A DNA stretch of 64,000 bases from Schlegelella aquatica. GTDB taxonomy: Bacteria > Pseudomonadota > Gammaproteobacteria > Burkholderiales > Burkholderiaceae_C. The position numbers were made by a program, and so were the translations under genes. Shown in pieces: positions 1 through 64,000 of this stretch; position 1 is the stretch's first letter; the number at the start of each line of letters is the position of its first letter. The stretch is from NCBI RefSeq assembly GCF_026013905.1, contig NZ_CP110257.1, positions 2,046,001-2,110,000 on the forward strand. The letters are read 5' to 3'. The notes beneath the pieces were generated by a model, which searched no databases, was not told where the DNA came from, and saw only the letters and a list, made by a program, of their open reading frames with translations.

Positions 1-739
1 ACTCCTGGTGCAGCATGGTCTTGGTGATGCCGTTGGCGAAGGTCGGCCCCCGTGCGATCTCGCCGGCCAGGGCGAGTGCCTCGCCCAGCAGGCGGTCGGG
101 CTCGCACAGGCGGTTGAAAAAGCCCCAGCGCTCGCCCTCCTCCCCGTTCATGGAGCGGCCGGTGTAGAGCAGCTCGCTGGCGCGACCGTGGCCGATCAAG
201 CGAGGCAGGATCGCGCAGGCCCCCATGTCGCAACCGGCCAGGCCGACGCGGTTGAAGAGGAAGGCCGTCTTGCTGCGGGCCGTGCCCAGACGCAGGTCGC
301 TCGCCATCGCGAGGATCGCCCCGGCCCCGGCGCACACGCCGTCCACCGCGGCGACGATGGGTTGCGGACAGGCTCGCATGGTTTTGACGAGATCGCCCGT
401 CATGCGCGTGAACATGAGCAGCTCCGGCGCCTCCAGGCGGATCAGGGGGCCGATGATCTCGTGCACGTCGCCGCCCGAGCAGAAGTTGCCGCCGGCGCCG
501 GTGAGCACCACGGCCTTCACGTCCTGCGCGTACTTGAGCCGCCCGAACAGGTCGCGCAGCTCCGCATAGGAGTCGAAGGTCAAGGGGTTCTTGCGCTCGG
601 GCCGGTCGAGCGTCACGACGCCGACGCGGTCCTCGACGCGCCAGCCGAAGTGCCGTGCGGCGTAGCCCGCGCAGGTGGTGGTGTTGCCCGCCGCAAGGGC
701 CGGATCGACACGCGGGGTGTCGGCGGTGTGTGCGTTCAT
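1..739 (-). CDS. Enoyl-CoA hydratase family protein (partial, 3' end beyond window)
   Basis: Crotonase-fold protein that probably hydrates, isomerises or ring-cleaves a CoA thioester intermediate of the aromatic acid pathway encoded just upstream. Reading from ATG at 739, the crotonase core is visible: DRPERKNPL near residue 50, the oxyanion-hole stretch [11 protein letters not shown] near residue 90, then [15 protein letters not shown] and ASDLRLGT. The reading frame is open to base 1, so the C terminus is missing. The start lies 3 bp after the MarR stop, making it the fourth gene of the operon. The exact substrate is inferred only from context; generic fatty-acid hydratase activity cannot be excluded. 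Confidence 0.85.
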
Positions 740-742
740 CGA

Positions 743-1351
743 TCAACCTCCAGGGGCCGCGCGGCTGCCGCCTTCGGGCAGCAGTCGGGCGGCCATGTGT
801 GCTCTGAGATGCCCCAGGAGCTCGTACAGCGTCTTGCGATCGGCCAGCCGCAAGTCCGAGAAGAACTCGATGACCCAGGACTCGTGCTCCTCGGCCATCG
901 CCTCGAACGTCTGGCGCCCGCGCGGCGTGAGCTTGAGCAGGAACGCGCGCCGGTCGTCGGGCACCGCTTCGCGCACGACGAGCCCTTCTTTTTCCAGCTC
1001 GTCGGTGAGCCCGGTGATGCTGCCGCCGGTGACCATCAAGTAGCGCGACAGCGCGTTCATGCGCAGCCCCTCGGGGTGCCGGTGCAGTTGCGCCAGGTAG
1101 TCGAAGCGTGCGAGCGAGATGCCGAAGCGCGCACGCAGCCGGCGGCGGATCTCGGTCTCGATCTGCTGTGTGCATGCGAGCATGCGCAGCCACAGCTTGA
1201 GCGCCATGTGGTCGTCGGAGGCGGCGCGGGCTTCGTGGCCGATGCTGTGGTCGTCCAGCATTGGCACGGCGCGCAGGCTCGGCGACGCCCGCACCGAAGA
1301 AGCCCGCGAGGAAGAAGGCCGCGAGGACGAGGCGCGCTTGGTGCTGCTCAT
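743..1351 (-). CDS. MarR family transcriptional regulator
   Basis: 202-aa winged-helix regulator, probably the ligand-responsive repressor of the operon in which it lies. Residues about 50-190 carry the MarR fold: RFGISLARFDYLAQLHRHPE (helix 2-3), LMVTGGSITGLTDELEKEGL (recognition helix) and PDDRRAFLLKLTPRG (wing). The ATG at 1351 has an excellent Shine-Dalgarno (GGAGG about 9 nt upstream), so the Ser/Arg-rich N-terminal 30 residues may be real; an internal ATG at 1261 (MLDDHS) is the alternative and fits the usual MarR length better. It starts 1 bp after the SDR stop. Likely target: the inverted repeat at 4532-4552 in the operon promoter. Confidence 0.9.
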   Translation of the reverse strand: MSSTKRASSSRPSSSRASSVRASPSLRAVPMLDDHSIGHEARAASDDHMALKLWLRMLACTQQIETEIRRRLRARFGISLARFDYLAQLHRHPEGLRMNALSRYLMVTGGSITGLTDELEKEGLVVREAVPDDRRAFLLKLTPRGRQTFEAMAEEHESWVIEFFSDLRLADRKTLYELLGHLRAHMAARLLPEGGSRAAPGG

Positions 1352-1352
1352 C

Positions 1353-2135
1353 TCACATCACCTCCCCGCCGCACACCGCGATGGCTTGGCCGGTGACGGA
1401 CTGGGCCTCGCGGCGGCACAGCCACCGCACCGCATCGGCCACTTCCTGCGGCTGGACGAGGCGCCCCTGCGGATTGCTCGCCTCCAGCTCGGCGCGCGCC
1501 TGTTCGGCAGTGCGCCCCGTGGTGGCGACGATGCGCTCGATGCTCGCACGCACGATGTCGGTCTCGGTGTAGCCGGGGCACACGGCATTGACGGTGACGC
1601 CCTTGCGGGCGAACTCGAGCGCGAGCGAGCGCGTCAGGCCCACCACGCCGTGCTTGGCCGCCGTGTAGGCCGACACGTAGGCATAGCCCTTGAGCCCGGC
1701 CGTGCTCGCGATGTTGATGATGCGCCCCCAGCGGGCGGCGAGCATGTCCGGTGCCGCCGCCTGGCTGCACAGAAAGGCCCCCGTCAGGTTGACGGCCAGC
1801 ATCTGCTGCCACAGCGCGAGCGACGTCTTGGCCAGCGGCGCGCTTTGCGCCTGCCCGGCGTTGTTGACGAGGACGGCCACCGGGCCGCCCTGCCGGCGGG
1901 CGGCCTCGAAGGCGCCGGCCACCGAGTCGGCATCCGTGACGTCGCAGGCGACGGCCGCGTGGCCCGCACCGGGCAGGCCGGCCGCGAGGGTTTGCAAGGC
2001 GTCGAGCGACCGCCCCATCACCGTCACGCGTGCCCCCTCGCCCGCCAGGGCCTGCGCGATCTCGGCGCCGATGCCGCGCGAGGCACCGGTCACCACGACG
2101 TGCAATCCCTCGAGTGATGCGCCCTGTGCTGCCAC
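1353..2135 (-). CDS. SDR family NAD(P)-dependent oxidoreductase (3-hydroxyacyl-CoA dehydrogenase-like)
   Basis: 260-aa short-chain dehydrogenase. It shows the Rossmann motif TGASRGIG near residue 17, NNAG near residue 90, a catalytic Ser about 13 residues before YTAAK, and PGYTETDI after it, so the catalytic Ser-Tyr-Lys set is complete. Start is GTG at 2135, 3 bp after the stop of the monooxygenase; the stop is followed after one base by the MarR ATG, so expression is coupled. In related gene clusters this SDR oxidises a hydroxyacyl-CoA produced after ring attack; that substrate is inferred from neighbours. Confidence 0.9.
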
Positions 2136-2138
2136 CGC

Positions 2139-4499
2139 TCACACTCCCAGCGCCAGGTTGGCCTGCTGCAAGGCCGACAGCCCCGCCGTTTGGGCGGCCG
2201 CGGCCTTCTCGCGCTCGAGGTTGCGCTCGAGCTGCGTCTTGCCGGAGCGGTACTGCTTGGGCCAATCGAGATCGAAGTAGCCGATCTTGGCCGCCTCCAT
2301 CAAGGTCCACGCCGGGTTGGCCAGGTGCGGCCGTGCGATCGCGCAAAGATCCGCCCGCCCCGCCGCGATGATGCTGTTGACGTGGTCGGCCTCGGAGATG
2401 GCACCCACCGCGATCGTCGGGATGCCGGCCTCGTTGCGGATGCGATCGGCGAACGGCGTCTGGTACATGCGGCCGTAGACCGGCTTCTGGTGGGCACTCA
2501 CCTGGCCCGAGGAGCAATCGATCATGTCGGCGCCCGCGGCCTTGAACGCGCGAGCGATCTCGACGGCGTCGTCCGGCGTGATGCCGCCTTCGACCCAGTC
2601 GTGTGCCGACACGCGCACCGACATCGGCAGGTGCTCGGGCCACACGGCCCGGATGGCACGGAAGACCTCCAGCGGGTAGCGCAGCCGGTTCTCCAGCGAG
2701 CCCCCGTACTCGTCGGTGCGCCGGTTGGTGAGCGGCGAGATGAAGGCCGACAGCAGGTAGCCGTGAGCGCAGTGCAACTCGAGCCAGTCGAAGCCCGCTT
2801 CGGCGGCCCGGCGCGCCGCGGCGACGAAGTCGGCCTTCACGCGATCCATGTCCTGCCGCGTCATCGGCCGAGGCACGGGGCCGTCGTCGAGGTAAGGCAC
2901 GGCCGAGGCCGAGAGCAAGGGCCAGTTGCCTGCCGGCAGCGGCCGGTCGGCCCCGTCGCCGTCCCAGGGCGCGTTGGTCGAGCCCTTGGCGCCCGCGTGG
3001 CCCAACTGCATCCCGATCTTGGCGTCGGTGTGGGTGTGCACGAAGTCGACGATGCGCTTCCACGCGTCGCGCTGAAGGTCGTTCCACAGCCCGGGGCAGC
3101 CAGGGGTGATGCGCGCATCGGGCGAGACGCAGGTCATCTCGGCGAAGACCAGGCCCGCGCCGCCCATGGCCCGCGCGCCCAGGTGCACCAGATGGAAGTC
3201 GCCCGGAATGCCGTCGGTGGCCGAGTACTGCGCCATCGGCGAGACGACCACGCGGTTCTTGAGCCGCGTGCCGCGCACCTGGTAGGGCGTGAACATCGGC
3301 GGGATCGGGCGCGCCCCGGGCCGCCGCTGCGCACCGCTGCGCTCGGCCCACCAGTCCTCGTAGCGTTCCACATAACCGCGATCGCGCAGCCGCAGGTTCT
3401 CGTGGCTGATGCGCTGACTGCGCGTGAGCAGCGAGTAGGCGAACTGCTGCGGAGGCAGGTCGACATAGCGGCGCACGTTCTCGAACCACTCCGTCGAGTT
3501 GCGCGCGGCGTTCTGGATCTTGAGCACCTCGACGCTGCGCACCGCCTCGTACTCGCGCAGCGCGGCGTTCAGGTCGCCGCGTTGCCGCTCCATGCATCGC
3601 GCCAGCTCGATCGCGTCTTCGAAGGCCAGCTTGGTGCCCGAGCCGATGGAAAAGTGAGCCGTGTGCGCCGCGTCGCCCATCAGCACGACCGGCGCACGGC
3701 CGTTGTGGTGCACCCAGGTCTTGCAGATCACGCGCGGGAACTTGATCCACTGCGCCGACCCGCGCAGGTGCGCCGCGTTCGACATCAAGGCGTGGCCGTC
3801 GAGGTACTTGGCGAAGAGCTGCTCGCAGAACGCGATCGACTCTTCCTTGGTCATTTGGTCGAGCCCCGCCTTCAGCCAGACCTCCTCGGGCGTTTCGACG
3901 ATGAAGGTGGAGGTGTCGGCGTCGAAGCGGTAGGCATGGGCCTGGAACCAGCCCCACTCGGTCTCCTCGAAGGCGAAGGTGAAGGCCTCGAAGAGCTTGT
4001 GCGTGCCCAGCCAGACGAAGCGGCACCGGCGCACGTCGATGTCGGGTTGATACACCGCCGCGTACTTCTGCCGGATGCGGCTGTTCAGGCCGTCGGAGGC
4101 GATGATGAGGTCGGCGTCGGGGAACTCCTCGTCGCTGGCCACCTCCGTCTCGAACACCAGCTCGACGCCCAGCTCCTCGCAGCGGGCTTGCAGGATGTTG
4201 AGCAGCCGCTTGCGGCCGATGCCGCAGAAGCCGTGCCCCCCGGAGCGGATCTTGTGGCCGCGGATGTTGACCTCGATGTCGTCCCAGTGGTTGAAGGCAT
4301 CGAGGATCGCGGTGGCCGTCGGCTCGTCCGCCGCCCGCAGGTTGCCCAGCGTCTGATCCGAGAACACCACACCCCAGCCGAAGGTGTCATACGGGCGGTT
4401 GCGCTCGATCACCGTGATGTCGTGCGCCGGGTCGGCTTTCTTCATCAGCAGCGCGAAGTACAGGCCCGCCGGGCCTCCACCGATGCAAACGATCTTCAT
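2139..4499 (-). CDS. Bifunctional salicylyl-CoA 5-hydroxylase / 2-aminobenzoyl-CoA monooxygenase-reductase type flavoenzyme
   Basis: 786-aa natural fusion of two flavoproteins acting on an aromatic acyl-CoA. Residues 1-385 are an FAD aromatic-ring hydroxylase: [10 protein letters not shown] near residue 7, ASDGLNSR (DG motif) near 140, [11 protein letters not shown] (GD motif) near 270. Residues about 395-770 are an old-yellow-enzyme-type FMN oxidoreductase: [41 protein letters not shown] and [12 protein letters not shown]. This arrangement is that of 2-aminobenzoyl-CoA monooxygenase/reductase of Azoarcus and of enzymes named salicylyl-CoA 5-hydroxylase; the sequence does not decide between anthranilate and salicylate. 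First gene of the operon, ATG preceded by GGAGG, promoter at 4526-4554. Confidence 0.92.
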
Positions 4500-4525
4500 G
4501 GCGTCAAGCCTCCATGCATGGTGAT

Positions 4526-4554
4526 ACTTTAGACCTCAAGTATTTGGAGGTCAA
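4526..4554 (-). promoter_or_regulatory. Promoter of the aromatic acyl-CoA operon with overlapping MarR-type operator
   Basis: On the minus strand, -35 TTGACC (4549-4554) and -10 TAAAGT (4526-4531) are separated by exactly 17 bp. The spacer is filled by an imperfect palindrome, GACCTC (4532-4537) and GAGGTC (4547-4552), extended by CAA/TTG-like bases. A repressor here would block RNA polymerase directly. The MarR protein encoded in the operon is the obvious candidate (inference). Confidence 0.7.
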
Positions 4555-4642
4555 AGACTTTTCTGGGGGGAGGAGTCATGGTTTTCCCGAGGGTTTCGGG
4601 CCGCCCTCGCTTGCGCCGCGAGGCCCGCGTTTGGGCGACAAT

Positions 4643-4664
4643 TTGACGTTTACGTCAACGTCAA
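4643..4664. promoter_or_regulatory. Palindromic operator upstream of 3-hydroxyacyl-CoA dehydrogenase (LiuR-like)
   Basis: TTGACGTTTACGTCAA at 4643-4658 is a near-perfect palindrome, followed directly by a third half-site (CGTCAA, 4659-4664). An almost identical site, TTGACGTAAACGTTAA, lies before etfB at 40481-40496. The pattern resembles operators I recall for the MerR-type branched-chain catabolism regulator LiuR in proteobacteria; the assignment is from memory and tentative. Confidence 0.6.
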
Positions 4665-4731
4665 ACGGCGGCGTGCGCAGCAGGCCTCTGCGGACGCCGC
4701 CCCTTTTCCCCCTTTCCAAGAAGGAGCAGGC

Positions 4732-5490
4732 ATGGACATCCAGGGCAAGGTTTTCATCGTCACGGGCGGCGCCTCCGGTCTGGGCGAAGGCACGGCCCGC
4801 ATGCTCGCGCGCGAAGGCGGCAAGGTCGTGGTGGCCGACCTGCAGGTCGAGCGTGGCGAAGCGGTCGCCCGCGAGATCGGAGGGGCGTTCGTCAAGTGCG
4901 ACGTGGCCAGCGAAGCCGACGGCCGGGCTGCCGTGGCCAAGGCGCTGGAGCTGGGCAAGTTGGTGGGCCTGGTCAACTGCGCCGGCATCGCCCCCGCGGC
5001 CAAGACGGTCGGCAAGGACGGCGCGCACCCGCTGGACCTCTACACCAAGGTCATCACCGTCAACCTCATCGGCACCTTCAACATGATCCGGCTGGCCGCC
5101 GAGGCCATGTGCAAGAACGAGCCCGAGCCCACCGGCGAGCGCGGCGTGCTGATCTCCACCGCGTCGGTCGCCGCGTTCGACGGCCAGATCGGCCAAGCCG
5201 CCTACTCGGCCTCCAAGGGCGGCGTGGTGGGCATGACCTTGCCCATCGCGCGCGACCTCGCCCGCAACGGCATCCGCAACATGACCATCGCCCCGGGCAT
5301 CTTCGGCACGCCGATGCTCTTTTCCATGCCCAAGGAGGTGCAAGACGCGCTGGCCGCCAGCGTGCCCTTCCCCTCGCGCCTGGGCCGCCCGGAGGACTAC
5401 GCCAAGCTGGTGCACCAGATCATCACCAACGAGATGCTCAACGGCGAAGTGATCCGCCTGGACGGCGCCATCCGCATGCAGCCCAAGTAA
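4732..5490 (+). CDS. 3-hydroxyacyl-CoA dehydrogenase, SDR family (HSD10-like)
   Basis: 252-aa SDR enzyme predicted to oxidise (S)-3-hydroxyacyl-CoA with NAD+. Motifs: [10 protein letters not shown] near residue 11, aspartate VVADLQ for NAD preference near 34, NCAGIAP near 82, [20 protein letters not shown] with YSASKGG (catalytic Tyr/Lys) near 160, and the long C-terminal segment [11 protein letters not shown] typical of type-II 3-hydroxyacyl-CoA dehydrogenases. Start ATG at 4732 follows AAGGAG. It is divergent from the aromatic operon and preceded by the operator at 4643-4664, suggesting a role in branched-chain or fatty acyl-CoA oxidation rather than strictly in the aromatic pathway. Confidence 0.9.
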
Positions 5491-5660
5491 CGAGCCGGGC
5501 GGGCCGGGTGTGCCGGATGGATCCAGTCGGCCACGCGGCCCGCGCCCACGGCTTGTTTCGAATCCCCATTGAGGCGACCGGGGCTCCTCGCTAAAGTGCC
5601 CGCATTCGCGCCTCGCCGGCGGCCTGCCCCGGCGGGTGCACCGCACCTGGAGGAGCCCCT

Positions 5661-7475
5661 GTGTCCGACACCAGCCGCCTAGCGCCGCGCAGGACGCGCC
5701 GCACCCCCTCGCCCTGGATCGCCGCCGCCGCGCTGGCGGCCCTGCTCGCCGCTTGCGCCTCTACCGCGCCGCGCGACTTCGCGTACAAGGCCCCCGAGCA
5801 GCCCGAGGCCACCACCGGCTACGTCGACAAGCCCGGCTGGTCCGCGCGCAGCTTCGCCGTCGCGGCGGCCAACCCGCTGGCCACCGATGCCGGCTACCAG
5901 GTGCTCAAGGCGGGCGGCTCCGCCGTCGATGCGGCCGTTGCCGTGCAAATGGTGCTCACGCTCGTGGAGCCGCAATCGAGCGGCATCGGCGGGGGCGCCT
6001 TCCTGCTGCACTGGGACGGCCGGCGCGTGCAGGCCTACGACGGCCGCGAGACGGCCCCGGCCGCCGCCGACGAGAAGCTCTTCCTCAAGCCCGACGGCAC
6101 ACCCATGGCCTTCTACGACGCCGTGGTGGGCGGCCGCTCGGTGGGCGTGCCCGGCACGCTGCGCATGCTCGAGTCGGCCCACCGCGAGCACGGTCGCCTG
6201 CCCTGGGCCAAGCTCTTCGAGCCGGCCATCCAACTCGCAGAAGGCGGCTTCAAGGTGAGCCCGAGGCTGTACGGGCTGCTGCGCAACGAGCAGCACCTGC
6301 GCAAGGACGAGGCCGCGGCGCGCTATTTCTACAAGCCCGACGGCGACCCGCGCGATGTGGGCATGGTGGTGCGGAATCCCGCGCTGGCCGAGGTCTTCCG
6401 CCAGATCGCCACGCAGGGCGCCGACGCGTTCTATCGCGGCCCCATCGCGCGCGACATCGTCGCCAAGGTGCGCAACCATCCCACCAACCCGGGCACGATG
6501 ACCGAGGAGGACCTGGCGCGCTACCAAGCCAAGAAGCGCGAGCCCATGTGCTCGGACTGGAAGCAGTACCGGCTGTGCGGCTTTCCTCCGCCGTCGTCGG
6601 GCCACATCGCCATCGCGCAGATGCTGGGCATCCTGCAGCACACGCCCCCCGTCGCGCCGCTGAAGGACGGTCTGCCGAGCGCCGACTTCCTGCATTACTA
6701 CACCGAGGCCGCCCGCCTGGCCTTCGCCGACCGCGCCCAGTACGTCGCGGACCCGGATTTCGTCGCCCCGCCAGCGGGCAGCTGGTACAGCCTGCTCGAT
6801 CCGGCCTACCTGCGCCAGCGCGCCTCGCTCATCGGCGCGCAGTCCATGAAGCAAGCCCAGCCCGGCCGGCCGGGCATGGCGCCCGCCGCCCATGCGCCGC
6901 AGGCCGAGCAGCCCGAGTACGGCACCTCGCACATCTCCATCGTCGATGCCCACGGCCAGGCGGTGGCGATGACCACCACCATCGAGGACCAGTTCGGCTC
7001 CCGCCAGATGGTGCGCGGCTTCCTGCTGAACAACGAACTCACCGACTTCTCGCTGGCGCCGGCCGACGCCCAAGGCCGGCCCATCGCCAACCGGGTGCAG
7101 GCGGGCAAGCGACCCCGCTCCAGCATGAGCCCCACGCTCGTCTTCGACAAGGCCTCGGGGCGGCTGGTGATGAGTGCCGGCTCGCCGGGCGGCGCGCTCA
7201 TCATCCACTACACCGCCAAGACGCTGCTCGGCACGCTGGAGTGGGGGCTCAACGCCCAGCAGGCCATCAGCCTGCCCAACTTCGGCTCCACCAACGGCCC
7301 GACGCTGCTGGAGAACAAGCGTTTCCCCGCCGAGACGTTGGAGGCCCTCAAGGCCCGCGGCCACGAGATCCGCGAGATGGACATGACCAGCGGCCTGCAA
7401 GCCATCCAGCGCACGCCCACGGGCTGGTTCGGTGGCGCCGACCCGCGCCGCGAGGGCATCGTGATGGGGGACTGA
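5661..7475 (+). CDS. ggt: Gamma-glutamyltransferase (lipoprotein)
   Basis: 604-aa Ntn-hydrolase that cleaves gamma-glutamyl bonds of glutathione and transfers the glutamyl group. GTG start at 5661 follows CTGGAGGAG. Residues 1-33 are a lipoprotein signal ending LLAAC, so the enzyme is probably periplasmic and membrane anchored. IGGGAFLLHWDGR is the large-subunit signature; autocleavage is expected before Thr in EYGTSHISIVD near residue 420, giving the small subunit, and SPGGALIIHY near 510 is the oxyanion glycine motif. Length is normal for the family. Stands alone between the dehydrogenase and dnaG, with no clear operon partner. Confidence 0.93.
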   Translation: MSDTSRLAPRRTRRTPSPWIAAAALAALLAACASTAPRDFAYKAPEQPEATTGYVDKPGWSARSFAVAAANPLATDAGYQVLKAGGSAVDAAVAVQMVLTLVEPQSSGIGGGAFLLHWDGRRVQAYDGRETAPAAADEKLFLKPDGTPMAFYDAVVGGRSVGVPGTLRMLESAHREHGRLPWAKLFEPAIQLAEGGFKVSPRLYGLLRNEQHLRKDEAAARYFYKPDGDPRDVGMVVRNPALAEVFRQIATQGADAFYRGPIARDIVAKVRNHPTNPGTMTEEDLARYQAKKREPMCSDWKQYRLCGFPPPSSGHIAIAQMLGILQHTPPVAPLKDGLPSADFLHYYTEAARLAFADRAQYVADPDFVAPPAGSWYSLLDPAYLRQRASLIGAQSMKQAQPGRPGMAPAAHAPQAEQPEYGTSHISIVDAHGQAVAMTTTIEDQFGSRQMVRGFLLNNELTDFSLAPADAQGRPIANRVQAGKRPRSSMSPTLVFDKASGRLVMSAGSPGGALIIHYTAKTLLGTLEWGLNAQQAISLPNFGSTNGPTLLENKRFPAETLEALKARGHEIREMDMTSGLQAIQRTPTGWFGGADPRREGIVMGD

Positions 7476-7613
7476 GCCCGCGTGGGCCCTGCGCACGCCG
7501 GCCGGCGCGCGCAGTGGTTTCGGGCGGGCGGGGCGAGCCCGTGCCCCGAGGACAGCCGGCCGCGTGCCTGCCGCAGCCACGAGCTCACGGCGGCCCGACG
7601 GTAGACTTCACCC

Positions 7614-9479
7614 GTGATCCCACCCGCCTTCAAGCAAGACCTGCTCGCCCGCACCGACATCGTCGAACTCGTCGGGCGCTACGTCACGCTCAAGAAGGCC
7701 GGCATCAACTACAAGGGCCTGTGCCCCTTCCACGGCGAGAAGACACCGAGCTTCATCGTCAGCCCCACCCGGCAAACGTACCACTGCTTCGGCTGCGGAG
7801 CCCACGGCAATGCCATCGACTTCCTGATGGAGCATGGCGGGCTCGGTTTCGTCGAGGCGGTCGAGGAACTGGCGCATCAGCACGGGCTGCAAGTGCCGCA
7901 GGACGAGCGCACGCCGCAGCAGCGCGCCGAAGCCGCGCAGGCGCGCGAGCGGCACACCACGCTGACCGAGGCGCTCGACCGTGCTGCCCGGCACTACCGC
8001 CGGCAACTCAAGGCCACCTCCCGCGCAATCGACTACCTCAAGGGCCGGGGCCTGACGGGAGAGATCGCCGCCCGCTTCGCCCTGGGGTACGCCCCGGCCG
8101 GCTGGCACGGTTTGTCCGCCGTTTTCCCCCGCTACGACGACCCGGTGCTGGAAGAAGCCGGGCTCGTCATCGTCCACGCCGAAGAGGAGCCGCCGCGGCG
8201 CTATGACCGCTTCCGCGACCGCATCATGTTCCCGATCCGCAACGTCAAGGGCGAGGTGATCGGCTTCGGCGGCCGCGTGCTGGACCAAGGCGAGCCCAAG
8301 TACCTCAACTCGCCCGAGACGCCGGTATTCGTCAAGGGGCGCGAGCTCTACGGGCTGTACGAGGCGCGCGGCGCCCTGCGCACGAAGGGCTACGCGCTGG
8401 TGGTCGAGGGCTACATGGACGTCGTTGCGCTGGCGCAGCACGGATTCGAGAACGCCGTGGCCACGCTGGGCACCGCCTGCACCGCCGAGCACGTGCAAAA
8501 GCTGTTCCGCTTCACCGACGCGATCGTCTTCAGCTTCGACGGCGATGCGGCGGGCCGCAAGGCGGCGGCCCGGGCGCTGGAGGCCGCGCTCCCCCATGCA
8601 CAGGACACGCGCTCGGTGCGCTTCCTCTTCCTGCCGCCCGAGCACGACCCCGACTCCTTCATCCGTGCGCACGGCGCGGCCGCCTTCGAGTCCCAGGTCC
8701 AACAGGCGGTCCCCTTGTCCGTCCAGCTGATCGAACAGGCCGCCTCCGATTGCGACCTTTCCACGCTGGAAGGCCGCTCGCACATGCTGGCGGCCGCCCG
8801 CCCACTGTGGAGCCAATTGCCCGAGGGCGCGCTCAAGCGCCAGCTGGTCTCGGCCATCGCGGCGCGCGCCGACATGCAGGCCGCGGACGTCCTCGCCCTG
8901 TGGGACGCATCCCCCGCTGCCCCCCGGCGCCCTGCCGCTCGGGCACCGGCCGAGCACGAGGCCTGGGCCGCGCAGACGCCCCAGCCGCGGCGCGTGCCCA
9001 CCCCCCCGGCGGGCGGCCGCCCCAAGCGCTCGCCCGCCACCCCGGCCGACTGGGCCGGCCGGATGCTGCTCGAGCACACCGGCTGGTGGGAACTCCTGAC
9101 CGCGGAGGATCACCGCCTGCTCGGCGAACTGCCCGCCCCGCACGGCCCCTTGTTCCGCTGGATCGAGCAGCAAGTGATGGAGCACGGGCCGCAACCGTGG
9201 TCCGCCGTGCGCGAGGCGCTGGCCGACCAGCCGTTCGAGCCCCTGGCGCGCCGGCTGGTCGAGGACACCCTGGCCTCCGAGCAGCCGACCGAGGAGTTGC
9301 AGCGCCTGGAACTGCGCGTCCTGCTCGACAAGATGCACCTCGCGGCGGACCAGGAACTCGCCCAGCGGCTCGCCACGGACCCCGCCCGGATCGGGGCCTA
9401 TGCCGAAGTGATGGAACGCATCCGCACGCGCAAGGCTCACCTGGAGGGCATGCAACGGTCGCTGTCGGCCGGCCGGTAG
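7614..9479 (+). CDS. dnaG: DNA primase
   Basis: 621-aa primase that makes RNA primers at the replication fork. GTG start gives the canonical N terminus MIPPAFKQDLLARTDIVELV. N-terminal zinc-binding domain with CPFHGEKTPSF and CFGCGAHGNAIDF (residues about 40-75); TOPRIM domain with VVEGYMDVVAL near 265 and FSFDGDAAGRKAA near 305 (acidic metal ligands present); C-terminal DnaB-interacting helical domain. A Pro/Ala-rich linker (residues about 425-475) separates core and C-terminal domain. Directly upstream of rpoD as in the classical macromolecular-synthesis arrangement, but rpsU is not next to it in this window. Confidence 0.97.
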   Translation: MIPPAFKQDLLARTDIVELVGRYVTLKKAGINYKGLCPFHGEKTPSFIVSPTRQTYHCFGCGAHGNAIDFLMEHGGLGFVEAVEELAHQHGLQVPQDERTPQQRAEAAQARERHTTLTEALDRAARHYRRQLKATSRAIDYLKGRGLTGEIAARFALGYAPAGWHGLSAVFPRYDDPVLEEAGLVIVHAEEEPPRRYDRFRDRIMFPIRNVKGEVIGFGGRVLDQGEPKYLNSPETPVFVKGRELYGLYEARGALRTKGYALVVEGYMDVVALAQHGFENAVATLGTACTAEHVQKLFRFTDAIVFSFDGDAAGRKAAARALEAALPHAQDTRSVRFLFLPPEHDPDSFIRAHGAAAFESQVQQAVPLSVQLIEQAASDCDLSTLEGRSHMLAAARPLWSQLPEGALKRQLVSAIAARADMQAADVLALWDASPAAPRRPAARAPAEHEAWAAQTPQPRRVPTPPAGGRPKRSPATPADWAGRMLLEHTGWWELLTAEDHRLLGELPAPHGPLFRWIEQQVMEHGPQPWSAVREALADQPFEPLARRLVEDTLASEQPTEELQRLELRVLLDKMHLAADQELAQRLATDPARIGAYAEVMERIRTRKAHLEGMQRSLSAGR

Positions 9480-9563
9480 GAGACCGCCCCCTGCCCAGGG
9501 CCTGCCGGGGGCCGGGCCACGGTGACGCCGGGCCATGGGTGACGCCGCGCCGGCGCCGTGACA

Positions 9564-9602
9564 CAAGAATTTCTTGACTGGACAAGCCGTTACGCGGATA
9601 AT
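9564..9602 (+). promoter_or_regulatory. rpoD sigma-70 promoter with overlapping palindrome
   Basis: -35 TTGACT (9574-9579), 17-bp spacer, -10 GATAAT (9597-9602): the best vegetative promoter match seen in the window. A perfect odd palindrome CAAGAATTTCTTG (9564-9576) overlaps the -35 box and could be an operator. Transcription would start near 9609, giving an rpoD leader of about 285 nt. The rest of the dnaG-rpoD gap (9603-9893) holds a short GGGGCC/GGCCCC hairpin near 9756 but no convincing gene. Confidence 0.7.
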
Positions 9603-9893
9603 GGAATGTTTATTGCACGCGGCAAGAGTGACACCAGCGCCTGCGGACCCCGGCCACCCTTCGACGAGGGATACGACACTTGGCCACCGACCCCGCCAGG
9701 GCTGACCTCGAACGATGTCCACGCAGCTTGCCCACCATAGCCGCCGCTTGAGCCGGGGCCATTCGGCCCCATCTGGCATACGAGCGAGCGCGGCTCGTTC
9801 TTGCCTGCCCGACGCCTGCCGGCGACCCGCTTTGTCCGGGGGTCGCCCGCCGGTCGTGCCGGCCGCCAGAGCCCAGACCATCCGAGGAACCGC

Positions 9894-12179
9894 ATGACCG
9901 CGAAGAAGAGCGCCCCTGCCAAGACCGCCAAGGCGAACAAGGCCGTCGAGACCGAAGAGAAGAAGACGACCAAGGCCGTGGCGGCCAAGGAAGACAGGAC
10001 CAAGCCCGCTGCCAAGGCCGCCGCCGACAAGGCCGTCGACAAGGCGGCGAAGCCGGCCCGTGCCGCCAAGGCCGACGCCGACGAGGGCAAGGCCAAGGCC
10101 AAGCGTGGGCGCAAGCCGAAAGCCGCGACCACCAACAAGAAGGCCGCGGGCGAAGCCGACTTCGAGGACGAGGATTTCGCGGACATCGAGGCCGATCTCG
10201 AGGAAGCCGAGCCCGAGGTCGAAGTCGACGAGGCCGCCGAGGAAGACAAGCCCAAGGCCAAGCCCCTGCGAATGAAGGTCAGCCGCGCGAAGGAGCGCGC
10301 GCTGATGCGCGAGTTCGGCCTGGACGAGACCACCCTCACCGAAGATGAGGTCAACAAGCGCCGCCAGGAGCTCAAGACCCTCATCAAGATGGGCAAGACG
10401 CGGGGCTTCCTCACCCACGCGGAGATCAACGACCACCTGCCCGAGAAGCTGGCCGAGGCCGAGATCATGGACGCCATCGTGTCCATGCTCAACGACATGG
10501 GCATCGCCGTCTACGAGCAGGCGCCCGACGCGGCCACGCTGCTGATCTCCGGCGGCACGACGACCACCGCGACCGAGGAAGAGGCCGAGGAGGAAGCCGA
10601 AGCCGCACTGTCCACCGTCGATTCCGAGTTCGGCCGCACGACCGACCCGGTGCGCATGTACATGCGGGAGATGGGCTCGGTCGAGCTGCTGACCCGCGAG
10701 GGCGAGATCGAGATCGCCAAGCGCATCGAGAAGGGCCTGCAGGACATGATGCTGGCCATCTCGGCCTCGCCCACCACCATTGCCGAGATCCTGCAGATGG
10801 CCGAGCGCATCCGCTCCGGTGAGTTGCAGATCTCCGAGGTGGTGGACGGCTTCGTCTCCGAGGACGAGGCCGACGACTACGTGGCCGAGGAGGACTTCGA
10901 CGAGTTCGACGAGGAAGAGGACGACGACGGCAACGGCGGCAGCAAGGCCCTGACCAAGAAGCTCGAGGAGCTGAAGAACCAGGCGCTGCAGAAGTTCGAC
11001 CAGCTCGCCGTCCACTTCGACAAGATGCGCCGCGCCTACGAGAAGGACGGCTACAGGTCGCCGGCCTACAACAAGGCGCAGGAAGCGATCTCGCAGGAGC
11101 TCATGACCATCCGCTTCACGGTCAAGACGATCGAGAAGCTGTGCGACATCCTGCGCTCGCAGGTCGACGACGTGCGCCGCTACGAGCGCGAGATCCGCAA
11201 GATCGTCGTGGACAAGTGCGGCATGCCGCAGGAGCACTTCATCAAGGCCTTCCCGCCCAACGCTCTGAACCTGCAATGGGCCGAAAAGGAGGCCGCGGCC
11301 GGCAAGCCCTACAGCGAGGTGCTGCGCCGCAACCTGCCCGCCATCCAGGAGCTGCAGCAAAAGCTGGTCGACATCCAGGCGCGCGCCGTGGTGCCGCTCG
11401 AGGATCTCAAGCAGATCAACAAGCGCATGAACGAGGGCGAGGCGGCGTCGCGCGAGGCCAAGCGCGAGATGATCGAGGCCAACCTGCGCCTGGTGATCTC
11501 GATCGCGAAGAAGTACACCAACCGCGGCCTGCAGTTCCTCGACCTCATCCAGGAAGGCAACATCGGCCTGATGAAGGCGGTGGACAAGTTCGAGTACCGC
11601 CGCGGCTACAAGTTCTCGACGTATGCAACGTGGTGGATCCGCCAGGCCATCACGCGCTCGATCGCCGACCAGGCCCGCACGATCCGCATCCCGGTTCACA
11701 TGATCGAGACGATCAACAAGATGAACCGCATCTCGCGCCAGCACTTGCAGGAGTTCGGCTACGAGCCGGACGCGCCGACGCTGGCCGAGAAGATGGACAT
11801 GCCCGAGGACAAGGTCCGCAAGATCATGAAGATCGCCAAGGAGCCGATCTCCATGGAGACCCCGATCGGCGACGACGACGATTCGCACCTGGGCGATTTC
11901 ATCGAGGACACCAACAGCGTGGCACCGGTCGACGCCGCCATGCAGGCCGGTTTGCGCGAGGTGGTGAAGGAGATCCTCGACTCCCTGACCCCCCGCGAAG
12001 CGAAGGTGCTGCGTATGCGCTTCGGCATCGAGATGAGCACCGACCACACCCTGGAGGAAGTCGGCAAGCAGTTCGACGTGACGCGCGAGCGGATTCGCCA
12101 GATCGAAGCCAAGGCCATCCGCAAACTCAAGCACCCCAGCCGCTCGGACAAATTGCGCACGTATCTGGACAACCTTTGA
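9894..12179 (+). CDS. rpoD: RNA polymerase sigma factor RpoD (sigma-70)
   Basis: 761-aa primary sigma factor. ATG at 9894 follows GAGGAA. Residues 1-130 are a Lys/Ala-rich then acidic extension ahead of region 1.1, longer than in E. coli. Region 1.2 [16 protein letters not shown] near 250; non-conserved acidic insert about 325-350; region 2 with [18 protein letters not shown] near 570 (melting and -10 recognition); region 3 [16 protein letters not shown]; region 4.2 [20 protein letters not shown] near 725. The C terminus is KLRTYLDNL then TGA at 12177-12179. The last 33 nt are re-duplicated five times immediately downstream. Confidence 0.97.
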
Positions 12180-12180
12180 G

Positions 12181-12680
12181 GTTGGCCGGATACGGGGCTC
12201 GCGACAGCGAGCAGCCGCCGTGCGGCGACGCGATTTGCGGCGCAGCCACAAATTGCGCACGTATCTGGACAACCTTTGAGGTTGGCCGGATACGGGGCTC
12301 GCGACAGCGAGCAGCCGCCGTGCGGCGACGCGATTTGCGGCGCAGCCACAAATTGCGCACGTATCTGGACAACCTCTGAGGTTGGCCGGATACGGGGCTC
12401 GCGACAGCGAGCAGCCGCCGTGCGGCGACGCGATTTGCGGCGCAGCCACAAATTGCGCACGCATCTGGACAACCTTTGAGGTTGGCCGGATACGGGGCTC
12501 GCGACAGCGAGCAGCCGCCGTGCGGCGACGCGATTTGCGGCGCAGCCACAAATTGCGCACGCATCTGGACAACCTTTGAGGTTGGCCGGATACGGGGCTC
12601 GCGACAGCGGGCAGCCGCCGTGCGGCGACGCGATTTGCGGCGCAGCCACAAATTGCGCACGTATCTGGACGACCTCTGAC
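12181..12680 (+). repeat. Tandem array: five 100-bp units duplicating the rpoD 3' end
   Basis: Units start at 12181, 12281, 12381, 12481 and 12581, each exactly 100 bp. The last 33 nt of each unit (e.g. 12248-12280) match the last 33 nt of rpoD (12148-12180) and recode KLRTYLDNL plus stop. The 67-nt remainder contains hairpins GCTCGC/GCGAGC (12197-12212 in unit 1) and CGCCG/CGGCG (12216-12227). Units are nearly identical: unit 2 differs at 12376, units 3 and 4 at 12462 and 12562 (Tyr to His), while unit 5 has four changes (12610, 12671, 12676, 12680) and recodes KLRTYLDDL. The period is not a multiple of 3, so the array is not a protein repeat. Confidence 0.95.
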
Positions 12681-12684
12681 CTGA
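12681..12684. repeat. IS target-site duplication, left copy (CTGA)
   Basis: CTGA directly abuts the left inverted repeat and recurs at 13986-13989 directly after the right inverted repeat. A 4-bp duplication is normal for the IS5 group. Confidence 0.85.
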
Positions 12685-13985
12685 GGGCACTTCGCATAAC
12701 CCCATTTCCGAAGGCTGAACCGGCATGAGGGCGCTCGCGTCGTTCAGTTCGGGGTTCTCGGTGCCGCTCAGGCCCCGTCATCGCAGCCTTGGCGGGCGCC
12801 CGAGGCCCTGCAAAACTGCGTTTGCAGGCTCTGCGGGCGCACCTCTCCCTTCATCGCGCACACCCGCACGGGTCATGGCGCACCAGCCAGACCAGCCGCT
12901 TGGCGTTGTACGCCGCGCACTTCAGCAGGATCGCCAGTTCGTTTCTCGCCAGCGTCATCGCCCGCACGCACTTGCCGCCCAACTGCTCGAGGCCGGCGAA
13001 CACATGTTCGCCTCTGGCGCGGACGCGGTTGATCGCCTTGTTGCGCGCGTCCAGTCGCACGCGCCGCTCCTGCCCGGGCTTGGCACGCCGCGCGATGCCG
13101 TCGCGCAGCCCGTGGGCCTGCAGCAACTGGCGGTTGGTCTGCGCGTCGTAGCCTCGGTCGGCCAGCAGCCGCGCGCCGGTGTTGGCGCGGTCCAGCACCT
13201 CCTTGAGCGTCTGGCCGTCGTCGGCGTTGGCCGGCGTGACCTTCGCCCGGCGGATCAGCTTGTAGCGCGCGTCCGCGTTGGCGTGCACCTTGTAGCCGTA
13301 GAAGCTCTTGCCGTGCTTCTTGGTCCAGCGCGCGTCGCGGTCGGTGTGCTGCAGCCGCTTGGCATTCCAGCCCTCGGGCCTGCGGCCTTCGTTGAGCGCT
13401 TCGCGCTCGTCCTTGTTCGCCTGGGTGAGCGGTGCCTGCACGATGCTGGCATCCACGATCTGCCCGCCGCGCGGGATGTAGCCGTGCTGCTGCAACTGCA
13501 GGCTCACCGCCTCGAAGATAGCGCGGCCGCCCAGACCGCCTTGGGCCAAGCGCTGCTTGAAACTCCACAGCGTGCGCGCATCGGGGATGTGCAGTGCTCC
13601 GTCCAGGCGGCAGAAGTGCTGGAAGCTCATGCGGTCCAGCACCTGGTACTCGCAGTCCTCGTCGCTGAGGTTGTACAGCGACTGGATGAACAGCAGCCGC
13701 ACCATCACCTCGGTGGGGTACGGCGGGCGCCCGCCTTTGCTACGGTCAGCGCGAGGGCAGGCGGTGTCGACCCGGGCGGCAATGGCCGCGAAGTCGATCA
13801 GTTCGTCCATTGCTGCCAGGTTGGCGATGAAGCCGCCGAGCTTGGCTTGGCGCTGGTCCTGCACGAACAGGTCAGCGCCAGGCTGGTGACGCCACAAAGA
13901 CGAGGGCTTGATGCGCGGGGTGATCATGGGCGACATCATGCCGGCTCACGGGCTGCAAGGGGGAGGGAGGTTTCGAGAAGTGCCC
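12685..13985 (-). mobile_element. Complete IS5-family insertion sequence, 1301 bp
   Basis: Bounded by terminal inverted repeats: left end from 12685 reads GGGCACTTCGCATAACCCC, right end reading inward from 13985 is GGGCACTTCTCGAAACCTC (15 of 19 identical). Flanked by the CTGA direct repeat. It encodes one transposase on the minus strand (12851-13939). The left 165 bp are non-coding and hold a hairpin CTGCAAA/TTTGCAG (12808-12827), possibly the transposase terminator. It sits between the rpoD repeat array and the terminator at 14002-14038. No second copy is present in the window. Confidence 0.93.
12851..13939 (-). CDS. IS5-family transposase
   Basis: 362-aa DDE transposase, apparently intact. 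The N-terminal half has the helix-turn-helix-bearing region DRSKGGRPPYPTEVMVRLLF common to IS5 and IS1182-like enzymes. Catalytic acidic residues are likely Asp in QIVDASIV (near residue 170), Asp in LLADRGYD (near 270) and Glu in FAGLEQ (near 325); SFYGYKVHANAD is the typical YKxH-type segment. In-frame ATGs at 13939, 13936 and 13927 are possible starts. It is confined within the inverted repeats and shares no operon with chromosomal genes. Confidence 0.93.
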   Translation of the reverse strand: MMSPMITPRIKPSSLWRHQPGADLFVQDQRQAKLGGFIANLAAMDELIDFAAIAARVDTACPRADRSKGGRPPYPTEVMVRLLFIQSLYNLSDEDCEYQVLDRMSFQHFCRLDGALHIPDARTLWSFKQRLAQGGLGGRAIFEAVSLQLQQHGYIPRGGQIVDASIVQAPLTQANKDEREALNEGRRPEGWNAKRLQHTDRDARWTKKHGKSFYGYKVHANADARYKLIRRAKVTPANADDGQTLKEVLDRANTGARLLADRGYDAQTNRQLLQAHGLRDGIARRAKPGQERRVRLDARNKAINRVRARGEHVFAGLEQLGGKCVRAMTLARNELAILLKCAAYNAKRLVWLVRHDPCGCAR

Positions 13986-13989
13986 CTGA
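13986..13989. repeat. IS target-site duplication, right copy (CTGA)
   Basis: Second copy of the 4-bp direct repeat flanking the IS element. Removing the IS and one CTGA would place the last repeat unit 12 bp before the arm-rich GC terminator stem at 14002. Confidence 0.85.
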
Positions 13990-14001
13990 GGGACCCGCAG
14001 G

Positions 14002-14038
14002 CGGCCCGCATCCCAAGGGGTGCGGGCCGTTTCTCTTT
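14002..14038 (+). terminator. Intrinsic terminator, probably that of rpoD
   Basis: Perfect 9-bp stem CGGCCCGCA (14002-14010) and TGCGGGCCG (14021-14029) with a 10-nt loop, followed by TTTCTCTTT. There is no other gene on the plus strand between rpoD and this site, so it most likely terminated rpoD before the array grew and the IS inserted. Confidence 0.85.
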
Positions 14039-14104
14039 CGGGGGCTGCAAGCTACACTCGTCGCGTCCGACTCCGCTCGATCGTTTCGTTCCCCCGCTCC
14101 GACG

Positions 14105-15016
14105 ATGCCCCTTGCACGCGACCGTACGGTGATGTTTGCCGACCTGCGCGGCAGTACCGGCCTCTATGGTTCGCTGGGGAACACGCAGGCGGCCGAGGTC
14201 GTCACGCGCACCGTGGGACTGCTGTCGCAGGTGGTCGCCAAGCACGAGGGCGCGGTCGTCAAGACCCTCGGGGACGGTCTCATGGCCGTGTTCGCCAAGC
14301 CCTGGCGCGCCGTGAATGCCGCCTATGAGATGCAGGAGTCGTTGCGGCGCATCGTCACCGGCTCGCCCTCGGGGGCGACGGCGCTGTGCCTGTACATCAC
14401 TGCGGCACACGGCGAGATCGTCGAGGTGGACGGCGACTGCTTCGGGGACGCGGTGAACGTCGCAGCCCGCCTTCTCGACCATGCGGGCGACAACGAGGTG
14501 CTCATCACCGAATCGGTGTACGAGCGCCTGCGCGCCGACGACCGCCGGCGCTTCAAGAGCCTGGAGAAGCTGCACCTGCGGGGTCGCGTCGAGCCGTGCC
14601 GGGTGTACCGCCTGGAGCTTGGCCGCGACGATGCGGCTCCGTCCACCCTGTTCACCGACTTCGCCGATCCCCCCGTCTCCGAGGGCATCCGCCTCGCCCT
14701 GGACGAGACGCCGGGCACGGTGTTCGGCAGCCACAGCATGCCCGTGCTGATCGGCCGCAGCCCGGAATGTGCCTTCTGCGTCGACAATTCGAGGGTCTCG
14801 CGCTCGCACGCGCGCATCGAGTGGCACTCGGGCCACTTCCACCTGACCGATCAGAGCAGCAACGGCACCTTCGTGCGCTTCACGGGCAACCCGGAAACCG
14901 TGGTGCTGCGGCGGGCGACTTGCACGCTGCACGGCAGCGGCCTGATCGGTTTGGGGGGCGCCCCCGCCGACCCCCGCTCGGCCCTGCTCCACTTCGAGAT
15001 CATCGCATCCCAATAG
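14105..15016 (+). CDS. Class III adenylate/guanylate cyclase with C-terminal FHA domain
   Basis: 303-aa soluble protein. Residues 8-180 are a class III nucleotidyl cyclase domain: metal-binding Asp in MFADLRGST, Lys and second Asp in KTLGDGLMAVF, and CFGDAVNVAARL carrying the residues that contact base and transition state (Asn, Arg), so it looks catalytically complete and adenylate-type. Residues about 205-290 are a forkhead-associated domain with IGRSPECAF, SRVSRSHARI and SSNGTF, which binds phosphothreonine peptides. No transmembrane segment is seen. The fusion suggests a cyclic nucleotide signal controlled by, or targeted through, Ser/Thr phosphorylation (inference); no Ser/Thr kinase is in the window. 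Confidence 0.9.
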   Translation: MPLARDRTVMFADLRGSTGLYGSLGNTQAAEVVTRTVGLLSQVVAKHEGAVVKTLGDGLMAVFAKPWRAVNAAYEMQESLRRIVTGSPSGATALCLYITAAHGEIVEVDGDCFGDAVNVAARLLDHAGDNEVLITESVYERLRADDRRRFKSLEKLHLRGRVEPCRVYRLELGRDDAAPSTLFTDFADPPVSEGIRLALDETPGTVFGSHSMPVLIGRSPECAFCVDNSRVSRSHARIEWHSGHFHLTDQSSNGTFVRFTGNPETVVLRRATCTLHGSGLIGLGGAPADPRSALLHFEIIASQ

Positions 15017-15080
15017 AGGCGATGGAGCGGGCCACAGGAGGAGGCCCCTGCCCGCCCGGCCGAATTCAGGGGTGCGCCGG

Positions 15081-15773
15081 TCAAACCCCCAGGGCGTCGG
15101 CCAGCTCGGCCAGCGAGCGCACCACATGATGGGTGCCGGCAGGCGGCCGCGCCGGCTCGGGATGGATCTCGGGCCGCGCGACCCAAGCGGCTCGCAAGCC
15201 GGCGTTCAACGCACCCTCGACGTCGAGCACGAGATCGTCGCCCACGTGCAGCGTCTGCGCCGGCGGCACGCCCAGGCGCCGGCAGGCCTCGTGGAAGATC
15301 CGCGGATCGGGCTTGCCGACGCCGAATCCCCGGGCGGTCACGCTGCCGCGGAACCAGCGCGCCAGGCCGATGCGCTCGAGCTGCGCATTGCCGTTGGTGA
15401 CCGCCACGAGCGGAAACCGCGTGGCGAGCCGGGCCAGGGCATCGGCCACGTCCGAGAACAAGTCCACCTCCTGGCGCGCCGCGAAGAACACCTCGAAGCC
15501 GCGCTCGGCCAAAGCCGCATCCTCCCCGGATTGCTGCAAGGCCAACCGGAGGCTCTCGATGCGAATGCGGCTGAGATCGTGGCCCCACTGCGGGTGGCGC
15601 GCGGCCACCTCGTCGCGCAACCGCCGCAGCGCCGCCGCGTCGAAGCGCGCGGCGGTCGCCGGAGCATGCACGAGCAGCCATTCGTGCAGCCGCGCTTCGG
15701 CGCGGACGATCGCCGGCCACACCGGCCACAGCGTGTCGTCCAGATCGAGGGTCAGGGCCTGAGGATGATCCAT
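15081..15773 (-). CDS. HAD superfamily hydrolase (subfamily IA)
   Basis: 230-aa phosphatase-type hydrolase. Motif I LTLDLDDTLWP (nucleophile Asp and acid Asp) begins near residue 8, motif II VAVTNGNAQ near 120, motif III Lys in GKPDPRIFHEAC near 158, and motif IV LHVGDDLVLDVEGA near 180. The all-helical cap lies between motifs I and II, as in haloacid dehalogenase and phosphoglycolate phosphatase-like enzymes. ATG at 15773 gives the tidy start MDHPQALTLDL; an upstream ATG at 15800 would add nine residues. Substrate unknown. Convergent with the cyclase gene and divergent from the sensor kinase. Confidence 0.85.
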   Translation of the reverse strand: MDHPQALTLDLDDTLWPVWPAIVRAEARLHEWLLVHAPATAARFDAAALRRLRDEVAARHPQWGHDLSRIRIESLRLALQQSGEDAALAERGFEVFFAARQEVDLFSDVADALARLATRFPLVAVTNGNAQLERIGLARWFRGSVTARGFGVGKPDPRIFHEACRRLGVPPAQTLHVGDDLVLDVEGALNAGLRAAWVARPEIHPEPARPPAGTHHVVRSLAELADALGV

Positions 15774-15955
15774 CCACCCATTATTCCCGCATGCTGACAA
15801 GCCCCGAGAGCTGCGGGGAATGACCTGGCCTTATAGTGCGCGTCTTACCGGCGCCGCACGCGTGTCGGCCCTCGGCAGCCATGCCAGCGCCCCTCGACAG
15901 TCGGGCGTCCGGCTTCGGTCAGACGGTCTGCGGCGCCGCATCCTTGACCTCCGTC

Positions 15956-18900
15956 ATGTCCACCGCCGCCCCTGACGCAGTCGCCAAACGCACGGATCTG
16001 TTGCGCGAGTTGCGCATCCTGGACACGTCCCCCGAGCCTTGCTTCGACTCGGCCGTGGCACTGGCGCAGCAGCTCACGGGCTTCCCGCTCGCGTGGCTCG
16101 CCCTCGTCGACGGCGAGCGCATGTGGTTGAAGGCCAGCGTCGGGTTGCGTCGGCAGGAGCTGCCGTGCGCGGGTGGCTGGTGCACGCCGGTGCTCGCATC
16201 CCCGGGCCCGCTCGCCGTGGAGTCGCTGCGGGCGTACGACGTCACGCCGCACACCGCCGTGATCTGGGAAGCCGAAGGGGTGGACGGCTACGCCGCGGTA
16301 CCGATCCGCGTGGAGGGACGGGCCCTCGGCCTCCTCGCCGTCGCCGATCATGTGCCCCGGCTGGCGCCCGCGGCCGCACTGGCCGGCCTCGAGCACGTGG
16401 CCCGACTGGTCGGCGAGCTGTTGGAAGGCCGGCTCAAGGCACAGCGTTCTCGGCTGCAGGAAGCGCGCGTGCGCACGGCCAGCCGTGCAGGCAGCGACTG
16501 GCTGTGGGAGACCGACGCCGAAGGCCGCGTCACGTGGGCGTCGGAGACGATCGAAACCCACATCGGTCTGCGGCCCCAGGAGGAAATCGGCCGCAAGCCC
16601 TCCGAGATTCTCCTGCGCCGCGAAGACCCCGAGCACGATGCGTCTTGGCAGGCCTACCTGGCCGCGAGGGCCCGACGCGAACCTTTTCACAACCTCGTCG
16701 CCGACCGCATCACGCCTCGCGGACGGGTGACGGTGTCGATCAGCGGCATCCCGGTCTTCGACTCCGCAGGCCGCTTCCGGGGCTATCGGGGCGCCACGCG
16801 CATCATCACGCACGAACTGGAGGCCCAGGCGCGTGCGCGTCATGCGCAGCAACTGCTGCAGCACGCGATCGAGAGCATGAGCGCGTCGGTGGCGATCACC
16901 GATGAGCGGGGCCTGGTCGTCCATGCGAACCGCACCTGGCGGGATCGCAACGGCCGCTACCTGGATCCGGCAAACCCCTCCTGGGAAGCCGCGCTGCGCC
17001 GCATGGTGGAGGCCGGCGAGTTCCCCGACGCGGTGGGACGCGAAGCGGAGTTTCTCGCCCAGTGGGCCGCCGCCGAGCACCAGGCGACGCCGCGCGAAGT
17101 CCGCCGACGCGACCAATGGCTGCTGGTCACCTCGCAACGCCTCGAGCATGGCGGGGCGATCCATGTGGGCGTCGACATCACGGCCCGCAAGCAGTCCGAG
17201 CTCGAACTCGCGTACCGGCAGGCGGAGTTGCGTGCCTCCGAGGCGCGCATGGCCGCCGTCTTGCAAGCCTTGCCCGACCTGTGGTTCGTGATGGATGCGC
17301 AGGGCCGGTACCTGCGTGGCGGCGACACGGCGCGGCACCTGCTTGCCGCACCGTTCGAGCAGGTGATGGGCCGCTCGGTGCACGAAGTCCTTCCCTCGGA
17401 CACGGCGCAGCGCATCGAGGCTGCGTTGCGCGCGGCGCTGGACACCGGCGCCGTGCAGCGCGTCGAGTACGAACTCACGCCGATGGGCTCGGAGCGCGTG
17501 CGCACGTTCGAAGGCCGGTTCGTGCGCATGACCCACGACCAGGTGCTGCTCATCGTGCGCGACCTGACCGAGCTGCGCAGCATGGAGCGCGACCTGCACA
17601 TCATGCTGCGTGCGATCGAGGCGGAAGCCTCGTTGCCCATCTCGGTGGTGGACGCCGAGGCGCCCGATCAGCCGGTCGTCTACGTCAATCCCGCCTTCGA
17701 GCGCCTGACCGGCTACAGCCGCGAAGAGGTGCTGGGCCGCAACTGCCGCATTCTGCAGGGACTGGACCGCGATCAGGGCGCCCTGGAACCCTTGCGGGCT
17801 GCCTTGCGGGAGGGGCGATCCACCACCGTGGTGCTGCGAAACTACCGCAAGGACGGCACCCGCTTCATCAACGAGGTGCACGTCGCGCCGGTCCATGCGG
17901 CCGACGGTCGCATCACGCACTTCATCGGCGTGCAGACGGACATCACCGAGCGCAGCGTGGCGGCCGATCGCCTGCGGCTGAGCGAGGAGCTGTACCGCTC
18001 GGTGGCGCTGTCGATCAGCGACGGACTCATGGTCGTCACCACCGGTTCGTACGTGGTCGCCGTGAACCCGGCGGCCTGCCGCATCCTCGACATGGCGATG
18101 GAAGATCTCGTCATGTCGCCCGGCCTGGAGTTGTTGGACGAATCGCTGGAGCCGTTGCCGGCCGAGGACCATCCGGTGACCCGCACGTTGGAAAGCGGCG
18201 AGCCGACGACCGAGCGGGTCTATGGCGTGAAGCTGTCCGACGGACGCGTGCGGTGGCTGCACCTGGGCGTGCAACCGCTGCGCATCGCGCCGCACGACAG
18301 GCCGCTGTCGGCCGTGGTGACCTTCCGCGACATCACCCGGCAGCGCGAGGCCGAACAGGCTCTTGCCGTGAGCGAGCAGCGCTGGAAGTTCGCGCTGGAG
18401 GGCAGCGGCAACGGGGTGTGGGACTGGGACGTCGCGTCCGATCGCGTCTTCTACTCGACCCGCTGGAAGGAGATCCTCGGCTACCTGGATCATGAACTGG
18501 GCAGCTCCGTGGAGGTGTGGTCCTCCCGCGTCCACCCCGACGACCGGGCGGCGGTGCTCGAGCGTCTGCAGGCCCACCTGCGTGGGGAATCGGCGGTCTA
18601 CCAGTCCGAGCACCGCATCCGTCACCGGGAGGGCCACCATCTCTGGGTGTCCGAGCGCGGCAAGGCCGTGCTGCGCGACACCGACGGACGTGCCTTGCGC
18701 ATCGTCGGCACTCTGGCCGACATCACCCCGCAGAAGGAAGCCGAGCAGGCGCTGCGGGACAAGCAGGCCGCGGAGCTCGCGAGCCGGTCGAAGACCGAGT
18801 TCCTCTCGCGGATGAGCCACGAGATGCGCACGCCGCTCAATGCGATGATCGGCTTTTCTCAGTTGCTCAAGCTCGGTGCGCGTGGCCCCGGCGCCGAGCA

Positions 18901-19942
18901 GGTGCGCGACTACGCCGACCACATGCTGCAAGCCGGCCAGCACCTGCTCGCGCTCATCAACGATGTGCTGGACCTGCAGCGCGTGGAGGCGGGGCAATTG
19001 CCGATGACGCCCGGGGCCGTGAGTCTGCGTCACTCGCTGACGCAGGTCATCGACCTGCTCAAGCCCGCCGCAGAGTCGGCCCTGGTGCATTTCCGCCTGG
19101 AGGTGCCGGCCGCGGTTCACGTTTGGGCCGATGCACAGCGGCTGCGGCAGGTGCTGATCAACATCGTGTCCAACGCCGTGAAGTACAACCGGCCGGGCGG
19201 CGATGTGACGCTCACGCTCGAGCGGCCTCGCGAGGACCCGGCTCGCGGCGAGCGCGTGGTGCTGCGCGTGGAGGACAACGGCGAGGGACTCGACGCGGGG
19301 CAGCTCGCACGGCTGTTCCAGCCGTTCGAGCGGCTCGGCCGCGAGACGTCCTCGATCGAGGGCACCGGCCTCGGACTCGTCATCGCCAAGCGCCTGCTCC
19401 AGGAAATGGAAGGATCTATTGCCGTGACCAGCACGCCCGGACAGGGCACGCAAGTGCGCATCGAATTGCCGGCAGCCAGCGCCCAGACCCAGCTCGAGCC
19501 TCCCGCCCGGCCGAGCGGCGAGGTCGTGGCCGAGCTCGGCGCTCCCCGGCCCCTGAGGATGTTGTACGTGGAGGACAACCCGATCAACGCCCTGCTCTTC
19601 GAGGAGGCGATGAAGCTGGCCGGCCACGTGGAACTGCGCATCGCCGAGGACGGGCCGCGCGCCCTCGAGATCGTGCGCGAGTGGTTGCCCGACATCCTGG
19701 TGCTCGACGCGCACTTGCCGGGCATGGATGGCATCCAGGTGCTCAAGGCCTTGCGCAACCACGAGGGTCTGGCCGAGGCACCGGCGTTCATGTGCTCGGC
19801 CGACGCCATGCCCGAAGACATCCAGCGAGCCCTCGATGCCGGCTTCCAGGGCTATTGGACGAAGCCGATCGAAGTCTCGCGCGTGCTGGCCGAAGTGCGC
19901 CGCATCGCCGCGCGCAGCTCGCTGCCGCAATCCTCTCTTTGA
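15956..19942 (+). CDS. Hybrid sensor histidine kinase with GAF, multiple PAS including a LOV domain, and receiver domain
   Basis: 1328-aa soluble hybrid kinase with no membrane segment. Order: GAF (about 12-160); PAS near 176-288, 301-415 and 432-542; a LOV domain at about 548-665; PAS near 677-795 and 809-925; HisKA with FLSRMSHEMRTPLNAM (phospho-acceptor His955); HATPase with NIVSNAVKYN, EDNGEGL and GTGLGLVIAKRL; and a receiver domain (about 1198-1320) with LVLDAHLPGMDG (Asp1251). The LOV core is canonical: TGYSREEVLGRNCRILQG with photoreactive Cys597, NYRKDG, FINEVHVAPV and HFIGVQTDIT supply the FMN contacts. Start ATG 15956 is chosen because the GAF domain begins at once; an upstream in-frame ATG at 15836 exists. 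Output partner unknown. Confidence 0.93.
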   Translation: MSTAAPDAVAKRTDLLRELRILDTSPEPCFDSAVALAQQLTGFPLAWLALVDGERMWLKASVGLRRQELPCAGGWCTPVLASPGPLAVESLRAYDVTPHTAVIWEAEGVDGYAAVPIRVEGRALGLLAVADHVPRLAPAAALAGLEHVARLVGELLEGRLKAQRSRLQEARVRTASRAGSDWLWETDAEGRVTWASETIETHIGLRPQEEIGRKPSEILLRREDPEHDASWQAYLAARARREPFHNLVADRITPRGRVTVSISGIPVFDSAGRFRGYRGATRIITHELEAQARARHAQQLLQHAIESMSASVAITDERGLVVHANRTWRDRNGRYLDPANPSWEAALRRMVEAGEFPDAVGREAEFLAQWAAAEHQATPREVRRRDQWLLVTSQRLEHGGAIHVGVDITARKQSELELAYRQAELRASEARMAAVLQALPDLWFVMDAQGRYLRGGDTARHLLAAPFEQVMGRSVHEVLPSDTAQRIEAALRAALDTGAVQRVEYELTPMGSERVRTFEGRFVRMTHDQVLLIVRDLTELRSMERDLHIMLRAIEAEASLPISVVDAEAPDQPVVYVNPAFERLTGYSREEVLGRNCRILQGLDRDQGALEPLRAALREGRSTTVVLRNYRKDGTRFINEVHVAPVHAADGRITHFIGVQTDITERSVAADRLRLSEELYRSVALSISDGLMVVTTGSYVVAVNPAACRILDMAMEDLVMSPGLELLDESLEPLPAEDHPVTRTLESGEPTTERVYGVKLSDGRVRWLHLGVQPLRIAPHDRPLSAVVTFRDITRQREAEQALAVSEQRWKFALEGSGNGVWDWDVASDRVFYSTRWKEILGYLDHELGSSVEVWSSRVHPDDRAAVLERLQAHLRGESAVYQSEHRIRHREGHHLWVSERGKAVLRDTDGRALRIVGTLADITPQKEAEQALRDKQAAELASRSKTEFLSRMSHEMRTPLNAMIGFSQLLKLGARGPGAEQVRDYADHMLQAGQHLLALINDVLDLQRVEAGQLPMTPGAVSLRHSLTQVIDLLKPAAESALVHFRLEVPAAVHVWADAQRLRQVLINIVSNAVKYNRPGGDVTLTLERPREDPARGERVVLRVEDNGEGLDAGQLARLFQPFERLGRETSSIEGTGLGLVIAKRLLQEMEGSIAVTSTPGQGTQVRIELPAASAQTQLEPPARPSGEVVAELGAPRPLRMLYVEDNPINALLFEEAMKLAGHVELRIAEDGPRALEIVREWLPDILVLDAHLPGMDGIQVLKALRNHEGLAEAPAFMCSADAMPEDIQRALDAGFQGYWTKPIEVSRVLAEVRRIAARSSLPQSSL

Positions 19943-20066
19943 GCACGGAATCGCCGTCCCCCCGGGAGCCCCTGTGAGGCGACCCGGCGGGGCGGCCCCG
20001 CCGCAGCGCCGGGCCACGGCCTGCCCGACAATCGCGCTACCTCCACGAACCGCCGCTTCTTCCTCG

Positions 20067-21158
20067 ATGAGCTTCCGCCCCGAACCGCCGTACCGCCACG
20101 CAGACCCCGCACGCACCGGGGTGCTGCTGTGCAACCTCGGCACGCCCGACGCGCCCACGGCGCCCGCGTTGCGCCGCTATCTGGCGGAGTTCCTCGGCGA
20201 TCCCCGGGTCGTGGAGATCCCGCGTGCGGTGTGGTGGCCGATCCTGCACGGGATCATCCTGCGCACGCGGCCGGCCCGCTCGGCCGCGAAGTACGCCAGC
20301 ATCTGGACCCCCGAAGGTTCACCCCTTCGCGTCTGGACGCAGAAGCAGGCCAAGATGCTGCAAGGCTATCTCGGCGAGCGCGGTCACCAGGTGCTGGTGC
20401 ACCATGCGATGCGCTATGGCCAGCCATCGCTCGCGCAGGGGCTCGATGCACTCAAAGCGCAAGGCGCGACGCGTGTGCTCGTGCTGCCGCTCTACCCGCA
20501 GTACTCCGGCACCACCACCGCCAGCGTCGTCGACGCGGTCGCCGCCTGGAGCCGTGGCGTGCGCCGTCTGCCCGAGCTGCGCTTCGTGATGCGATTCCAC
20601 GACCACCCGCTCTACATCGAAGCCCTCGCCCGGCGCGTCCTGGCACACTGGGCGACGCGCGGACGCCCGGACAAGCTGCTGCTCAGCTTCCACGGCGTGC
20701 CCAAGCGGACGCTGACCCTGGGCGACCCCTACCACTGCGAGTGCCACAAGACGGCCCGCTTGCTCGCCGAGCGGCTCGGCATCGGGCCGGACCGCTGCAT
20801 CGTCACCTTCCAAAGCCGGTTCGGCCGAGCCGAATGGCTGCAACCCTACACCGAGCCCACGCTGCGCGAGCTGGCCCGCCGGGGCGTGGCGCGGGTCGAC
20901 GTCATGTGTCCGGGCTTCGTCAGCGACTGCATCGAGACCCTCGAGGAGATCGCCATCGAGGCGCGCGACGCCTTCCTCGAGTCCGGCGGCCGGGAGTTCC
21001 ATTACATCCCCTGCCTGAACGACCAGCACGAATGGCTCGTCGCTCTCACCGCCATCGTGGAGCAGCACCTGGCGGGATGGCCCACGCGCCAGACCGATGA
21101 CGACGAGCAATGCGCGCGCCGGCGCGAACGCGCACGGGCGCTGGGAGCGACCGACTAG
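20067..21158 (+). CDS. hemH: Ferrochelatase
   Basis: 363-aa enzyme that inserts Fe2+ into protoporphyrin IX, the last step of heme synthesis. GVLLCNLGTPDAP near residue 18, EGSPLRVWTQKQ near 86, LPLYPQYSGTTTAS near 140, the catalytic His in LLSFHGVPKR near 210, and CPGFVSDCIETLEEI with the conserved Glu near 288. ATG 20067 gives the usual N terminus just before the first beta strand. It lies 124 bp downstream of the hybrid kinase; the gap is GC-rich without a clear promoter. A C-terminal Arg-rich tail (CARRRERARALG) extends slightly beyond the core. Confidence 0.96.
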   Translation: MSFRPEPPYRHADPARTGVLLCNLGTPDAPTAPALRRYLAEFLGDPRVVEIPRAVWWPILHGIILRTRPARSAAKYASIWTPEGSPLRVWTQKQAKMLQGYLGERGHQVLVHHAMRYGQPSLAQGLDALKAQGATRVLVLPLYPQYSGTTTASVVDAVAAWSRGVRRLPELRFVMRFHDHPLYIEALARRVLAHWATRGRPDKLLLSFHGVPKRTLTLGDPYHCECHKTARLLAERLGIGPDRCIVTFQSRFGRAEWLQPYTEPTLRELARRGVARVDVMCPGFVSDCIETLEEIAIEARDAFLESGGREFHYIPCLNDQHEWLVALTAIVEQHLAGWPTRQTDDDEQCARRRERARALGATD

Positions 21159-21230
21159 GAACCGCGGAGCGTCGGCCATGCAGGGCGCGAGCCCCCGGGG
21201 CCGCAGCATCCAAAGGCGCCCTCGCCGCCC

Positions 21231-22733
21231 TCAGCCCGCCGCCTGCAGCGCGGAGCGGGCGCGTCCGCGCAGCACGCGCGGCAGCACCAGCACCACGAGG
21301 CACACGACGAGGATGGTCGCCGCCAGCGGACGCTCGAAGAACACGGACCAGCGCCCTTCGCCGATGGACAGCGCGTTGCGCATCTGCGCTTCCGCCATGG
21401 GGCCCAGGATCATCCCCACGATCACGGGCGCCGTGGGAAAGTCGAAGCGCCGCATGGCCAGGCCCAGGAGCCCTATGGCGAAGAGCAAGAACAGATCGAA
21501 CGCCGACTGCCGCATCCCGTACACCCCGAGCGCGGCAAAGACCAGGATGCCCGCGTACAACTGGGGCCGCGGAATGTTCAGCAGCTTCACCCACAGGCCG
21601 ACCAACGGCAGGTTGAGCACGAGCAGCATGACATTGCCGATGTAGAGCGAGGCGATCAGCGCCCACACGAGCGTGGCGGACGTCTGGAACAGCGTCGGCC
21701 CGGGCTGGATGCCGTAATTCTGGAAGGCCGACAGGATGATCGCAGCGGTCGTGGACGTCGGAATGCCGAGCGTGAGCAGAGGCACCATCGCCGCCGTGAC
21801 GGTCGCGTTGTTCGCCGCCTCGGGGCCCGCCACGCCCTCGATCGCCCCCACCGTGCCGAACTCCTCCTTGTGGCGCGACAGCCGCTTCTCCAAGGCGTAG
21901 GACAGGAAGGTGGGGATCTCCGTGCCGCCCGCGGGGATGGTCCCGAAGGGAAACCCGAGCCCGGTACCGCGCAACCACGCCGGGATCGAACGGCGCCAGT
22001 CGCTGCGGGTCATCCAGATGCTGGACATGCGGTTGCGCGTCTCGCTCGGGCGCCCCTCGTAGAGCACGCCGTACATGGCCTCGCCCACGGCGAACAGGCC
22101 GACGGCCACGAGCACGACCTCGATGCCGTCCACCAGTTCCGGCACACCCAGCGTATAGCGCGCACTGCCCGTGATCTGGTCGATGCCCACGAGCCCGAGG
22201 GCCAGCCCGAGAAAGAGGCTCGTCAAACCCCGGAGCGTGCTTTGCCCCAGCACCGCAGAGACGGTCACGAAAGCCAACATCATCAGCGCGAAGTACTCGG
22301 GAGGGCCGAACCGCAGCGCGTACTCGGCGATACCTGGCGCAAACAGCGTCACCAGGGCGGTGGCGACGGTACCCGCGACGAAGGAGCCCAGGGCCGCGGT
22401 GGCCAATGCGGCCCCTGCGCGACCGTGCTTGGCCATCAGGTTGCCCTCCATCGCGGTCACCATCGTGCCGGTCTCTCCGGGGGTGTTGAGCAGGATCGAG
22501 GTGGTCGAGCCCCCGTACATGGCACCGTAGTAGATGCCGGCGAACATGATCATGGAGGCGGTGGCCTCCACATGGGTCGTGATGGGCAGCAGCATCGCCA
22601 CCGCCAAGGCCGGTCCGATGCCAGGCAGCACCCCCACGGCGGTGCCGATCAGGCAGCCCACGAAGGCCCAGACCAGATTGATCGGCGTGGCCGCCGTGGC
22701 GAAGCCATGCAGCAGTTGTTGCCAGAGTTCCAT
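21231..22733 (-). CDS. tctA: Tripartite tricarboxylate transporter, large membrane subunit TctA
   Basis: 500-aa integral membrane permease with about 11-12 hydrophobic segments. Family hallmarks: [15 protein letters not shown] near residue 35, [20 protein letters not shown] near 68, [21 protein letters not shown] near 255 and [26 protein letters not shown] near 290. ATG at 22733 starts 8 bp after tctB. It is the translocation channel for a tricarboxylate or other organic acid delivered by TctC. The substrate cannot be deduced from the sequence. Confidence 0.95.
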
Positions 22734-22741
22734 GGGAGCTT

Positions 22742-23236
22742 TCAGATCCAGCCGGTGGCGGTGAGCCCCGGCAGGGTGAGGCCCAGGGCCTTCGTGAAGA
22801 TCCAATAAGCGGGAGCCGAAAGCGACACGCCCACGAGGGTGTCGAGCGCCACGGTGCGTGCGGGGGCCCCGCCGCCTCGGGCCAACCGAAAGCCCCGCGC
22901 GGCGCACACGAACAGCACCGTGCAGCCCAGCACGAAGCCCAGCCGCGTCACCAGCAAGGCGTTGAGCAGCAGCCCGGCTGACACCCAGCCCAGTCCGCGC
23001 CAGCACACGGGCCCGGGCGGGGTCGGGGCCTGCGCTCCTGCACGTGCGGCGGCGAAGGCCTCCCGCAGAAGGAGGACCCCGCACACGGCGAGGCCGCCCG
23101 CGACCACCCAGGGCAGAAAGTTCGGCCCCACCCCGGCATAGCCGGCGGCCGAGGGGATGTCGAGGGCTCCGAGCGCAAGCACGGCGGCAAGCACCAGCAC
23201 CCCGGCGCCCACACCCCACTGGCGGCGATCCTTCAT
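22742..23236 (-). CDS. tctB: Tripartite tricarboxylate transporter, small membrane subunit TctB
   Basis: 164-aa protein with four predicted membrane segments (residues about 8-27, 40-57, 83-115 in two passes, 135-155), matching the TctB subunit that pairs with TctA. Start ATG at 23236 ([10 protein letters not shown]) fits family length; longer in-frame starts upstream run into the tctC-tctB gap. Middle gene of tctCBA, 85 bp after tctC. Confidence 0.9.
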
Positions 23237-23321
23237 TGCGAATCTCTTGTCGATTGCAGGCCCCCTCAGCCACGCGGCCAGGGGCAGGCAGCGCCCCGCG
23301 TCGGTGCGGGGCGGCACGCGG

Positions 23322-24293
23322 TCACAGCATTCCGAGCTTGACCATCAGGGCGCGCAGGCGCGCGTGCTCTTCGTCGACGAACTTGGCGAACTCGTCACCC
23401 GTCAGCAGCGCCGGCGTCCAGTTGTTGGCCACCAGGGTCTCGCTCCAGGCCTTGGTCTTCGTCGCCTTTACCACCGCGTCGGTGAGCTTGCGTTGCTGTT
23501 CCGGCGTGATGCCGGGGGCACCGTACACGCCCCGCCAATTGCCGATCGAGACGTTGAGGCCCTGCTCGATGAGCGTGGGCACCTGACTGCCGCGCAGCCG
23601 GTTCGGTGCGGTCACCGCCAACGCGCGCAGCTTGCCCGTCTTGATGAATTCCTCCATCTCGGCATAGCCGCTCGTGCCCACCGTCACGTGGCCGCCGAGG
23701 ATGGCCGCCGTCGCCTCACCACCTCCCTTGAAGGGCACGTAGTTGATCTTGGCGACGTCCACACCCACCTCGCGCGCGATCATGGCCACGCTCACATGGT
23801 CCACCGAGCCCTTGGAGCCGCCGCCCCATTTCACGCTCGCCGGGTCCTTCTTCATCTGCTCGACCACGTCCTTCATCGTCTTGAAGGGGGAACTGGCCGG
23901 CACGACGAAGACGTTGTATTCCGCCAGCAAGCGGGCGATGGGCGTGGCTTGCGCGAGCGTGATCGGGGGCTTGTTCTGCACGATGGCGCCCACCATCACG
24001 GCGCCCACGACCACCAGAGCATTGGGGTCGCCTTTGCTGGCATTGACGAACTGGGCCAGGCCGATGGTGCCCCCGGCCCCACCCTTGTTCTCGTACGTGA
24101 TCGAGCCCGCCACGCCGGCCTCCTGCAGCGCGCGACCGATGCCCCGGCCCGTTTGATCGTAGCCGCCACCGGGGTTGGCACCGATCATGATCTTGAAGTT
24201 CTCCTGGGCCTGTGCGGCAGGCACGGTCAGCGCGAACGCCCCCGTCAAGGCCACGGCGGCCCCCATCAGATGGCGAAGGAAAATGCGACGCAT
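23322..24293 (-). CDS. tctC: Tripartite tricarboxylate transporter substrate-binding protein (Bug family)
   Basis: 323-aa periplasmic binding protein. ATG 24293 has a strong AAGGAG site. Signal peptide MRRIFLRHLMGAAVALTGAF ends at AQAQ near residue 30. The mature protein has the Bug/TctC pattern: IMIGANPGGGYDQTGR, ENKGGAGGTIG, GGGSKGSVDH, YVPFKGGGEATAAILGGHV and PNRLRGSQVPTLIEQGL. First gene of the transporter operon and divergent from tctDE, with a candidate operator array between. Confidence 0.95.
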   Translation of the reverse strand: MRRIFLRHLMGAAVALTGAFALTVPAAQAQENFKIMIGANPGGGYDQTGRGIGRALQEAGVAGSITYENKGGAGGTIGLAQFVNASKGDPNALVVVGAVMVGAIVQNKPPITLAQATPIARLLAEYNVFVVPASSPFKTMKDVVEQMKKDPASVKWGGGSKGSVDHVSVAMIAREVGVDVAKINYVPFKGGGEATAAILGGHVTVGTSGYAEMEEFIKTGKLRALAVTAPNRLRGSQVPTLIEQGLNVSIGNWRGVYGAPGITPEQQRKLTDAVVKATKTKAWSETLVANNWTPALLTGDEFAKFVDEEHARLRALMVKLGML

Positions 24294-24415
24294 GGGATGT
24301 CTCCTTTCGGTCAGGCTGTATCGCCGGCCGGGAGCCGGCTGCATGCTGCAAGCCGATGGTGCACTGCGTCCCGGCGGCCCGGCACGAGGGTTACTCCTCA
24401 AGACCTCCTCCCCCG

Positions 24416-24465
24416 CTGTCAGCCGCCTGTCACCCTTGCGCGTGCAGGCTGTCAAATGCCTGTCA
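24416..24465. promoter_or_regulatory. Candidate TctD operator: four CTGTCA direct repeats
   Basis: CTGTCA occurs at 24416-24421, 24427-24432, 24449-24454 and 24460-24465. The repeats form two pairs with an 11-bp period inside each pair and 33 bp between pairs, so all lie on one face of the helix. Paired direct repeats with 10-11 bp period are the normal binding pattern of OmpR/PhoB-type regulators such as TctD, encoded 91 bp away. Confidence 0.75.
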
Positions 24466-24555
24466 GGGCCCCGTCCCCGGTGGAAAGCCCCTCCCGGCCG
24501 CTGAACGGGGACGGTGCACACTCGAGGTTGTCGTGATAGCCCCCGCCCTTGCCCG

Positions 24556-25251
24556 ATGACCGCCTTGCACGCCCGACTGCTGCTCGTGGAAGACGACGAC
24601 TCCATGCGCCGAGCGCTGCAACTGGCCCTGGAGCGCCGGGGCTTCGAAGTCACGTGTTGCAGCAACGGCCTCGACGCGCTACGCGCGCTCAAGCACACCC
24701 CGCCCGATCTGGCGCTGCTCGACCTCACCATTCCCGGCATCGACGGCCTGGCGGTCCTGCAGAAGGCCCGCACGCAGGGGGTGTCCACGCCCATCCTGGT
24801 GCTCACCGCACGCGGTGCGGTCGGCGACCGCATCCAGGGGTTGAACGCCGGAGCCGATGATTACCTGGCCAAGCCCTTCGACCTCGACGAACTCGAGGCG
24901 CGCATCCGCGCCCTCCTTCGGCGCGCCAAAGGGGACGGCGAGGTCACACACCAGTGCGGCAGGCTGCGCTTGGAGCGCGACTCGGGCGCGTTCTATCTCG
25001 GCGACGAGGTGCTGGAACTCACCCCCCGCGAACATGCCCTGCTCAAGGCCCTCATCGCGCGGCCGGGCCACGCGGTGGCGAAGGAGCGGCTCTTCCGTCT
25101 GGTGTTCCCGATGGAGGCCAACGTCCAGTTCGAGGCCATCGAGGTGGTCGCCTACCGGCTGCGCAAAAAGCTGGCCGGCTCGGGCGTGTCGCTGGTGACC
25201 TTGCGCGGCCTGGGCTACCTCTTGCGGGCCGAAACAGGCGAGCAGCCGTGA
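24556..25251 (+). CDS. tctD: Response regulator TctD (OmpR/PhoB family)
   Basis: 231-aa response regulator. Receiver domain residues 6-118 with EDDDSMRRAL acidic pocket, phosphorylated Asp in LALLDLTIPGIDG near residue 56, Thr/Lys switch in LTARGAVGDR and YLAKPFDLDEL. DNA-binding winged helix residues about 135-225 with LTPREHALLKALIARPG and VYRLRKKL-type recognition helix, ending RGLGYLL. ATG 24556 gives MTALHARLLLVEDDDS; an in-frame ATG at 24514 would add 14 residues. Co-transcribed with the kinase (GTGA overlap) and expected to activate divergent tctCBA. Confidence 0.94.
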   Translation: MTALHARLLLVEDDDSMRRALQLALERRGFEVTCCSNGLDALRALKHTPPDLALLDLTIPGIDGLAVLQKARTQGVSTPILVLTARGAVGDRIQGLNAGADDYLAKPFDLDELEARIRALLRRAKGDGEVTHQCGRLRLERDSGAFYLGDEVLELTPREHALLKALIARPGHAVAKERLFRLVFPMEANVQFEAIEVVAYRLRKKLAGSGVSLVTLRGLGYLLRAETGEQP

Positions 25252-26699
25252 GCCCCGCCGTGGTCCGGGCGCATTCGCTGCGCCGCTACCTGCTCGCATG
25301 GATCATCGCGCCGATCGCCCTCTTCGTCGTGGTCGACACGGTGAGCTTGTACCGCAGCGCGTTGAAGTCCATCCACCTCGCTTACGACCGCTCGCTGCTC
25401 GCTTCCGCGCGCTCCATCGGGGAACTGCTGCAAGTGCGCCAAGGTCGCCTGCAGGCGGATGTCCCCTACGCGGCGCTCGAGATCTTCGAGGCCTCGACCG
25501 CCTCGCGGATGTACTACCGCATCGACGGCTTCGGCGGCGAGTTCGTCTCGGGCTACGAGGACCTGCCCCCTTACCGCGGCCGGATCCCCCAGCTCCCGGT
25601 CTACGCCGCTCTGGTGGACTTCTACGACGCGGAGTTCCGCGGTGAGCGGGTTCGGATGGCCGCGCTGTACCAGCCGGTCGCCAGCGCCGAAGCCCGGGGT
25701 GTGGCGCGCGTCCAGGTGGCGGAAACGCTGGAGGTGCGCGAGCGTCTCGCGCGCGAGATCCTCGTCGACACGCTCGTGCGCCAGGCCCTGCTCCTTCTGG
25801 TGGTGACGCTGGTCACCTGGACGGTCGTCACGCGAGCGTTGCGGCCCCTCGAGTCTCTGCGGGGCGCCCTGCTCGAACGCGGCCCGCACGGGCTGGAACC
25901 GGTGGCCGTGCCCGGTCTGCCCCAGGAGTTGCAGCCCCTGGTGCAGGCGCTCAATGAGCTGATGCGGCGGGTGCGCCGCTCGGTCGAGCATCAGCGGCGC
26001 TTCGTGCGCGACGCGTCCCATCAACTGCGCACGCCTCTGGCCGTGCTGAAGACGCAGGTGCAAAACGCCTTGCGCGGATCGCCAAGCGCGAGGGAGCCCC
26101 TGGTCGAGATGGAGCGGACCGTCGATCGGGCCGTGGCCCTGGCCAACCAGATGCTCGCGCTGGCCAAGGTGGAACAGGTGCAAGGCGAGGGGCCCATGGA
26201 GCACCTGGACTTGGCCGAGAGCGTGCGCGAGGTGGCCCTGGAACTCGCGCCGCTGATCGCCGAGAAGAACCTCGATTTCGAACTCGACGCGCGCCGCGCG
26301 ACGGTGCTGGCCCACCCCTGGATGCTGCGCGAACTGGCCCGCAACCTTCTCCACAATGCAGTCCGGGAAAGCCCCATGGGCGGCTCGCTGCGAGTGATCG
26401 TGGAGCCGGCCGAGGAAGGGCCGCGGTTCATCGTGCGCGACAGCGGCCCCGGCATCTCTGCGGCCGTTCGCGCCCACCTGTTCGAGCCGTTTCACACCAC
26501 TCACCCCAACACGGGCAGCGGCCTCGGGCTCACCATTTGCAAGGAAATCTGCGCCTCGCTGGGGGCCGAACTCCGGCTGGCCGATCGCATGGAAGACGGG
26601 CGCGTGGCCGGGGTCGAAGCGGCGGTGCGCTTCCCGCCGCCGGCGCAGGGCCCCGGGGCGGCCACGGGGGCGGGCGAGCACCCCGACGGCCGGTCGTGA
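25248..26699 (+). CDS. tctE: Sensor histidine kinase TctE
   Basis: 483-aa membrane kinase. GTG start at 25248 overlaps the tctD stop (GTGA). TM1 YLLAWIIAPIALFVVVDTV near residue 14, periplasmic 2CSK_N-type sensor region about 35-170, TM2 LLLLVVTLVTWTVV near 180, HisKA with RDASHQLRTPLAVLKTQV (acceptor His near 262), and HATPase with NLLHNAVRES, VRDSGPGIS and GSGLGLTICKEI. Probably senses external carboxylates together with the TctC-bound ligand and phosphorylates TctD. Confidence 0.93.
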   Translation: MSPAVVRAHSLRRYLLAWIIAPIALFVVVDTVSLYRSALKSIHLAYDRSLLASARSIGELLQVRQGRLQADVPYAALEIFEASTASRMYYRIDGFGGEFVSGYEDLPPYRGRIPQLPVYAALVDFYDAEFRGERVRMAALYQPVASAEARGVARVQVAETLEVRERLAREILVDTLVRQALLLLVVTLVTWTVVTRALRPLESLRGALLERGPHGLEPVAVPGLPQELQPLVQALNELMRRVRRSVEHQRRFVRDASHQLRTPLAVLKTQVQNALRGSPSAREPLVEMERTVDRAVALANQMLALAKVEQVQGEGPMEHLDLAESVREVALELAPLIAEKNLDFELDARRATVLAHPWMLRELARNLLHNAVRESPMGGSLRVIVEPAEEGPRFIVRDSGPGISAAVRAHLFEPFHTTHPNTGSGLGLTICKEICASLGAELRLADRMEDGRVAGVEAAVRFPPPAQGPGAATGAGEHPDGRS

Positions 26700-26767
26700 A
26701 CGCGTACGGGTCCGGCCCCCGGGTCCGCGGGGCGGAAACCTCGCGTGTTTCGCCGGACAATCCCTGC

Positions 26768-27169
26768 ATGGACAGTGTTCGACTCGACAAATGGCTGTGG
26801 GCCGCCCGGTTCTACAAGACCCGCACCCTTGCCACGGACGAAATCGACAAGGGCCGCGTGAAAGTCAACGACCAGGCGGCCAAGCCCTCGCGCGAAGTGC
26901 GCGCGGGCGATCGGGTGGAACTGCGCCAAGGGGCTGTCGTGCGTACGGTCGTCGTGAAGGGCCTGTCGCAGGTGCGCGGCCCCGCCCCCGTCGCCCAGCA
27001 ACTCTACGAGGAAACGGCCGAGAGCCTGCGCGCCCGGGAAGAACACGCCCGGCAACGGCGCTACTGGGCCGATCCCTCCGTCGCGATCGAGCACGGCCGT
27101 CCCACCAAGCGGGACCGCCGTCAGCTGGCCGAGTGGCAGCGCTGGAGCGCGAGCCTGGAGGACGACTAA
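26768..27169 (+). CDS. hslR: RNA-binding S4 domain protein, heat-shock protein 15 (Hsp15)
   Basis: 133-aa protein that in E. coli recognises stalled 50S subunits carrying peptidyl-tRNA and helps recycle them. The S4 domain occupies residues 3-65: VRLDKWLWAARFYKTRTLAT, IDKGRVKVNDQAAKPSREV, AGDRVELRQG. The C-terminal tail is charged and rich in Arg and Glu. ATG 26768 gives the family N terminus. Solitary, 68 bp after tctE; followed by the 79-bp direct duplication at 27171-27328. Confidence 0.92.
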   Translation: MDSVRLDKWLWAARFYKTRTLATDEIDKGRVKVNDQAAKPSREVRAGDRVELRQGAVVRTVVVKGLSQVRGPAPVAQQLYEETAESLRAREEHARQRRYWADPSVAIEHGRPTKRDRRQLAEWQRWSASLEDD

Positions 27170-27170
27170 G

Positions 27171-27328
27171 GCCCGGCGCTCGGCCGCCCGAAGCCGGGCC
27201 GACACCCCCCTGGGGGGTGGGGCGCACGCCCCGGGGGCAAACATACACGGCCCGGCGCTCGGCCGCCCGAAGCCGGGCCGACACCCCCGTGGGGGGTGGG
27301 GCGCACGCCCCGGGGGCAAACATACGCG
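27171..27328. repeat. Tandem duplication of a 79-bp GC-rich hairpin unit
   Basis: Units 27171-27249 and 27250-27328 are almost identical (difference CCCCCCTGG versus CCCCCGTGG, and TACACG versus TACGCG at the end). Each contains a GGCCCGGC/GCCGGGCC-type stem, an ACCCCC/GGGGGT stem and GGGGCGCACGCCCC. A further stem CGGCCCG/CGGGCCG follows at about 27328-27346. It occupies the convergent gap between hslR and the DUF5666 gene, so bidirectional termination is plausible, although U-tracts are poor. Confidence 0.8.
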
Positions 27329-27355
27329 GCCCGTCCACCGGGCCGCTTCAAGCCT

Positions 27356-28528
27356 TCAGTCCCGGCAGTCGACCCATTCGGCCCGCACCGGCGTGCCCGC
27401 TTCGCGCCAGCCCTGCACCCTCACCTCCAGACCTTCGCTCAGGCCGGCTTCGCACTGGCGAAGCTGCGCGCCCGACGCATCCACAGCCGTACCACGCACC
27501 TCGAACGAGGCATCGGACGCGTAACGCTCGATGCGGCCACGCAGATGGACCCGTTCCCTCTTGCCGCCGGCCTCCGGCTTGCGCAGCTTCACTTCACGGG
27601 CCACGAAGACGCCGTCCGCACGCTGGTGCCCTTCGACCTGCGCGTAACGGCCTTCGATCAGCGCCTCGCCGGGAGGCAGGATGCGCGCGCCGCCATAGTC
27701 CACCGTCACCCCTGCCAACTCGAAGCGAGCGGAGGTGGCATCCAGCGCCCCCACGACGCCGGACAGGCGGGCGGGCCGCGCAGCGTTCGCCGACTCCCGC
27801 GCCAGCACCCGCACCGCGGAGGCTCGCAACCCGTCGAGCTGTGCCGCTCCCCAGGCAATGAGGCGGTCTCCAGGCCGCAGCACGTGGTCGGCCGGCACCA
27901 CGCTCGCCTGGCCGTAGTCGATCGTCAGCGTGCCGACCCTCGCCTGGCGGCCCGGGCCCACCTGGGTGACGGTGCCCGCCACCCTCGCCTGCGCCGGCCC
28001 GGCCAGCTTCTCGACGCGCGTCGCACGCCAGCGGTACCCGCCCCCCGAGCGCCACGGCGCGGCATGCACCTCCACCCAGTCTCCTTCGGCCAGGTCATCG
28101 AGGGAGCCCATCCCCTCCAGCACGGTCAACGGCCCTTGCACCGGATCGTCGATGGCCTCGATCGTCTGACCCATCACCTGCCGGGCCTCGCCCACCCGTT
28201 GCACCGGGCCGACGAGCGAGGCCGCCACGCTGATCGATCGCAGCACGGCCCGATCGACCTGCTGCTCGTAGGCGAGTTCGACCTGCTGGCCCAGCGCGAC
28301 GCTGCGGGTGCGGAACTGCCCCGGCGCGATCTCCTCGCGGCCCGCCACCCCGTCGTCGTCGTAGACGACCCCGTCCACCACCACGCTGCCAAAGCCCGTG
28401 ACGGTGCCCTGCGCCGAAGCAAGGGGAGCCCCCGTGCCTCCCGAGCCCACGCTGCCGCCGCACGACGTCAGCAGGAGGCCGACGACGAGAGCGGCAGCCA
28501 GGACCGCGGATGGCCAACGAACTCGCAT
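27356..28528 (-). CDS. DUF5666 domain-containing lipoprotein
   Basis: 390-aa exported protein. Signal sequence MRVRWPSAVLAAALVVGL ends in lipobox LLTSC, so it is probably lipid anchored. The mature part is a chain of small beta-barrel-like DUF5666 repeats recognisable by the recurring pattern G-T-V/R-GxV-x-Y, for example GTVTGFGSVVVDGVVYD near residue 40, AGTVTQVGPGRQARVG near 185 and LSGVVGALDATSARFELAG near 255. Function unknown. Its ATG lies 5 bp after the stop of the DUF6502 gene, so the two are one operon. Confidence 0.85.
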   Translation of the reverse strand: MRVRWPSAVLAAALVVGLLLTSCGGSVGSGGTGAPLASAQGTVTGFGSVVVDGVVYDDDGVAGREEIAPGQFRTRSVALGQQVELAYEQQVDRAVLRSISVAASLVGPVQRVGEARQVMGQTIEAIDDPVQGPLTVLEGMGSLDDLAEGDWVEVHAAPWRSGGGYRWRATRVEKLAGPAQARVAGTVTQVGPGRQARVGTLTIDYGQASVVPADHVLRPGDRLIAWGAAQLDGLRASAVRVLARESANAARPARLSGVVGALDATSARFELAGVTVDYGGARILPPGEALIEGRYAQVEGHQRADGVFVAREVKLRKPEAGGKRERVHLRGRIERYASDASFEVRGTAVDASGAQLRQCEAGLSEGLEVRVQGWREAGTPVRAEWVDCRD

Positions 28529-28533
28529 GGAAC

Positions 28534-29439
28534 TCACGCCTGGTCGGCAGCCCGCGCCGACGGGCCGTCCTCGCGCCGCTCGGGCTCGCTGTAGTAGTAC
28601 ACGCCGAAGCGCATCCGGTGCGGCCGGGGCTCGTCGCGGTCCGCCGCACACCGAGCGGACGCCTGGGTCACCATCTTCTGGAACACCTCTGCCCACAGTT
28701 CCCGCGCCAGCCTCGAGAGCTCCAGGGCCGAGCGCTCGCTCAGCCCGTCGGCAAAGACGGCTTGTTCCAGGAAGCGGGGATGATTGGTCGTCAGGTTGTG
28801 CACGGCGGCCGCCAGGTGATCGGCGCCATTGGCCGACAGCAGTGCAGCCAGCTCGGCGTGGTCTTCTGCCGGGACGAACGCCTCGGTCAGCAGCTCCACT
28901 TCGTCGCCGTCCAGCCTGACGAGCCTCAGCCGCACCAGTTCCTCCAGCACGGTGCGCGGATGCACGTCCGTGGACAGCTCCCGCGACAAAGCCTCGAACG
29001 AATCCTGGGCGCCGAGCCGGGGCAGCTTGCGTGGCCTGCCCTGCTCGTCGCGATACCGGGGGTCGGTCACCCAGCGGGTGAACACCTGCGAGACGAGCGA
29101 CACCGACTTCGGCTTGAAGTCCCGGCCCTTGTGCTGGGAGAGCTGCCGGATGTCCTTGCGGTGCACACCGGACAGCACGCTCAGCGCCGAATCCGTGGCC
29201 TTGCGCCCGGAGGACTGGATCTCCTCCCGCGCGACCTGGACGAAGACGGACTTGAGCGCCGAGGCGAAGGCGCCGTACTGCACGCCGCTGCGGATCAGCC
29301 ACCGTGCGATCGGCGCCATGACGATCAGACTGGCCCGCAAGGCCACATCGGCGTGCTCGTCGCTGGGCGCGACGGCCATCGGAGAACGCAGCGGCTGGGG
29401 TTCGGCTTTGTCGGTGCCGGTGCCGGAGGGTGTGTGCAT
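28534..29439 (-). CDS. DUF6502 family protein
   Basis: 301-aa soluble protein of unknown function, first gene of a two-gene operon with the DUF5666 lipoprotein. Visible features: RWLIRSGVQYGAFASALKSVF near residue 45, a helix-rich region with SALSVLSGVHRKDIRQLS near 85 that resembles a winged-helix DNA-binding segment, and a C-terminal half with repeated Ala/Leu-rich helices. ATG 29439 is preferred because upstream residues are low complexity and outside the conserved region. The inverted repeat at 29461-29478 lies 22 bp before the start, which would suit autoregulation. Confidence 0.8.
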   Translation of the reverse strand: MHTPSGTGTDKAEPQPLRSPMAVAPSDEHADVALRASLIVMAPIARWLIRSGVQYGAFASALKSVFVQVAREEIQSSGRKATDSALSVLSGVHRKDIRQLSQHKGRDFKPKSVSLVSQVFTRWVTDPRYRDEQGRPRKLPRLGAQDSFEALSRELSTDVHPRTVLEELVRLRLVRLDGDEVELLTEAFVPAEDHAELAALLSANGADHLAAAVHNLTTNHPRFLEQAVFADGLSERSALELSRLARELWAEVFQKMVTQASARCAADRDEPRPHRMRFGVYYYSEPERREDGPSARAADQA

Positions 29440-29460
29440 CGACCGTGAGCGCAAACGCGG

Positions 29461-29478
29461 GACAATCGCGGGATTGTC
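29461..29478. promoter_or_regulatory. Inverted repeat upstream of DUF6502 operon
   Basis: Perfect 7-bp arms GACAATC (29461-29467) and GATTGTC (29472-29478) separated by GCGG, 22 bp upstream of the DUF6502 ATG. Possible operator. The rest of the 29440-29765 gap holds the grpE promoter and no gene that I can support. Confidence 0.45.
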
Positions 29479-29713
29479 GTGAACGGGCGGCGAGCCGCCG
29501 ACTCGCGGGCGCCGGACGGGGCCCTGGAGTGGCCGAACGGCGAAGTTTTCCCACGTAGACGGGATGGTAGCCACACGCCTGGTGCGAACGCGAGTGTTGT
29601 TACTCTTGGAATGAACGATGCGGCGGCGCAGCAACCGGCGCGCCTGCCGGGGCTGTAAATCCTTGCTGCACGCCGCCGGCCAGGCCGTTCGGGGGGGCCC
29701 GGTGCCCGCCGCT

Positions 29714-29739
29714 CTTGAATCATCCCATCACGCCCCCAT
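29714..29739 (+). promoter_or_regulatory. Sigma-32 (heat-shock) promoter of grpE
   Basis: -35 CTTGAA (29714-29719), 14-nt spacer, -10 CCCCAT (29734-29739) match the RpoH consensus in every position. It lies 26 bp before the grpE ATG and would drive the grpE-dnaK-dnaJ cluster. Confidence 0.8.
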
Positions 29740-29765
29740 ATCCACGGCTTCATCGGGAACCCGCC

Positions 29766-30332
29766 ATGACAGAACCACAGCAATCGAACCTCGAGACACC
29801 GAACCCGGCGAACGCCGAGACCGAAAGCCAACCGAACGGCGCCGCCGCGCAGAACGAGACCGCAACGCCCCGCCAGACGCTCGAGCAGCAACTGGCAGAG
29901 CTGCAGGCCAAGCATGCCGAGATGGCCGACGCCTACCTCCGTGCCAAGGCGGAGGCGGAAAACACCCGGCGCCGGGCAGAAGAGGAAATGGCCAAGGCCC
30001 GCAAGTTCGCCATCGAGTCCTTCGCCGAGAGCCTGCTGCCCGTCAAAGACAGCCTCGAGGCCGCCCTTGCGGTGGAGAACGCCAGCCTCGAGCAGCTGCG
30101 CGAAGGCGTGCACGCCACCCTGCGGCAACTCAGCCAAGCGCTGGAGCGCAACAAGGTCCAGGAGATCAACCCCGGCGCGGGCAGCCGTTTCGACCCCCAC
30201 CAGCACCAGGCCATCAGCATGGTGCCGTCGGACCAAGAGCCCAACACCATCGTCGCCGTGCTGCAAAAGGGCTACGTCATCGCCGAGCGCGTCCTGCGGC
30301 CCGCGCTGGTCACCGTCGCAGGCCCGAAGTGA
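29766..30332 (+). CDS. grpE: Nucleotide exchange factor GrpE
   Basis: 188-aa co-chaperone that releases ADP from DnaK. Residues 1-45 are a polar Asn/Glu-rich unstructured tail; about 45-100 form the long dimerising helix ([20 protein letters not shown]); the C-terminal beta domain includes [20 protein letters not shown] and [19 protein letters not shown] 29766 is right behind the sigma-32 promoter, implying a very short leader. Followed after 174 bp by dnaK. Confidence 0.96.
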
Positions 30333-30436
30333 GCCGGCGCCCTGCCGCCTCGGCCTCGGCCCCGCCCAGCGGCAGGCCCGCCCGGCGGCATGCACCCCGC
30401 ATGGCCCGGCCAAAGCGCATTTCCGGCGCAGCGGCG

Positions 30437-30462
30437 CTTGAAAAGCCGCTGCGAAACCACAA
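30437..30462 (+). promoter_or_regulatory. Weak sigma-32-like promoter before dnaK
   Basis: CTTGAA (30437-30442), 14-nt spacer, CCACAA (30457-30462; four of six match CCCCAT). The spacing equals that of the grpE, lon and clpP sites. It could give dnaK extra heat-induced transcription independent of grpE. Confidence 0.4.
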
Positions 30463-30506
30463 CTGAAGCGACAACCGAATCCCGGAATACCAAGGAGAAC
30501 CGCATC

Positions 30507-32453
<1,947 letters not shown>

Positions 32454-32482
32454 CCCGGGCGGCGGGCCGACCCGCGTGCACA

Positions 32483-32520
32483 CCCCCGTGGGCCGTCCCG
32501 CTCACGGGGGCTTTGCGTTT
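32483..32520 (+). terminator. Intrinsic terminator between dnaK and dnaJ
   Basis: Perfect 8-bp stem CCCCCGTG (32483-32490) and CACGGGGG (32503-32510) with a 12-nt loop, followed by CTTTGCGTTT. It lies inside the dnaK-dnaJ unit, so it is probably partial and lowers DnaJ relative to DnaK. Confidence 0.7.
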
Positions 32521-32540
32521 GACCGCCCCACTACGACACC

Positions 32541-33676
<1,136 letters not shown>

Positions 33677-33680
<4 letters not shown>

Positions 33681-34393
33681 ACGCGGGTGGGCCGCACCCG
33701 GCCCGGCCCACCCTCGCCTTCTGGCGCTTCGACCTCGCCGTCGCGGCCTTCGGGCTCGTCACCCTCGTCCTGTGGGATGCCGCGGCCCGCGATCTCGCGG
33801 TGATGCGCTGGATCGGGGGCCCCGGCGGCTTTCCGTGGCGCGACCATCCGCTCACCTCCACCCTCCTGCACGAAGGCGGACGGTGGTTGAGCGGCCTGGC
33901 GCTCTCGGGGTTTGCGCTTCTGGCCTGGCGGCCCATGGGATGGTGGAGCCGCGTGCCGGCCGCGACCAGACGCTGGCAGCTCGCAGCCGTCGTGCTGTGC
34001 CTCCTGGCCATTCCACTGCTGAAGAAGGCGAGCCTGACCAGTTGCCCCTGGGACTTGGCCGAGTTCGGCGGCCGGGCGGCGTACCTCAGCCACTGGGCAC
34101 TGGGACAAACCGATGGAGGCCCGGGGCACTGCTTTCCTTCGGGGCACGCCTCGGGGGCCTTCGCGTTCCTGGCGGGCTACTTCGCCCTGCGCGAGGCGGA
34201 CGGGCGCCGAGCGCGGGCCTGGCTCGCGGGAGTGGTCTCCTCGGGGCTGCTGTTCGGTGCGGCGCAGACGCTGCGCGGCGCCCACTACCCCAGCCACACG
34301 CTCTATACGGCCTGGATCTGCTGGAGCCTGTGCGCCTCCACCTTCCATCTGGCCCACCATCTCATCCGCCGCGCTGACGCCTCCCGGCTCTGA
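33677..34393 (+). CDS. PAP2 family phosphatase (membrane)
   Basis: 238-aa integral membrane phosphatase with about six hydrophobic segments. Acid-phosphatase motifs: [17 protein letters not shown] (motif 1 variant, near residue 115), [12 protein letters not shown] (PSGH, near 150) and [14 protein letters not shown] (motif 3, near 200, with His as general nucleophile). The CPWDL variant is that of a bacterial PAP2 subgroup often acting on lipid-linked phosphates; substrate not known. GTG start at 33677 overlaps the dnaJ stop by 4 nt, so translation is coupled to dnaJ. Confidence 0.88.
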
Positions 34394-34426
34394 ACGCGAG
34401 CGCGGGAACGCTGCGCCCCCGAAAGC

Positions 34427-34567
34427 CTCGCTCCCCCTCGCTCCCCCTCGCCCCCCTCGCCCCCCTCGCCCCCCTCGTCCCCCTCGTCCCCCTCGTCCCC
34501 CTCGTCCCCCTCGTCCCCCTCGTCCCCCTCGTCCCCCTCGTCCCCCTCGTCCCCCTCGTCCCCCTCG
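34427..34567. repeat. Microsatellite of 9-bp units (TCCCCCTCG)
   Basis: Ten perfect TCCCCCTCG units at 34478-34567, preceded by three CCCCCCTCG units (34451-34477) and two 10-bp variants CTCCCCCTCG (34431-34450). It fills most of the 213-bp gap between the convergent PAP2 and radical SAM genes. Since 9 is a multiple of 3, frames stay open across it, but no start or codon bias supports translation. Prone to slippage, so copy number likely varies. Confidence 0.95.
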
Positions 34568-34606
34568 TCCACGGGCGCTTCCCCTGCCGCGTCTCCCGCT
34601 CGTGGC

Positions 34607-35710
34607 TCAGAAGAGCTCCTGCTGCCTTCCCCGACGGGGAGGCACGAAGGCCGAGGTGTCCAGGGCCGGCGCCGCGCCCTCGATGCCGCAGCGCTTCGCG
34701 GCCTGGCGCACGCGCTGTCGCACCAGTTGCGCCCACAAGCCGTCGCCCTTCATGCGCTTGCCGAACTCCGCGCGATAGTCACGCCCCCCGTGCATCTCGC
34801 GCACATGAGCCATCACCCGTGCGGCGCGCTCGGGGAAGTGACGCGCCAGCCAGTCCTGAAACAGCGGGTCCACCTCCCAAGGCAGTCGCAGCACCGTGTA
34901 GTGGATCGAGGCGGCGCCGGCGTCGGCCGCCGCCTCGATGATGCGCTCGATCTCCGGCTCGTTGATGAACGGGATGATGGGTGCGACGTTCACGCCCACC
35001 GGCACACCGGCCTCCCGCAGCCGCCGCACCGTTTGCAGCCGCCGATGGGGCGCTGCCGCACGCGGTTCGAGCTTGCGGGCGAGCGCGGGGTCGAGCGTCG
35101 TGATGCTCACCGACACCCAGGCCTGCTGCCGCGCGGCCGCCGAGGCCAGCAGATCGAGGTCCCGCTCGATCCCCGAGGACTTGGTCACGATGGTGTAGGG
35201 GTGCCGGCAACGCTCGAGCACCTCGAGCACCTGGCGGGTGATCCCCAGCCGCCGCTCCACCGGCTGGTAGGCGTCGGTTGCGGAGCCGATGTTGACCGGC
35301 GAGGGCCGGTACGAGGGCTTCGCCAGCTCCTCCTCCAGCCGCTCGGCCGCATTGACCTTGGCGACGATCCGCGTCTCGAAGTCCAGGCCCGGAGAAAGGT
35401 TGAGGTAGCTGTGCGTCGGCCGCGCGTAGCAGTAGATGCAACCGTGCTCGCAGCCGCGGTACGGGTTGATCGACAGCTCGAAGGGGACGTCGGGGGAGTC
35501 GTTGCGCGCGAGGAGGGACTTGGCCCGCTCCTCGATCACCTGCGTGGCCGCCGGCAGGGTTTCGAGCGCCGCCTGCTGGTCCAGCGTGCCCCACCCGTCA
35601 TCGAAAGGCTCCCGGCTCTCGCGCTCGAAGCGGTGAGCGATGCGCACCGGCGTGCCGCGGCCCTTGAGGCCGGGCGGCGACGGCAGACAGGGCGGCAAGC
35701 GAGCAGTCAC
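34607..35710 (-). CDS. PA0069-family radical SAM protein (SplB-like)
   Basis: 367-aa radical SAM enzyme. The [4Fe-4S] motif is in YRGCEHGCIYCYARPTH near residue 88 (Cys-x3-Cys-x2-Cys). Other conserved pieces: NIGSATDAYQPVERR near 140, TKSSGIERDLDLL near 175, VSITTLDPALARKLEPRAA near 200, PIIPFINEPEIE near 245. It resembles spore photoproduct lyase-like repair enzymes. The GTG start at 35710 lies 12 bp from a LexA box, which argues for a DNA damage role. The exact reaction is unknown. Confidence 0.88.
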   Translation of the reverse strand: MTARLPPCLPSPPGLKGRGTPVRIAHRFERESREPFDDGWGTLDQQAALETLPAATQVIEERAKSLLARNDSPDVPFELSINPYRGCEHGCIYCYARPTHSYLNLSPGLDFETRIVAKVNAAERLEEELAKPSYRPSPVNIGSATDAYQPVERRLGITRQVLEVLERCRHPYTIVTKSSGIERDLDLLASAAARQQAWVSVSITTLDPALARKLEPRAAAPHRRLQTVRRLREAGVPVGVNVAPIIPFINEPEIERIIEAAADAGAASIHYTVLRLPWEVDPLFQDWLARHFPERAARVMAHVREMHGGRDYRAEFGKRMKGDGLWAQLVRQRVRQAAKRCGIEGAAPALDTSAFVPPRRGRQQELF

Positions 35711-35722
35711 GGGCCATCAGTG

Positions 35723-35738
35723 CTGTATACCCATACAG
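35723..35738. promoter_or_regulatory. LexA (SOS) box upstream of the radical SAM gene
   Basis: CTGTATACCCATACAG matches the CTGT-N8-ACAG consensus of proteobacterial LexA perfectly, including AT-rich inner bases, and continues as TATA on one side. It lies 12 bp upstream of the radical SAM start, overlapping where its promoter must be. The only other gene nearby (nitronate monooxygenase) ends here, so the site serves the radical SAM gene. Confidence 0.8.
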
Positions 35739-35827
35739 TATACGCACTCGGCGGGCGCCGCGAAAGCCGCAGCGCCGCCTCCCGGCCGGCGTCCGCCTGC
35801 CCCGGTCGCGTCAGCGCGCGACGCCGG

Positions 35828-36787
35828 TCAGGGCGCGCACAACTCCTGCCGGGCCGCCTCGTACTCGCTGCGCAGCCGCTCGATCAGCACCCGGGCGGGC
35901 ACGACTTCCTTGACCGCAGCGATGCCCTGGCCGCAGCCCCAGATGTCCTTCCAGGCCTTCTTGGCCCCTTCGCCACCGCCGAAGTCCATCTTGCTCGGAT
36001 CGCTTTGCGGGAGGTTGTCCGGGTCCAGGCCGGCGTTGACGATGGAGCCCCGCAGGTAGTTGCCGTGCACGCCGGTGAAGAGGTTCGAGTACACGATGTC
36101 CTGGCTCGTACTCTCGACGATCATCTGCTTGTACCCCTCCACTGCCCGCGCCTCCTCGGTCGCGATGAAGGCCGAGCCGATGTAGGCGAAGTCGGCTCCC
36201 ATCGCGCGCGCTGCCAGGATCGCGCGGCCGGTGGCGATGGCGCCGGACAAGGCCAGCGGACCGTCGAACCACTCGCGGATCTCCTGCACCAGCGCAAAGG
36301 GGCTGGTCGTGCCGGCGTGGCCGCCCGCGCCGGCCGCCACGGCGATGAGGCCGTCGGCGCCCTTCTCGATCGCCTTGCGTGCGAACGTGTTGTTGATCAC
36401 GTCGTGCAGCACGACCCCACCGTAGGAGTGGACGGCCTGATTCACCTCCGGGCGCGCACCCAACGACGTGATGATGACAGGCACCTTGTACTTGACGCAC
36501 AGCTCCAGGTCGTGCTCCAGCCGGTCGTTGGACTTGTGCACGATCTGGTTGATCGCGAACGGCGCGGCCGGCCGCTCGGGGTGCGCGCGGTTGTACGCCG
36601 CGAGCGTTTCGGTGATCTCGGCCAGCCACTCGTCGAGTTGCGAGGCCGGGCGGGCATTGAGCGCCGGCATCGATCCGACGATGCCGGCTTTGCACTGCTC
36701 GATCACCAGCTTGGGGTTGCTGATGATGAACAGTGGCGAGCCGATCACCGGCATCGACAGTTGCTTGAGGATCGCGGGTACGGACAC
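35828..36787 (-). CDS. Nitronate monooxygenase family protein (FMN-dependent)
   Basis: 319-aa TIM-barrel flavoprotein of the 2-nitropropane dioxygenase / NMO group. MPVIGSPLFIISNPKLVIEQ near residue 12, FAINQIVHKSND near 77, the FMN-phosphate and active-site segment AAGAGGHAGTTSPF near 148, ALSGAIATGRAILAARAMGADFAYIGSAF near 178. GTG start at 36787 has AAGGAG 8 nt upstream. It follows the acyl-CoA dehydrogenase by 35 bp in the same operon; such proteins are common beside beta-oxidation genes, and true substrate may not be nitronates. Confidence 0.88.
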   Translation of the reverse strand: MSVPAILKQLSMPVIGSPLFIISNPKLVIEQCKAGIVGSMPALNARPASQLDEWLAEITETLAAYNRAHPERPAAPFAINQIVHKSNDRLEHDLELCVKYKVPVIITSLGARPEVNQAVHSYGGVVLHDVINNTFARKAIEKGADGLIAVAAGAGGHAGTTSPFALVQEIREWFDGPLALSGAIATGRAILAARAMGADFAYIGSAFIATEEARAVEGYKQMIVESTSQDIVYSNLFTGVHGNYLRGSIVNAGLDPDNLPQSDPSKMDFGGGEGAKKAWKDIWGCGQGIAAVKEVVPARVLIERLRSEYEAARQELCAP

Positions 36788-36822
36788 GTGCTTGTCTCCT
36801 TCGTTGATGTGCGGTGCTCGCC

Positions 36823-38628
36823 TCAGAAAGCCTCGACCGGCAAGGCCGTGACGCTCTCGCCGCCTTCGACGATCGCATCACGCAGGCCAGGCACCCGGGC
36901 CAGCAGGTGCTCGGCGTAGAAGCGGGCGGTGGCGATCTTGGCGCGCATGAAGGCCTCGTCCTGCCCTTGCGCGAGCCGCTCCTCGGCAGCGATCAGCCCG
37001 CGCGCCATCTGCCAGCCGGCCATCAGGTTGCCGGCAAGCATCAGGTACGGGACGCTCCCGGCGAACACGGCGTTCGGATGGCCCTTGACCTGCTCGCAGA
37101 CGAAACCCACGACCTGCAGGAAGGCCTCGCGCGCGGCTTTCAGGCGCGTCAGCATGGCGCGTGCGGCCGGGCTGTCGCGGCGCGCAAGCTCGGCCTCGGT
37201 CGCCTCGATCTGCGCGGCGATCGCACGGGCCGTCTGACCGCCATCGCGTGCCGTCTTGCGACCCACCAGATCGTTGGCCTGGATGGCGGTCGTGCCTTCG
37301 TAGATCGTGAGGATCTTCGCGTCGCGGTAGTACTGGGCCGCGCCCGTCTCCTCGATGAAGCCCATGCCGCCGTGCACCTGCACGCCCAGGCTCGTCACCT
37401 CCAGGCTCATCTCGGTGCTGTAGCCCTTGACCAGCGGCACCATGAACTCGTAGAAGGCCTGGTTCTGCTTGCGCACCTGCTCGTCCGGGTGGTGGTGAGC
37501 GGCGTCGTACGCGGCCGCGGCCACCAGCGCCATCGCCCGGCAGCCCTCGGTCGTCGCGCGCATCGTCATCAGCATGCGGCGCACGTCGGGGTGGTGAATG
37601 ATCGGCACGGCCTTGTTCGCGGAACCATCCACCGGGCGCGACTGGATGCGCTCCTTGGCGTACTGCACCGCCTTCTGGTAGGCGCGCTCGGACACCGCGA
37701 TGCCCTGCACGCCCACGGCGAAGCGGGCGGCGTTCATCATGATGAACATGTACTCGAGGCCGCGGTTCTCCTGGCCCACGAGATAGCCGATCGCCCCCGG
37801 TCCGACCTCGCCCTTGTCGTCGCCGTACACCAGCACGGCCGTGGGGCTGGCCTTGATGCCGAGCTTGTGCTCGATCGAGGCGCAGTAGACATCGTTGCGC
37901 TTGCCCAGCGAGCCGTCCGGGTTCACCAGGAACTTGGGCACGATGAACAGCGAAATGCCCTTGACGCCCTCCGGAGCGTCGGGCGTGCGCGCCAGCACGA
38001 GATGGACGATGTTCTTCGCCATGTCGTGCTCGCCGTAGGTGATGAAGATCTTCTGCCCGCTGATGCGATAGGTGCCGTCACCCTGCGGCACGGCCTTGGT
38101 GCGCACGAGCGCCAGGTCCGAGCCGGCCTGGGGCTCGGTCAGGTTCATCGTGCCGGTCCACTCGCCGGTGATCATGCGCGGGATGTAGGTCTGCTGCTGC
38201 TCCGGCGTGCCGGCGGTCAGCAGCGCCTCGATGGCCCCGTCCGTCAGCAGCGGGCACAGCGCGAAGCTGAGGTTCGCGCTGTTGAGGATCTCGCCGCACG
38301 CGGCGCCGATCGTCTTCGGCAGCCCCTGCCCCCCGAACTCCGCCGGATGCTGCAGCCCCTGCCAGCCCCCTTCGGCGAACTGCCGGAAGGCTTCCTTGAA
38401 GCCCGGGGCCGTCTTGACCTCGCCGCGCTCCCAGCTGCCGGGGTTCTTGTCGCCCTCCCAGTTCAGCGGCGCCAGCACGCCTTCGTTGAAGCGCGCGCAC
38501 TCCTCCAGCACGGCCTGGGCGGTCTCCAGACCGGCTTCCTCGAAGCCGGGCATCTGGGCGACTTGCTCCAGCGCGGCCAGCTCCTTCATGCAAAACAGCA
38601 TGTCCTTGACGGGGGCTTGGTAACTCAC
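36823..38628 (-). CDS. Acyl-CoA dehydrogenase (long, C-terminal extended type)
   Basis: 601-aa flavoenzyme, about 200 residues longer than short-chain dehydrogenases, with the extra C-terminal domain seen in DmdC-like and long-chain acyl-CoA dehydrogenases. MNLTEPQAGSDLALVRTKA (substrate/FAD signature) near residue 160, GQKIFITYGEHD near 190, GMGFIEETGAAQYYRDAKI near 420 followed by the catalytic base in ILTIYEGTTAIQANDLVGRK. GTG start preceded by GAGGAG. Electrons would pass to EtfAB encoded directly upstream; an intrinsic terminator lies in between. Confidence 0.93.
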   Translation of the reverse strand: MSYQAPVKDMLFCMKELAALEQVAQMPGFEEAGLETAQAVLEECARFNEGVLAPLNWEGDKNPGSWERGEVKTAPGFKEAFRQFAEGGWQGLQHPAEFGGQGLPKTIGAACGEILNSANLSFALCPLLTDGAIEALLTAGTPEQQQTYIPRMITGEWTGTMNLTEPQAGSDLALVRTKAVPQGDGTYRISGQKIFITYGEHDMAKNIVHLVLARTPDAPEGVKGISLFIVPKFLVNPDGSLGKRNDVYCASIEHKLGIKASPTAVLVYGDDKGEVGPGAIGYLVGQENRGLEYMFIMMNAARFAVGVQGIAVSERAYQKAVQYAKERIQSRPVDGSANKAVPIIHHPDVRRMLMTMRATTEGCRAMALVAAAAYDAAHHHPDEQVRKQNQAFYEFMVPLVKGYSTEMSLEVTSLGVQVHGGMGFIEETGAAQYYRDAKILTIYEGTTAIQANDLVGRKTARDGGQTARAIAAQIEATEAELARRDSPAARAMLTRLKAAREAFLQVVGFVCEQVKGHPNAVFAGSVPYLMLAGNLMAGWQMARGLIAAEERLAQGQDEAFMRAKIATARFYAEHLLARVPGLRDAIVEGGESVTALPVEAF

Positions 38629-38666
38629 GGCGACTCCTCGGTTGTCACATCCCTCTTTCGGGGCAG

Positions 38667-38701
38667 AAAAAAGACCCGGGACCTCGTTCGGGCGCCGGGT
38701 C
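38667..38701 (-). terminator. Intrinsic terminator after etfA
   Basis: On the minus strand, GACCCGG (38701-38695) pairs with CCGGGTC (38679-38673) followed by TTTTTT (38672-38667). It separates etfBA from the acyl-CoA dehydrogenase and nitronate monooxygenase genes, which must have readthrough or their own promoter. Confidence 0.8.
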
Positions 38702-38754
38702 GTGTGCGACGGGTGGGCGGCGGGCGCCGGAACGGGCGGCGCCCGCCGACGGCA

Positions 38755-39687
38755 TCACAGCGCCTTCACGAGCTCCGGCACGGCGGTGAAGATGTCGGCC
38801 TCGAGGCCGTAGTCCGCCACGCTGAAGATCGGGGCTTCCGGGTCCTTGTTGATCGCGACGATCACCTTCGAATCCTTCATGCCCGCCAGGTGCTGAATGG
38901 CCCCCGAGATGCCGCAGGCGATGTAGAGCTGCGGCGCGACGATCTTGCCCGTCTGCCCCACCTGCCAGTCGTTGGGCGCATAGCCGGCATCCACCGCCGC
39001 ACGGCTCGCGCCGAGCGCGGCACCGAGCTTGTCGGCCAGCGGCGTGAGCAGCTCGGTGAACTTCTCGGCCGAGCCGAGCGCGCGGCCGCCCGAGACGATG
39101 ATCTTGGCAGCCGTCAGCTCCGGGCGGTCGCTCTTGGTCGTCTCGCGGCCGACGAAGCTCGACGTGCCGGCATCGCCCACCGGGCTCACCGTCTCGACCG
39201 CCGCCGAGCCGCCGGTGGCCGGGGCCGCGTCGAAGGCCGTCGTGCGCACCGTGATGACCTTCACCGCGTCGGCGCTTTGCACCGTCGCGATGGCATTGCC
39301 GGCGTAGATCGGGCGCTCGAAGGTGTCGGCGCTTTCGACCTTGGTGATGTCGGAGATCTGCGCCACGTCCAGCTTGGCCGCCACGCGCGGGGCGACGTTC
39401 TTGCCGGCCGCCGTGGCGGGAAAGAGGATGTGGCTGTAGCCGCCCGCCACCGCCAGCACCTGCGCAGCGACGTTCTCGGCCAGAGCCTCGGCCAGGTGGG
39501 GCGCGTCGGCCAGCAGCACCTTGGCAACGCCCGCGATTTGCGCGGCCTGCTGGGCCGCGCCCTGGGCGTTGTGACCGGCCACCAGCACGTGCACGTCGCC
39601 GCCGCACTTCGCGGCCGCAGTCACGGTGTTGAGCGTGGCGCCCTTGATGGAGGCGTTGTCGTGTTCAGCAATGACAAGAATGGGCAT
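38755..39687 (-). CDS. etfA: Electron transfer flavoprotein alpha subunit
   Basis: 310-aa subunit that binds FAD and hands electrons from acyl-CoA dehydrogenases to ETF-ubiquinone oxidoreductase. N-terminal domain MPILVIAEHDNASIKGAT; C-terminal FAD domain with IIVSGGRALGSAEKF near residue 198, GQTGKIVAPQLYIACGISGAIQHLAGM near 250 and AINKDPEAPIFSVADYGLEAD near 278. Second gene of etfBA, 25 bp after etfB. Confidence 0.96.
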   Translation of the reverse strand: MPILVIAEHDNASIKGATLNTVTAAAKCGGDVHVLVAGHNAQGAAQQAAQIAGVAKVLLADAPHLAEALAENVAAQVLAVAGGYSHILFPATAAGKNVAPRVAAKLDVAQISDITKVESADTFERPIYAGNAIATVQSADAVKVITVRTTAFDAAPATGGSAAVETVSPVGDAGTSSFVGRETTKSDRPELTAAKIIVSGGRALGSAEKFTELLTPLADKLGAALGASRAAVDAGYAPNDWQVGQTGKIVAPQLYIACGISGAIQHLAGMKDSKVIVAINKDPEAPIFSVADYGLEADIFTAVPELVKAL

Positions 39688-39712
39688 CTCGATTCTCCGG
39701 GTGGCTGCGGGC

Positions 39713-40462
39713 TCAGATCACCTTGGCTTCGTTCTTCAGCTTGTCGACCAGCGTGGCCACGTCCGCCACCTTGATGCCGGCGCTGCGCTTGGGCGGCTCG
39801 CTGACCTTGAGCGTCTTGATACGCGGCGTGACGTCCACGCCGAGATCGGCCGGCTTGACGGTGTCCAGCGGCTTCTTCTTGGCCTTCATGATGTTGGGCA
39901 GCGTCACGTAGCGCGGCTCGTTCAGGCGCAGATCGGTCGTGATGACGGCCGGCAGCTTGAGCTTGACGGTCTCCAGGCCGCCGTCGACCTCACGGGTAAC
40001 GGTGGCGTGGCCGTCGGCCACCTCGACTTTGGAGGCGAACGTCGCCTGCGGCCAGTCGAGCAGTGCCGCGAGCATCTGGCCCGTCTGGTTGCAATCGTCG
40101 TCGATCGCCTGCTTGCCCAGGATCACCAGGTCCGGCTTTTCCTTGTCCACCAGCGCCTTGAGCAGCTTGGCCACGGCCAGCGGTTGCAGTTCCTCGCTCG
40201 TCTCGACGAGGATGCCGCGGTCGGCGCCGATCGCCATCGCGGTGCGCAGCGTCTCCTGGCACTGCGTCACGCCGCAGGAGACGGCGACCACCTCGGTCAG
40301 CACGCCCTTTTCCTTCAGCCGGGTGGCCTCCTCGACGGCGATCTCGTCGAAGGGGTTCATGCTCATCTTGACGTTGGCGATGTCCACCCCCGTGCCGTCG
40401 GACTTCACGCGAACCTTCACGTTGTAGTCGACGACGCGCTTGACCGGTACCAGTGCCTTCAT
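39713..40462 (-). CDS. etfB: Electron transfer flavoprotein beta subunit
   Basis: 249-aa AMP-binding partner of Etf[20 protein letters not shown] at the N terminus, [20 protein letters not shown] near residue 38, the ETF beta signature [27 protein letters not shown] near 160. ATG 40462 has AAAGGAG upstream. The upstream region holds two different palindromes (40481-40496 and 40564-40577). Confidence 0.96.
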
Positions 40463-40480
40463 GCGACGTTCTCCTTTGGA

Positions 40481-40496
40481 TTGACGTAAACGTTAA
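40481..40496. promoter_or_regulatory. LiuR-like operator before etfB
   Basis: TTGACGTAAACGTTAA, palindromic except for one pair, 18 bp before the etfB start. It matches 4643-4658 in the TTGACG and ACG core positions, tying etfBA to the 3-hydroxyacyl-CoA dehydrogenase at the other end of the window. Confidence 0.6.
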
Positions 40497-40563
40497 CTGC
40501 CCATTCTATGGTGCGGTGCGCAAGGCGGGCGGCCACCTGGGCGACGGCGGGCGGGCCAAAAAA

Positions 40564-40577
40564 CGAACGATCGTTCG
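40564..40577. promoter_or_regulatory. Perfect 14-bp palindrome in the etfB-murI gap
   Basis: CGAACGATCGTTCG, exactly self-complementary, 101 bp upstream of etfB and 115 bp upstream of murI. The form suits a TetR-family dimer, such as a fatty-acid degradation repressor (inference). No TetR gene is in the window. Confidence 0.55.
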
Positions 40578-40692
40578 ATTCTAGCGGATCGCGCCCCCTG
40601 CCCGTCCACCCCCGGCGGTCAAAACAGATGCACCGCGGCCACAAGAATGAGGCGCTGCTAGACTCCCGCCCCATCTTTCCCCCGCCGAAAGC

Positions 40693-41535
40693 ATGGACAC
40701 CGCCCGCCCCCGCCCCGTCACCGTCGGCGTCTTCGATTCCGGCGTGGGCGGGCTGTCGGTGCTGCGGGCGCTCCACCGCGCGATGCCCAGCGTGCGGCTC
40801 GTCTATCTGGCCGATTCCGGTTACGCCCCGTATGGTGAGCGCGACGCGGCCTACGTCATCGAGCGCAGCGAGCTCATCACCTCGTTCCTGGTAGGACAAG
40901 GAGCGGCGTTGGTGGTCATCGCCTGCAACACCGCCACCGCCGCCGCCGCCCGTCATCTGCGGGAGCGGCACCCCGGCGTCCCGTTCGTCGGCGTCGAGCC
41001 CGGTGTGAAGCCGGCGCTGGCGATGAGTCGCAACAAGCGCATCGGCGTGCTGGCGACCACGGGTACCTTGCGCAGCGAGAAATTTCAGCGCCTCATCGCG
41101 CCCTACCGCGAGCATGCCCAACTGCACCTCCAGCCCTGCCCGGGCCTCGCGCAGGCCATCGAGGCAGGAGACACGGCAGCCCACGACGTGCGGGCCCTCG
41201 CGCAGCGCTATTGCGAACCCTTGCGCCAGGCGGACGTGGACACCGTAGTCCTCGGCTGCACGCACTATCCGTTCGCCATGGAGGCCCTGCGCGCCGCTCT
41301 GGGGCCTGAAGTGATCCTGGTGGACACGGCCGAGCCCGTCGCCCGCCACGCCAGGCGATTGCTCGAAGAACGCGAGGGGCCGGACGTCTTCGGCTGCGAA
41401 CCGGCCGAGACCGTCGCCTACACCACCGGCGACGTCGCCGTCCTTCGTCGCATCGTCGACGCCTGGCTGGATTTCCCGGTGCAGGTCCGGGCTGCCCCCG
41501 CGTCGCTCACGGGCCCTTCGCCTGCGCAGCCCTGA
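40693..41535 (+). CDS. murI: Glutamate racemase
   Basis: 280-aa enzyme making D-glutamate for peptidoglycan. VGVFDSGVGGLSVLRAL near residue 11, YLADSGYAPYG near 38, first catalytic Cys in IACNTATAAAARHLRER near 76, second Cys in VLGCTHYPFAMEAL near 190. Full length. Divergent from etfB; convergent with the MFS gene, 37 bp apart. Confidence 0.95.
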   Translation: MDTARPRPVTVGVFDSGVGGLSVLRALHRAMPSVRLVYLADSGYAPYGERDAAYVIERSELITSFLVGQGAALVVIACNTATAAAARHLRERHPGVPFVGVEPGVKPALAMSRNKRIGVLATTGTLRSEKFQRLIAPYREHAQLHLQPCPGLAQAIEAGDTAAHDVRALAQRYCEPLRQADVDTVVLGCTHYPFAMEALRAALGPEVILVDTAEPVARHARRLLEEREGPDVFGCEPAETVAYTTGDVAVLRRIVDAWLDFPVQVRAAPASLTGPSPAQP

Positions 41536-41572
41536 CGCTCATCCCGCGGTCGAACGGCTCCTTCGGCGGCGG

Positions 41573-42883
41573 TCATGCAGCCGCCGCGGCACGTCCTCTG
41601 GCCACGTTGACCGGCAGTAGCAAGACCAGGCCGACGACGAAGAACGCTCCCGTCGCCAGGATCGCGAGCCGGTGATGACCGCCCGTCCCCCATGCGATGA
41701 GGCCGTAGGTGACGGGTCCGACGATCGCCGCCAGCCGGACCGCGAACGTCCACAGACCATAGAACTCGGCCGCGTGCTGCGGCGGAGCGAGGAGGCCGAC
41801 CATGGCGCGCCCCGCAGACTGGCTCGACCCCATGCACAAGCCGGCGACCACCGCGGCCGCCCAGAACAGCGGCGCGGACGTGGCGGCCGCCGCCATGAGG
41901 GTCATCGTGATCCAGCCTGCCAAGGTGAGTGCCAGGGCGAGCTTGTGACCGGCGCGATCCTGGAAGTGGCCGAATGCGAACGCGCCCACGGCCGAAGCGA
42001 TGTTGACGAGAAAGACCAGCGCCATCGTCTCGTGCTGACGGAACCCCAGCACCTGCTCGGCGTAGACGGCGGCCAATGCGATGACCACGGCGATGCCGGC
42101 CTGGTAGCACCCGGTGCAGGTGAGCAGCCAGACGAAATCGCGATACCGCCGGGCGTGCCTCCAGGTGCCGACCAGGCGCCGCCATGCCGCCGCGTGCCCC
42201 GCAGCCTCAGCCCCGGGCTGAGGCTGCGCTCGTTCACGCAGCATCGCGAAGGTCACGAGGGAGGCGCCGGCGTACACCCCGGCCGTGATCAACATGGTCA
42301 CCGGCACGAACTCGGTGGCCGGCACCCCGCGCGCCTGCGCCCACAGGACACAGGCGAGGCTCGCGCCCAGCGAAAGCATCCCGCCCAGGTAGCCGAAGCT
42401 CCAGCCCCAGCCCGAGACACGACCCATCGCCTCGGGGCGGGCCAGTTCCGGAAGAAAGGCGGCGATGAGCGACTCGCCGTAGGCATAGAACGCGTTGGAC
42501 AGCACCACCGCGACCACGGCCCAGGCGAGTGTGCCGGGCCCCGTGAGCGCAAGCGACGCGGTGGCGGCGACGCAGGCCACGGTCGTGAACGCCAGCAATC
42601 GCTTCTTCGCCGCGCGAAGGTCGGCGTAGGCGCCCACCAACGGCATCGTCAACATCACCAGGACGCTCGACAGCGCCAAACACAACGTCCAGATCAGCGT
42701 GCCAGACGAAGGATCGGCCGCCACCACGCCGACGAAGTAGGCGTTGAACACGGCCGTGAGCACGACCGTCGTATAGCCGGAGTTGGCGAAGTCATACATC
42801 GCCCACGCGAACACCTCGCGCCGTCGCACGCCCTCCTGCAGAGCATTGGCACCCCATGCCGCCATCCCGTCCTCACTGGCCAT
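41573..42883 (-). CDS. MFS transporter, UMF1/Atg22-like
   Basis: 436-aa permease with about 12 hydrophobic segments. The N-terminal signature VFAWAMYDFANSGYTTVVLTAVFNAYFVG is that of the UMF1 group; the cytoplasmic loop after TM2 reads PLVGAYADLRAAKKR. Substrate unknown; fungal relatives export amino acids from vacuoles. Two in-frame ATGs (42883 and 42865); the second has GAGGA just upstream. The gene starts about 29 bp after the 3' end of tRNA-Leu on the same strand, so cotranscription with that tRNA is possible. Confidence 0.88.
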   Translation of the reverse strand: MASEDGMAAWGANALQEGVRRREVFAWAMYDFANSGYTTVVLTAVFNAYFVGVVAADPSSGTLIWTLCLALSSVLVMLTMPLVGAYADLRAAKKRLLAFTTVACVAATASLALTGPGTLAWAVVAVVLSNAFYAYGESLIAAFLPELARPEAMGRVSGWGWSFGYLGGMLSLGASLACVLWAQARGVPATEFVPVTMLITAGVYAGASLVTFAMLRERAQPQPGAEAAGHAAAWRRLVGTWRHARRYRDFVWLLTCTGCYQAGIAVVIALAAVYAEQVLGFRQHETMALVFLVNIASAVGAFAFGHFQDRAGHKLALALTLAGWITMTLMAAAATSAPLFWAAAVVAGLCMGSSQSAGRAMVGLLAPPQHAAEFYGLWTFAVRLAAIVGPVTYGLIAWGTGGHHRLAILATGAFFVVGLVLLLPVNVARGRAAAAA

Positions 42884-42911
42884 CCTGACGGCGGCATCAT
42901 GCCAGAGGGGG

Positions 42912-43002
42912 TGGTGCCCGAGACCGGGATCGAACCGGTACGCCCCCTCTCGGGGGCGGCGGATTTTAAGTCCGCTGTGTCTGCCAATTTCACCACTCGG
43001 GC
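42912..43002 (-). tRNA. tRNA-Leu (anticodon UAA)
   Basis: Minus strand begins GCCCGAGTGG, anticodon loop CTTAAAA gives UAA, long class II variable arm with the GCCCCC/GGGGGC stem, T arm GGTTCGATCC, acceptor TCTCGGGCA and encoded CCA (42914-42912). All arms pair. Confidence 0.97.
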
Positions 43003-43069
43003 CTGCCCGAGACCCCGGGCCGAGCGAGTGCGCAAGTCTAAGGGAAGCGGGGGCGCGCGCCCCGGAAGC

Positions 43070-43086
43070 TGCTCAAGAATTGAGCA
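43070..43086. promoter_or_regulatory. Inverted repeat in the tRNA-Leu / DUF808 gap
   Basis: Perfect arms TGCTCAA (43070-43076) and TTGAGCA (43080-43086), 3-nt centre. It lies in the 284-bp gap between divergent tRNA-Leu and DUF808; function unknown. I see no gene in the remainder of this gap. Confidence 0.4.
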
Positions 43087-43286
43087 AACCAAGAGGGAGG
43101 CCACGGGCAGTAGGGCTCGCACGCGGCATCCCCACGGTGTTCACAAAGCTACCCACAACCGCTGTGGAAAGCCGCACGCCGGCCCTACACTGCCAACGGC
43201 ATCGGGTGGCGCCCGCGCCGCGCGGGCACGATCCTGGCTCGCCGCCCTGCCATCCGACTCGCAAACGACAAGACCCAAGGAACGCC

Positions 43287-44234
43287 ATGGCCGGCTCCAG
43301 CCTACTCGCCCTGCTCGACGACATCGCCACCATCCTCGACGACGTCTCCGTGATGACCAAGGTCGCCGCCAAGAAGACGGCCGGTGTCCTGGGAGACGAC
43401 CTCGCACTGAACGCGCAACAGGTGACGGGCCTGCAGGCCAACCGTGAACTGCCGGTGGTCTGGGCGGTCGCGAAGGGCTCGGCGGTCAACAAGCTGATCC
43501 TCGTGCCGGCCGCCTTGGCGATCTCCGCATTCGCACCTTGGGCGGTCATGCCGCTCCTCATGCTCGGAGGGCTGTTCCTCTGCTTCGAGGGCGTGGAAAA
43601 GCTGGCCCACCGGTTCCTGCACAGTCGCCAGGAGGACGAGGCGCATCACGCCGAACTGGTCAGACAACTGGAGGACCCCGAGGTCGACCTGGTGGCGCTC
43701 GAGAAGGAGAAGATCAAGGGGGCGGTTCGCACCGATTTCATCCTCTCGGCCGAGATCATCGTGATCGCCCTGGGGGTGGTGTCCGATGCCTCCTTCGCGG
43801 TACAGGTGTCCACCCTGGTCGGCATCGCGGCATTGATGACGATGGGGGTCTATGGGCTCGTCGCGGCGATCGTGAAGCTGGACGACGCGGGGCTCTACCT
43901 GAGCCGCCGGGCCAGCAGCTTCGCTTCGGCCCTGGGGCGGGGGATCCTGCGTCTGGCCCCTTACCTCATGAAGACGCTCTCGATCGCCGGCACCGCAGCG
44001 ATGTTCCTCGTCGGCGGCGGGATCGTCGCGCACGGCGTGCCGGCCGTGCATCACACGATCGAAGCGCTGACGCAACGGCTGACGGGCAGCACGGAAGGCG
44101 TGGTGCCGGCGCTGGTGGGCGCCGTCGCAAACGCTCTGTTCGGCATCCTGGCTGGCGCGCTGGTGCTGCTTGCCGTGCTGGCCGTCAAGCGGCTGTCCGG
44201 CCGAGGCAAGCCCGACGACGCCCGCCACGCCTGA
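43287..44234 (+). CDS. DUF808 (YedI-like) inner membrane protein
   Basis: 315-aa membrane protein of unknown function. N terminus MAGSSLLALLDDIATILDDV followed by KVAAKKTAGVLGDDLALN, both diagnostic for the DUF808 family. Five to six hydrophobic segments: residues about 70-100, 150-170, 175-200, 225-255 and 280-305. The loop at 105-140 is highly charged (HSRQEDEAHHAELV). Normal length. Stands alone between two tRNA loci on the opposite strand. Confidence 0.9.
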   Translation: MAGSSLLALLDDIATILDDVSVMTKVAAKKTAGVLGDDLALNAQQVTGLQANRELPVVWAVAKGSAVNKLILVPAALAISAFAPWAVMPLLMLGGLFLCFEGVEKLAHRFLHSRQEDEAHHAELVRQLEDPEVDLVALEKEKIKGAVRTDFILSAEIIVIALGVVSDASFAVQVSTLVGIAALMTMGVYGLVAAIVKLDDAGLYLSRRASSFASALGRGILRLAPYLMKTLSIAGTAAMFLVGGGIVAHGVPAVHHTIEALTQRLTGSTEGVVPALVGAVANALFGILAGALVLLAVLAVKRLSGRGKPDDARHA

Positions 44235-44338
44235 CACCGACGGCCGGGGCGCTCGACGCTCCAGCCGCCGCGTCAGGTGGGCGAAGGCCTGCCGGCGAAG
44301 CGCGTCGTCAAGGTGCGACGTCGCAGCAAACGCAAGAA

Positions 44339-44369
44339 CGACAAACGGCCCGCGAAGGGCCGTTTGTCG
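44339..44369. terminator. 13-bp perfect stem-loop downstream of tRNA-Cys and DUF808
   Basis: CGACAAACGGCCC (44339-44351) and GGGCCGTTTGTCG (44357-44369) with loop GCGAA. It sits between convergent DUF808 and tRNA-Cys and could stop both; on the minus strand it is followed only by TTCTTG, so the U-tract is weak. Confidence 0.6.
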
Positions 44370-44384
44370 TCATGGGGATAAGAC

Positions 44385-44458
44385 TGGAGGCGGAGGCCGG
44401 AATCGAACCGGCGTACACGGCTTTGCAGGCCGCTGCATAACCACTTTGCTACCCCGCC
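44385..44458 (-). tRNA. tRNA-Cys (anticodon GCA)
   Basis: Minus strand GGCGGGGTAGCAAAGTGG, anticodon loop CTGCAAA (GCA), T arm GGTTCGATTCC, acceptor CTCCGCC pairing with GGCGGGG (one G-U), discriminator U and encoded CCA (44387-44385). 74 nt. Confidence 0.97.
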
Positions 44459-44553
44459 GTGTGGGGACGGCTTCCACTGCAAGCCGGTGAGATCGTATCA
44501 ATGAAAAAGGGAAGCTGCACGGATCAACGATCGATGGCGCTTCCCTTCGAATC

Positions 44554-44629
44554 TGGAGCGGGAGACGAGTCTCGAACTCGCGACCTCAACCTTGGCAAGG
44601 TTGCGCTCTACCAACTGAGCTACTCCCGC
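44554..44629 (-). tRNA. tRNA-Gly (anticodon GCC)
   Basis: Minus strand GCGGGAGTAGCTCAGTTGG, anticodon loop TTGCCAA (GCC), T arm AGTTCGAGACT, acceptor TCCCGC, encoded CCA (44556-44554). 76 nt. It is transcribed before tRNA-Cys in one tRNA operon with the promoter at 44678-44707. Confidence 0.97.
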
Positions 44630-44677
44630 ATCGTTCAGTGCTGAACGTTGTTCATTTCGTCCTGCGCTGAAGCTCAC

Positions 44678-44707
44678 ATTATAGGAGCATTTTCGTTCGC
44701 GTTGCAA
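44678..44707 (-). promoter_or_regulatory. Sigma-70 promoter of the tRNA-Gly-Cys operon
   Basis: Minus strand: -35 TTGCAA (44707-44702), 18-nt spacer, -10 TATAAT (44683-44678, perfect consensus), about 48 bp before the 5' end of tRNA-Gly. Confidence 0.75.
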
Positions 44708-44796
44708 GCGCTTCGGCGAAGTTTTTTGGGTGTCTTCGACAAGCGCAGCGGCCCGGTGCGCGGGGAGCACCCGCCCCCCCGCCCACGCAGCCGGCT

Positions 44797-47226
<2,430 letters not shown>

Positions 47227-47251
47227 CACGACCTCTCTTTCTCAAGCCGAT

Positions 47252-47277
47252 GTGGGGCCCGAGATGTCAATTGCAAG
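47252..47277 (-). promoter_or_regulatory. Sigma-32-like promoter of lon
   Basis: Minus strand CTTGCA (47277-47272), 14-nt spacer, CCCCAC (47257-47252) followed by AT. Ten of 12 positions match CTTGAA/CCCCAT. Confidence 0.65.
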
Positions 47278-47326
47278 TCACGTGCGGGCCCTCCCCGGCA
47301 TCCCGCTCGCCACCGCGTGGCGTCTG

Positions 47327-48601
47327 TCACGCGCTTGCTTTGGCCTGCTCGCGATAGACGAGCAGGGGCTTGGTCTTTTCCTCGATGGTGTGCTCATCGA
47401 CCACCACCTTGGCCACACCGTCCAGCGCAGGCAGCTCGAACATGGTGTCCATGAGTGCCTGCTCCATGATGGAGCGCAGGCCGCGAGCGCCGGTCTTGCG
47501 GGCCAGCGCCTTGCGGGCGATCGACACGAGCGCTGACGGCCGGATCTCGAGCTCCACGCCGTCCATCGCGAACAGCTTCTGGTACTGCTTGACCAGGGCG
47601 TTCTTGGGCTCGGTGAGGATCTGCACCAGCGCGTCCTCGGTCAGCTCGCCCAACGTCGCCACCACGGGCAGCCGGCCCACCAGCTCGGGAATCAGCCCGA
47701 ACTTGATCAGGTCTTCCGGCTCGACCTCTCGCAGCACGTCGGAGATGTTGCGCTCGCTCTTGCTCTTGACGGCCGCACCGAAGCCGATCCCCGACTTCTC
47801 GGACCGGTTCTGGATCACCTTCTCCAGGCCGTCGAAGGCACCTCCGCAGATGAACAGGATGTTCGTCGTGTCGATCTGCAGGAAGTCCTGGTTCGGGTGC
47901 TTGCGACCGCCTTGCGGCGGCACCGAGGCCATCGTGCCCTCGATGAGCTTGAGCAGCGCCTGCTGCACGCCTTCGCCGGAGACGTCGCGCGTGATCGAGG
48001 GGTTGTCGGCCTTGCGGCTGATCTTGTCGATTTCGTCGATGTAGACGATGCCCCGCTGCGCCTTCTCGACGTCGTAGTTGCAGTTCTGCAGCAGCTTCTG
48101 AATGATGTTCTCGACATCCTCACCGACGTAGCCCGCCTCGGTGAGCGTGGTCGCGTCGGCGATGACGAACGGCACGTTCAGCAGCCGAGCCAGCGTCTGG
48201 GCCAGCAAGGTCTTGCCCGAGCCCGTCGGCCCGATGAGCAGGATGTTGCTCTTGGCGAGTTCGACGTCGTCCTTCTTGGACGAGCCGCCCATGTGCTTGA
48301 GACGCTTGTAGTGGTTGTAGACCGCCACCGACAGGATGCGCTTGGCGGTGTCCTGTCCGATGACGTACTGGTCGAGGATGGCCTTGATCTCCGAGGGCGC
48401 GGGCAGCTCACCGCGGCCCGACTTCGCATCGGCAGCGTCAGCCGGCACCTCGTCGCGGATGATGTCGTTGCACAGGTCGATGCACTCATCGCAGATGAAC
48501 ACCGACGGACCCGCGATGAGTTTCTTGACCTCGTGCTGGCTCTTGCCGCAGAAGGAGCAGTACAGGACTTTCTCGCTGGAGGAGCCTTTTTTGTCGGCCA
48601 T
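47327..48601 (-). CDS. clpX: ATP-dependent Clp protease ATP-binding subunit ClpX
   Basis: 424-aa unfoldase that feeds ClpP. N-terminal zinc domain [13 protein letters not shown] and [12 protein letters not shown]; Walker [16 protein letters not shown] near residue 118; Walker [12 protein letters not shown] near 180; pore loop GYVGEDVE near 152; ClpP-docking IGF loop in [10 protein letters not shown] near 270. ATG 48601 gives the standard N terminus although no clear Shine-Dalgarno is visible. An intrinsic terminator lies between it and clpP. Confidence 0.97.
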
Positions 48602-48650
48602 GGCGTCAGGAGGGTGTGTAGGCGGGAATCCGGAGACGATGATAAGGCAA

Positions 48651-48685
48651 ACAAAAACGGGGCCCCGCTCTCGAAAAAGGCCCCG
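48651..48685 (-). terminator. Intrinsic terminator between clpP and clpX
   Basis: Minus strand CGGGGCC (48685-48679) pairs with GGCCCCG (48664-48658), then TTTTTGTTT. Stops most clpP transcripts before clpX; readthrough or a separate clpX promoter is required. Confidence 0.75.
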
Positions 48686-48764
48686 TCGCGCAGCTTGTTT
48701 CGCACCGGCGGCGCGCCCCCGAAACGAGCCGTTTCAGGGCGAATAACCGCTCGGCGAGCACGGT

Positions 48765-49373
48765 TTAGGAGCGTCGCTCCAGCACCTGATCGATGAGCCC
48801 ATAGGCCTGGGCCTCCGAGGGCGACATGAAGAAGTCGCGTTCGGTGTCATTCTGGATCTTCTCCAGAGGCTGCCCCGTGCGCTCCGACAGGATCTTGTTC
48901 AGGTTTTCACGCAGCTTGAGGATTTCGCGCGCCTGGATCTCGATGTCGGTGGCCTGACCCTGAGCGCCACCCAGCGGCTGGTGGATCATGATGCGGGAGT
49001 TCGGCAGCGCGTAACGCTTGCCCTTGGCGCCCGCGGCCAGCAGGAAGGCCCCCATGCTGGCAGCCATGCCCAGGCACAGCGTGGAGACATCGGGCTTGAT
49101 GAACTGCATCGTGTCGTAGATGGCCATGCCGGCACTGACCGAGCCGCCGGGCGAGTTGATGTACAGCGAGATGTCCTTGTCGGGGTTCTCGCTTTCCAGG
49201 AAGAGCAACTGCGCGACCACCAGGTTGGCCGTCTGATCGTTGACCGGGCCGACCAGGAACACCACGCGCTCGCGCAGCAGGCGGCTGTAGATGTCGTAGG
49301 CGCGTTCGCCGCGGCCCGACTGCTCGATGACGATGGGCACCATGCCCAGGTTCTGAGTGTCCAGTGCGCTCAT
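48765..49373 (-). CDS. clpP: ATP-dependent Clp protease proteolytic subunit ClpP
   Basis: 202-aa serine protease subunit. [19 protein letters not shown] near residue 15, catalytic Ser in [15 protein letters not shown] near 105, catalytic His in [12 protein letters not shown] near 130, catalytic Asp in [11 protein letters not shown] near 180. ATG 49373 gives [10 protein letters not shown]. The first residues before [10 protein letters not shown] are the short propeptide. Sigma-32-like promoter at 49401-49426. Confidence 0.97.
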
Positions 49374-49400
49374 GGAAGTCCTTCTATCGCTCCTCGGAAT

Positions 49401-49426
49401 CTGGGGTCTGATTATGCGGGGACAAG
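49401..49426 (-). promoter_or_regulatory. Sigma-32-like promoter of clpP
   Basis: Minus strand CTTGTC (49426-49421), 14-nt spacer, CCCCAG (49406-49401). Same spacer as the grpE and lon sites. It lies 28 bp before the clpP ATG. Confidence 0.55.
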
Positions 49427-49461
49427 CCCGCCCCCTGCGGCAGGCGGGTGCTAGAACGCAA

Positions 49462-49489
49462 GGGGCGCCGGCCTCTCGACCGGCGCCCC
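49462..49489 (-). terminator. Stem-loop after tig
   Basis: Ten-bp stem GGGGCGCCGG (49489-49480) and CCGGCGCCCC (49471-49462), loop of 8 nt, followed on the minus strand by TTGCGTTCT. Strong stem, moderate U-tract. Confidence 0.65.
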
Positions 49490-49513
49490 TCGGCAAGCGG
49501 AGGACGGCGGGGA

Positions 49514-50821
49514 TCAAGCGCCCATCAGTTCATCGAACGGCACGTTCTTCTCGACCACCTTCGCCTTGGACAGGACGAAGTCCGTGACATTGTTCTCCAG
49601 CACGACGGCCTCGACCTCGGCCAGACGTTGATTGTCGCTGAAGTACCAACGCACGACCTCTTCGGGCTTCTCGTAGCTTTGCGCCAGCTCCTCGACGTGC
49701 GCACGGATCTGCTCGGGCTTGGCGTGCAGATCGTTGGCCTTGACCAGCTCGGCGACGACCAGGCCGACGCGCACCCGCTTTTCGGCTTGCGGCTGGAAGA
49801 TCTCGGTGGGGATCGGCGCCTTGTCGGCGTCCTTGATGCCGCGGTTCTTGAGGTCGGCGCGGGCGTTCGCCACCATGCGGTCGACCTCGTTCTGGACCAG
49901 CGCCTTGGGCAGGTCGAGTTCAGCGACCTTGACGAGCGCTTCCATCACGGCGTTCTTGTTGCGCGCCAGCACGCGGAACTTGACCTCGCGCTCGAGGTTC
50001 TTCTTGATGTCCGCGCGCAAGGCTTCGATCGAACCATCGGCGATGCCGAGCGACTTGGCGAACGCCTCGTTGACCTCGGGCAGATGCTGTGCCTCGATCT
50101 TCTTGAGAGTGACGAGGAAGTCAGCTTCCTTGCCCGCGACGTCCTTGCCGTGGTAGTCCTCCGGGAACTTCAACGGGAAGGTCTTGGACTCGCCTGCCTT
50201 CATGCCGCGGACGGCCTTCTCGAATTCCTCGAGCATGCGGCCCTCACCGAGGATGAACTGGAAGTCCTCGGCCTTGCCGCCGGCGAACGGCTCGCCGTCG
50301 ATCTTGCCTTCGAAGTCGATGGTCACGCGGTCGCCGTCGGCGGCGGGCTCGGCGGCAGGACGCTGGGCGAACGTGCGGCGCTGCTTGCGCAGGATCTCGA
50401 CCGTGCGGTCGATCGCGGCCTCGGTCACCTCGCTCGTCACGCGCTCGACCTCCACGCCCGACAGGTCACCGATCTTCACTTCGGGGTAGACCTCGAAGGT
50501 CGCATCGAACACCAGCTGGCCCTCGGGAGCGCCCTCCTTCTCGGTGATGCGCGGAGCGCCGGCCACGCGCAGTTGCGCTTCGGCCGCGGCCTTGGCGAAC
50601 GCCTCGCCGACCTTGTCGTTCATCACCTCGTACTGCACCGAGTAGCCGTAACGTTGGGCCACCAGGCTCAGGGGCACCTTGCCGGGACGGAAACCATCGG
50701 CCTTGACCGTGCGCGCCAGGCGCTTCAGGCGGGACTCGACTTCGTTCTTGATGTCGTCAGCCGGCAGCGTCAGCGTGATCTTGCGTTCCAGTTTGTCGAG
50801 GGTTTCAACGGTCACGGCCAT
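49514..50821 (-). CDS. tig: Trigger factor
   Basis: 435-aa ribosome-associated chaperone and prolyl isomerase. N-terminal ribosome-binding domain with the signature [12 protein letters not shown] near residue 44; FKBP-type PPIase domain about 155-245 ([41 protein letters not shown]); helical C-terminal domain. ATG 50821. Only 22 nt separate it from the 3' CCA of tRNA-Leu(UAG) on the same strand, so its mRNA 5' end may be produced by tRNA processing. Upstream of clpP and clpX in the usual order. Confidence 0.97.
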
Positions 50822-50843
50822 GGTGATCTCTCTCTTGTGTGTG

Positions 50844-50930
50844 TGGTGCGCGGGGCCGGACTCGAACCGGCACGCCATTGCTGGCGTCAGGACCTAAACC
50901 TGGTGCGTCTACCAATTTCGCCACCCGCGC
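50844..50930 (-). tRNA. tRNA-Leu (anticodon UAG)
   Basis: Minus strand GCGCGGGTGGCGAAATTGG, anticodon loop TTTAGGT (UAG), class II variable arm TGACGCCAGCAATGGCGT, T arm GGTTCGAGTCC, acceptor CCCGCGC, encoded CCA (50846-50844). 87 nt. Confidence 0.97.
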
Positions 50931-51028
50931 AAATGAAAGAGGAGGACAGCGCGAAAGCGCCAAGCTCCGGCCCTCGAAGCCTTTGGCGCGCCCACGCCCC
51001 TCCTCGGGTGTCAGGCGAACCAACTATT

Positions 51029-54000
51029 TTAGCCCGCGGCAAAGGCCCCTTTGCCACTTTCGGGGCGCCGCACGCGGAACCACGCCGCATACAGCGCCGG
51101 CAGGGCGAGCAGGGTGAGAGCGGTCGCCACGATGAGGCCGCCCATGATGGCCACGGCCATCGGCCCCCAGAAGACGCTGCGCGACAGCGGGATCATCGCC
51201 AGGACCGCCGCGGCCGCCGTCAGTGCGATCGGACGCAACCGGCGCACCGCCGCCTCCACGATCGCATTCCAGGCGGGCACCCCACGCGCACGATCCTGCT
51301 CGATCTGATCGATCAGGATCACCGAGTTGCGCATGATCATGCCCATCAGCGCGATGACCCCGAGCATGGCCACGAAGCCGAACGGCCGGCCGAGCAGCAG
51401 CAAGGCGGCCGCGACACCCGCGATGCCCATGGGCCCCGTGAGGAAAACCAAGACCGAGCGGGAGAAGCTTTGCAACTGCAGCATCAGGAGGGTGAAGGTG
51501 AGGAACAGCATCACCGGCACATTGACGAAGATCGACCCTTGTCCCTTGCTGCTTTCCTCGGCCGTCCCCGCCAGCTCGATGCGGTAGCCGGCCGGCATGC
51601 GCGCTTGCAGCTCCCGCATCTTGGGCCACAGTTCGGAACTCACGGTCGGGCCCTGCACCCCTTCGGCCACGTCGGCCTGGACGGTGATCGCGAAGTCTCG
51701 GTTCTCGCGCCACACCACTCCGGGCTCCCAGGCATAGCCGATCTTGGCGATCTGGGTGAGCGGGATCGCGCGCCCGGAGGAGGTGGGCACGTACGCGTTG
51801 GCGATGTCGGTGACGGCGTCGCGCTCCTCCTTCGGCTGGCGCAGCACGATGTCGATCAGGCGGTCGCCTTCCCGGTACTGGCCGATCGTCGTGCCCGACA
51901 GCGCGGTGCGCGACGTTTGCGCGATGCCCTGGCTCGTCACGCCCAGAGCCCGCGCCTTGTCCTGGTCGATCTCCAGCCGCAGGACCTTGACCGCCTCGTT
52001 CCAGTTGTCGTTGACCTGCCGCAGCAGGGGGTGAGCGCGCATGAGATCCTTCGCCTCGTCGGCCCACTTGCGCAGTTCCTGCAGGTCGGAGCCGACGATG
52101 CGGAACTGCACGGGGTACGGCACCGGCGGGCCGTTGGGCAGGAGCTTGACGCGAGCGCGCACCTCAGGGAACTCCTCCGCCAGCAGGTCGGGCAGCTTGC
52201 GACGCAGCCGCTCCCGCGCGTCGAGGTCGAGCGGCAGCAGGATCATCTGGCTCACGTTGGACTGCGGAAAGATCTGGTCCAGCGGCAGGTAGAAGCGCGG
52301 CACACCGCTGCCCACCCAGGTGGTGACGCTGGCGAGCTCGGGCTCGCGCCGCAGCCGCCCCTCGATGCGGCGCGCCACCTCCTCCGTGGCGTCGAAGGTC
52401 GACCCTTCGGGCAGCCACAGGTCGACCAGGATCTCCGGCCGGCTCGAGTCGGGGAAGAACTGCTGCGGCACGCGCGTCATCCCCAGCGCGCCCAACACGA
52501 GCGTGCCCGCGGTCAACCCGATGGTGAGCCAGCGGTGGCGCACGCACCAGTCCACGACGCCGCGGAAGCGGTTGTAGAACGGCGTGTCGAAGAGCTCGTG
52601 TGCCTCGCCCTCCACCTTGGGCCGCGTCTTGAGCAGCCAGGCGCCGATGTAGGGCACGAAATAGACCGAGACCACCCAGGAGATGAGCAGCGCCGCGGTG
52701 GTGACCGCGAAGATCGCGAAAGTGTACTCCCCCACCGACGATCGGGCCATGCCGATCGGCAGGAACCCCACTGCCGTGATGAGCGTGCCGGTGAGCATCG
52801 GCATGGCCGTCACGTCGTAAGCGAAGGTGGCTGCGCGCATCTTGTCGTAGCCTTCCTCGAGCTTGCGCACCATCATCTCGACCGCAATGATCGCGTCGTC
52901 GACCAGCAGGCCGAGCGCGATGATGAGTGCGCCCAGCGACACCTTGTGCAGCCCCACGCCCCAGTAGTACATGACGACGAAGGTGATGGCCAGCACCAGC
53001 GGGATCGTGATGGCGACGACGAGCCCCGGCCAGATGTCGATGCGCAGCGGCCGGGTGTGCAGCCCGAGGCTGACGAAGCTCACCGCGAGGACCACGACGA
53101 CGGCCTCGATCAGCACCTTGACGAACTCGCCCACCGAGCGGGAGACGGCCGTCGGCTGGTCCTGGATCTGCTGCAGCTCGATACCCACCGGCAGCTCGGC
53201 GCGGGCGGCGGCCACGGCCACCTTCAACTCCTCGCCCAGGCGCAGGATGTCGCCGCCCTTGGCCATGGAGACGCCCAGCGCCACCACCTGCTCGCCCTGG
53301 TGGCGCACCTTGACCTGCGGCGGGTCCACGTAACCGCGGCGTATCGCGGCGATGTCCCCCAGCCGCAGGCTGGAGGCCTGGGCGGTGGCCGGATTCACGG
53401 CCCGGATGGGCAACCGCGCGAGCTCCTCCACCGACCGGAATTGCCCCCCGATGCGGATCTGCAGGTTGTCGGTGCCGGCGACCAGCACGCCTGCGCCTTC
53501 CACCGCGTTCTGGGCACCGAGCTGGGCAACGACCTGATTGAAGTCGATGCCGAGCTGGGCAAGGCGACGTTGGGAGATCTCGACGAAGATCTTCTCGTCT
53601 TGCACGCCGAAGAGCTCGACCTTGGCGACGTTCGCCACCCGCAACAGCCGCTGGCGCACCTGCTCGGCATGGCGCCGCAGGTCCTCTTCGCTGAAGCCGT
53701 CGGCCGACAGGGCGAAGATGGAGCCGTAGACGTCGCCGAACTCGTCGTTGAAGAAGGGGCCGATCACGCCCTGGGGCAGGGTCGAGCGCATGTCGCCCAC
53801 CTTCTTGCGCACCTGGTACCAGGCGTTCGCCACCTCACGCGGCGGCGCCGAGTCCTTGAGCTGGAAGATGATGAGGGTCTCGCCGGGCTTCGAGTAGCTG
53901 CGGATCTTGTCGGCGTAGGGCACTTCCTGCAGCGTGCGCTCGATCTTGTCGGTGACTTGCTCGGCCATCTGTGGGGCCGTGGCCCCGGGCCAGAAGGCGC

Positions 54001-54175
54001 GCACCACCATCGCTCGGAAGGTGAACGGCGGGTCCTCGTCCTGACCCAACTGGAAGTAGGCCGCCGCGCCGAGCACCATCAGCACCACCATCAGGTAGCG
54101 GGTGAGGGCCGGATGCTCCAGGGCCCAGCGCGAGACGTTGAAGCGCGAGGTAGAAGAGTTCGTCGAGGCGTTCAC
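51029..54175 (-). CDS. RND family efflux permease
   Basis: 1048-aa inner membrane proton-driven exporter. TM1 near residue 20 (LTRYLMVVLMVLGAAAYFQL), large periplasmic loops, TM2-6 about 335-480 with LGALIIALGLLVDDAIIAVEMM carrying the Asp pair of the proton relay, second loop, and TM8-12 about 850-1035 including LLLLGRPFGFVAMLGVIALMGMIMRNSVILID. Membership in the HAE-type group is likely from length; the substrate is unknown. GTG start at 54175 is 11 bp after the adaptor stop with GAGGGG upstream. Confidence 0.93.
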   Translation of the reverse strand: MNASTNSSTSRFNVSRWALEHPALTRYLMVVLMVLGAAAYFQLGQDEDPPFTFRAMVVRAFWPGATAPQMAEQVTDKIERTLQEVPYADKIRSYSKPGETLIIFQLKDSAPPREVANAWYQVRKKVGDMRSTLPQGVIGPFFNDEFGDVYGSIFALSADGFSEEDLRRHAEQVRQRLLRVANVAKVELFGVQDEKIFVEISQRRLAQLGIDFNQVVAQLGAQNAVEGAGVLVAGTDNLQIRIGGQFRSVEELARLPIRAVNPATAQASSLRLGDIAAIRRGYVDPPQVKVRHQGEQVVALGVSMAKGGDILRLGEELKVAVAAARAELPVGIELQQIQDQPTAVSRSVGEFVKVLIEAVVVVLAVSFVSLGLHTRPLRIDIWPGLVVAITIPLVLAITFVVMYYWGVGLHKVSLGALIIALGLLVDDAIIAVEMMVRKLEEGYDKMRAATFAYDVTAMPMLTGTLITAVGFLPIGMARSSVGEYTFAIFAVTTAALLISWVVSVYFVPYIGAWLLKTRPKVEGEAHELFDTPFYNRFRGVVDWCVRHRWLTIGLTAGTLVLGALGMTRVPQQFFPDSSRPEILVDLWLPEGSTFDATEEVARRIEGRLRREPELASVTTWVGSGVPRFYLPLDQIFPQSNVSQMILLPLDLDARERLRRKLPDLLAEEFPEVRARVKLLPNGPPVPYPVQFRIVGSDLQELRKWADEAKDLMRAHPLLRQVNDNWNEAVKVLRLEIDQDKARALGVTSQGIAQTSRTALSGTTIGQYREGDRLIDIVLRQPKEERDAVTDIANAYVPTSSGRAIPLTQIAKIGYAWEPGVVWRENRDFAITVQADVAEGVQGPTVSSELWPKMRELQARMPAGYRIELAGTAEESSKGQGSIFVNVPVMLFLTFTLLMLQLQSFSRSVLVFLTGPMGIAGVAAALLLLGRPFGFVAMLGVIALMGMIMRNSVILIDQIEQDRARGVPAWNAIVEAAVRRLRPIALTAAAAVLAMIPLSRSVFWGPMAVAIMGGLIVATALTLLALPALYAAWFRVRRPESGKGAFAAG

Positions 54176-54186
54176 GTCGTCGCCCC

Positions 54187-55350
54187 TCACTGTCCCGAAC
54201 CCCGTTGCGCGGGGGCGGCCGCCGCGGAGGCCGGGGCCGTCGGGGGTGCGGCCGGCCGCTGGCTTGCGGGCACCGAGTCGGCACCCCACAGCTTCACCTT
54301 CTGGCCCGGCGAGAGCGTGTGCACGCCGGCCACGACGACCCGCTGGCCGGGCTGCAGGCCGCCGGACACCAGCACCATGTTGCCCTCCGCGCCGGCCACC
54401 TGCACCGGCGTCGCGCGCACCGTGGATGTGGCGGGTTCATAGACCCACACAGCACTGCGGCCCTGCTGCTCGAACACGGCTGCCAAGGGCAGCTTGATCG
54501 CCCGAGCAGCCGCTGGCACGGCGATCCGCACGCTCGCGGTCTGCCCGAGCGGCAGATCCGTGCGCCCCAAGTTGGCTTTGACCAGGTAGGTGCGGGTCGC
54601 CGGGTCGGCCGCCGCGGCCACCTCCTCCACCCGTGCCTGCAAGGCTCGCTCGCGGTCACTCCAGAGCCGCACTTCCAAAGGCACGTTGTCGCTGCGCAGT
54701 CGGCGTACCAACTCCACCTTGTCTTCCGGCACCGAGAACCAGACCTCGCGAGGGCCGTCATGGGCCAGACGCACGACCGGGGTCCCCGCGGCCACCACCA
54801 TGCCGGGCTCGGAGTCCACCGCGGTGACGACACCCGCGACGTCCGACCGCAGCACGCTGTACTCCGCCTGGTTGCCCTGCGCTTGCGCCTGCGCCATCGC
54901 CTGCCGATGCTGCGCCTGGGCAGAACGCAGCGCCGTCTCCCGACGCTCCATCTCCGCCGAGCTGATGAAGCCCTGCTCGCGCAGTTCACGGAAGCGCTTG
55001 AAGTCGGCTTCGGTCTGCTCGAGGTTGGCACGAGCAGCGGCGAGAGCCGCTTGCGCAGCGTCCTGGCCGAGGCGCAGGTCCTGCGGGTCGAGCCGCGCGA
55101 GGACCTGACCCGCCTTCACCCGATCGCCCAGCCCGACGGGCCGCTCGACCAACTTGCCGCCGACGCGAAATCCGAGCCGCGACTCGGTGTGCGGGCGGAC
55201 TTCCCCGGCGTACTCCAGCACGAGACCTGCCGATTCGCTTCCCACTTCGATCGTGCGCACGGACCGCACGGGCTCGGGCGGGGGCTCCGGCTTGCCGCAG
55301 CCACCGAGTACAACCAGCGCCGCACTGAGTAGAAACGAAAGGGCACGCAT
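54187..55350 (-). CDS. RND efflux periplasmic adaptor (membrane fusion lipoprotein)
   Basis: 387-aa adaptor. Signal MRALSFLLSAALVV with lipobox LGGC. Biotinyl-lipoyl half-motifs GEVRPHTESRLGFRVGGKLVE near residue 48 and SDVAGVVTAVDSEPGMVVAAGTPVV near 165 flank a coiled-coil hairpin rich in Ala/Gln/Arg (about 95-155); beta-barrel and membrane-proximal domains follow; Pro/Ala-rich tail. First gene of the pump operon with a palindrome at 55403-55416 upstream. No outer membrane factor gene is present nearby. Confidence 0.93.
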   Translation of the reverse strand: MRALSFLLSAALVVLGGCGKPEPPPEPVRSVRTIEVGSESAGLVLEYAGEVRPHTESRLGFRVGGKLVERPVGLGDRVKAGQVLARLDPQDLRLGQDAAQAALAAARANLEQTEADFKRFRELREQGFISSAEMERRETALRSAQAQHRQAMAQAQAQGNQAEYSVLRSDVAGVVTAVDSEPGMVVAAGTPVVRLAHDGPREVWFSVPEDKVELVRRLRSDNVPLEVRLWSDRERALQARVEEVAAAADPATRTYLVKANLGRTDLPLGQTASVRIAVPAAARAIKLPLAAVFEQQGRSAVWVYEPATSTVRATPVQVAGAEGNMVLVSGGLQPGQRVVVAGVHTLSPGQKVKLWGADSVPASQRPAAPPTAPASAAAAPAQRGSGQ

Positions 55351-55402
55351 CACAAGATCTCCTCGGCGCTCGCAGGCAAGGTAAATGAGAACGGAGTTAA
55401 TG

Positions 55403-55416
55403 ACTGACCGGTCAGT
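55403..55416. promoter_or_regulatory. TetR-type palindrome upstream of the efflux operon
   Basis: ACTGACCGGTCAGT, a perfect 14-bp palindrome 53 bp before the adaptor ATG and 99 bp before hpnC. Placement and form suit a TetR-family efflux repressor; no such gene is in the window. Confidence 0.6.
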
Positions 55417-55514
55417 AATGTATGAGAACGGTCCCGGCAGTGTCAAACCCCGACGGGCGGCGCGCGAGGGGTCCGAGTGTTCGCGCCCATCGGGCTCCCT
55501 CGGGCCATTGGACA

Positions 55515-56342
55515 ATGCCTGCCGTGAGCATCGACCATTACGAGAACTTTCCTGTCGCCTCCGCCCTGTGCCCGGCCCGACTTCGGCCCGCCGTCCGGGC
55601 CATCTATGCCTATGCCCGCACGGCCGACGACCTGGCGGACGAGGGCGACGCCGACCGCCTGTGCCGCCTGGGGGACCTCGCCGCCTACCGGGAGGACCTG
55701 CACGCGGTGCTGCAGGGCGCTGCCCCTTCGCGGCGTTGGTCGCATGTCTTTCTGCCGCTGGCCGACGCCATCCGTGACTACCGGCTGCCCGGTGCGCCGT
55801 TGGAAGCGCTGCTCGACGCCTTCGTACAGGACCTCACCAAACACCGCTACCTCGACCGGGAGGAACTGCTCGCCTACTGCGAGCGCTCCGCGAACCCCGT
55901 GGGGCGGCTGATGCTGCATCTCTACGGCCTGGACGACGAACAAGCCCGGCGCGAGTCGGACGCCATATGCACGGGGCTGCAGCTCACCAACTTCTGGCAG
56001 GACTTGCGGGTCGACACCGCCCGGGGCCGGCTGTATGTGCCGCTCGATGCCTGCCGGCGACACGACGTGCCCCCCGCGTCGCTGCTCGCGCACCAGGAGA
56101 CTCCGCGCACTCCGGCCTTGCTGCGCGAGCTCGTCGACTGGGCCGAGTCGCTGCTGCGCGAAGGCGCGCCCCTCGTCCGGCGAGTGCCGGGCCGCGCCGG
56201 GTGGGAACTGCGCCTCGTCGTCCAAGGGGGGCTGCGGATTCTTGAGAGAATCCGGCGGCTGAACTACGCGATGCTGCACACACGGCCCGTGCTCGGCCCG
56301 CGCGATGCTTGGCCGATGCTGTGGCGAGCGTGGCGCATGTAG
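55515..56342 (+). CDS. hpnC: Squalene synthase HpnC
   Basis: 275-aa trans-isoprenyl synthase homolog. In the HpnCDE route it converts presqualene diphosphate to hydroxysqualene. First Asp-rich motif YARTADDLADEGD near residue 35; second region GLQLTNFWQDLRVDTARGRLYVPLD near 155, where the last Asp pair is partly replaced as usual in HpnC. ATG 55515 gives MPAVSIDHYENFPVAS, the family N terminus. 37 bp before hpnD in the same operon. Confidence 0.92.
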   Translation: MPAVSIDHYENFPVASALCPARLRPAVRAIYAYARTADDLADEGDADRLCRLGDLAAYREDLHAVLQGAAPSRRWSHVFLPLADAIRDYRLPGAPLEALLDAFVQDLTKHRYLDREELLAYCERSANPVGRLMLHLYGLDDEQARRESDAICTGLQLTNFWQDLRVDTARGRLYVPLDACRRHDVPPASLLAHQETPRTPALLRELVDWAESLLREGAPLVRRVPGRAGWELRLVVQGGLRILERIRRLNYAMLHTRPVLGPRDAWPMLWRAWRM

Positions 56343-56379
56343 CCGGCTCACTGGGTCGCCCGCCCCGCTTCCTTCCGAC

Positions 56380-57216
56380 ATGACACCCGAGCAATACGTG
56401 CAGGACAAGGCCGCCGCCAGCGGCTCCAGCTTCTACTACGCGTTCCTGTTCCTGCCGCCTGAGCGTCGCGCCGCCATCACCGCCTTCTACGCCTTCTGCC
56501 GCGAAGTGGACGACGTGGTCGACGAGGTGAGAGACCCGCAGGTCGCGGCCACCAAGCTGCAATGGTGGAGGCAGGAGGTCGAACGCGCGTATGCGGGCCA
56601 ACCCAGCCACCCCGTCACGCGTGCCCTGATGCCGCACGCCAAGCGCTACGCAATCGCGCGCGAGCATCTGCTCGCCGTCATCGAGGGCTGCGAGATGGAC
56701 CTGCACCAGACGCGGTACCTCGACTTCCGCTCGCTTGCCCGGTACTGCGACCTCGTGGCAGGCGTGGTCGGTGAAGTGTCGTCGGCCATCTTCGGGCGCA
56801 CCCAGGATGCGACCGTGGCCTATGCGCACCGGCTTGGGCTCGCGCTGCAGCTCACCAACATCATCCGCGACGTCGGCGACGATGCGCGCCGCGGACGCAT
56901 CTACCTGCCGATCGAGGAGCTGCAGCGCTTCGACGTGAAGGCCCACGAGATCCTCAATCGCATCTACAGCGACCGGTTCACCGCGCTGATGAAGTTCCAG
57001 GCCGAGCGCGCCCATCGCACCTACGACGAGGCGCTCGCCCTGCTGCCGGAGGCCGACGCCGCCTCGCAGAAGCCCGGGCTCATGATGGCCAACATCTACC
57101 GCACACTGCTTCGTGAAGTCGAGTCCACCGGCTTCCAGGTGCTGCACCAGCGCATCGCTCTCACCCCGCTGCGCAAGCTGTGGATCGCCTGGCGCACCCA
57201 ATGGCGGGGACGCTGA
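56380..57216 (+). CDS. hpnD: Presqualene diphosphate synthase HpnD
   Basis: 278-aa enzyme that condenses two farnesyl diphosphates to presqualene diphosphate. Motif 1 AFCREVDDVVDEVRD near residue 45; motif 2 LQLTNIIRDVGDDARRGRIYLP near 160; GCEMDLHQTRY near 105. Complete Mg-binding Asp set. Its stop codon shares one base with the hpnE start (TGATG). Confidence 0.95.
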   Translation: MTPEQYVQDKAAASGSSFYYAFLFLPPERRAAITAFYAFCREVDDVVDEVRDPQVAATKLQWWRQEVERAYAGQPSHPVTRALMPHAKRYAIAREHLLAVIEGCEMDLHQTRYLDFRSLARYCDLVAGVVGEVSSAIFGRTQDATVAYAHRLGLALQLTNIIRDVGDDARRGRIYLPIEELQRFDVKAHEILNRIYSDRFTALMKFQAERAHRTYDEALALLPEADAASQKPGLMMANIYRTLLREVESTGFQVLHQRIALTPLRKLWIAWRTQWRGR

Positions 57217-58481
57217 TGCGCGTCGCGGTCGTGGGCGCGGGCTGGGCGGGTTGCGCCGCAGGAGTGGAGGCGCTCCGGGCGGGCCATGCGGTCACGCTCT
57301 ATGAGATGGCCGCCCAGGTCGGAGGGCGCGCCCGTCGCGTCGAGGTGGAGGGCTTTCCGCTCGACAACGGCCAGCACATCTTGATCGGCGCCTACCGCGA
57401 AACCTTGCGCCTCATGCGGGCGGTGGGCGCGCGCACCACGCTGGACCTGCTGCGCCTGCCGCTGCAACTCGGCTTCCCCGATGGCACGGGGCTCTTCGTG
57501 CCGCGCGGGCCCGCCCCTCTCGCCCTCGTGCAGGGGTTATGGGCCGCGCGCCACTGGACGCCCCCCGATCGGCTGCGCCTCATCGCCGCCGCGCTCGGGT
57601 GGGCCCTGCGCGGCTGGCGCTGCCCCGCTCATCTCACGGTGGCACAACTCACCGCTGCACTGCCCGGGCCCGTGCGCTGCGGCCTCATCGATCCGCTGTG
57701 CGTGGCCGCGCTCAACACCCCGCCGGCCGAAGCGAGTGCGGCCGTGTTCCTGCGCGTGCTGCGCGACGCCTTGTGGGGCGGACCAGGCGCTTCCGATCTT
57801 CTGCTGCCTCGCGTCGATCTGAGCCGCCTCTTTCCCGAGCGTGCCGTGACCTGGATGCGCGAACTGGGCGCCGAGGTGCGCCTGCTGCACCGGGTGCACG
57901 AAATCCGGCAAGGCCCGGCGCACTGGGAGCTCGACGGGGGCGAGCGCTTCGATGCGGTCGTGCTGGCCACCCCTGCCTGGGAAGCGGCGCGCCTGGCGCG
58001 GCAAGCGAATCCCGCCTGGGCGGCTCAGGCGGCGCGGCTGACCTACGAGCCGATCGTGACCGTCTACCTGCGCGGTGATGGGGTGCGCTTGCCCGCGCCG
58101 CTGCTGGCCTTGCGAGGCGAACCGGCCCAATTCGTGTTCGACCATGGCCAACTCGACGGCCCGCAGGGGCTGCTGGCCTTCGTGGTCAGTGGCGCACGGT
58201 CCTGGGCAGACCGAGGCATCGATGCGGTGACCGAGGCTGCACGTCGGCAGGCCGAAGCGGAGTTGGCGCGCTTTCTGCGCCCTCCCTTGCGAGCCGTTCG
58301 CACGCTGGTGGAAAAGCGCGCCACCTTCCGTTGTACGCCGGCTCTCGAGCGTCCCGGCGCACGGATTGCGGAGAATCTGTGGGCGGCCGGGGACTACATC
58401 GCGGGCCCCTACCCCGCCACCCTGGAAGGCGCGGTGCGCTCGGGCGTGGAGGCCGCGCGAGCCCTCGCGGGCGGCCGCTGA
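57216..58481 (+). CDS. hpnE: Hydroxysqualene dehydroxylase HpnE
   Basis: 421-aa FAD amine-oxidase-fold protein that reduces hydroxysqualene to squalene. VAVVGAGWAGCAAGVEAL (dinucleotide-binding) at residue 3, DNGQHILIGAYRETLRLM near 50, C-terminal FAD segment NLWAAGDYIAGPYPATLEGAVRSGVEAA near 385. With hpnC and hpnD it gives a full squalene route; squalene-hopene cyclase is not in this window. The stop codon lies in the loop of a 9-bp inverted repeat. Confidence 0.94.
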   Translation: MRVAVVGAGWAGCAAGVEALRAGHAVTLYEMAAQVGGRARRVEVEGFPLDNGQHILIGAYRETLRLMRAVGARTTLDLLRLPLQLGFPDGTGLFVPRGPAPLALVQGLWAARHWTPPDRLRLIAAALGWALRGWRCPAHLTVAQLTAALPGPVRCGLIDPLCVAALNTPPAEASAAVFLRVLRDALWGGPGASDLLLPRVDLSRLFPERAVTWMRELGAEVRLLHRVHEIRQGPAHWELDGGERFDAVVLATPAWEAARLARQANPAWAAQAARLTYEPIVTVYLRGDGVRLPAPLLALRGEPAQFVFDHGQLDGPQGLLAFVVSGARSWADRGIDAVTEAARRQAEAELARFLRPPLRAVRTLVEKRATFRCTPALERPGARIAENLWAAGDYIAGPYPATLEGAVRSGVEAARALAGGR

Positions 58482-58490
58482 GCGGCCGCC
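58470..58490. terminator. Inverted repeat spanning the hpnE stop codon
   Basis: GGCGGCCGC (58470-58478), TGA loop (58479-58481, the stop codon), GCGGCCGCC (58482-58490). Possible transcript 3'-end structure between convergent genes; no U-tract follows. Confidence 0.45.
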
Positions 58491-58527
58491 GTCCGCCTGG
58501 GTGCCACGGCTGCGCCCCCGGGGCCTT

Positions 58528-59694
58528 TCAGTCCCGTGCGAACGGCGCCGCCAAAGGGTCGCCGACGAACACCCCCTGCTGCGGCCAGGCCACGCTCTTC
58601 CAGTACGCCTCGAGGGCGGTGGCGCCCTGCAGGTAGTGCAGCAGCAGGATCTGAGGGTGCGGGAACTTCTGCGGATGGTTGCAGGGCTCGCTGACAGTGC
58701 CATAGCTCGCCGTCGCGCCGGCATCGATCCACGCCAACGCACTGCTTTGGCCGGACGCCCCCTCCAGGCGGCCGCCAAAGGAGGTCAGGTGGTCGGCCAG
58801 CGCCCCCGGCACGAACTGCAGGCGATCCAACCCCTCCAGCCGAGCCGCGCCTGTCTGGTACAGCACCACGCGTTCGGCGTCGGGCGCCTCTTCGGCCTGC
58901 GCCACGTGCACCTCCACGCCGACCGCGCTCAGCCGCACGGGCGGCGGGTACAGCGGGGCGCGCACCGAGCGCGCTCGGTCCGATGTCGAGACGAACCACG
59001 CGTGCACCCAGGGCGCACCCCGCCGCCCCAGCTGCCCGTCGGACGCTGCGCCGCGCTCGATCAGGGCCTGGGCGCCCTGCTCGGTGGGCGCGGCAATCAA
59101 CATGGACGGCCGCAGGCGCAGGTCGCTCCAGGGGCGATGCGTCGGATGATTGAAATAGGGTGAGACGCGCGGACGCCCGCAGGTGTTTCGGCACAACTGC
59201 GCGTCCAGGCCGAGCGTCACCGCCGCCGTCAAGGACTGGCAGCCCACGGCGTAGGGCTGCACCCACGCCATGGCCAGCGCCTGAACGTCCTCGCCTGCCG
59301 CGCCGAAGGCCTGCTCCATGCGCGCCTGCAAGGCCTCGAACTCCGCGACCTCGAGCGTCGGCGTGACCGGAAGCCTCACCGCCACGACCTGGGCCGAAGG
59401 TATCCCCCGCCTGCGCGCGTAGGCGTCGCCCACGGCCACCGAGTACGGATCGTCCTCATTGACCAGCAATCCCAGCTGGCTGGCCTTCAACCTGCCTCGA
59501 ACCCGCGGAACGCGCACGCCAGGCGCAGGACGCGACGCCACGGAGGCGGGTGCCTCTGCCTGTGCGAGCGCGGCCGTGGGCGAAACCATCCACAGGGCAG
59601 CACCTCCCATGCGGCACAGCCAGCTCCGACGTGCACGGCCGTGCAACTTTTCGTCATGCAAAATCGGTCGGATCTGAGGGAAAATCCGTTTCAT
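58528..59694 (-). CDS. TIGR03790-type exported protein of unknown function
   Basis: Up to 388-aa secreted protein. After a signal region containing RRSWLCRMGGAALWMVS and ALAQA, the body has LGLLVNEDDPYSVAVGDAYARRRGIPSAQVV near residue 73, repeated Cys (CQSL, CRNTC, EPCNHPQKF), and LLLHYLQGATALEAYWKSV near the C terminus, features I associate with the TIGR03790 family. The start is uncertain: ATG 59694 overlaps the divergent IclR start and has no Shine-Dalgarno; ATG 59610 or in-frame TTG codons closer to the signal are alternatives. No operon partner. Confidence 0.7.
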   Translation of the reverse strand: MKRIFPQIRPILHDEKLHGRARRSWLCRMGGAALWMVSPTAALAQAEAPASVASRPAPGVRVPRVRGRLKASQLGLLVNEDDPYSVAVGDAYARRRGIPSAQVVAVRLPVTPTLEVAEFEALQARMEQAFGAAGEDVQALAMAWVQPYAVGCQSLTAAVTLGLDAQLCRNTCGRPRVSPYFNHPTHRPWSDLRLRPSMLIAAPTEQGAQALIERGAASDGQLGRRGAPWVHAWFVSTSDRARSVRAPLYPPPVRLSAVGVEVHVAQAEEAPDAERVVLYQTGAARLEGLDRLQFVPGALADHLTSFGGRLEGASGQSSALAWIDAGATASYGTVSEPCNHPQKFPHPQILLLHYLQGATALEAYWKSVAWPQQGVFVGDPLAAPFARD

Positions 59695-60469
59695 GAAACG
59701 CACCGAGGGCAACACTCCGACGATTCAGGTTCTCGAACGCATGTTCGCTCTTCTGGACGTGCTCGCCGCACATCGGGACCCGGTGTCGCTGAAGGAAATC
59801 AGTGAACAGACCGGTCTGCATCCCTCGACCGCCCACCGGATTCTGAACGACCTGGCGGTCGGGCGTTTCGTGGATCGGCCGGAGGCCGGCAGTTACCGCC
59901 TGGGCATGCGCCTGCTCGAGCTCGGCAATCTCGTCAAAGCGCGTCTGGACGTGCGCGACGCGGCTCTCGGGCCGATGCGTGAGTTGCACAAGCTGACGCA
60001 CCAGCCCGTCAACTTGTCCGTGCGTCAGGGCGACGAGATCGTCTACATCGAGCGGACCTACAGCGAGCGCTCGGGCATGCAGGTCGTGCGCGCCGTGGGA
60101 GGCCGCGCACCCTTGCACCTCACCTCCGTGGGCAAGCTCTTCCTCGCGCAAGACGACCCGCAGCGGGTGCGGGCCTATGCCACCCGTACCGGGCTGGCCG
60201 GCCACACCCGCAACAGCATCACGGACTTGGCCACGCTCGAGCGCGAGCTGGCCAAGGTGCGCCAGTACGGCACGGCACGCGACAACGAGGAGCTCGAACT
60301 GGGCGTCCGCTGCATGGCAGCGGGCATCCGAGACGACCAAGGCAAGCTGGTGGCGGGGCTGTCGATCTCAGCGCCTGCCGACCGCCTGGAGGAGAGCTGG
60401 CTGGAGCGCCTGACGCAGACGGCGGCCCAGATCTCGGCTGCCCTCGGCTACCGCGGGCAGCCGTCCTGA
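59693..60469 (+). CDS. IclR family transcriptional regulator
   Basis: 258-aa regulator. Winged helix-turn-helix residues 12-75 with VSLKEISEQTGLHPSTAHRILNDL; effector-binding domain about 90-250 with VRQGDEIVYIERTYSERSGMQVV, HLTSVGKLFLAQ and the closing GLSISAPADRLEESWLERL. ATG 59693 fits family length, with GAGGG about 12 nt upstream. Stop codon abuts that of the convergent endopeptidase gene with no gap. The target is not evident; the adjacent divergent exported-protein gene is one candidate. Confidence 0.92.
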   Translation: MKRTEGNTPTIQVLERMFALLDVLAAHRDPVSLKEISEQTGLHPSTAHRILNDLAVGRFVDRPEAGSYRLGMRLLELGNLVKARLDVRDAALGPMRELHKLTHQPVNLSVRQGDEIVYIERTYSERSGMQVVRAVGGRAPLHLTSVGKLFLAQDDPQRVRAYATRTGLAGHTRNSITDLATLERELAKVRQYGTARDNEELELGVRCMAAGIRDDQGKLVAGLSISAPADRLEESWLERLTQTAAQISAALGYRGQPS

Positions 60470-61594
60470 TCAGGACGTGACCCGCGGCATATGGGGCTGG
60501 CCCGTGACGGCGCCGTGCCCCTCCTCGAGCAGCCACTTGCGCACGCGCTCGGCGTCGCCGATGCGCGAGTACTTCCCGGCCGAATCGAGGAACACCATGA
60601 TCAGTTGGCGACCTGCGAGGCGGGCCTGCATCACGAGGCAGCGGCCGGCCTCGACGATGTAGCCGGTCTTCTGCAGGCCGATCTCCCAGGTCGGGTTGAA
60701 GACCAGACCGTTGGTATTGCGGAACTGCAAGTGACGGCGCCCGACCGCGACCTGGTACTCAGGGGAGGTGGAGAGCTCGCGGATCAAGGGGTACTGGTAG
60801 GCCGCGTTGACCAGGGTCGCCAGGTCACGCGCGCTGGACTGGTTGCGGCTCGACAAGCCGGTGGGCTCGACATAGCGGGTGTCGTGCATGCCCAACTCGC
60901 GCGCCTTGCGGTTCATCGCCTCGACGAACGCCGGCAAGCCGCCCGGGTAGTGGCGCCCGAGCGCGTTGGCGGCCCGGTTCTCGCTGGACATGAGGGCCAG
61001 ATGGAGCATCTCTCCCCGCGTGAGTTGGGTGCCGACCGCCAGGCGCGAGTGGCTGCCCTTCTCGGTATCGATGTCGGCCTCGGTGATCGTCAGCACCTCA
61101 TCGAGCGACTGGTTCGCCTCCACGACCACCAGGGCGGTCATCAGCTTGGTGATCGAAGCGATGGGCAAGACGGCCTGCGAGTTCTTGCTGAACAGGATCT
61201 CGTTGGTGTCCTGGTCGATCACCAGCGCCACGCTGGACTTCAGGTCCAGAGGATCGGGCGCTTGGTGCAGGCCATACGCCTGTGCGTACGACAGCCGCGG
61301 CTCGCTGGGGACGTAGGCCGCCTTGCGGGTAGGAAGGCCGGCGGCCTTGCTGACCTTGGGGCCGGCACTGCGCACGACGCCGCCCTTGCGCTCGGCCCGC
61401 ATCGCCGTGCGGGCGCCCCGGCTCTTGGGAGCCACGCTCGGCTTCTTGGCCGTCGCGCGCTTGGCGCCGGTATGGGTAGCACGTTTGGCAGGCGCATCTT
61501 CGCTCTTGCGCGCCGCCATGCCGTCCAGCGGCGAGAGCGCCACGAGGCCAGCCACCAGGACGGACAACCAACGAGTTCCTGAGAGCAACGACAC
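60470..61594 (-). CDS. pbpG: D-alanyl-D-alanine endopeptidase (PBP7-like, peptidase S11)
   Basis: 374-aa penicillin-binding protein that cleaves cross-links in peptidoglycan. GTG start at 61594 with GGAGG upstream; signal peptide residues 1-27 (AGLVALSPLDGMAA). A Lys/Ala/Arg-rich linker (about 30-95) precedes the S11 domain. Active-site motifs: SITK in LPIASITKLMTAL near 145, SEN in ALMSSENRAANALG near 203, KTG in GLQKTGYIVEAG near 310. Full catalytic set. The long basic linker is probably a cell-wall tether. Confidence 0.93.
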   Translation of the reverse strand: MSLLSGTRWLSVLVAGLVALSPLDGMAARKSEDAPAKRATHTGAKRATAKKPSVAPKSRGARTAMRAERKGGVVRSAGPKVSKAAGLPTRKAAYVPSEPRLSYAQAYGLHQAPDPLDLKSSVALVIDQDTNEILFSKNSQAVLPIASITKLMTALVVVEANQSLDEVLTITEADIDTEKGSHSRLAVGTQLTRGEMLHLALMSSENRAANALGRHYPGGLPAFVEAMNRKARELGMHDTRYVEPTGLSSRNQSSARDLATLVNAAYQYPLIRELSTSPEYQVAVGRRHLQFRNTNGLVFNPTWEIGLQKTGYIVEAGRCLVMQARLAGRQLIMVFLDSAGKYSRIGDAERVRKWLLEEGHGAVTGQPHMPRVTS

Positions 61595-61634
61595 GACAAC
61601 CTCCAGCAGCCCGGCCCAGCGAGTTTAGGTGATA

Positions 61635-61670
61635 GAAAAAAGGCGCGCAACATCAAAAACTTACGCGCCC
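61635..61670. terminator. Intrinsic terminator after leuA (bidirectional form)
   Basis: GGCGCG (61642-61647) and CGCGCC (61664-61669) with 16-nt loop; A-run 61636-61641 gives TTTTTT on the minus strand after leuA, and CTTTCTC follows on the plus strand. Confidence 0.75.
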
Positions 61671-61707
61671 TTTCTCAAGTCCGGGCTAAACCGGAAATCG
61701 TGCTTGT

Positions 61708-63249
61708 TCAGCCCTGAGCGGCCACGCGTTCTGCCTTGCTGTGCAGCTTGTTCAAGGCCGAGAGATAGGCCTTGGCCGATGCCACGACGATGTCCGGGTC
61801 TGCACCCACACCGTTGACCACCCGCCCGCCGAGTTGCAGGCGCACGGTCACCTCGCCTTGGGATTCTGTGCTGCCCGAGGTGATCGCATTGACCGAATAC
61901 AGCAGCATTTCGGCCCCACTTCGCACCTTGGACTCGATCGCCTTCAGGCTGGCGTCCACCGGCCCGTTGCCGTCGCTTTCGGCATGGAACTCCTCGTCGC
62001 CGGCGGCAAACGCCACCCGCGCGTGCGGCCGCTCACCCGTTTCCGAGTACTGCGACAGGGCCAACAGCCGGTAATGCTCCTGCTCGCTGGTCACGCTTTC
62101 GTCGCTCACCAGCGCGATGATGTCCTCGTCGAAGATCTCGCTCTTGCGATCGGCCAGGTCCTTGAAGCGCGCGAACGCCGCATTGATCTCGGCCTCCGAC
62201 TCCAGTTCGATCCCCAGTTCCTGCAGTCGCTGCTTGAACGCATTGCGCCCGGAGAGCTTGCCCAGCACGATCTTGTTGGCCGTCCAGCCCACGTCCTCGG
62301 CGCGCATGATCTCGTAGGTATCGCGCGCCTTGAGCACCCCGTCCTGATGGATGCCGGACGCGTGGGCGAAGGCGTTCGCCCCCACGACGGCCTTGTTCGG
62401 CTGCACCACGAAGCCGGTGGTCTGCGATACGAGGCGCGACGCCGGCACGATCTGGCTGGTGTCGATGCCGACCTCCAGGCCGAAGTAGTCCCGCCGCGTC
62501 TTGACGGCCATGACCACCTCTTCGAGGGCGCAGTTGCCCGCCCGCTCGCCCAGACCGTTGATGGTGCACTCCACCTGACGCGCGCCGCCCAGCTTCACGC
62601 CGGCCAGCGAGTTGGCCACCGCCATCCCCAGGTCGTTGTGACAGTGCACCGACCAGACGGCCTTGTCCGAGTTGGGGATGCGCTCACGCAGCGTCCTGAT
62701 GAAGTTGCCGTAGAGTTCCGGCACCGCGTAGCCCACGGTGTCCGGGATGTTGATCGTGGTGGCCCCCTCGTCGATGACCGCCTCGAGCACCCGGCACAGG
62801 AAGTCGATCTCAGACCGATAGCCGTCCTCCGGCGAGAACTCCACGTCCGCGCACAGGTTGCGCGCGAAGCGCACGGCCAGCCGCGCCTGCTCGTAGACCT
62901 GATCCGGCGTCATCCGCAGCTTCTTCTCCATGTGCAGCGGGCTGGTGGCGATGAAGGTGTGGATGCGCGCGGAATTCGCGCCCCTCAACGCCTCGGCGGC
63001 CCGGCTGATGTCACGGTCGTTGGCGCGGGCCAGCGAACACACCGTGGATTCCTTGATCGCATCGGCAATGGCCTTCACGGCCTCGAAGTCCCCGTTGGAC
63101 GACGCAGCGAAGCCGGCCTCGATCACATCGACACGCAGTCGCTCGAGTTGCCGTGCGATGCGCAGCTTCTCCTCGCGGGTCATGGAGGCGCCGGGCGACT
63201 GTTCGCCGTCTCTGAGCGTGGTGTCGAAGATGATGAGCTTGTCGGGCAT
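61708..63249 (-). CDS. leuA: 2-isopropylmalate synthase
   Basis: 513-aa enzyme for the first committed step of leucine synthesis (acetyl-CoA plus 2-ketoisovalerate). [18 protein letters not shown] (catalytic Arg/Asp) near residue 5, [21 protein letters not shown] near 205 (metal His), [18 protein letters not shown] near 230, C-terminal LeuA regulatory dimer domain (about 390-510) that binds leucine. ATG 63249. Preceded by a leader peptide and attenuator (63270-63398), so control is double: transcription attenuation and feedback inhibition. Confidence 0.97.
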
Positions 63250-63269
63250 GATCCGCTCCGTGGCAGGAA

Positions 63270-63310
63270 CAAAAGAAAACGGCCCGCTTGCTGTGCGCTT
63301 GCGGGCCGTT
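63270..63310 (-). terminator. leuA attenuator terminator
   Basis: Minus strand AACGGCCCGC (63310-63301 side reads as one arm) pairs perfectly over 10 bp with GCGGGCCGTT (63287-63278), loop 13 nt, followed by TTCTTTTG. It lies 21 bp before the leuA start. An upstream GCGGGC at 63351-63346, overlapping the end of the leader peptide, can pair with the GCCCGC arm as a competing antiterminator. Confidence 0.85.
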
Positions 63311-63338
63311 GATGCGAAAAAACTCTAGACGTGAGCCA

Positions 63339-63398
63339 TCAGCGCGCCCGCGGCACTCCTAGGAGCAATAGCGAAAAGGCGGCGATGCGCTGCGTCAT
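63339..63398 (-). CDS. leuL: leuA leader peptide with four consecutive leucine codons
   Basis: 19-aa peptide MTQRIAAFSLLLLGVPRAR and TGA. The Leu run is coded CUA UUG CUC CUA, using codons that the surrounding genes avoid in favour of CUG/CUC, so ribosome stalling under leucine shortage would be sensitive. It is followed by the 10-bp stem terminator and leuA. A -10-like TATATT (63411-63406) ends 7 nt before the ATG, so the leader mRNA may begin at or very near the start codon. Confidence 0.85.
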   Translation of the reverse strand: MTQRIAAFSLLLLGVPRAR

Positions 63399-63433
63399 GC
63401 GGGCCAATATACCACGGCCGGGCCAAGCCGCGT

Positions 63434-64000
63434 TCACTGGTGAAGGCCTTTTTCGTCCGGCTCGTCGGTGGACACCGCAATGACGCTGACCGGCTTGCCC
63501 TTGGCCTTTCGGATGAAGTAGACCACGTAGCCCGACAGCCCGTAGACGATGAACACCCCGAACAGCACGAGCGGGGGGTGGTAGGAGATGACAGCGAAGC
63601 CGAGCGCAATGGCCACGATCACGATGAACGGGACCGAGCGCTTGAAGCTCACGTCCTTGAAACTGTAGAACGGCACGTTCGTGACCATCGTCAGCCCCGC
63701 GTAGAGCGTGAAGGCGAAGGCCGTCCAGGTCAGCCATTCGATGTGCTCGGCCCCCTTGTACCCCATGTCGTCCATCACCCAGATGAACCCGGTCACCATG
63801 GCGGCGGCCGCGGGGCTCGGCAGTCCCTGGAAGAACCGCTTGTCCACCACGCCGATGTTGGTGTTGAAGCGCGCCAGCCGCAAAGCCGCTCCCGCGCAGT
63901 AGACGAACGCTGCGATCCACCCGAGCTTGCCCAGGCCCTGCAGGGCCCACTCGTAGACGATCAGCGCCGGCGCGGCTCCGAAGGACACCATGTCCGAGAG
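63434..64000 (-). CDS. pssA: CDP-diacylglycerol--serine O-phosphatidyltransferase (partial, 5' end beyond window)
   Basis: C-terminal 188 residues of a CDP-alcohol phosphatidyltransferase that makes phosphatidylserine, precursor of phosphatidylethanolamine. The visible part begins LSDMVSFGAAPALIVYEW, where the Asp is the last catalytic residue of the CDP-alcohol motif; the earlier part lies right of the window. RFNTNIGVVDKRFFQGLPSPAAAAMV is the PssA-type segment. At least four further hydrophobic helices. Upstream of leuA on the same strand but separated by the leader and attenuator. Confidence 0.92.
   Translation of the reverse strand, partial: LSDMVSFGAAPALIVYEWALQGLGKLGWIAAFVYCAGAALRLARFNTNIGVVDKRFFQGLPSPAAAAMVTGFIWVMDDMGYKGAEHIEWLTWTAFAFTLYAGLTMVTNVPFYSFKDVSFKRSVPFIVIVAIALGFAVISYHPPLVLFGVFIVYGLSGYVVYFIRKAKGKPVSVIAVSTDEPDEKGLHQ

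What the first reader, a model, noticed from the sequence alone, without database searches (positions are those of the whole stretch)
12148..12680. Exact 100-bp tandem array that regenerates the RpoD C terminus five times
Immediately after the rpoD stop, a 100-bp unit is repeated five times head to tail. Each unit ends with the same 33 nt that end rpoD, so each recreates [13 protein letters not shown]. The most distal copy is the most diverged (KLRTYLDDL) and is followed by what looks like the original rpoD terminator. This polarity is what serial insertion at a gene 3' end would give: each new element supplies a fresh end and pushes the old one outward, as integrative elements do at tRNA or guaA ends. 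The 67-nt remainder is hairpin-rich and encodes nothing evident. Slippage amplification after one insertion is the competing model. An array here could also structure the rpoD mRNA 3' end.
Basis: partly seen in the sequence, partly recalled or inferred. Interest (0 to 1): 0.78.

Follow-up and report, generated by a model that had tools for sequence, protein, structure and literature searches.

The report
Hairpin cassettes replacing gene ends
The repeat after rpoD is one example of what looks like a family of tiny non-coding DNA cassettes that sit on the ends of essential genes, each bringing its own copy of the gene's last codons plus folded hairpins, and that seem to pass between species of one bacterial family.

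Summary
The array is real: five 100-bp units plus a terminal end, 12148-12679, in a one-contig genome. It is not isolated. The rpoD unit or a remnant occurs in 31 of 299 family genomes. Cassettes with like junctions and a conserved folded core sit at the ends of acs, proB, metK, argF, nrdA, ftsW, aceE and sucC; six genes of this genome carry one. Anatomy: T (gene end, from a GA|NAA junction to the stop), T' (inverted copy), core, then T again. Each rpoD insert pairs with its own gene end (28 of 30 against the next copy); compensatory change is strong; G-U exceeds A-C, pointing to the sense strand. Unit and end are uncoupled from the rest of rpoD. The near-identical copies here probably arose by local duplication. 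How cassettes move is unknown. No Rfam, phage, plasmid or viral match and nothing in ten literature searches.

The parts
9801..12179 (+). rpoD ORF (sigma-70); its last 32 nt are the first copy of T
   Evidence: ORF list; Pfam sigma-70 regions 1.1, 1.2, ner, 2, 3, 4
12148..12247 (+). unit 1 (T + T' arms + H2 + H3 + minimal core)
   Evidence: TRF; covariance model hit 12148-12247
12248..12347 (+). unit 2
12348..12447 (+). unit 3
12448..12547 (+). unit 4
12548..12647 (+). unit 5
12648..12679 (+). outermost regenerated rpoD end (KLRTYLDDL-stop), most diverged
12149..12158 (+). closing stem, 5' strand (rpoD codons), unit 1
   Evidence: fold; covarying helix 1
12160..12194 (+). H1: rpoD end and its inverted copy, loop at the stop codon, unit 1
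   Evidence: fold; helices 2 and 3
12197..12212 (+). H2 hairpin, unit 1
   Evidence: fold; helix 4
12214..12226 (+). H3 hairpin, unit 1
   Evidence: fold; helices 5 and 6
12227..12237 (+). closing stem, 3' strand (complement of rpoD codons), unit 1
   Evidence: fold; helix 1
12239..12248 (+). proposed minimal core GGC-GCA-GCC-A, ending at the junction A|CAA with the next copy
   Evidence: sequence; inference from core consensus and junction table

Best explanation
The array is the rpoD-resident member of a family of about 64-160-bp non-coding cassettes that replace gene ends. A unit is T - T' - core. T is a copy of the gene's last codons, starting at an N-A-A triplet after GA and ending at the stop; T' is its inverted copy; the core folds into a stalk with two hairpins and ends in CA. 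Shown: the anatomy, like junctions at unrelated genes, conserved fold, self-matching arms at rpoD, uncoupling from the host gene, mixed arrays. Inferred: a unit inserts just upstream of the resident NAA, takes over as the coding end and pushes the old end outward, where it decays; near-identical copies then multiply by unequal exchange between repeats. That rpoD units and the core-bearing units are one family rests on shared junctions, like anatomy and a proposed minimal core, not on overall sequence. Not shown: the enzyme, whether the moving form is RNA, single-stranded DNA or a piece of chromosome, and any benefit to the host. I favour movement as a folded sense-strand molecule.
For: rpoD unit or remnant in 31 of 299 family genomes, 20 of 141 genera; all 30 loci fetched of those lie at an rpoD end. 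25 stretches in a scan of 84,980 species: 22 show rpoD upstream, 3 begin inside the array at a contig end. Mixed arrays L054, L094, L102. Own-end pairing, 44 distinct units: double-centred mean -7.1 kcal/mol against permutation sd 0.56, 0 of 20000; where own and next end differ (30 units) own is better in 28, equal in 1, worse in 1. Covariation, 50 distinct units: 93.4% of cells paired against 77.4% shuffled, 269 double-changed cells against 71, 0 of 500. G-U to A-C 99:34, shuffled ratio 1.48, maximum 1.73 of 1000. Mantel, 28 carriers: distant against near rpoD r 0.50; against the last 16 nt before the unit r 0.36 (p 0.0016); against the 32-nt end r 0.07 (p 0.19); against the unit r 0.02 (p 0.42). 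Of 46 outer copies 15 differ from the active end only synonymously, 13 of them by 3-7 codons (62 codons in all); a random single change is synonymous with chance 0.234. Inverted repeat at the stop: 35 carriers median 11.3, 60 zero-copy 4.4, background inside rpoD 4.1, p 8e-11. Host junction GA|NAA and right junction CA|NAA at rpoD, nrdA, proB, metK, argF, acs, ftsW (with for proB and metK). Core fold 99.7% paired in 15 cores.
Against: For 34 carriers against their nearest zero-copy relative the outer end was closer in 8, equal in 14, and the active end closer in 12; many zero-copy ends hold remnants. In the clearest empty-site case (L064) the flank fits the outer copy but the sisters' ends fit the active copy (L109, L111). 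Synonymous divergence is already raised in the five codons before the unit, also between zero-copy ends, so the left boundary is not proven sharp. Fifteen of 46 outer copies equal the active end, and the near-identical copies here fit plain duplication. No enzyme or intermediate was found. T-T' identity could be kept by template switching rather than selection. At aceE only a short remnant of the direct repeat is seen by eye. In 4 of 29 cores, and in argF L349 and L350, the bases N and N' do not match. At tRNA-Ser, at rlmD and between genes the T-T' arms are short or do not involve a gene end. The aligned counts lean on a model built from eight units; G-U counts come from related sequences.
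Confidence: 0.68

Rival explanations
1. Spread by ordinary homologous recombination. The cassette is a piece of 3' untranslated DNA; rpoD ends are swapped between species by transformation, and unequal exchange in the 32-nt repeat builds arrays. No dedicated mobility system exists.
For: All 30 fetched rpoD-type loci lie at rpoD; rpoD is well conserved and gives homology on the left; the last 16 nt before the unit correlate with the active end (r 0.285, p 0.002); divergence rises before the unit.
Against: L052 and the zero-copy relative L168 agree at 59 of the last 60 upstream positions, differ at 7 of 32 in the active end and at only 3 in the outer end, which needs two exchanges within a few bases; their downstream flanks, however, match in neither register. 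It does not explain how the same core came to unrelated genes with like junctions or the dispersed copies in G230 (29 pattern hits).
Confidence: 0.27
2. Purely local amplification. A vertically inherited hairpin region after rpoD was duplicated by slippage; nothing was inserted.
For: The units of the window are 98% alike; 15 of 46 outer copies equal the active end; variable copy number.
Against: Mixed arrays; unit unrelated to host phylogeny; 60 of 95 ends without a repeated end, at least 42 of them not shown to hold any unit; same architecture at other genes.
Confidence: 0.08
3. Host-serving 3' untranslated RNA: hairpin clusters that end transcription or protect the mRNA, kept by selection on the transcript, with mobility incidental.
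For: Sense-strand bias of G-U pairs, compensatory change, and T' starting at or just after the stop in nine genes read by eye. Hairpin clusters after stop codons have been studied as terminators (PMC8355165, start of abstract seen in the listing).
Against: Patchy presence (31 of 299) and decay of many outer copies. By eye, a T-rich terminator still follows many arrays.
Confidence: 0.3
4. Assembly artefact.
For: Arrays break draft contigs (L092, L093, L104 begin inside one).
Against: The genome is one contig and the pattern recurs in many assemblies.
Confidence: 0.01

Closest known systems
Integrative elements that target gene or tRNA 3' ends (phages, ICEs, genomic islands; recalled)
   Same: Insertion supplies a new gene end and displaces the old one outward; serial arrays.
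   Different: Units are about 64-160 bp, too small for an integrase gene, and carry an inverted copy of the gene end.
REP / BIME palindromes of the GTAG and CGTC superfamilies (Di Nocera 2013, PMC3733652: outline with abstract and one passage seen)
   Same: Short palindromic repeats, mostly downstream of coding regions, many in pairs that can fold together.
   Different: No GTAG or CGTC tag at the stem foot of the core alignment; arms are made of target-gene sequence; a gene end is regenerated; the same genes are used across genera.
MITEs and other non-autonomous insertion sequences (recalled)
   Same: Small, non-coding, inverted repeats, several copies per genome.
   Different: The inverted repeats derive from the target gene and differ at each target; no parent transposase is known (none was sought).
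Integron attC sites and cassettes (recalled)
   Same: Arrays growing from a fixed proximal site; recombination site defined by fold more than by sequence.
   Different: No cassette gene, no attC core motif in the consensus, anchored in coding ends; IntI was not searched for.
Template-switch mutations that create perfect hairpins (recalled)
   Same: Would explain T' as an inverted copy of adjacent DNA and its upkeep.
   Different: Does not explain the shared core or its presence at many genes.

Membership tests
Integrative element at a gene 3' end | regenerates the target gene's end | tested here: met
   (15 of 46 outer rpoD copies identical and 15 synonymous; 16 altered)
Integrative element at a gene 3' end | encodes an integrase/recombinase | tested here: not met
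   unit spacing is 64-125 bp at rpoD, up to 160 bp at argF, too short for such a gene
GTAG/CGTC REP | GTAG or CGTC tag at the stem foot | tested here: not met
   inspection of alignment A4, 15 cores: stem foot TTN-C(A/G)GC / GC(C/T)A-NAA
GTAG/CGTC REP | associated RAYT transposase | not tested
   no search for RAYT was made
MITE | terminal inverted repeats shared with a parent insertion sequence | tested here: inconclusive
   inverted repeats exist but come from the target gene; no parent element was searched for
Integron cassette (attC) | attC core GTTRRRY/RYYYAAC | tested here: not met
   inspection of consensus A4; motif recalled
Integron cassette (attC) | IntI integrase in the genome | not tested
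   not searched
Described RNA family (Rfam 15) | match above gathering score | tested here: not met
   window 11900-12900, six acs loci, and one or two loci each of proB, aceE, metK, ftsW, argF, tRNA-Ser: only tRNA in L276 passed
Phage, plasmid or viral element | presence in those collections | tested here: not met
   no match for the rpoD unit or one core in plasmids and phages; no exact pattern match in viral contigs

The most novel reading that the evidence does not exclude
A new class of mobile element that moves as a folded sense-strand molecule (RNA or single-stranded DNA), is targeted by pairing with a gene's own last codons at GA|NAA, and lives on essential genes because each insertion replaces the coding end without a scar. 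The inverted copy of the gene end is made during insertion at a new gene, by fold-back at the stop codon.
Probability: 0.28. Interest if true: 0.95.

Novelty: categorically new. Interest (0 to 1): 0.86.

Why it matters
It would show how a piece of non-coding DNA can colonise essential genes again and again without harm, by carrying the gene's own ending. It makes a testable system out of a chance repeat: six genes in one genome, many species, and a frozen series of old gene ends that may record the order of arrival. It also warns that the last codons of rpoD, and perhaps of other marker genes in this bacterial group, can have a history different from the rest of the gene, and that such arrays break draft assemblies.

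Tried and rejected
Plain slippage was rejected as a full account (mixed arrays). A general excess of cloverleafs at gene ends of this genome was tested and not found: stop inside the first arm in 11 of 366 stop windows against 17 of 732 random windows. The scan for repeated gene ends in 660,928 bases also listed two 60-61-bp rows in L195, set aside unexamined because their fold is weak. Sampling 800 kb of G066 and G001 gave one row, in the acs region of G001, which failed the coding filter. A larger cloverleaf scan timed out. Comparison of ends with the nearest zero-copy relative was mixed. The antisense strand as the folded strand was considered: the plus strand is more stable in 34 of 44 units. 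The closing stem alone shows weaker G-U bias (25:14; 13:15 by another alignment). An earlier Mantel test on 34 carriers with 264 nt upstream gave r -0.07. Rows dropped: 154 loci gave 105 distinct rpoD ends, of which 10 failed the end pattern and 95 were counted; the Mantel test used the 28 carriers with 1 kb upstream; 29 cores were recovered by a pattern that requires TTN and NAA, from 70 hairpins. L271 lies inside a coding stretch without the rest of the core and is probably chance. Literature: ten searches listed no description that I recognised; titles and abstract starts were seen, and only PMC3733652 was opened (outline with abstract; one passage). The library lacks most subscription papers, so absence in print is not established. 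No autonomous partner or enzyme was sought systematically.

Full report
WHAT IS THERE. The window holds rpoD (9801-12179) followed by five 100-bp units, the first starting inside the gene, and a last 32-nt copy of the rpoD end (12148-12679). The genome is one contig of 3.35 Mb and the array occurs at one place in it. The host is very probably a Caldimonas: G006, of the same genus, has the same sequence at this locus as a Caldimonas manganoxidans record (L085). Regenerated ends 3, 4 and 5 no longer encode the exact C terminus.

THE UNIT IS A FOLDED WHOLE. Unit 1 folds as a cloverleaf (-55.1 kcal/mol, z -5.4). The closing stem joins rpoD codons to the far end of the insert, the first arm joins the last rpoD codons to DNA after the stop, with the stop at the loop, and two further arms are made by the insert alone. 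In 50 distinct units from many genera, 93.4% of cells pair against 77.4% in shuffles; 24 of 37 pairs show changes on both sides; 269 double-changed cells against 71 (0 of 500 shuffles). That alignment was fitted to a model built from eight units, so it leans towards the structure. An unaligned test agrees: over 44 distinct units, inserts fold better with their own rpoD end than with others (double-centred mean -7.1 kcal/mol, permutation sd 0.56, 0 of 20000). Where own and next copy differ (30 units), own is better in 28, equal in 1, worse in 1, the last being unit 5 of this window. Mispairs are G-U more than A-C (99:34; shuffled ratio 1.48, maximum 1.73 in 1000), which favours the coding-sense strand as the folded form.

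HOW FAR IT GOES AT rpoD. A model search found the unit or a remnant in 31 of 299 family genomes and 20 of 141 genera, this genome included; all 30 loci fetched lie at an rpoD end. A pattern for a regenerated end found 25 stretches among 84,980 species: Roseateles, Paucibacter, Mitsuaria, Aquabacterium, Piscinibacter, Rubrivivax, Methylibium, Rhizobacter, Caldimonas and less fully named records; 22 show rpoD upstream and 3 begin inside the array at a contig end. Of 95 countable distinct rpoD ends, 60 have no repeated end, 28 one, 5 two, 1 three, and this window five. At least 18 of the 60 still match the unit model, so they are not all empty. These 95 were gathered largely by searching for carriers and their genera and are not a random sample. 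An inverted repeat at the stop has a median score of 11.3 in 35 carriers, 4.4 in the 60, and 4.1 inside rpoD; the nine of the 60 that score 9 or more all match the unit model.

SERIAL REPLACEMENT. Three facts point to insertion of complete units that take over the coding end. First, mixed arrays: L054, L094 and L102 hold units of different sequence type side by side, each pairing best with its own end rather than the next. Second, outer copies: of 46, 15 equal the active end, 16 carry amino-acid or stop changes, and 15 differ only synonymously, 13 of these by three to seven codons, 62 codons in all. With a 0.234 chance that a random change is synonymous, these look like ends that were once in use. 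Third, uncoupling: in 28 carriers, distant and near parts of rpoD agree (r 0.50) and the last 16 nt before the unit still follow (r 0.36, p 0.0016), but the 32-nt end (r 0.07, p 0.19) and the unit (r 0.02, p 0.42) do not. A site without a unit exists in close relatives of G326: G328 and G332 have none and their flank matches the DNA after the outer copy of G326, while G329 has a different two-unit array.

RESULTS AGAINST. For 34 carriers compared with the nearest zero-copy end, the outer end was closer in 8, equal in 14, and the active end closer in 12. In the G326 case the sisters' ends resemble the active, not the outer, copy. Third-position divergence is raised in the five codons before the unit in carrier pairs (0.317) and in zero-copy pairs (0.337). 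The 16 nt before the unit correlate with the active end (r 0.285, p 0.002). Zero-copy ends often hold remnants and may have had insertions of their own, but homologous recombination is not excluded. In this genome the copies are so alike that local duplication is the simpler source of most of them.

OTHER GENES. In 20 stretches of this genome plus the window and 25 rpoD loci (660,928 bases in 46 stretches) a scan for repeated gene ends found, beside rpoD, a case at acs, acetate-CoA ligase: repeat of 125 bp, cloverleaf with the first arm around the gene end. Of 30 acs ends that I read by eye, this genome's included, 10 show the element with a repeated end, three of them with three or more copies of the core (L199, L202, L208). 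The acs units carry a tail hairpin, CTCATATCGCGCAGCGATGTG. That hairpin, with up to one mismatch, occurs in 75 of 299 family genomes and 46 of 141 genera; the reversed control pattern had one hit. Reading 30 of those loci and 20 more regions shows it after proB, metK, argF, aceE, ftsW, sucC, rlmD and at an alaS-like gene (NCBIfam; the last below its cut-off), and also in tRNA-Ser genes, in a lepA-like region (name recalled, not tested) and between genes. At rlmD and the alaS-like gene the arms do not follow the T-to-stop rule. Arrays: proB with cores 89 bp apart, four in G006, and 91 bp apart in this genome; metK repeats of 137 bp in G120; argF 3 x 160 bp in G012; nrdA 3 x 101 bp in this genome, where one of the repeated ends has lost the stop.

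COMMON ANATOMY. Fifteen cores align as TTN-CGGCGCAGGC-TCACATCGCGCAGCGATGTGA-AGGC(hairpin)GCC-GCCGNAGCCA-N'AA (consensus). Ends pair: 99.7% of cells in 21 pairs, 25 double-changed cells against 5.6 in shuffles. In 25 of 29 distinct cores the N before the core and the N' after it are complementary, as expected if both belong to copies of the same gene end, inverted before and direct after; L349 and L350 (argF), read later, do not agree. At rpoD, nrdA, proB, metK, ftsW, argF and acs the gene is entered at GA|NAA and the repeated end begins at CA|NAA; sucC enters at CA|AAA and the repeat begins CA|AGA. The repeated end matches 75 of 75 nt at rpoD, 74 of 75 at nrdA, 68 to 75 of 75 in three acs loci, 54 of 56 at argF in this genome, 33 of 44 at metK in this genome and 28 of 34 at ftsW (L284); the longest figures include tandem DNA. 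The automatic table gave only 3-8 nt at proB L281, L311 and L314, and misplaced the junction at L315, L317, L280 and aceE; these I read by eye. In nine genes (rpoD, acs, proB, metK, aceE, ftsW, sucC, nrdA, argF) T' starts at or near the stop codon, by eye. The rpoD link TTTGCGGCGCAGCC|ACAA looks like both ends of this core with its two hairpins missing; this is my inference for placing rpoD units in the same family. A proB unit folds at -59.6 kcal/mol (z -7.5), an nrdA unit at -56.6 (z -2.7).

THIS GENOME. Core model hits at genome positions 531302 and 531393 (proB), 2396863 (argF), 2564910 (metK), 2696700, 2696801 and 2696902 (nrdA), seven in all; core in 14 of 40 genomes searched, this one included. 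With acs and rpoD, six genes carry a cassette. The counts are minima, since only top candidates were scored.

KNOWN OR NEW. No Rfam family passes its cut-off except a tRNA. No match in plasmids, phages or viral contigs. A search for core strings in papers found none, and the nine other searches listed nothing that I recognised as it. REP elements are nearest in general kind, but as described in the abstract and passage seen they lack the target-derived arms and the gene-end copy (PMC3733652). I therefore call the anatomy a new category, with the reservation that the mobilising enzyme may turn out to be a known one.

HOW IT MAY WORK. Best supported: a complete unit enters just before the resident NAA and becomes the coding end. 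Favoured but unproven: the moving form is the folded sense strand, because unit borders coincide with the fold and G-U pairs prevail. The inverted copy at a new gene needs a fold-back step near the stop codon; selection that spares the coding end would leave only such cases. Host benefit, for example termination or mRNA protection, is possible and untested. On re-reading I lowered the main confidence slightly (0.70 to 0.68) and the boldest reading (0.30 to 0.28), because zero-copy ends often hold units and because N and N' disagree at argF.

Noticed in passing
window 27170-27333: A 79-bp hairpin-rich unit repeated twice right after the stop of another reading frame (period 79, 2.1 copies); it does not repeat the gene end.
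   Followed up: partly
window 34426-34570: A 9-bp unit (CCTCGTCCC) repeated about 16 times.
   Followed up: no
window 12851-13939: Transposase gene (DDE_Tnp_1, DUF772) on the minus strand next to the array; the cyclase-like gene that follows rpoD in many relatives (name recalled, not tested) was not noticed here, and ferrochelatase lies further on (19728-21158).
   Followed up: partly
L276, L286, L310, L357: The element sits in the anticodon-loop part of a tRNA-Ser-like copy, with what looks like an intact tRNA-Ser downstream (tRNA confirmed by Rfam in L276 only); in L310 the hairpin repeats at 131 bp.
   Followed up: partly
G230 (loci L298-L308): 29 hits of the core hairpin in one 6.6-Mb genome, several between genes with short arms CAACC-GAA-GGTTG: a good place to look for an active enzyme.
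   Followed up: partly
L092, L093, L104, L102, G235 contigs C216 and C277: Draft contigs begin or end inside rpoD arrays, so copy numbers in drafts are likely underestimates.
   Followed up: no
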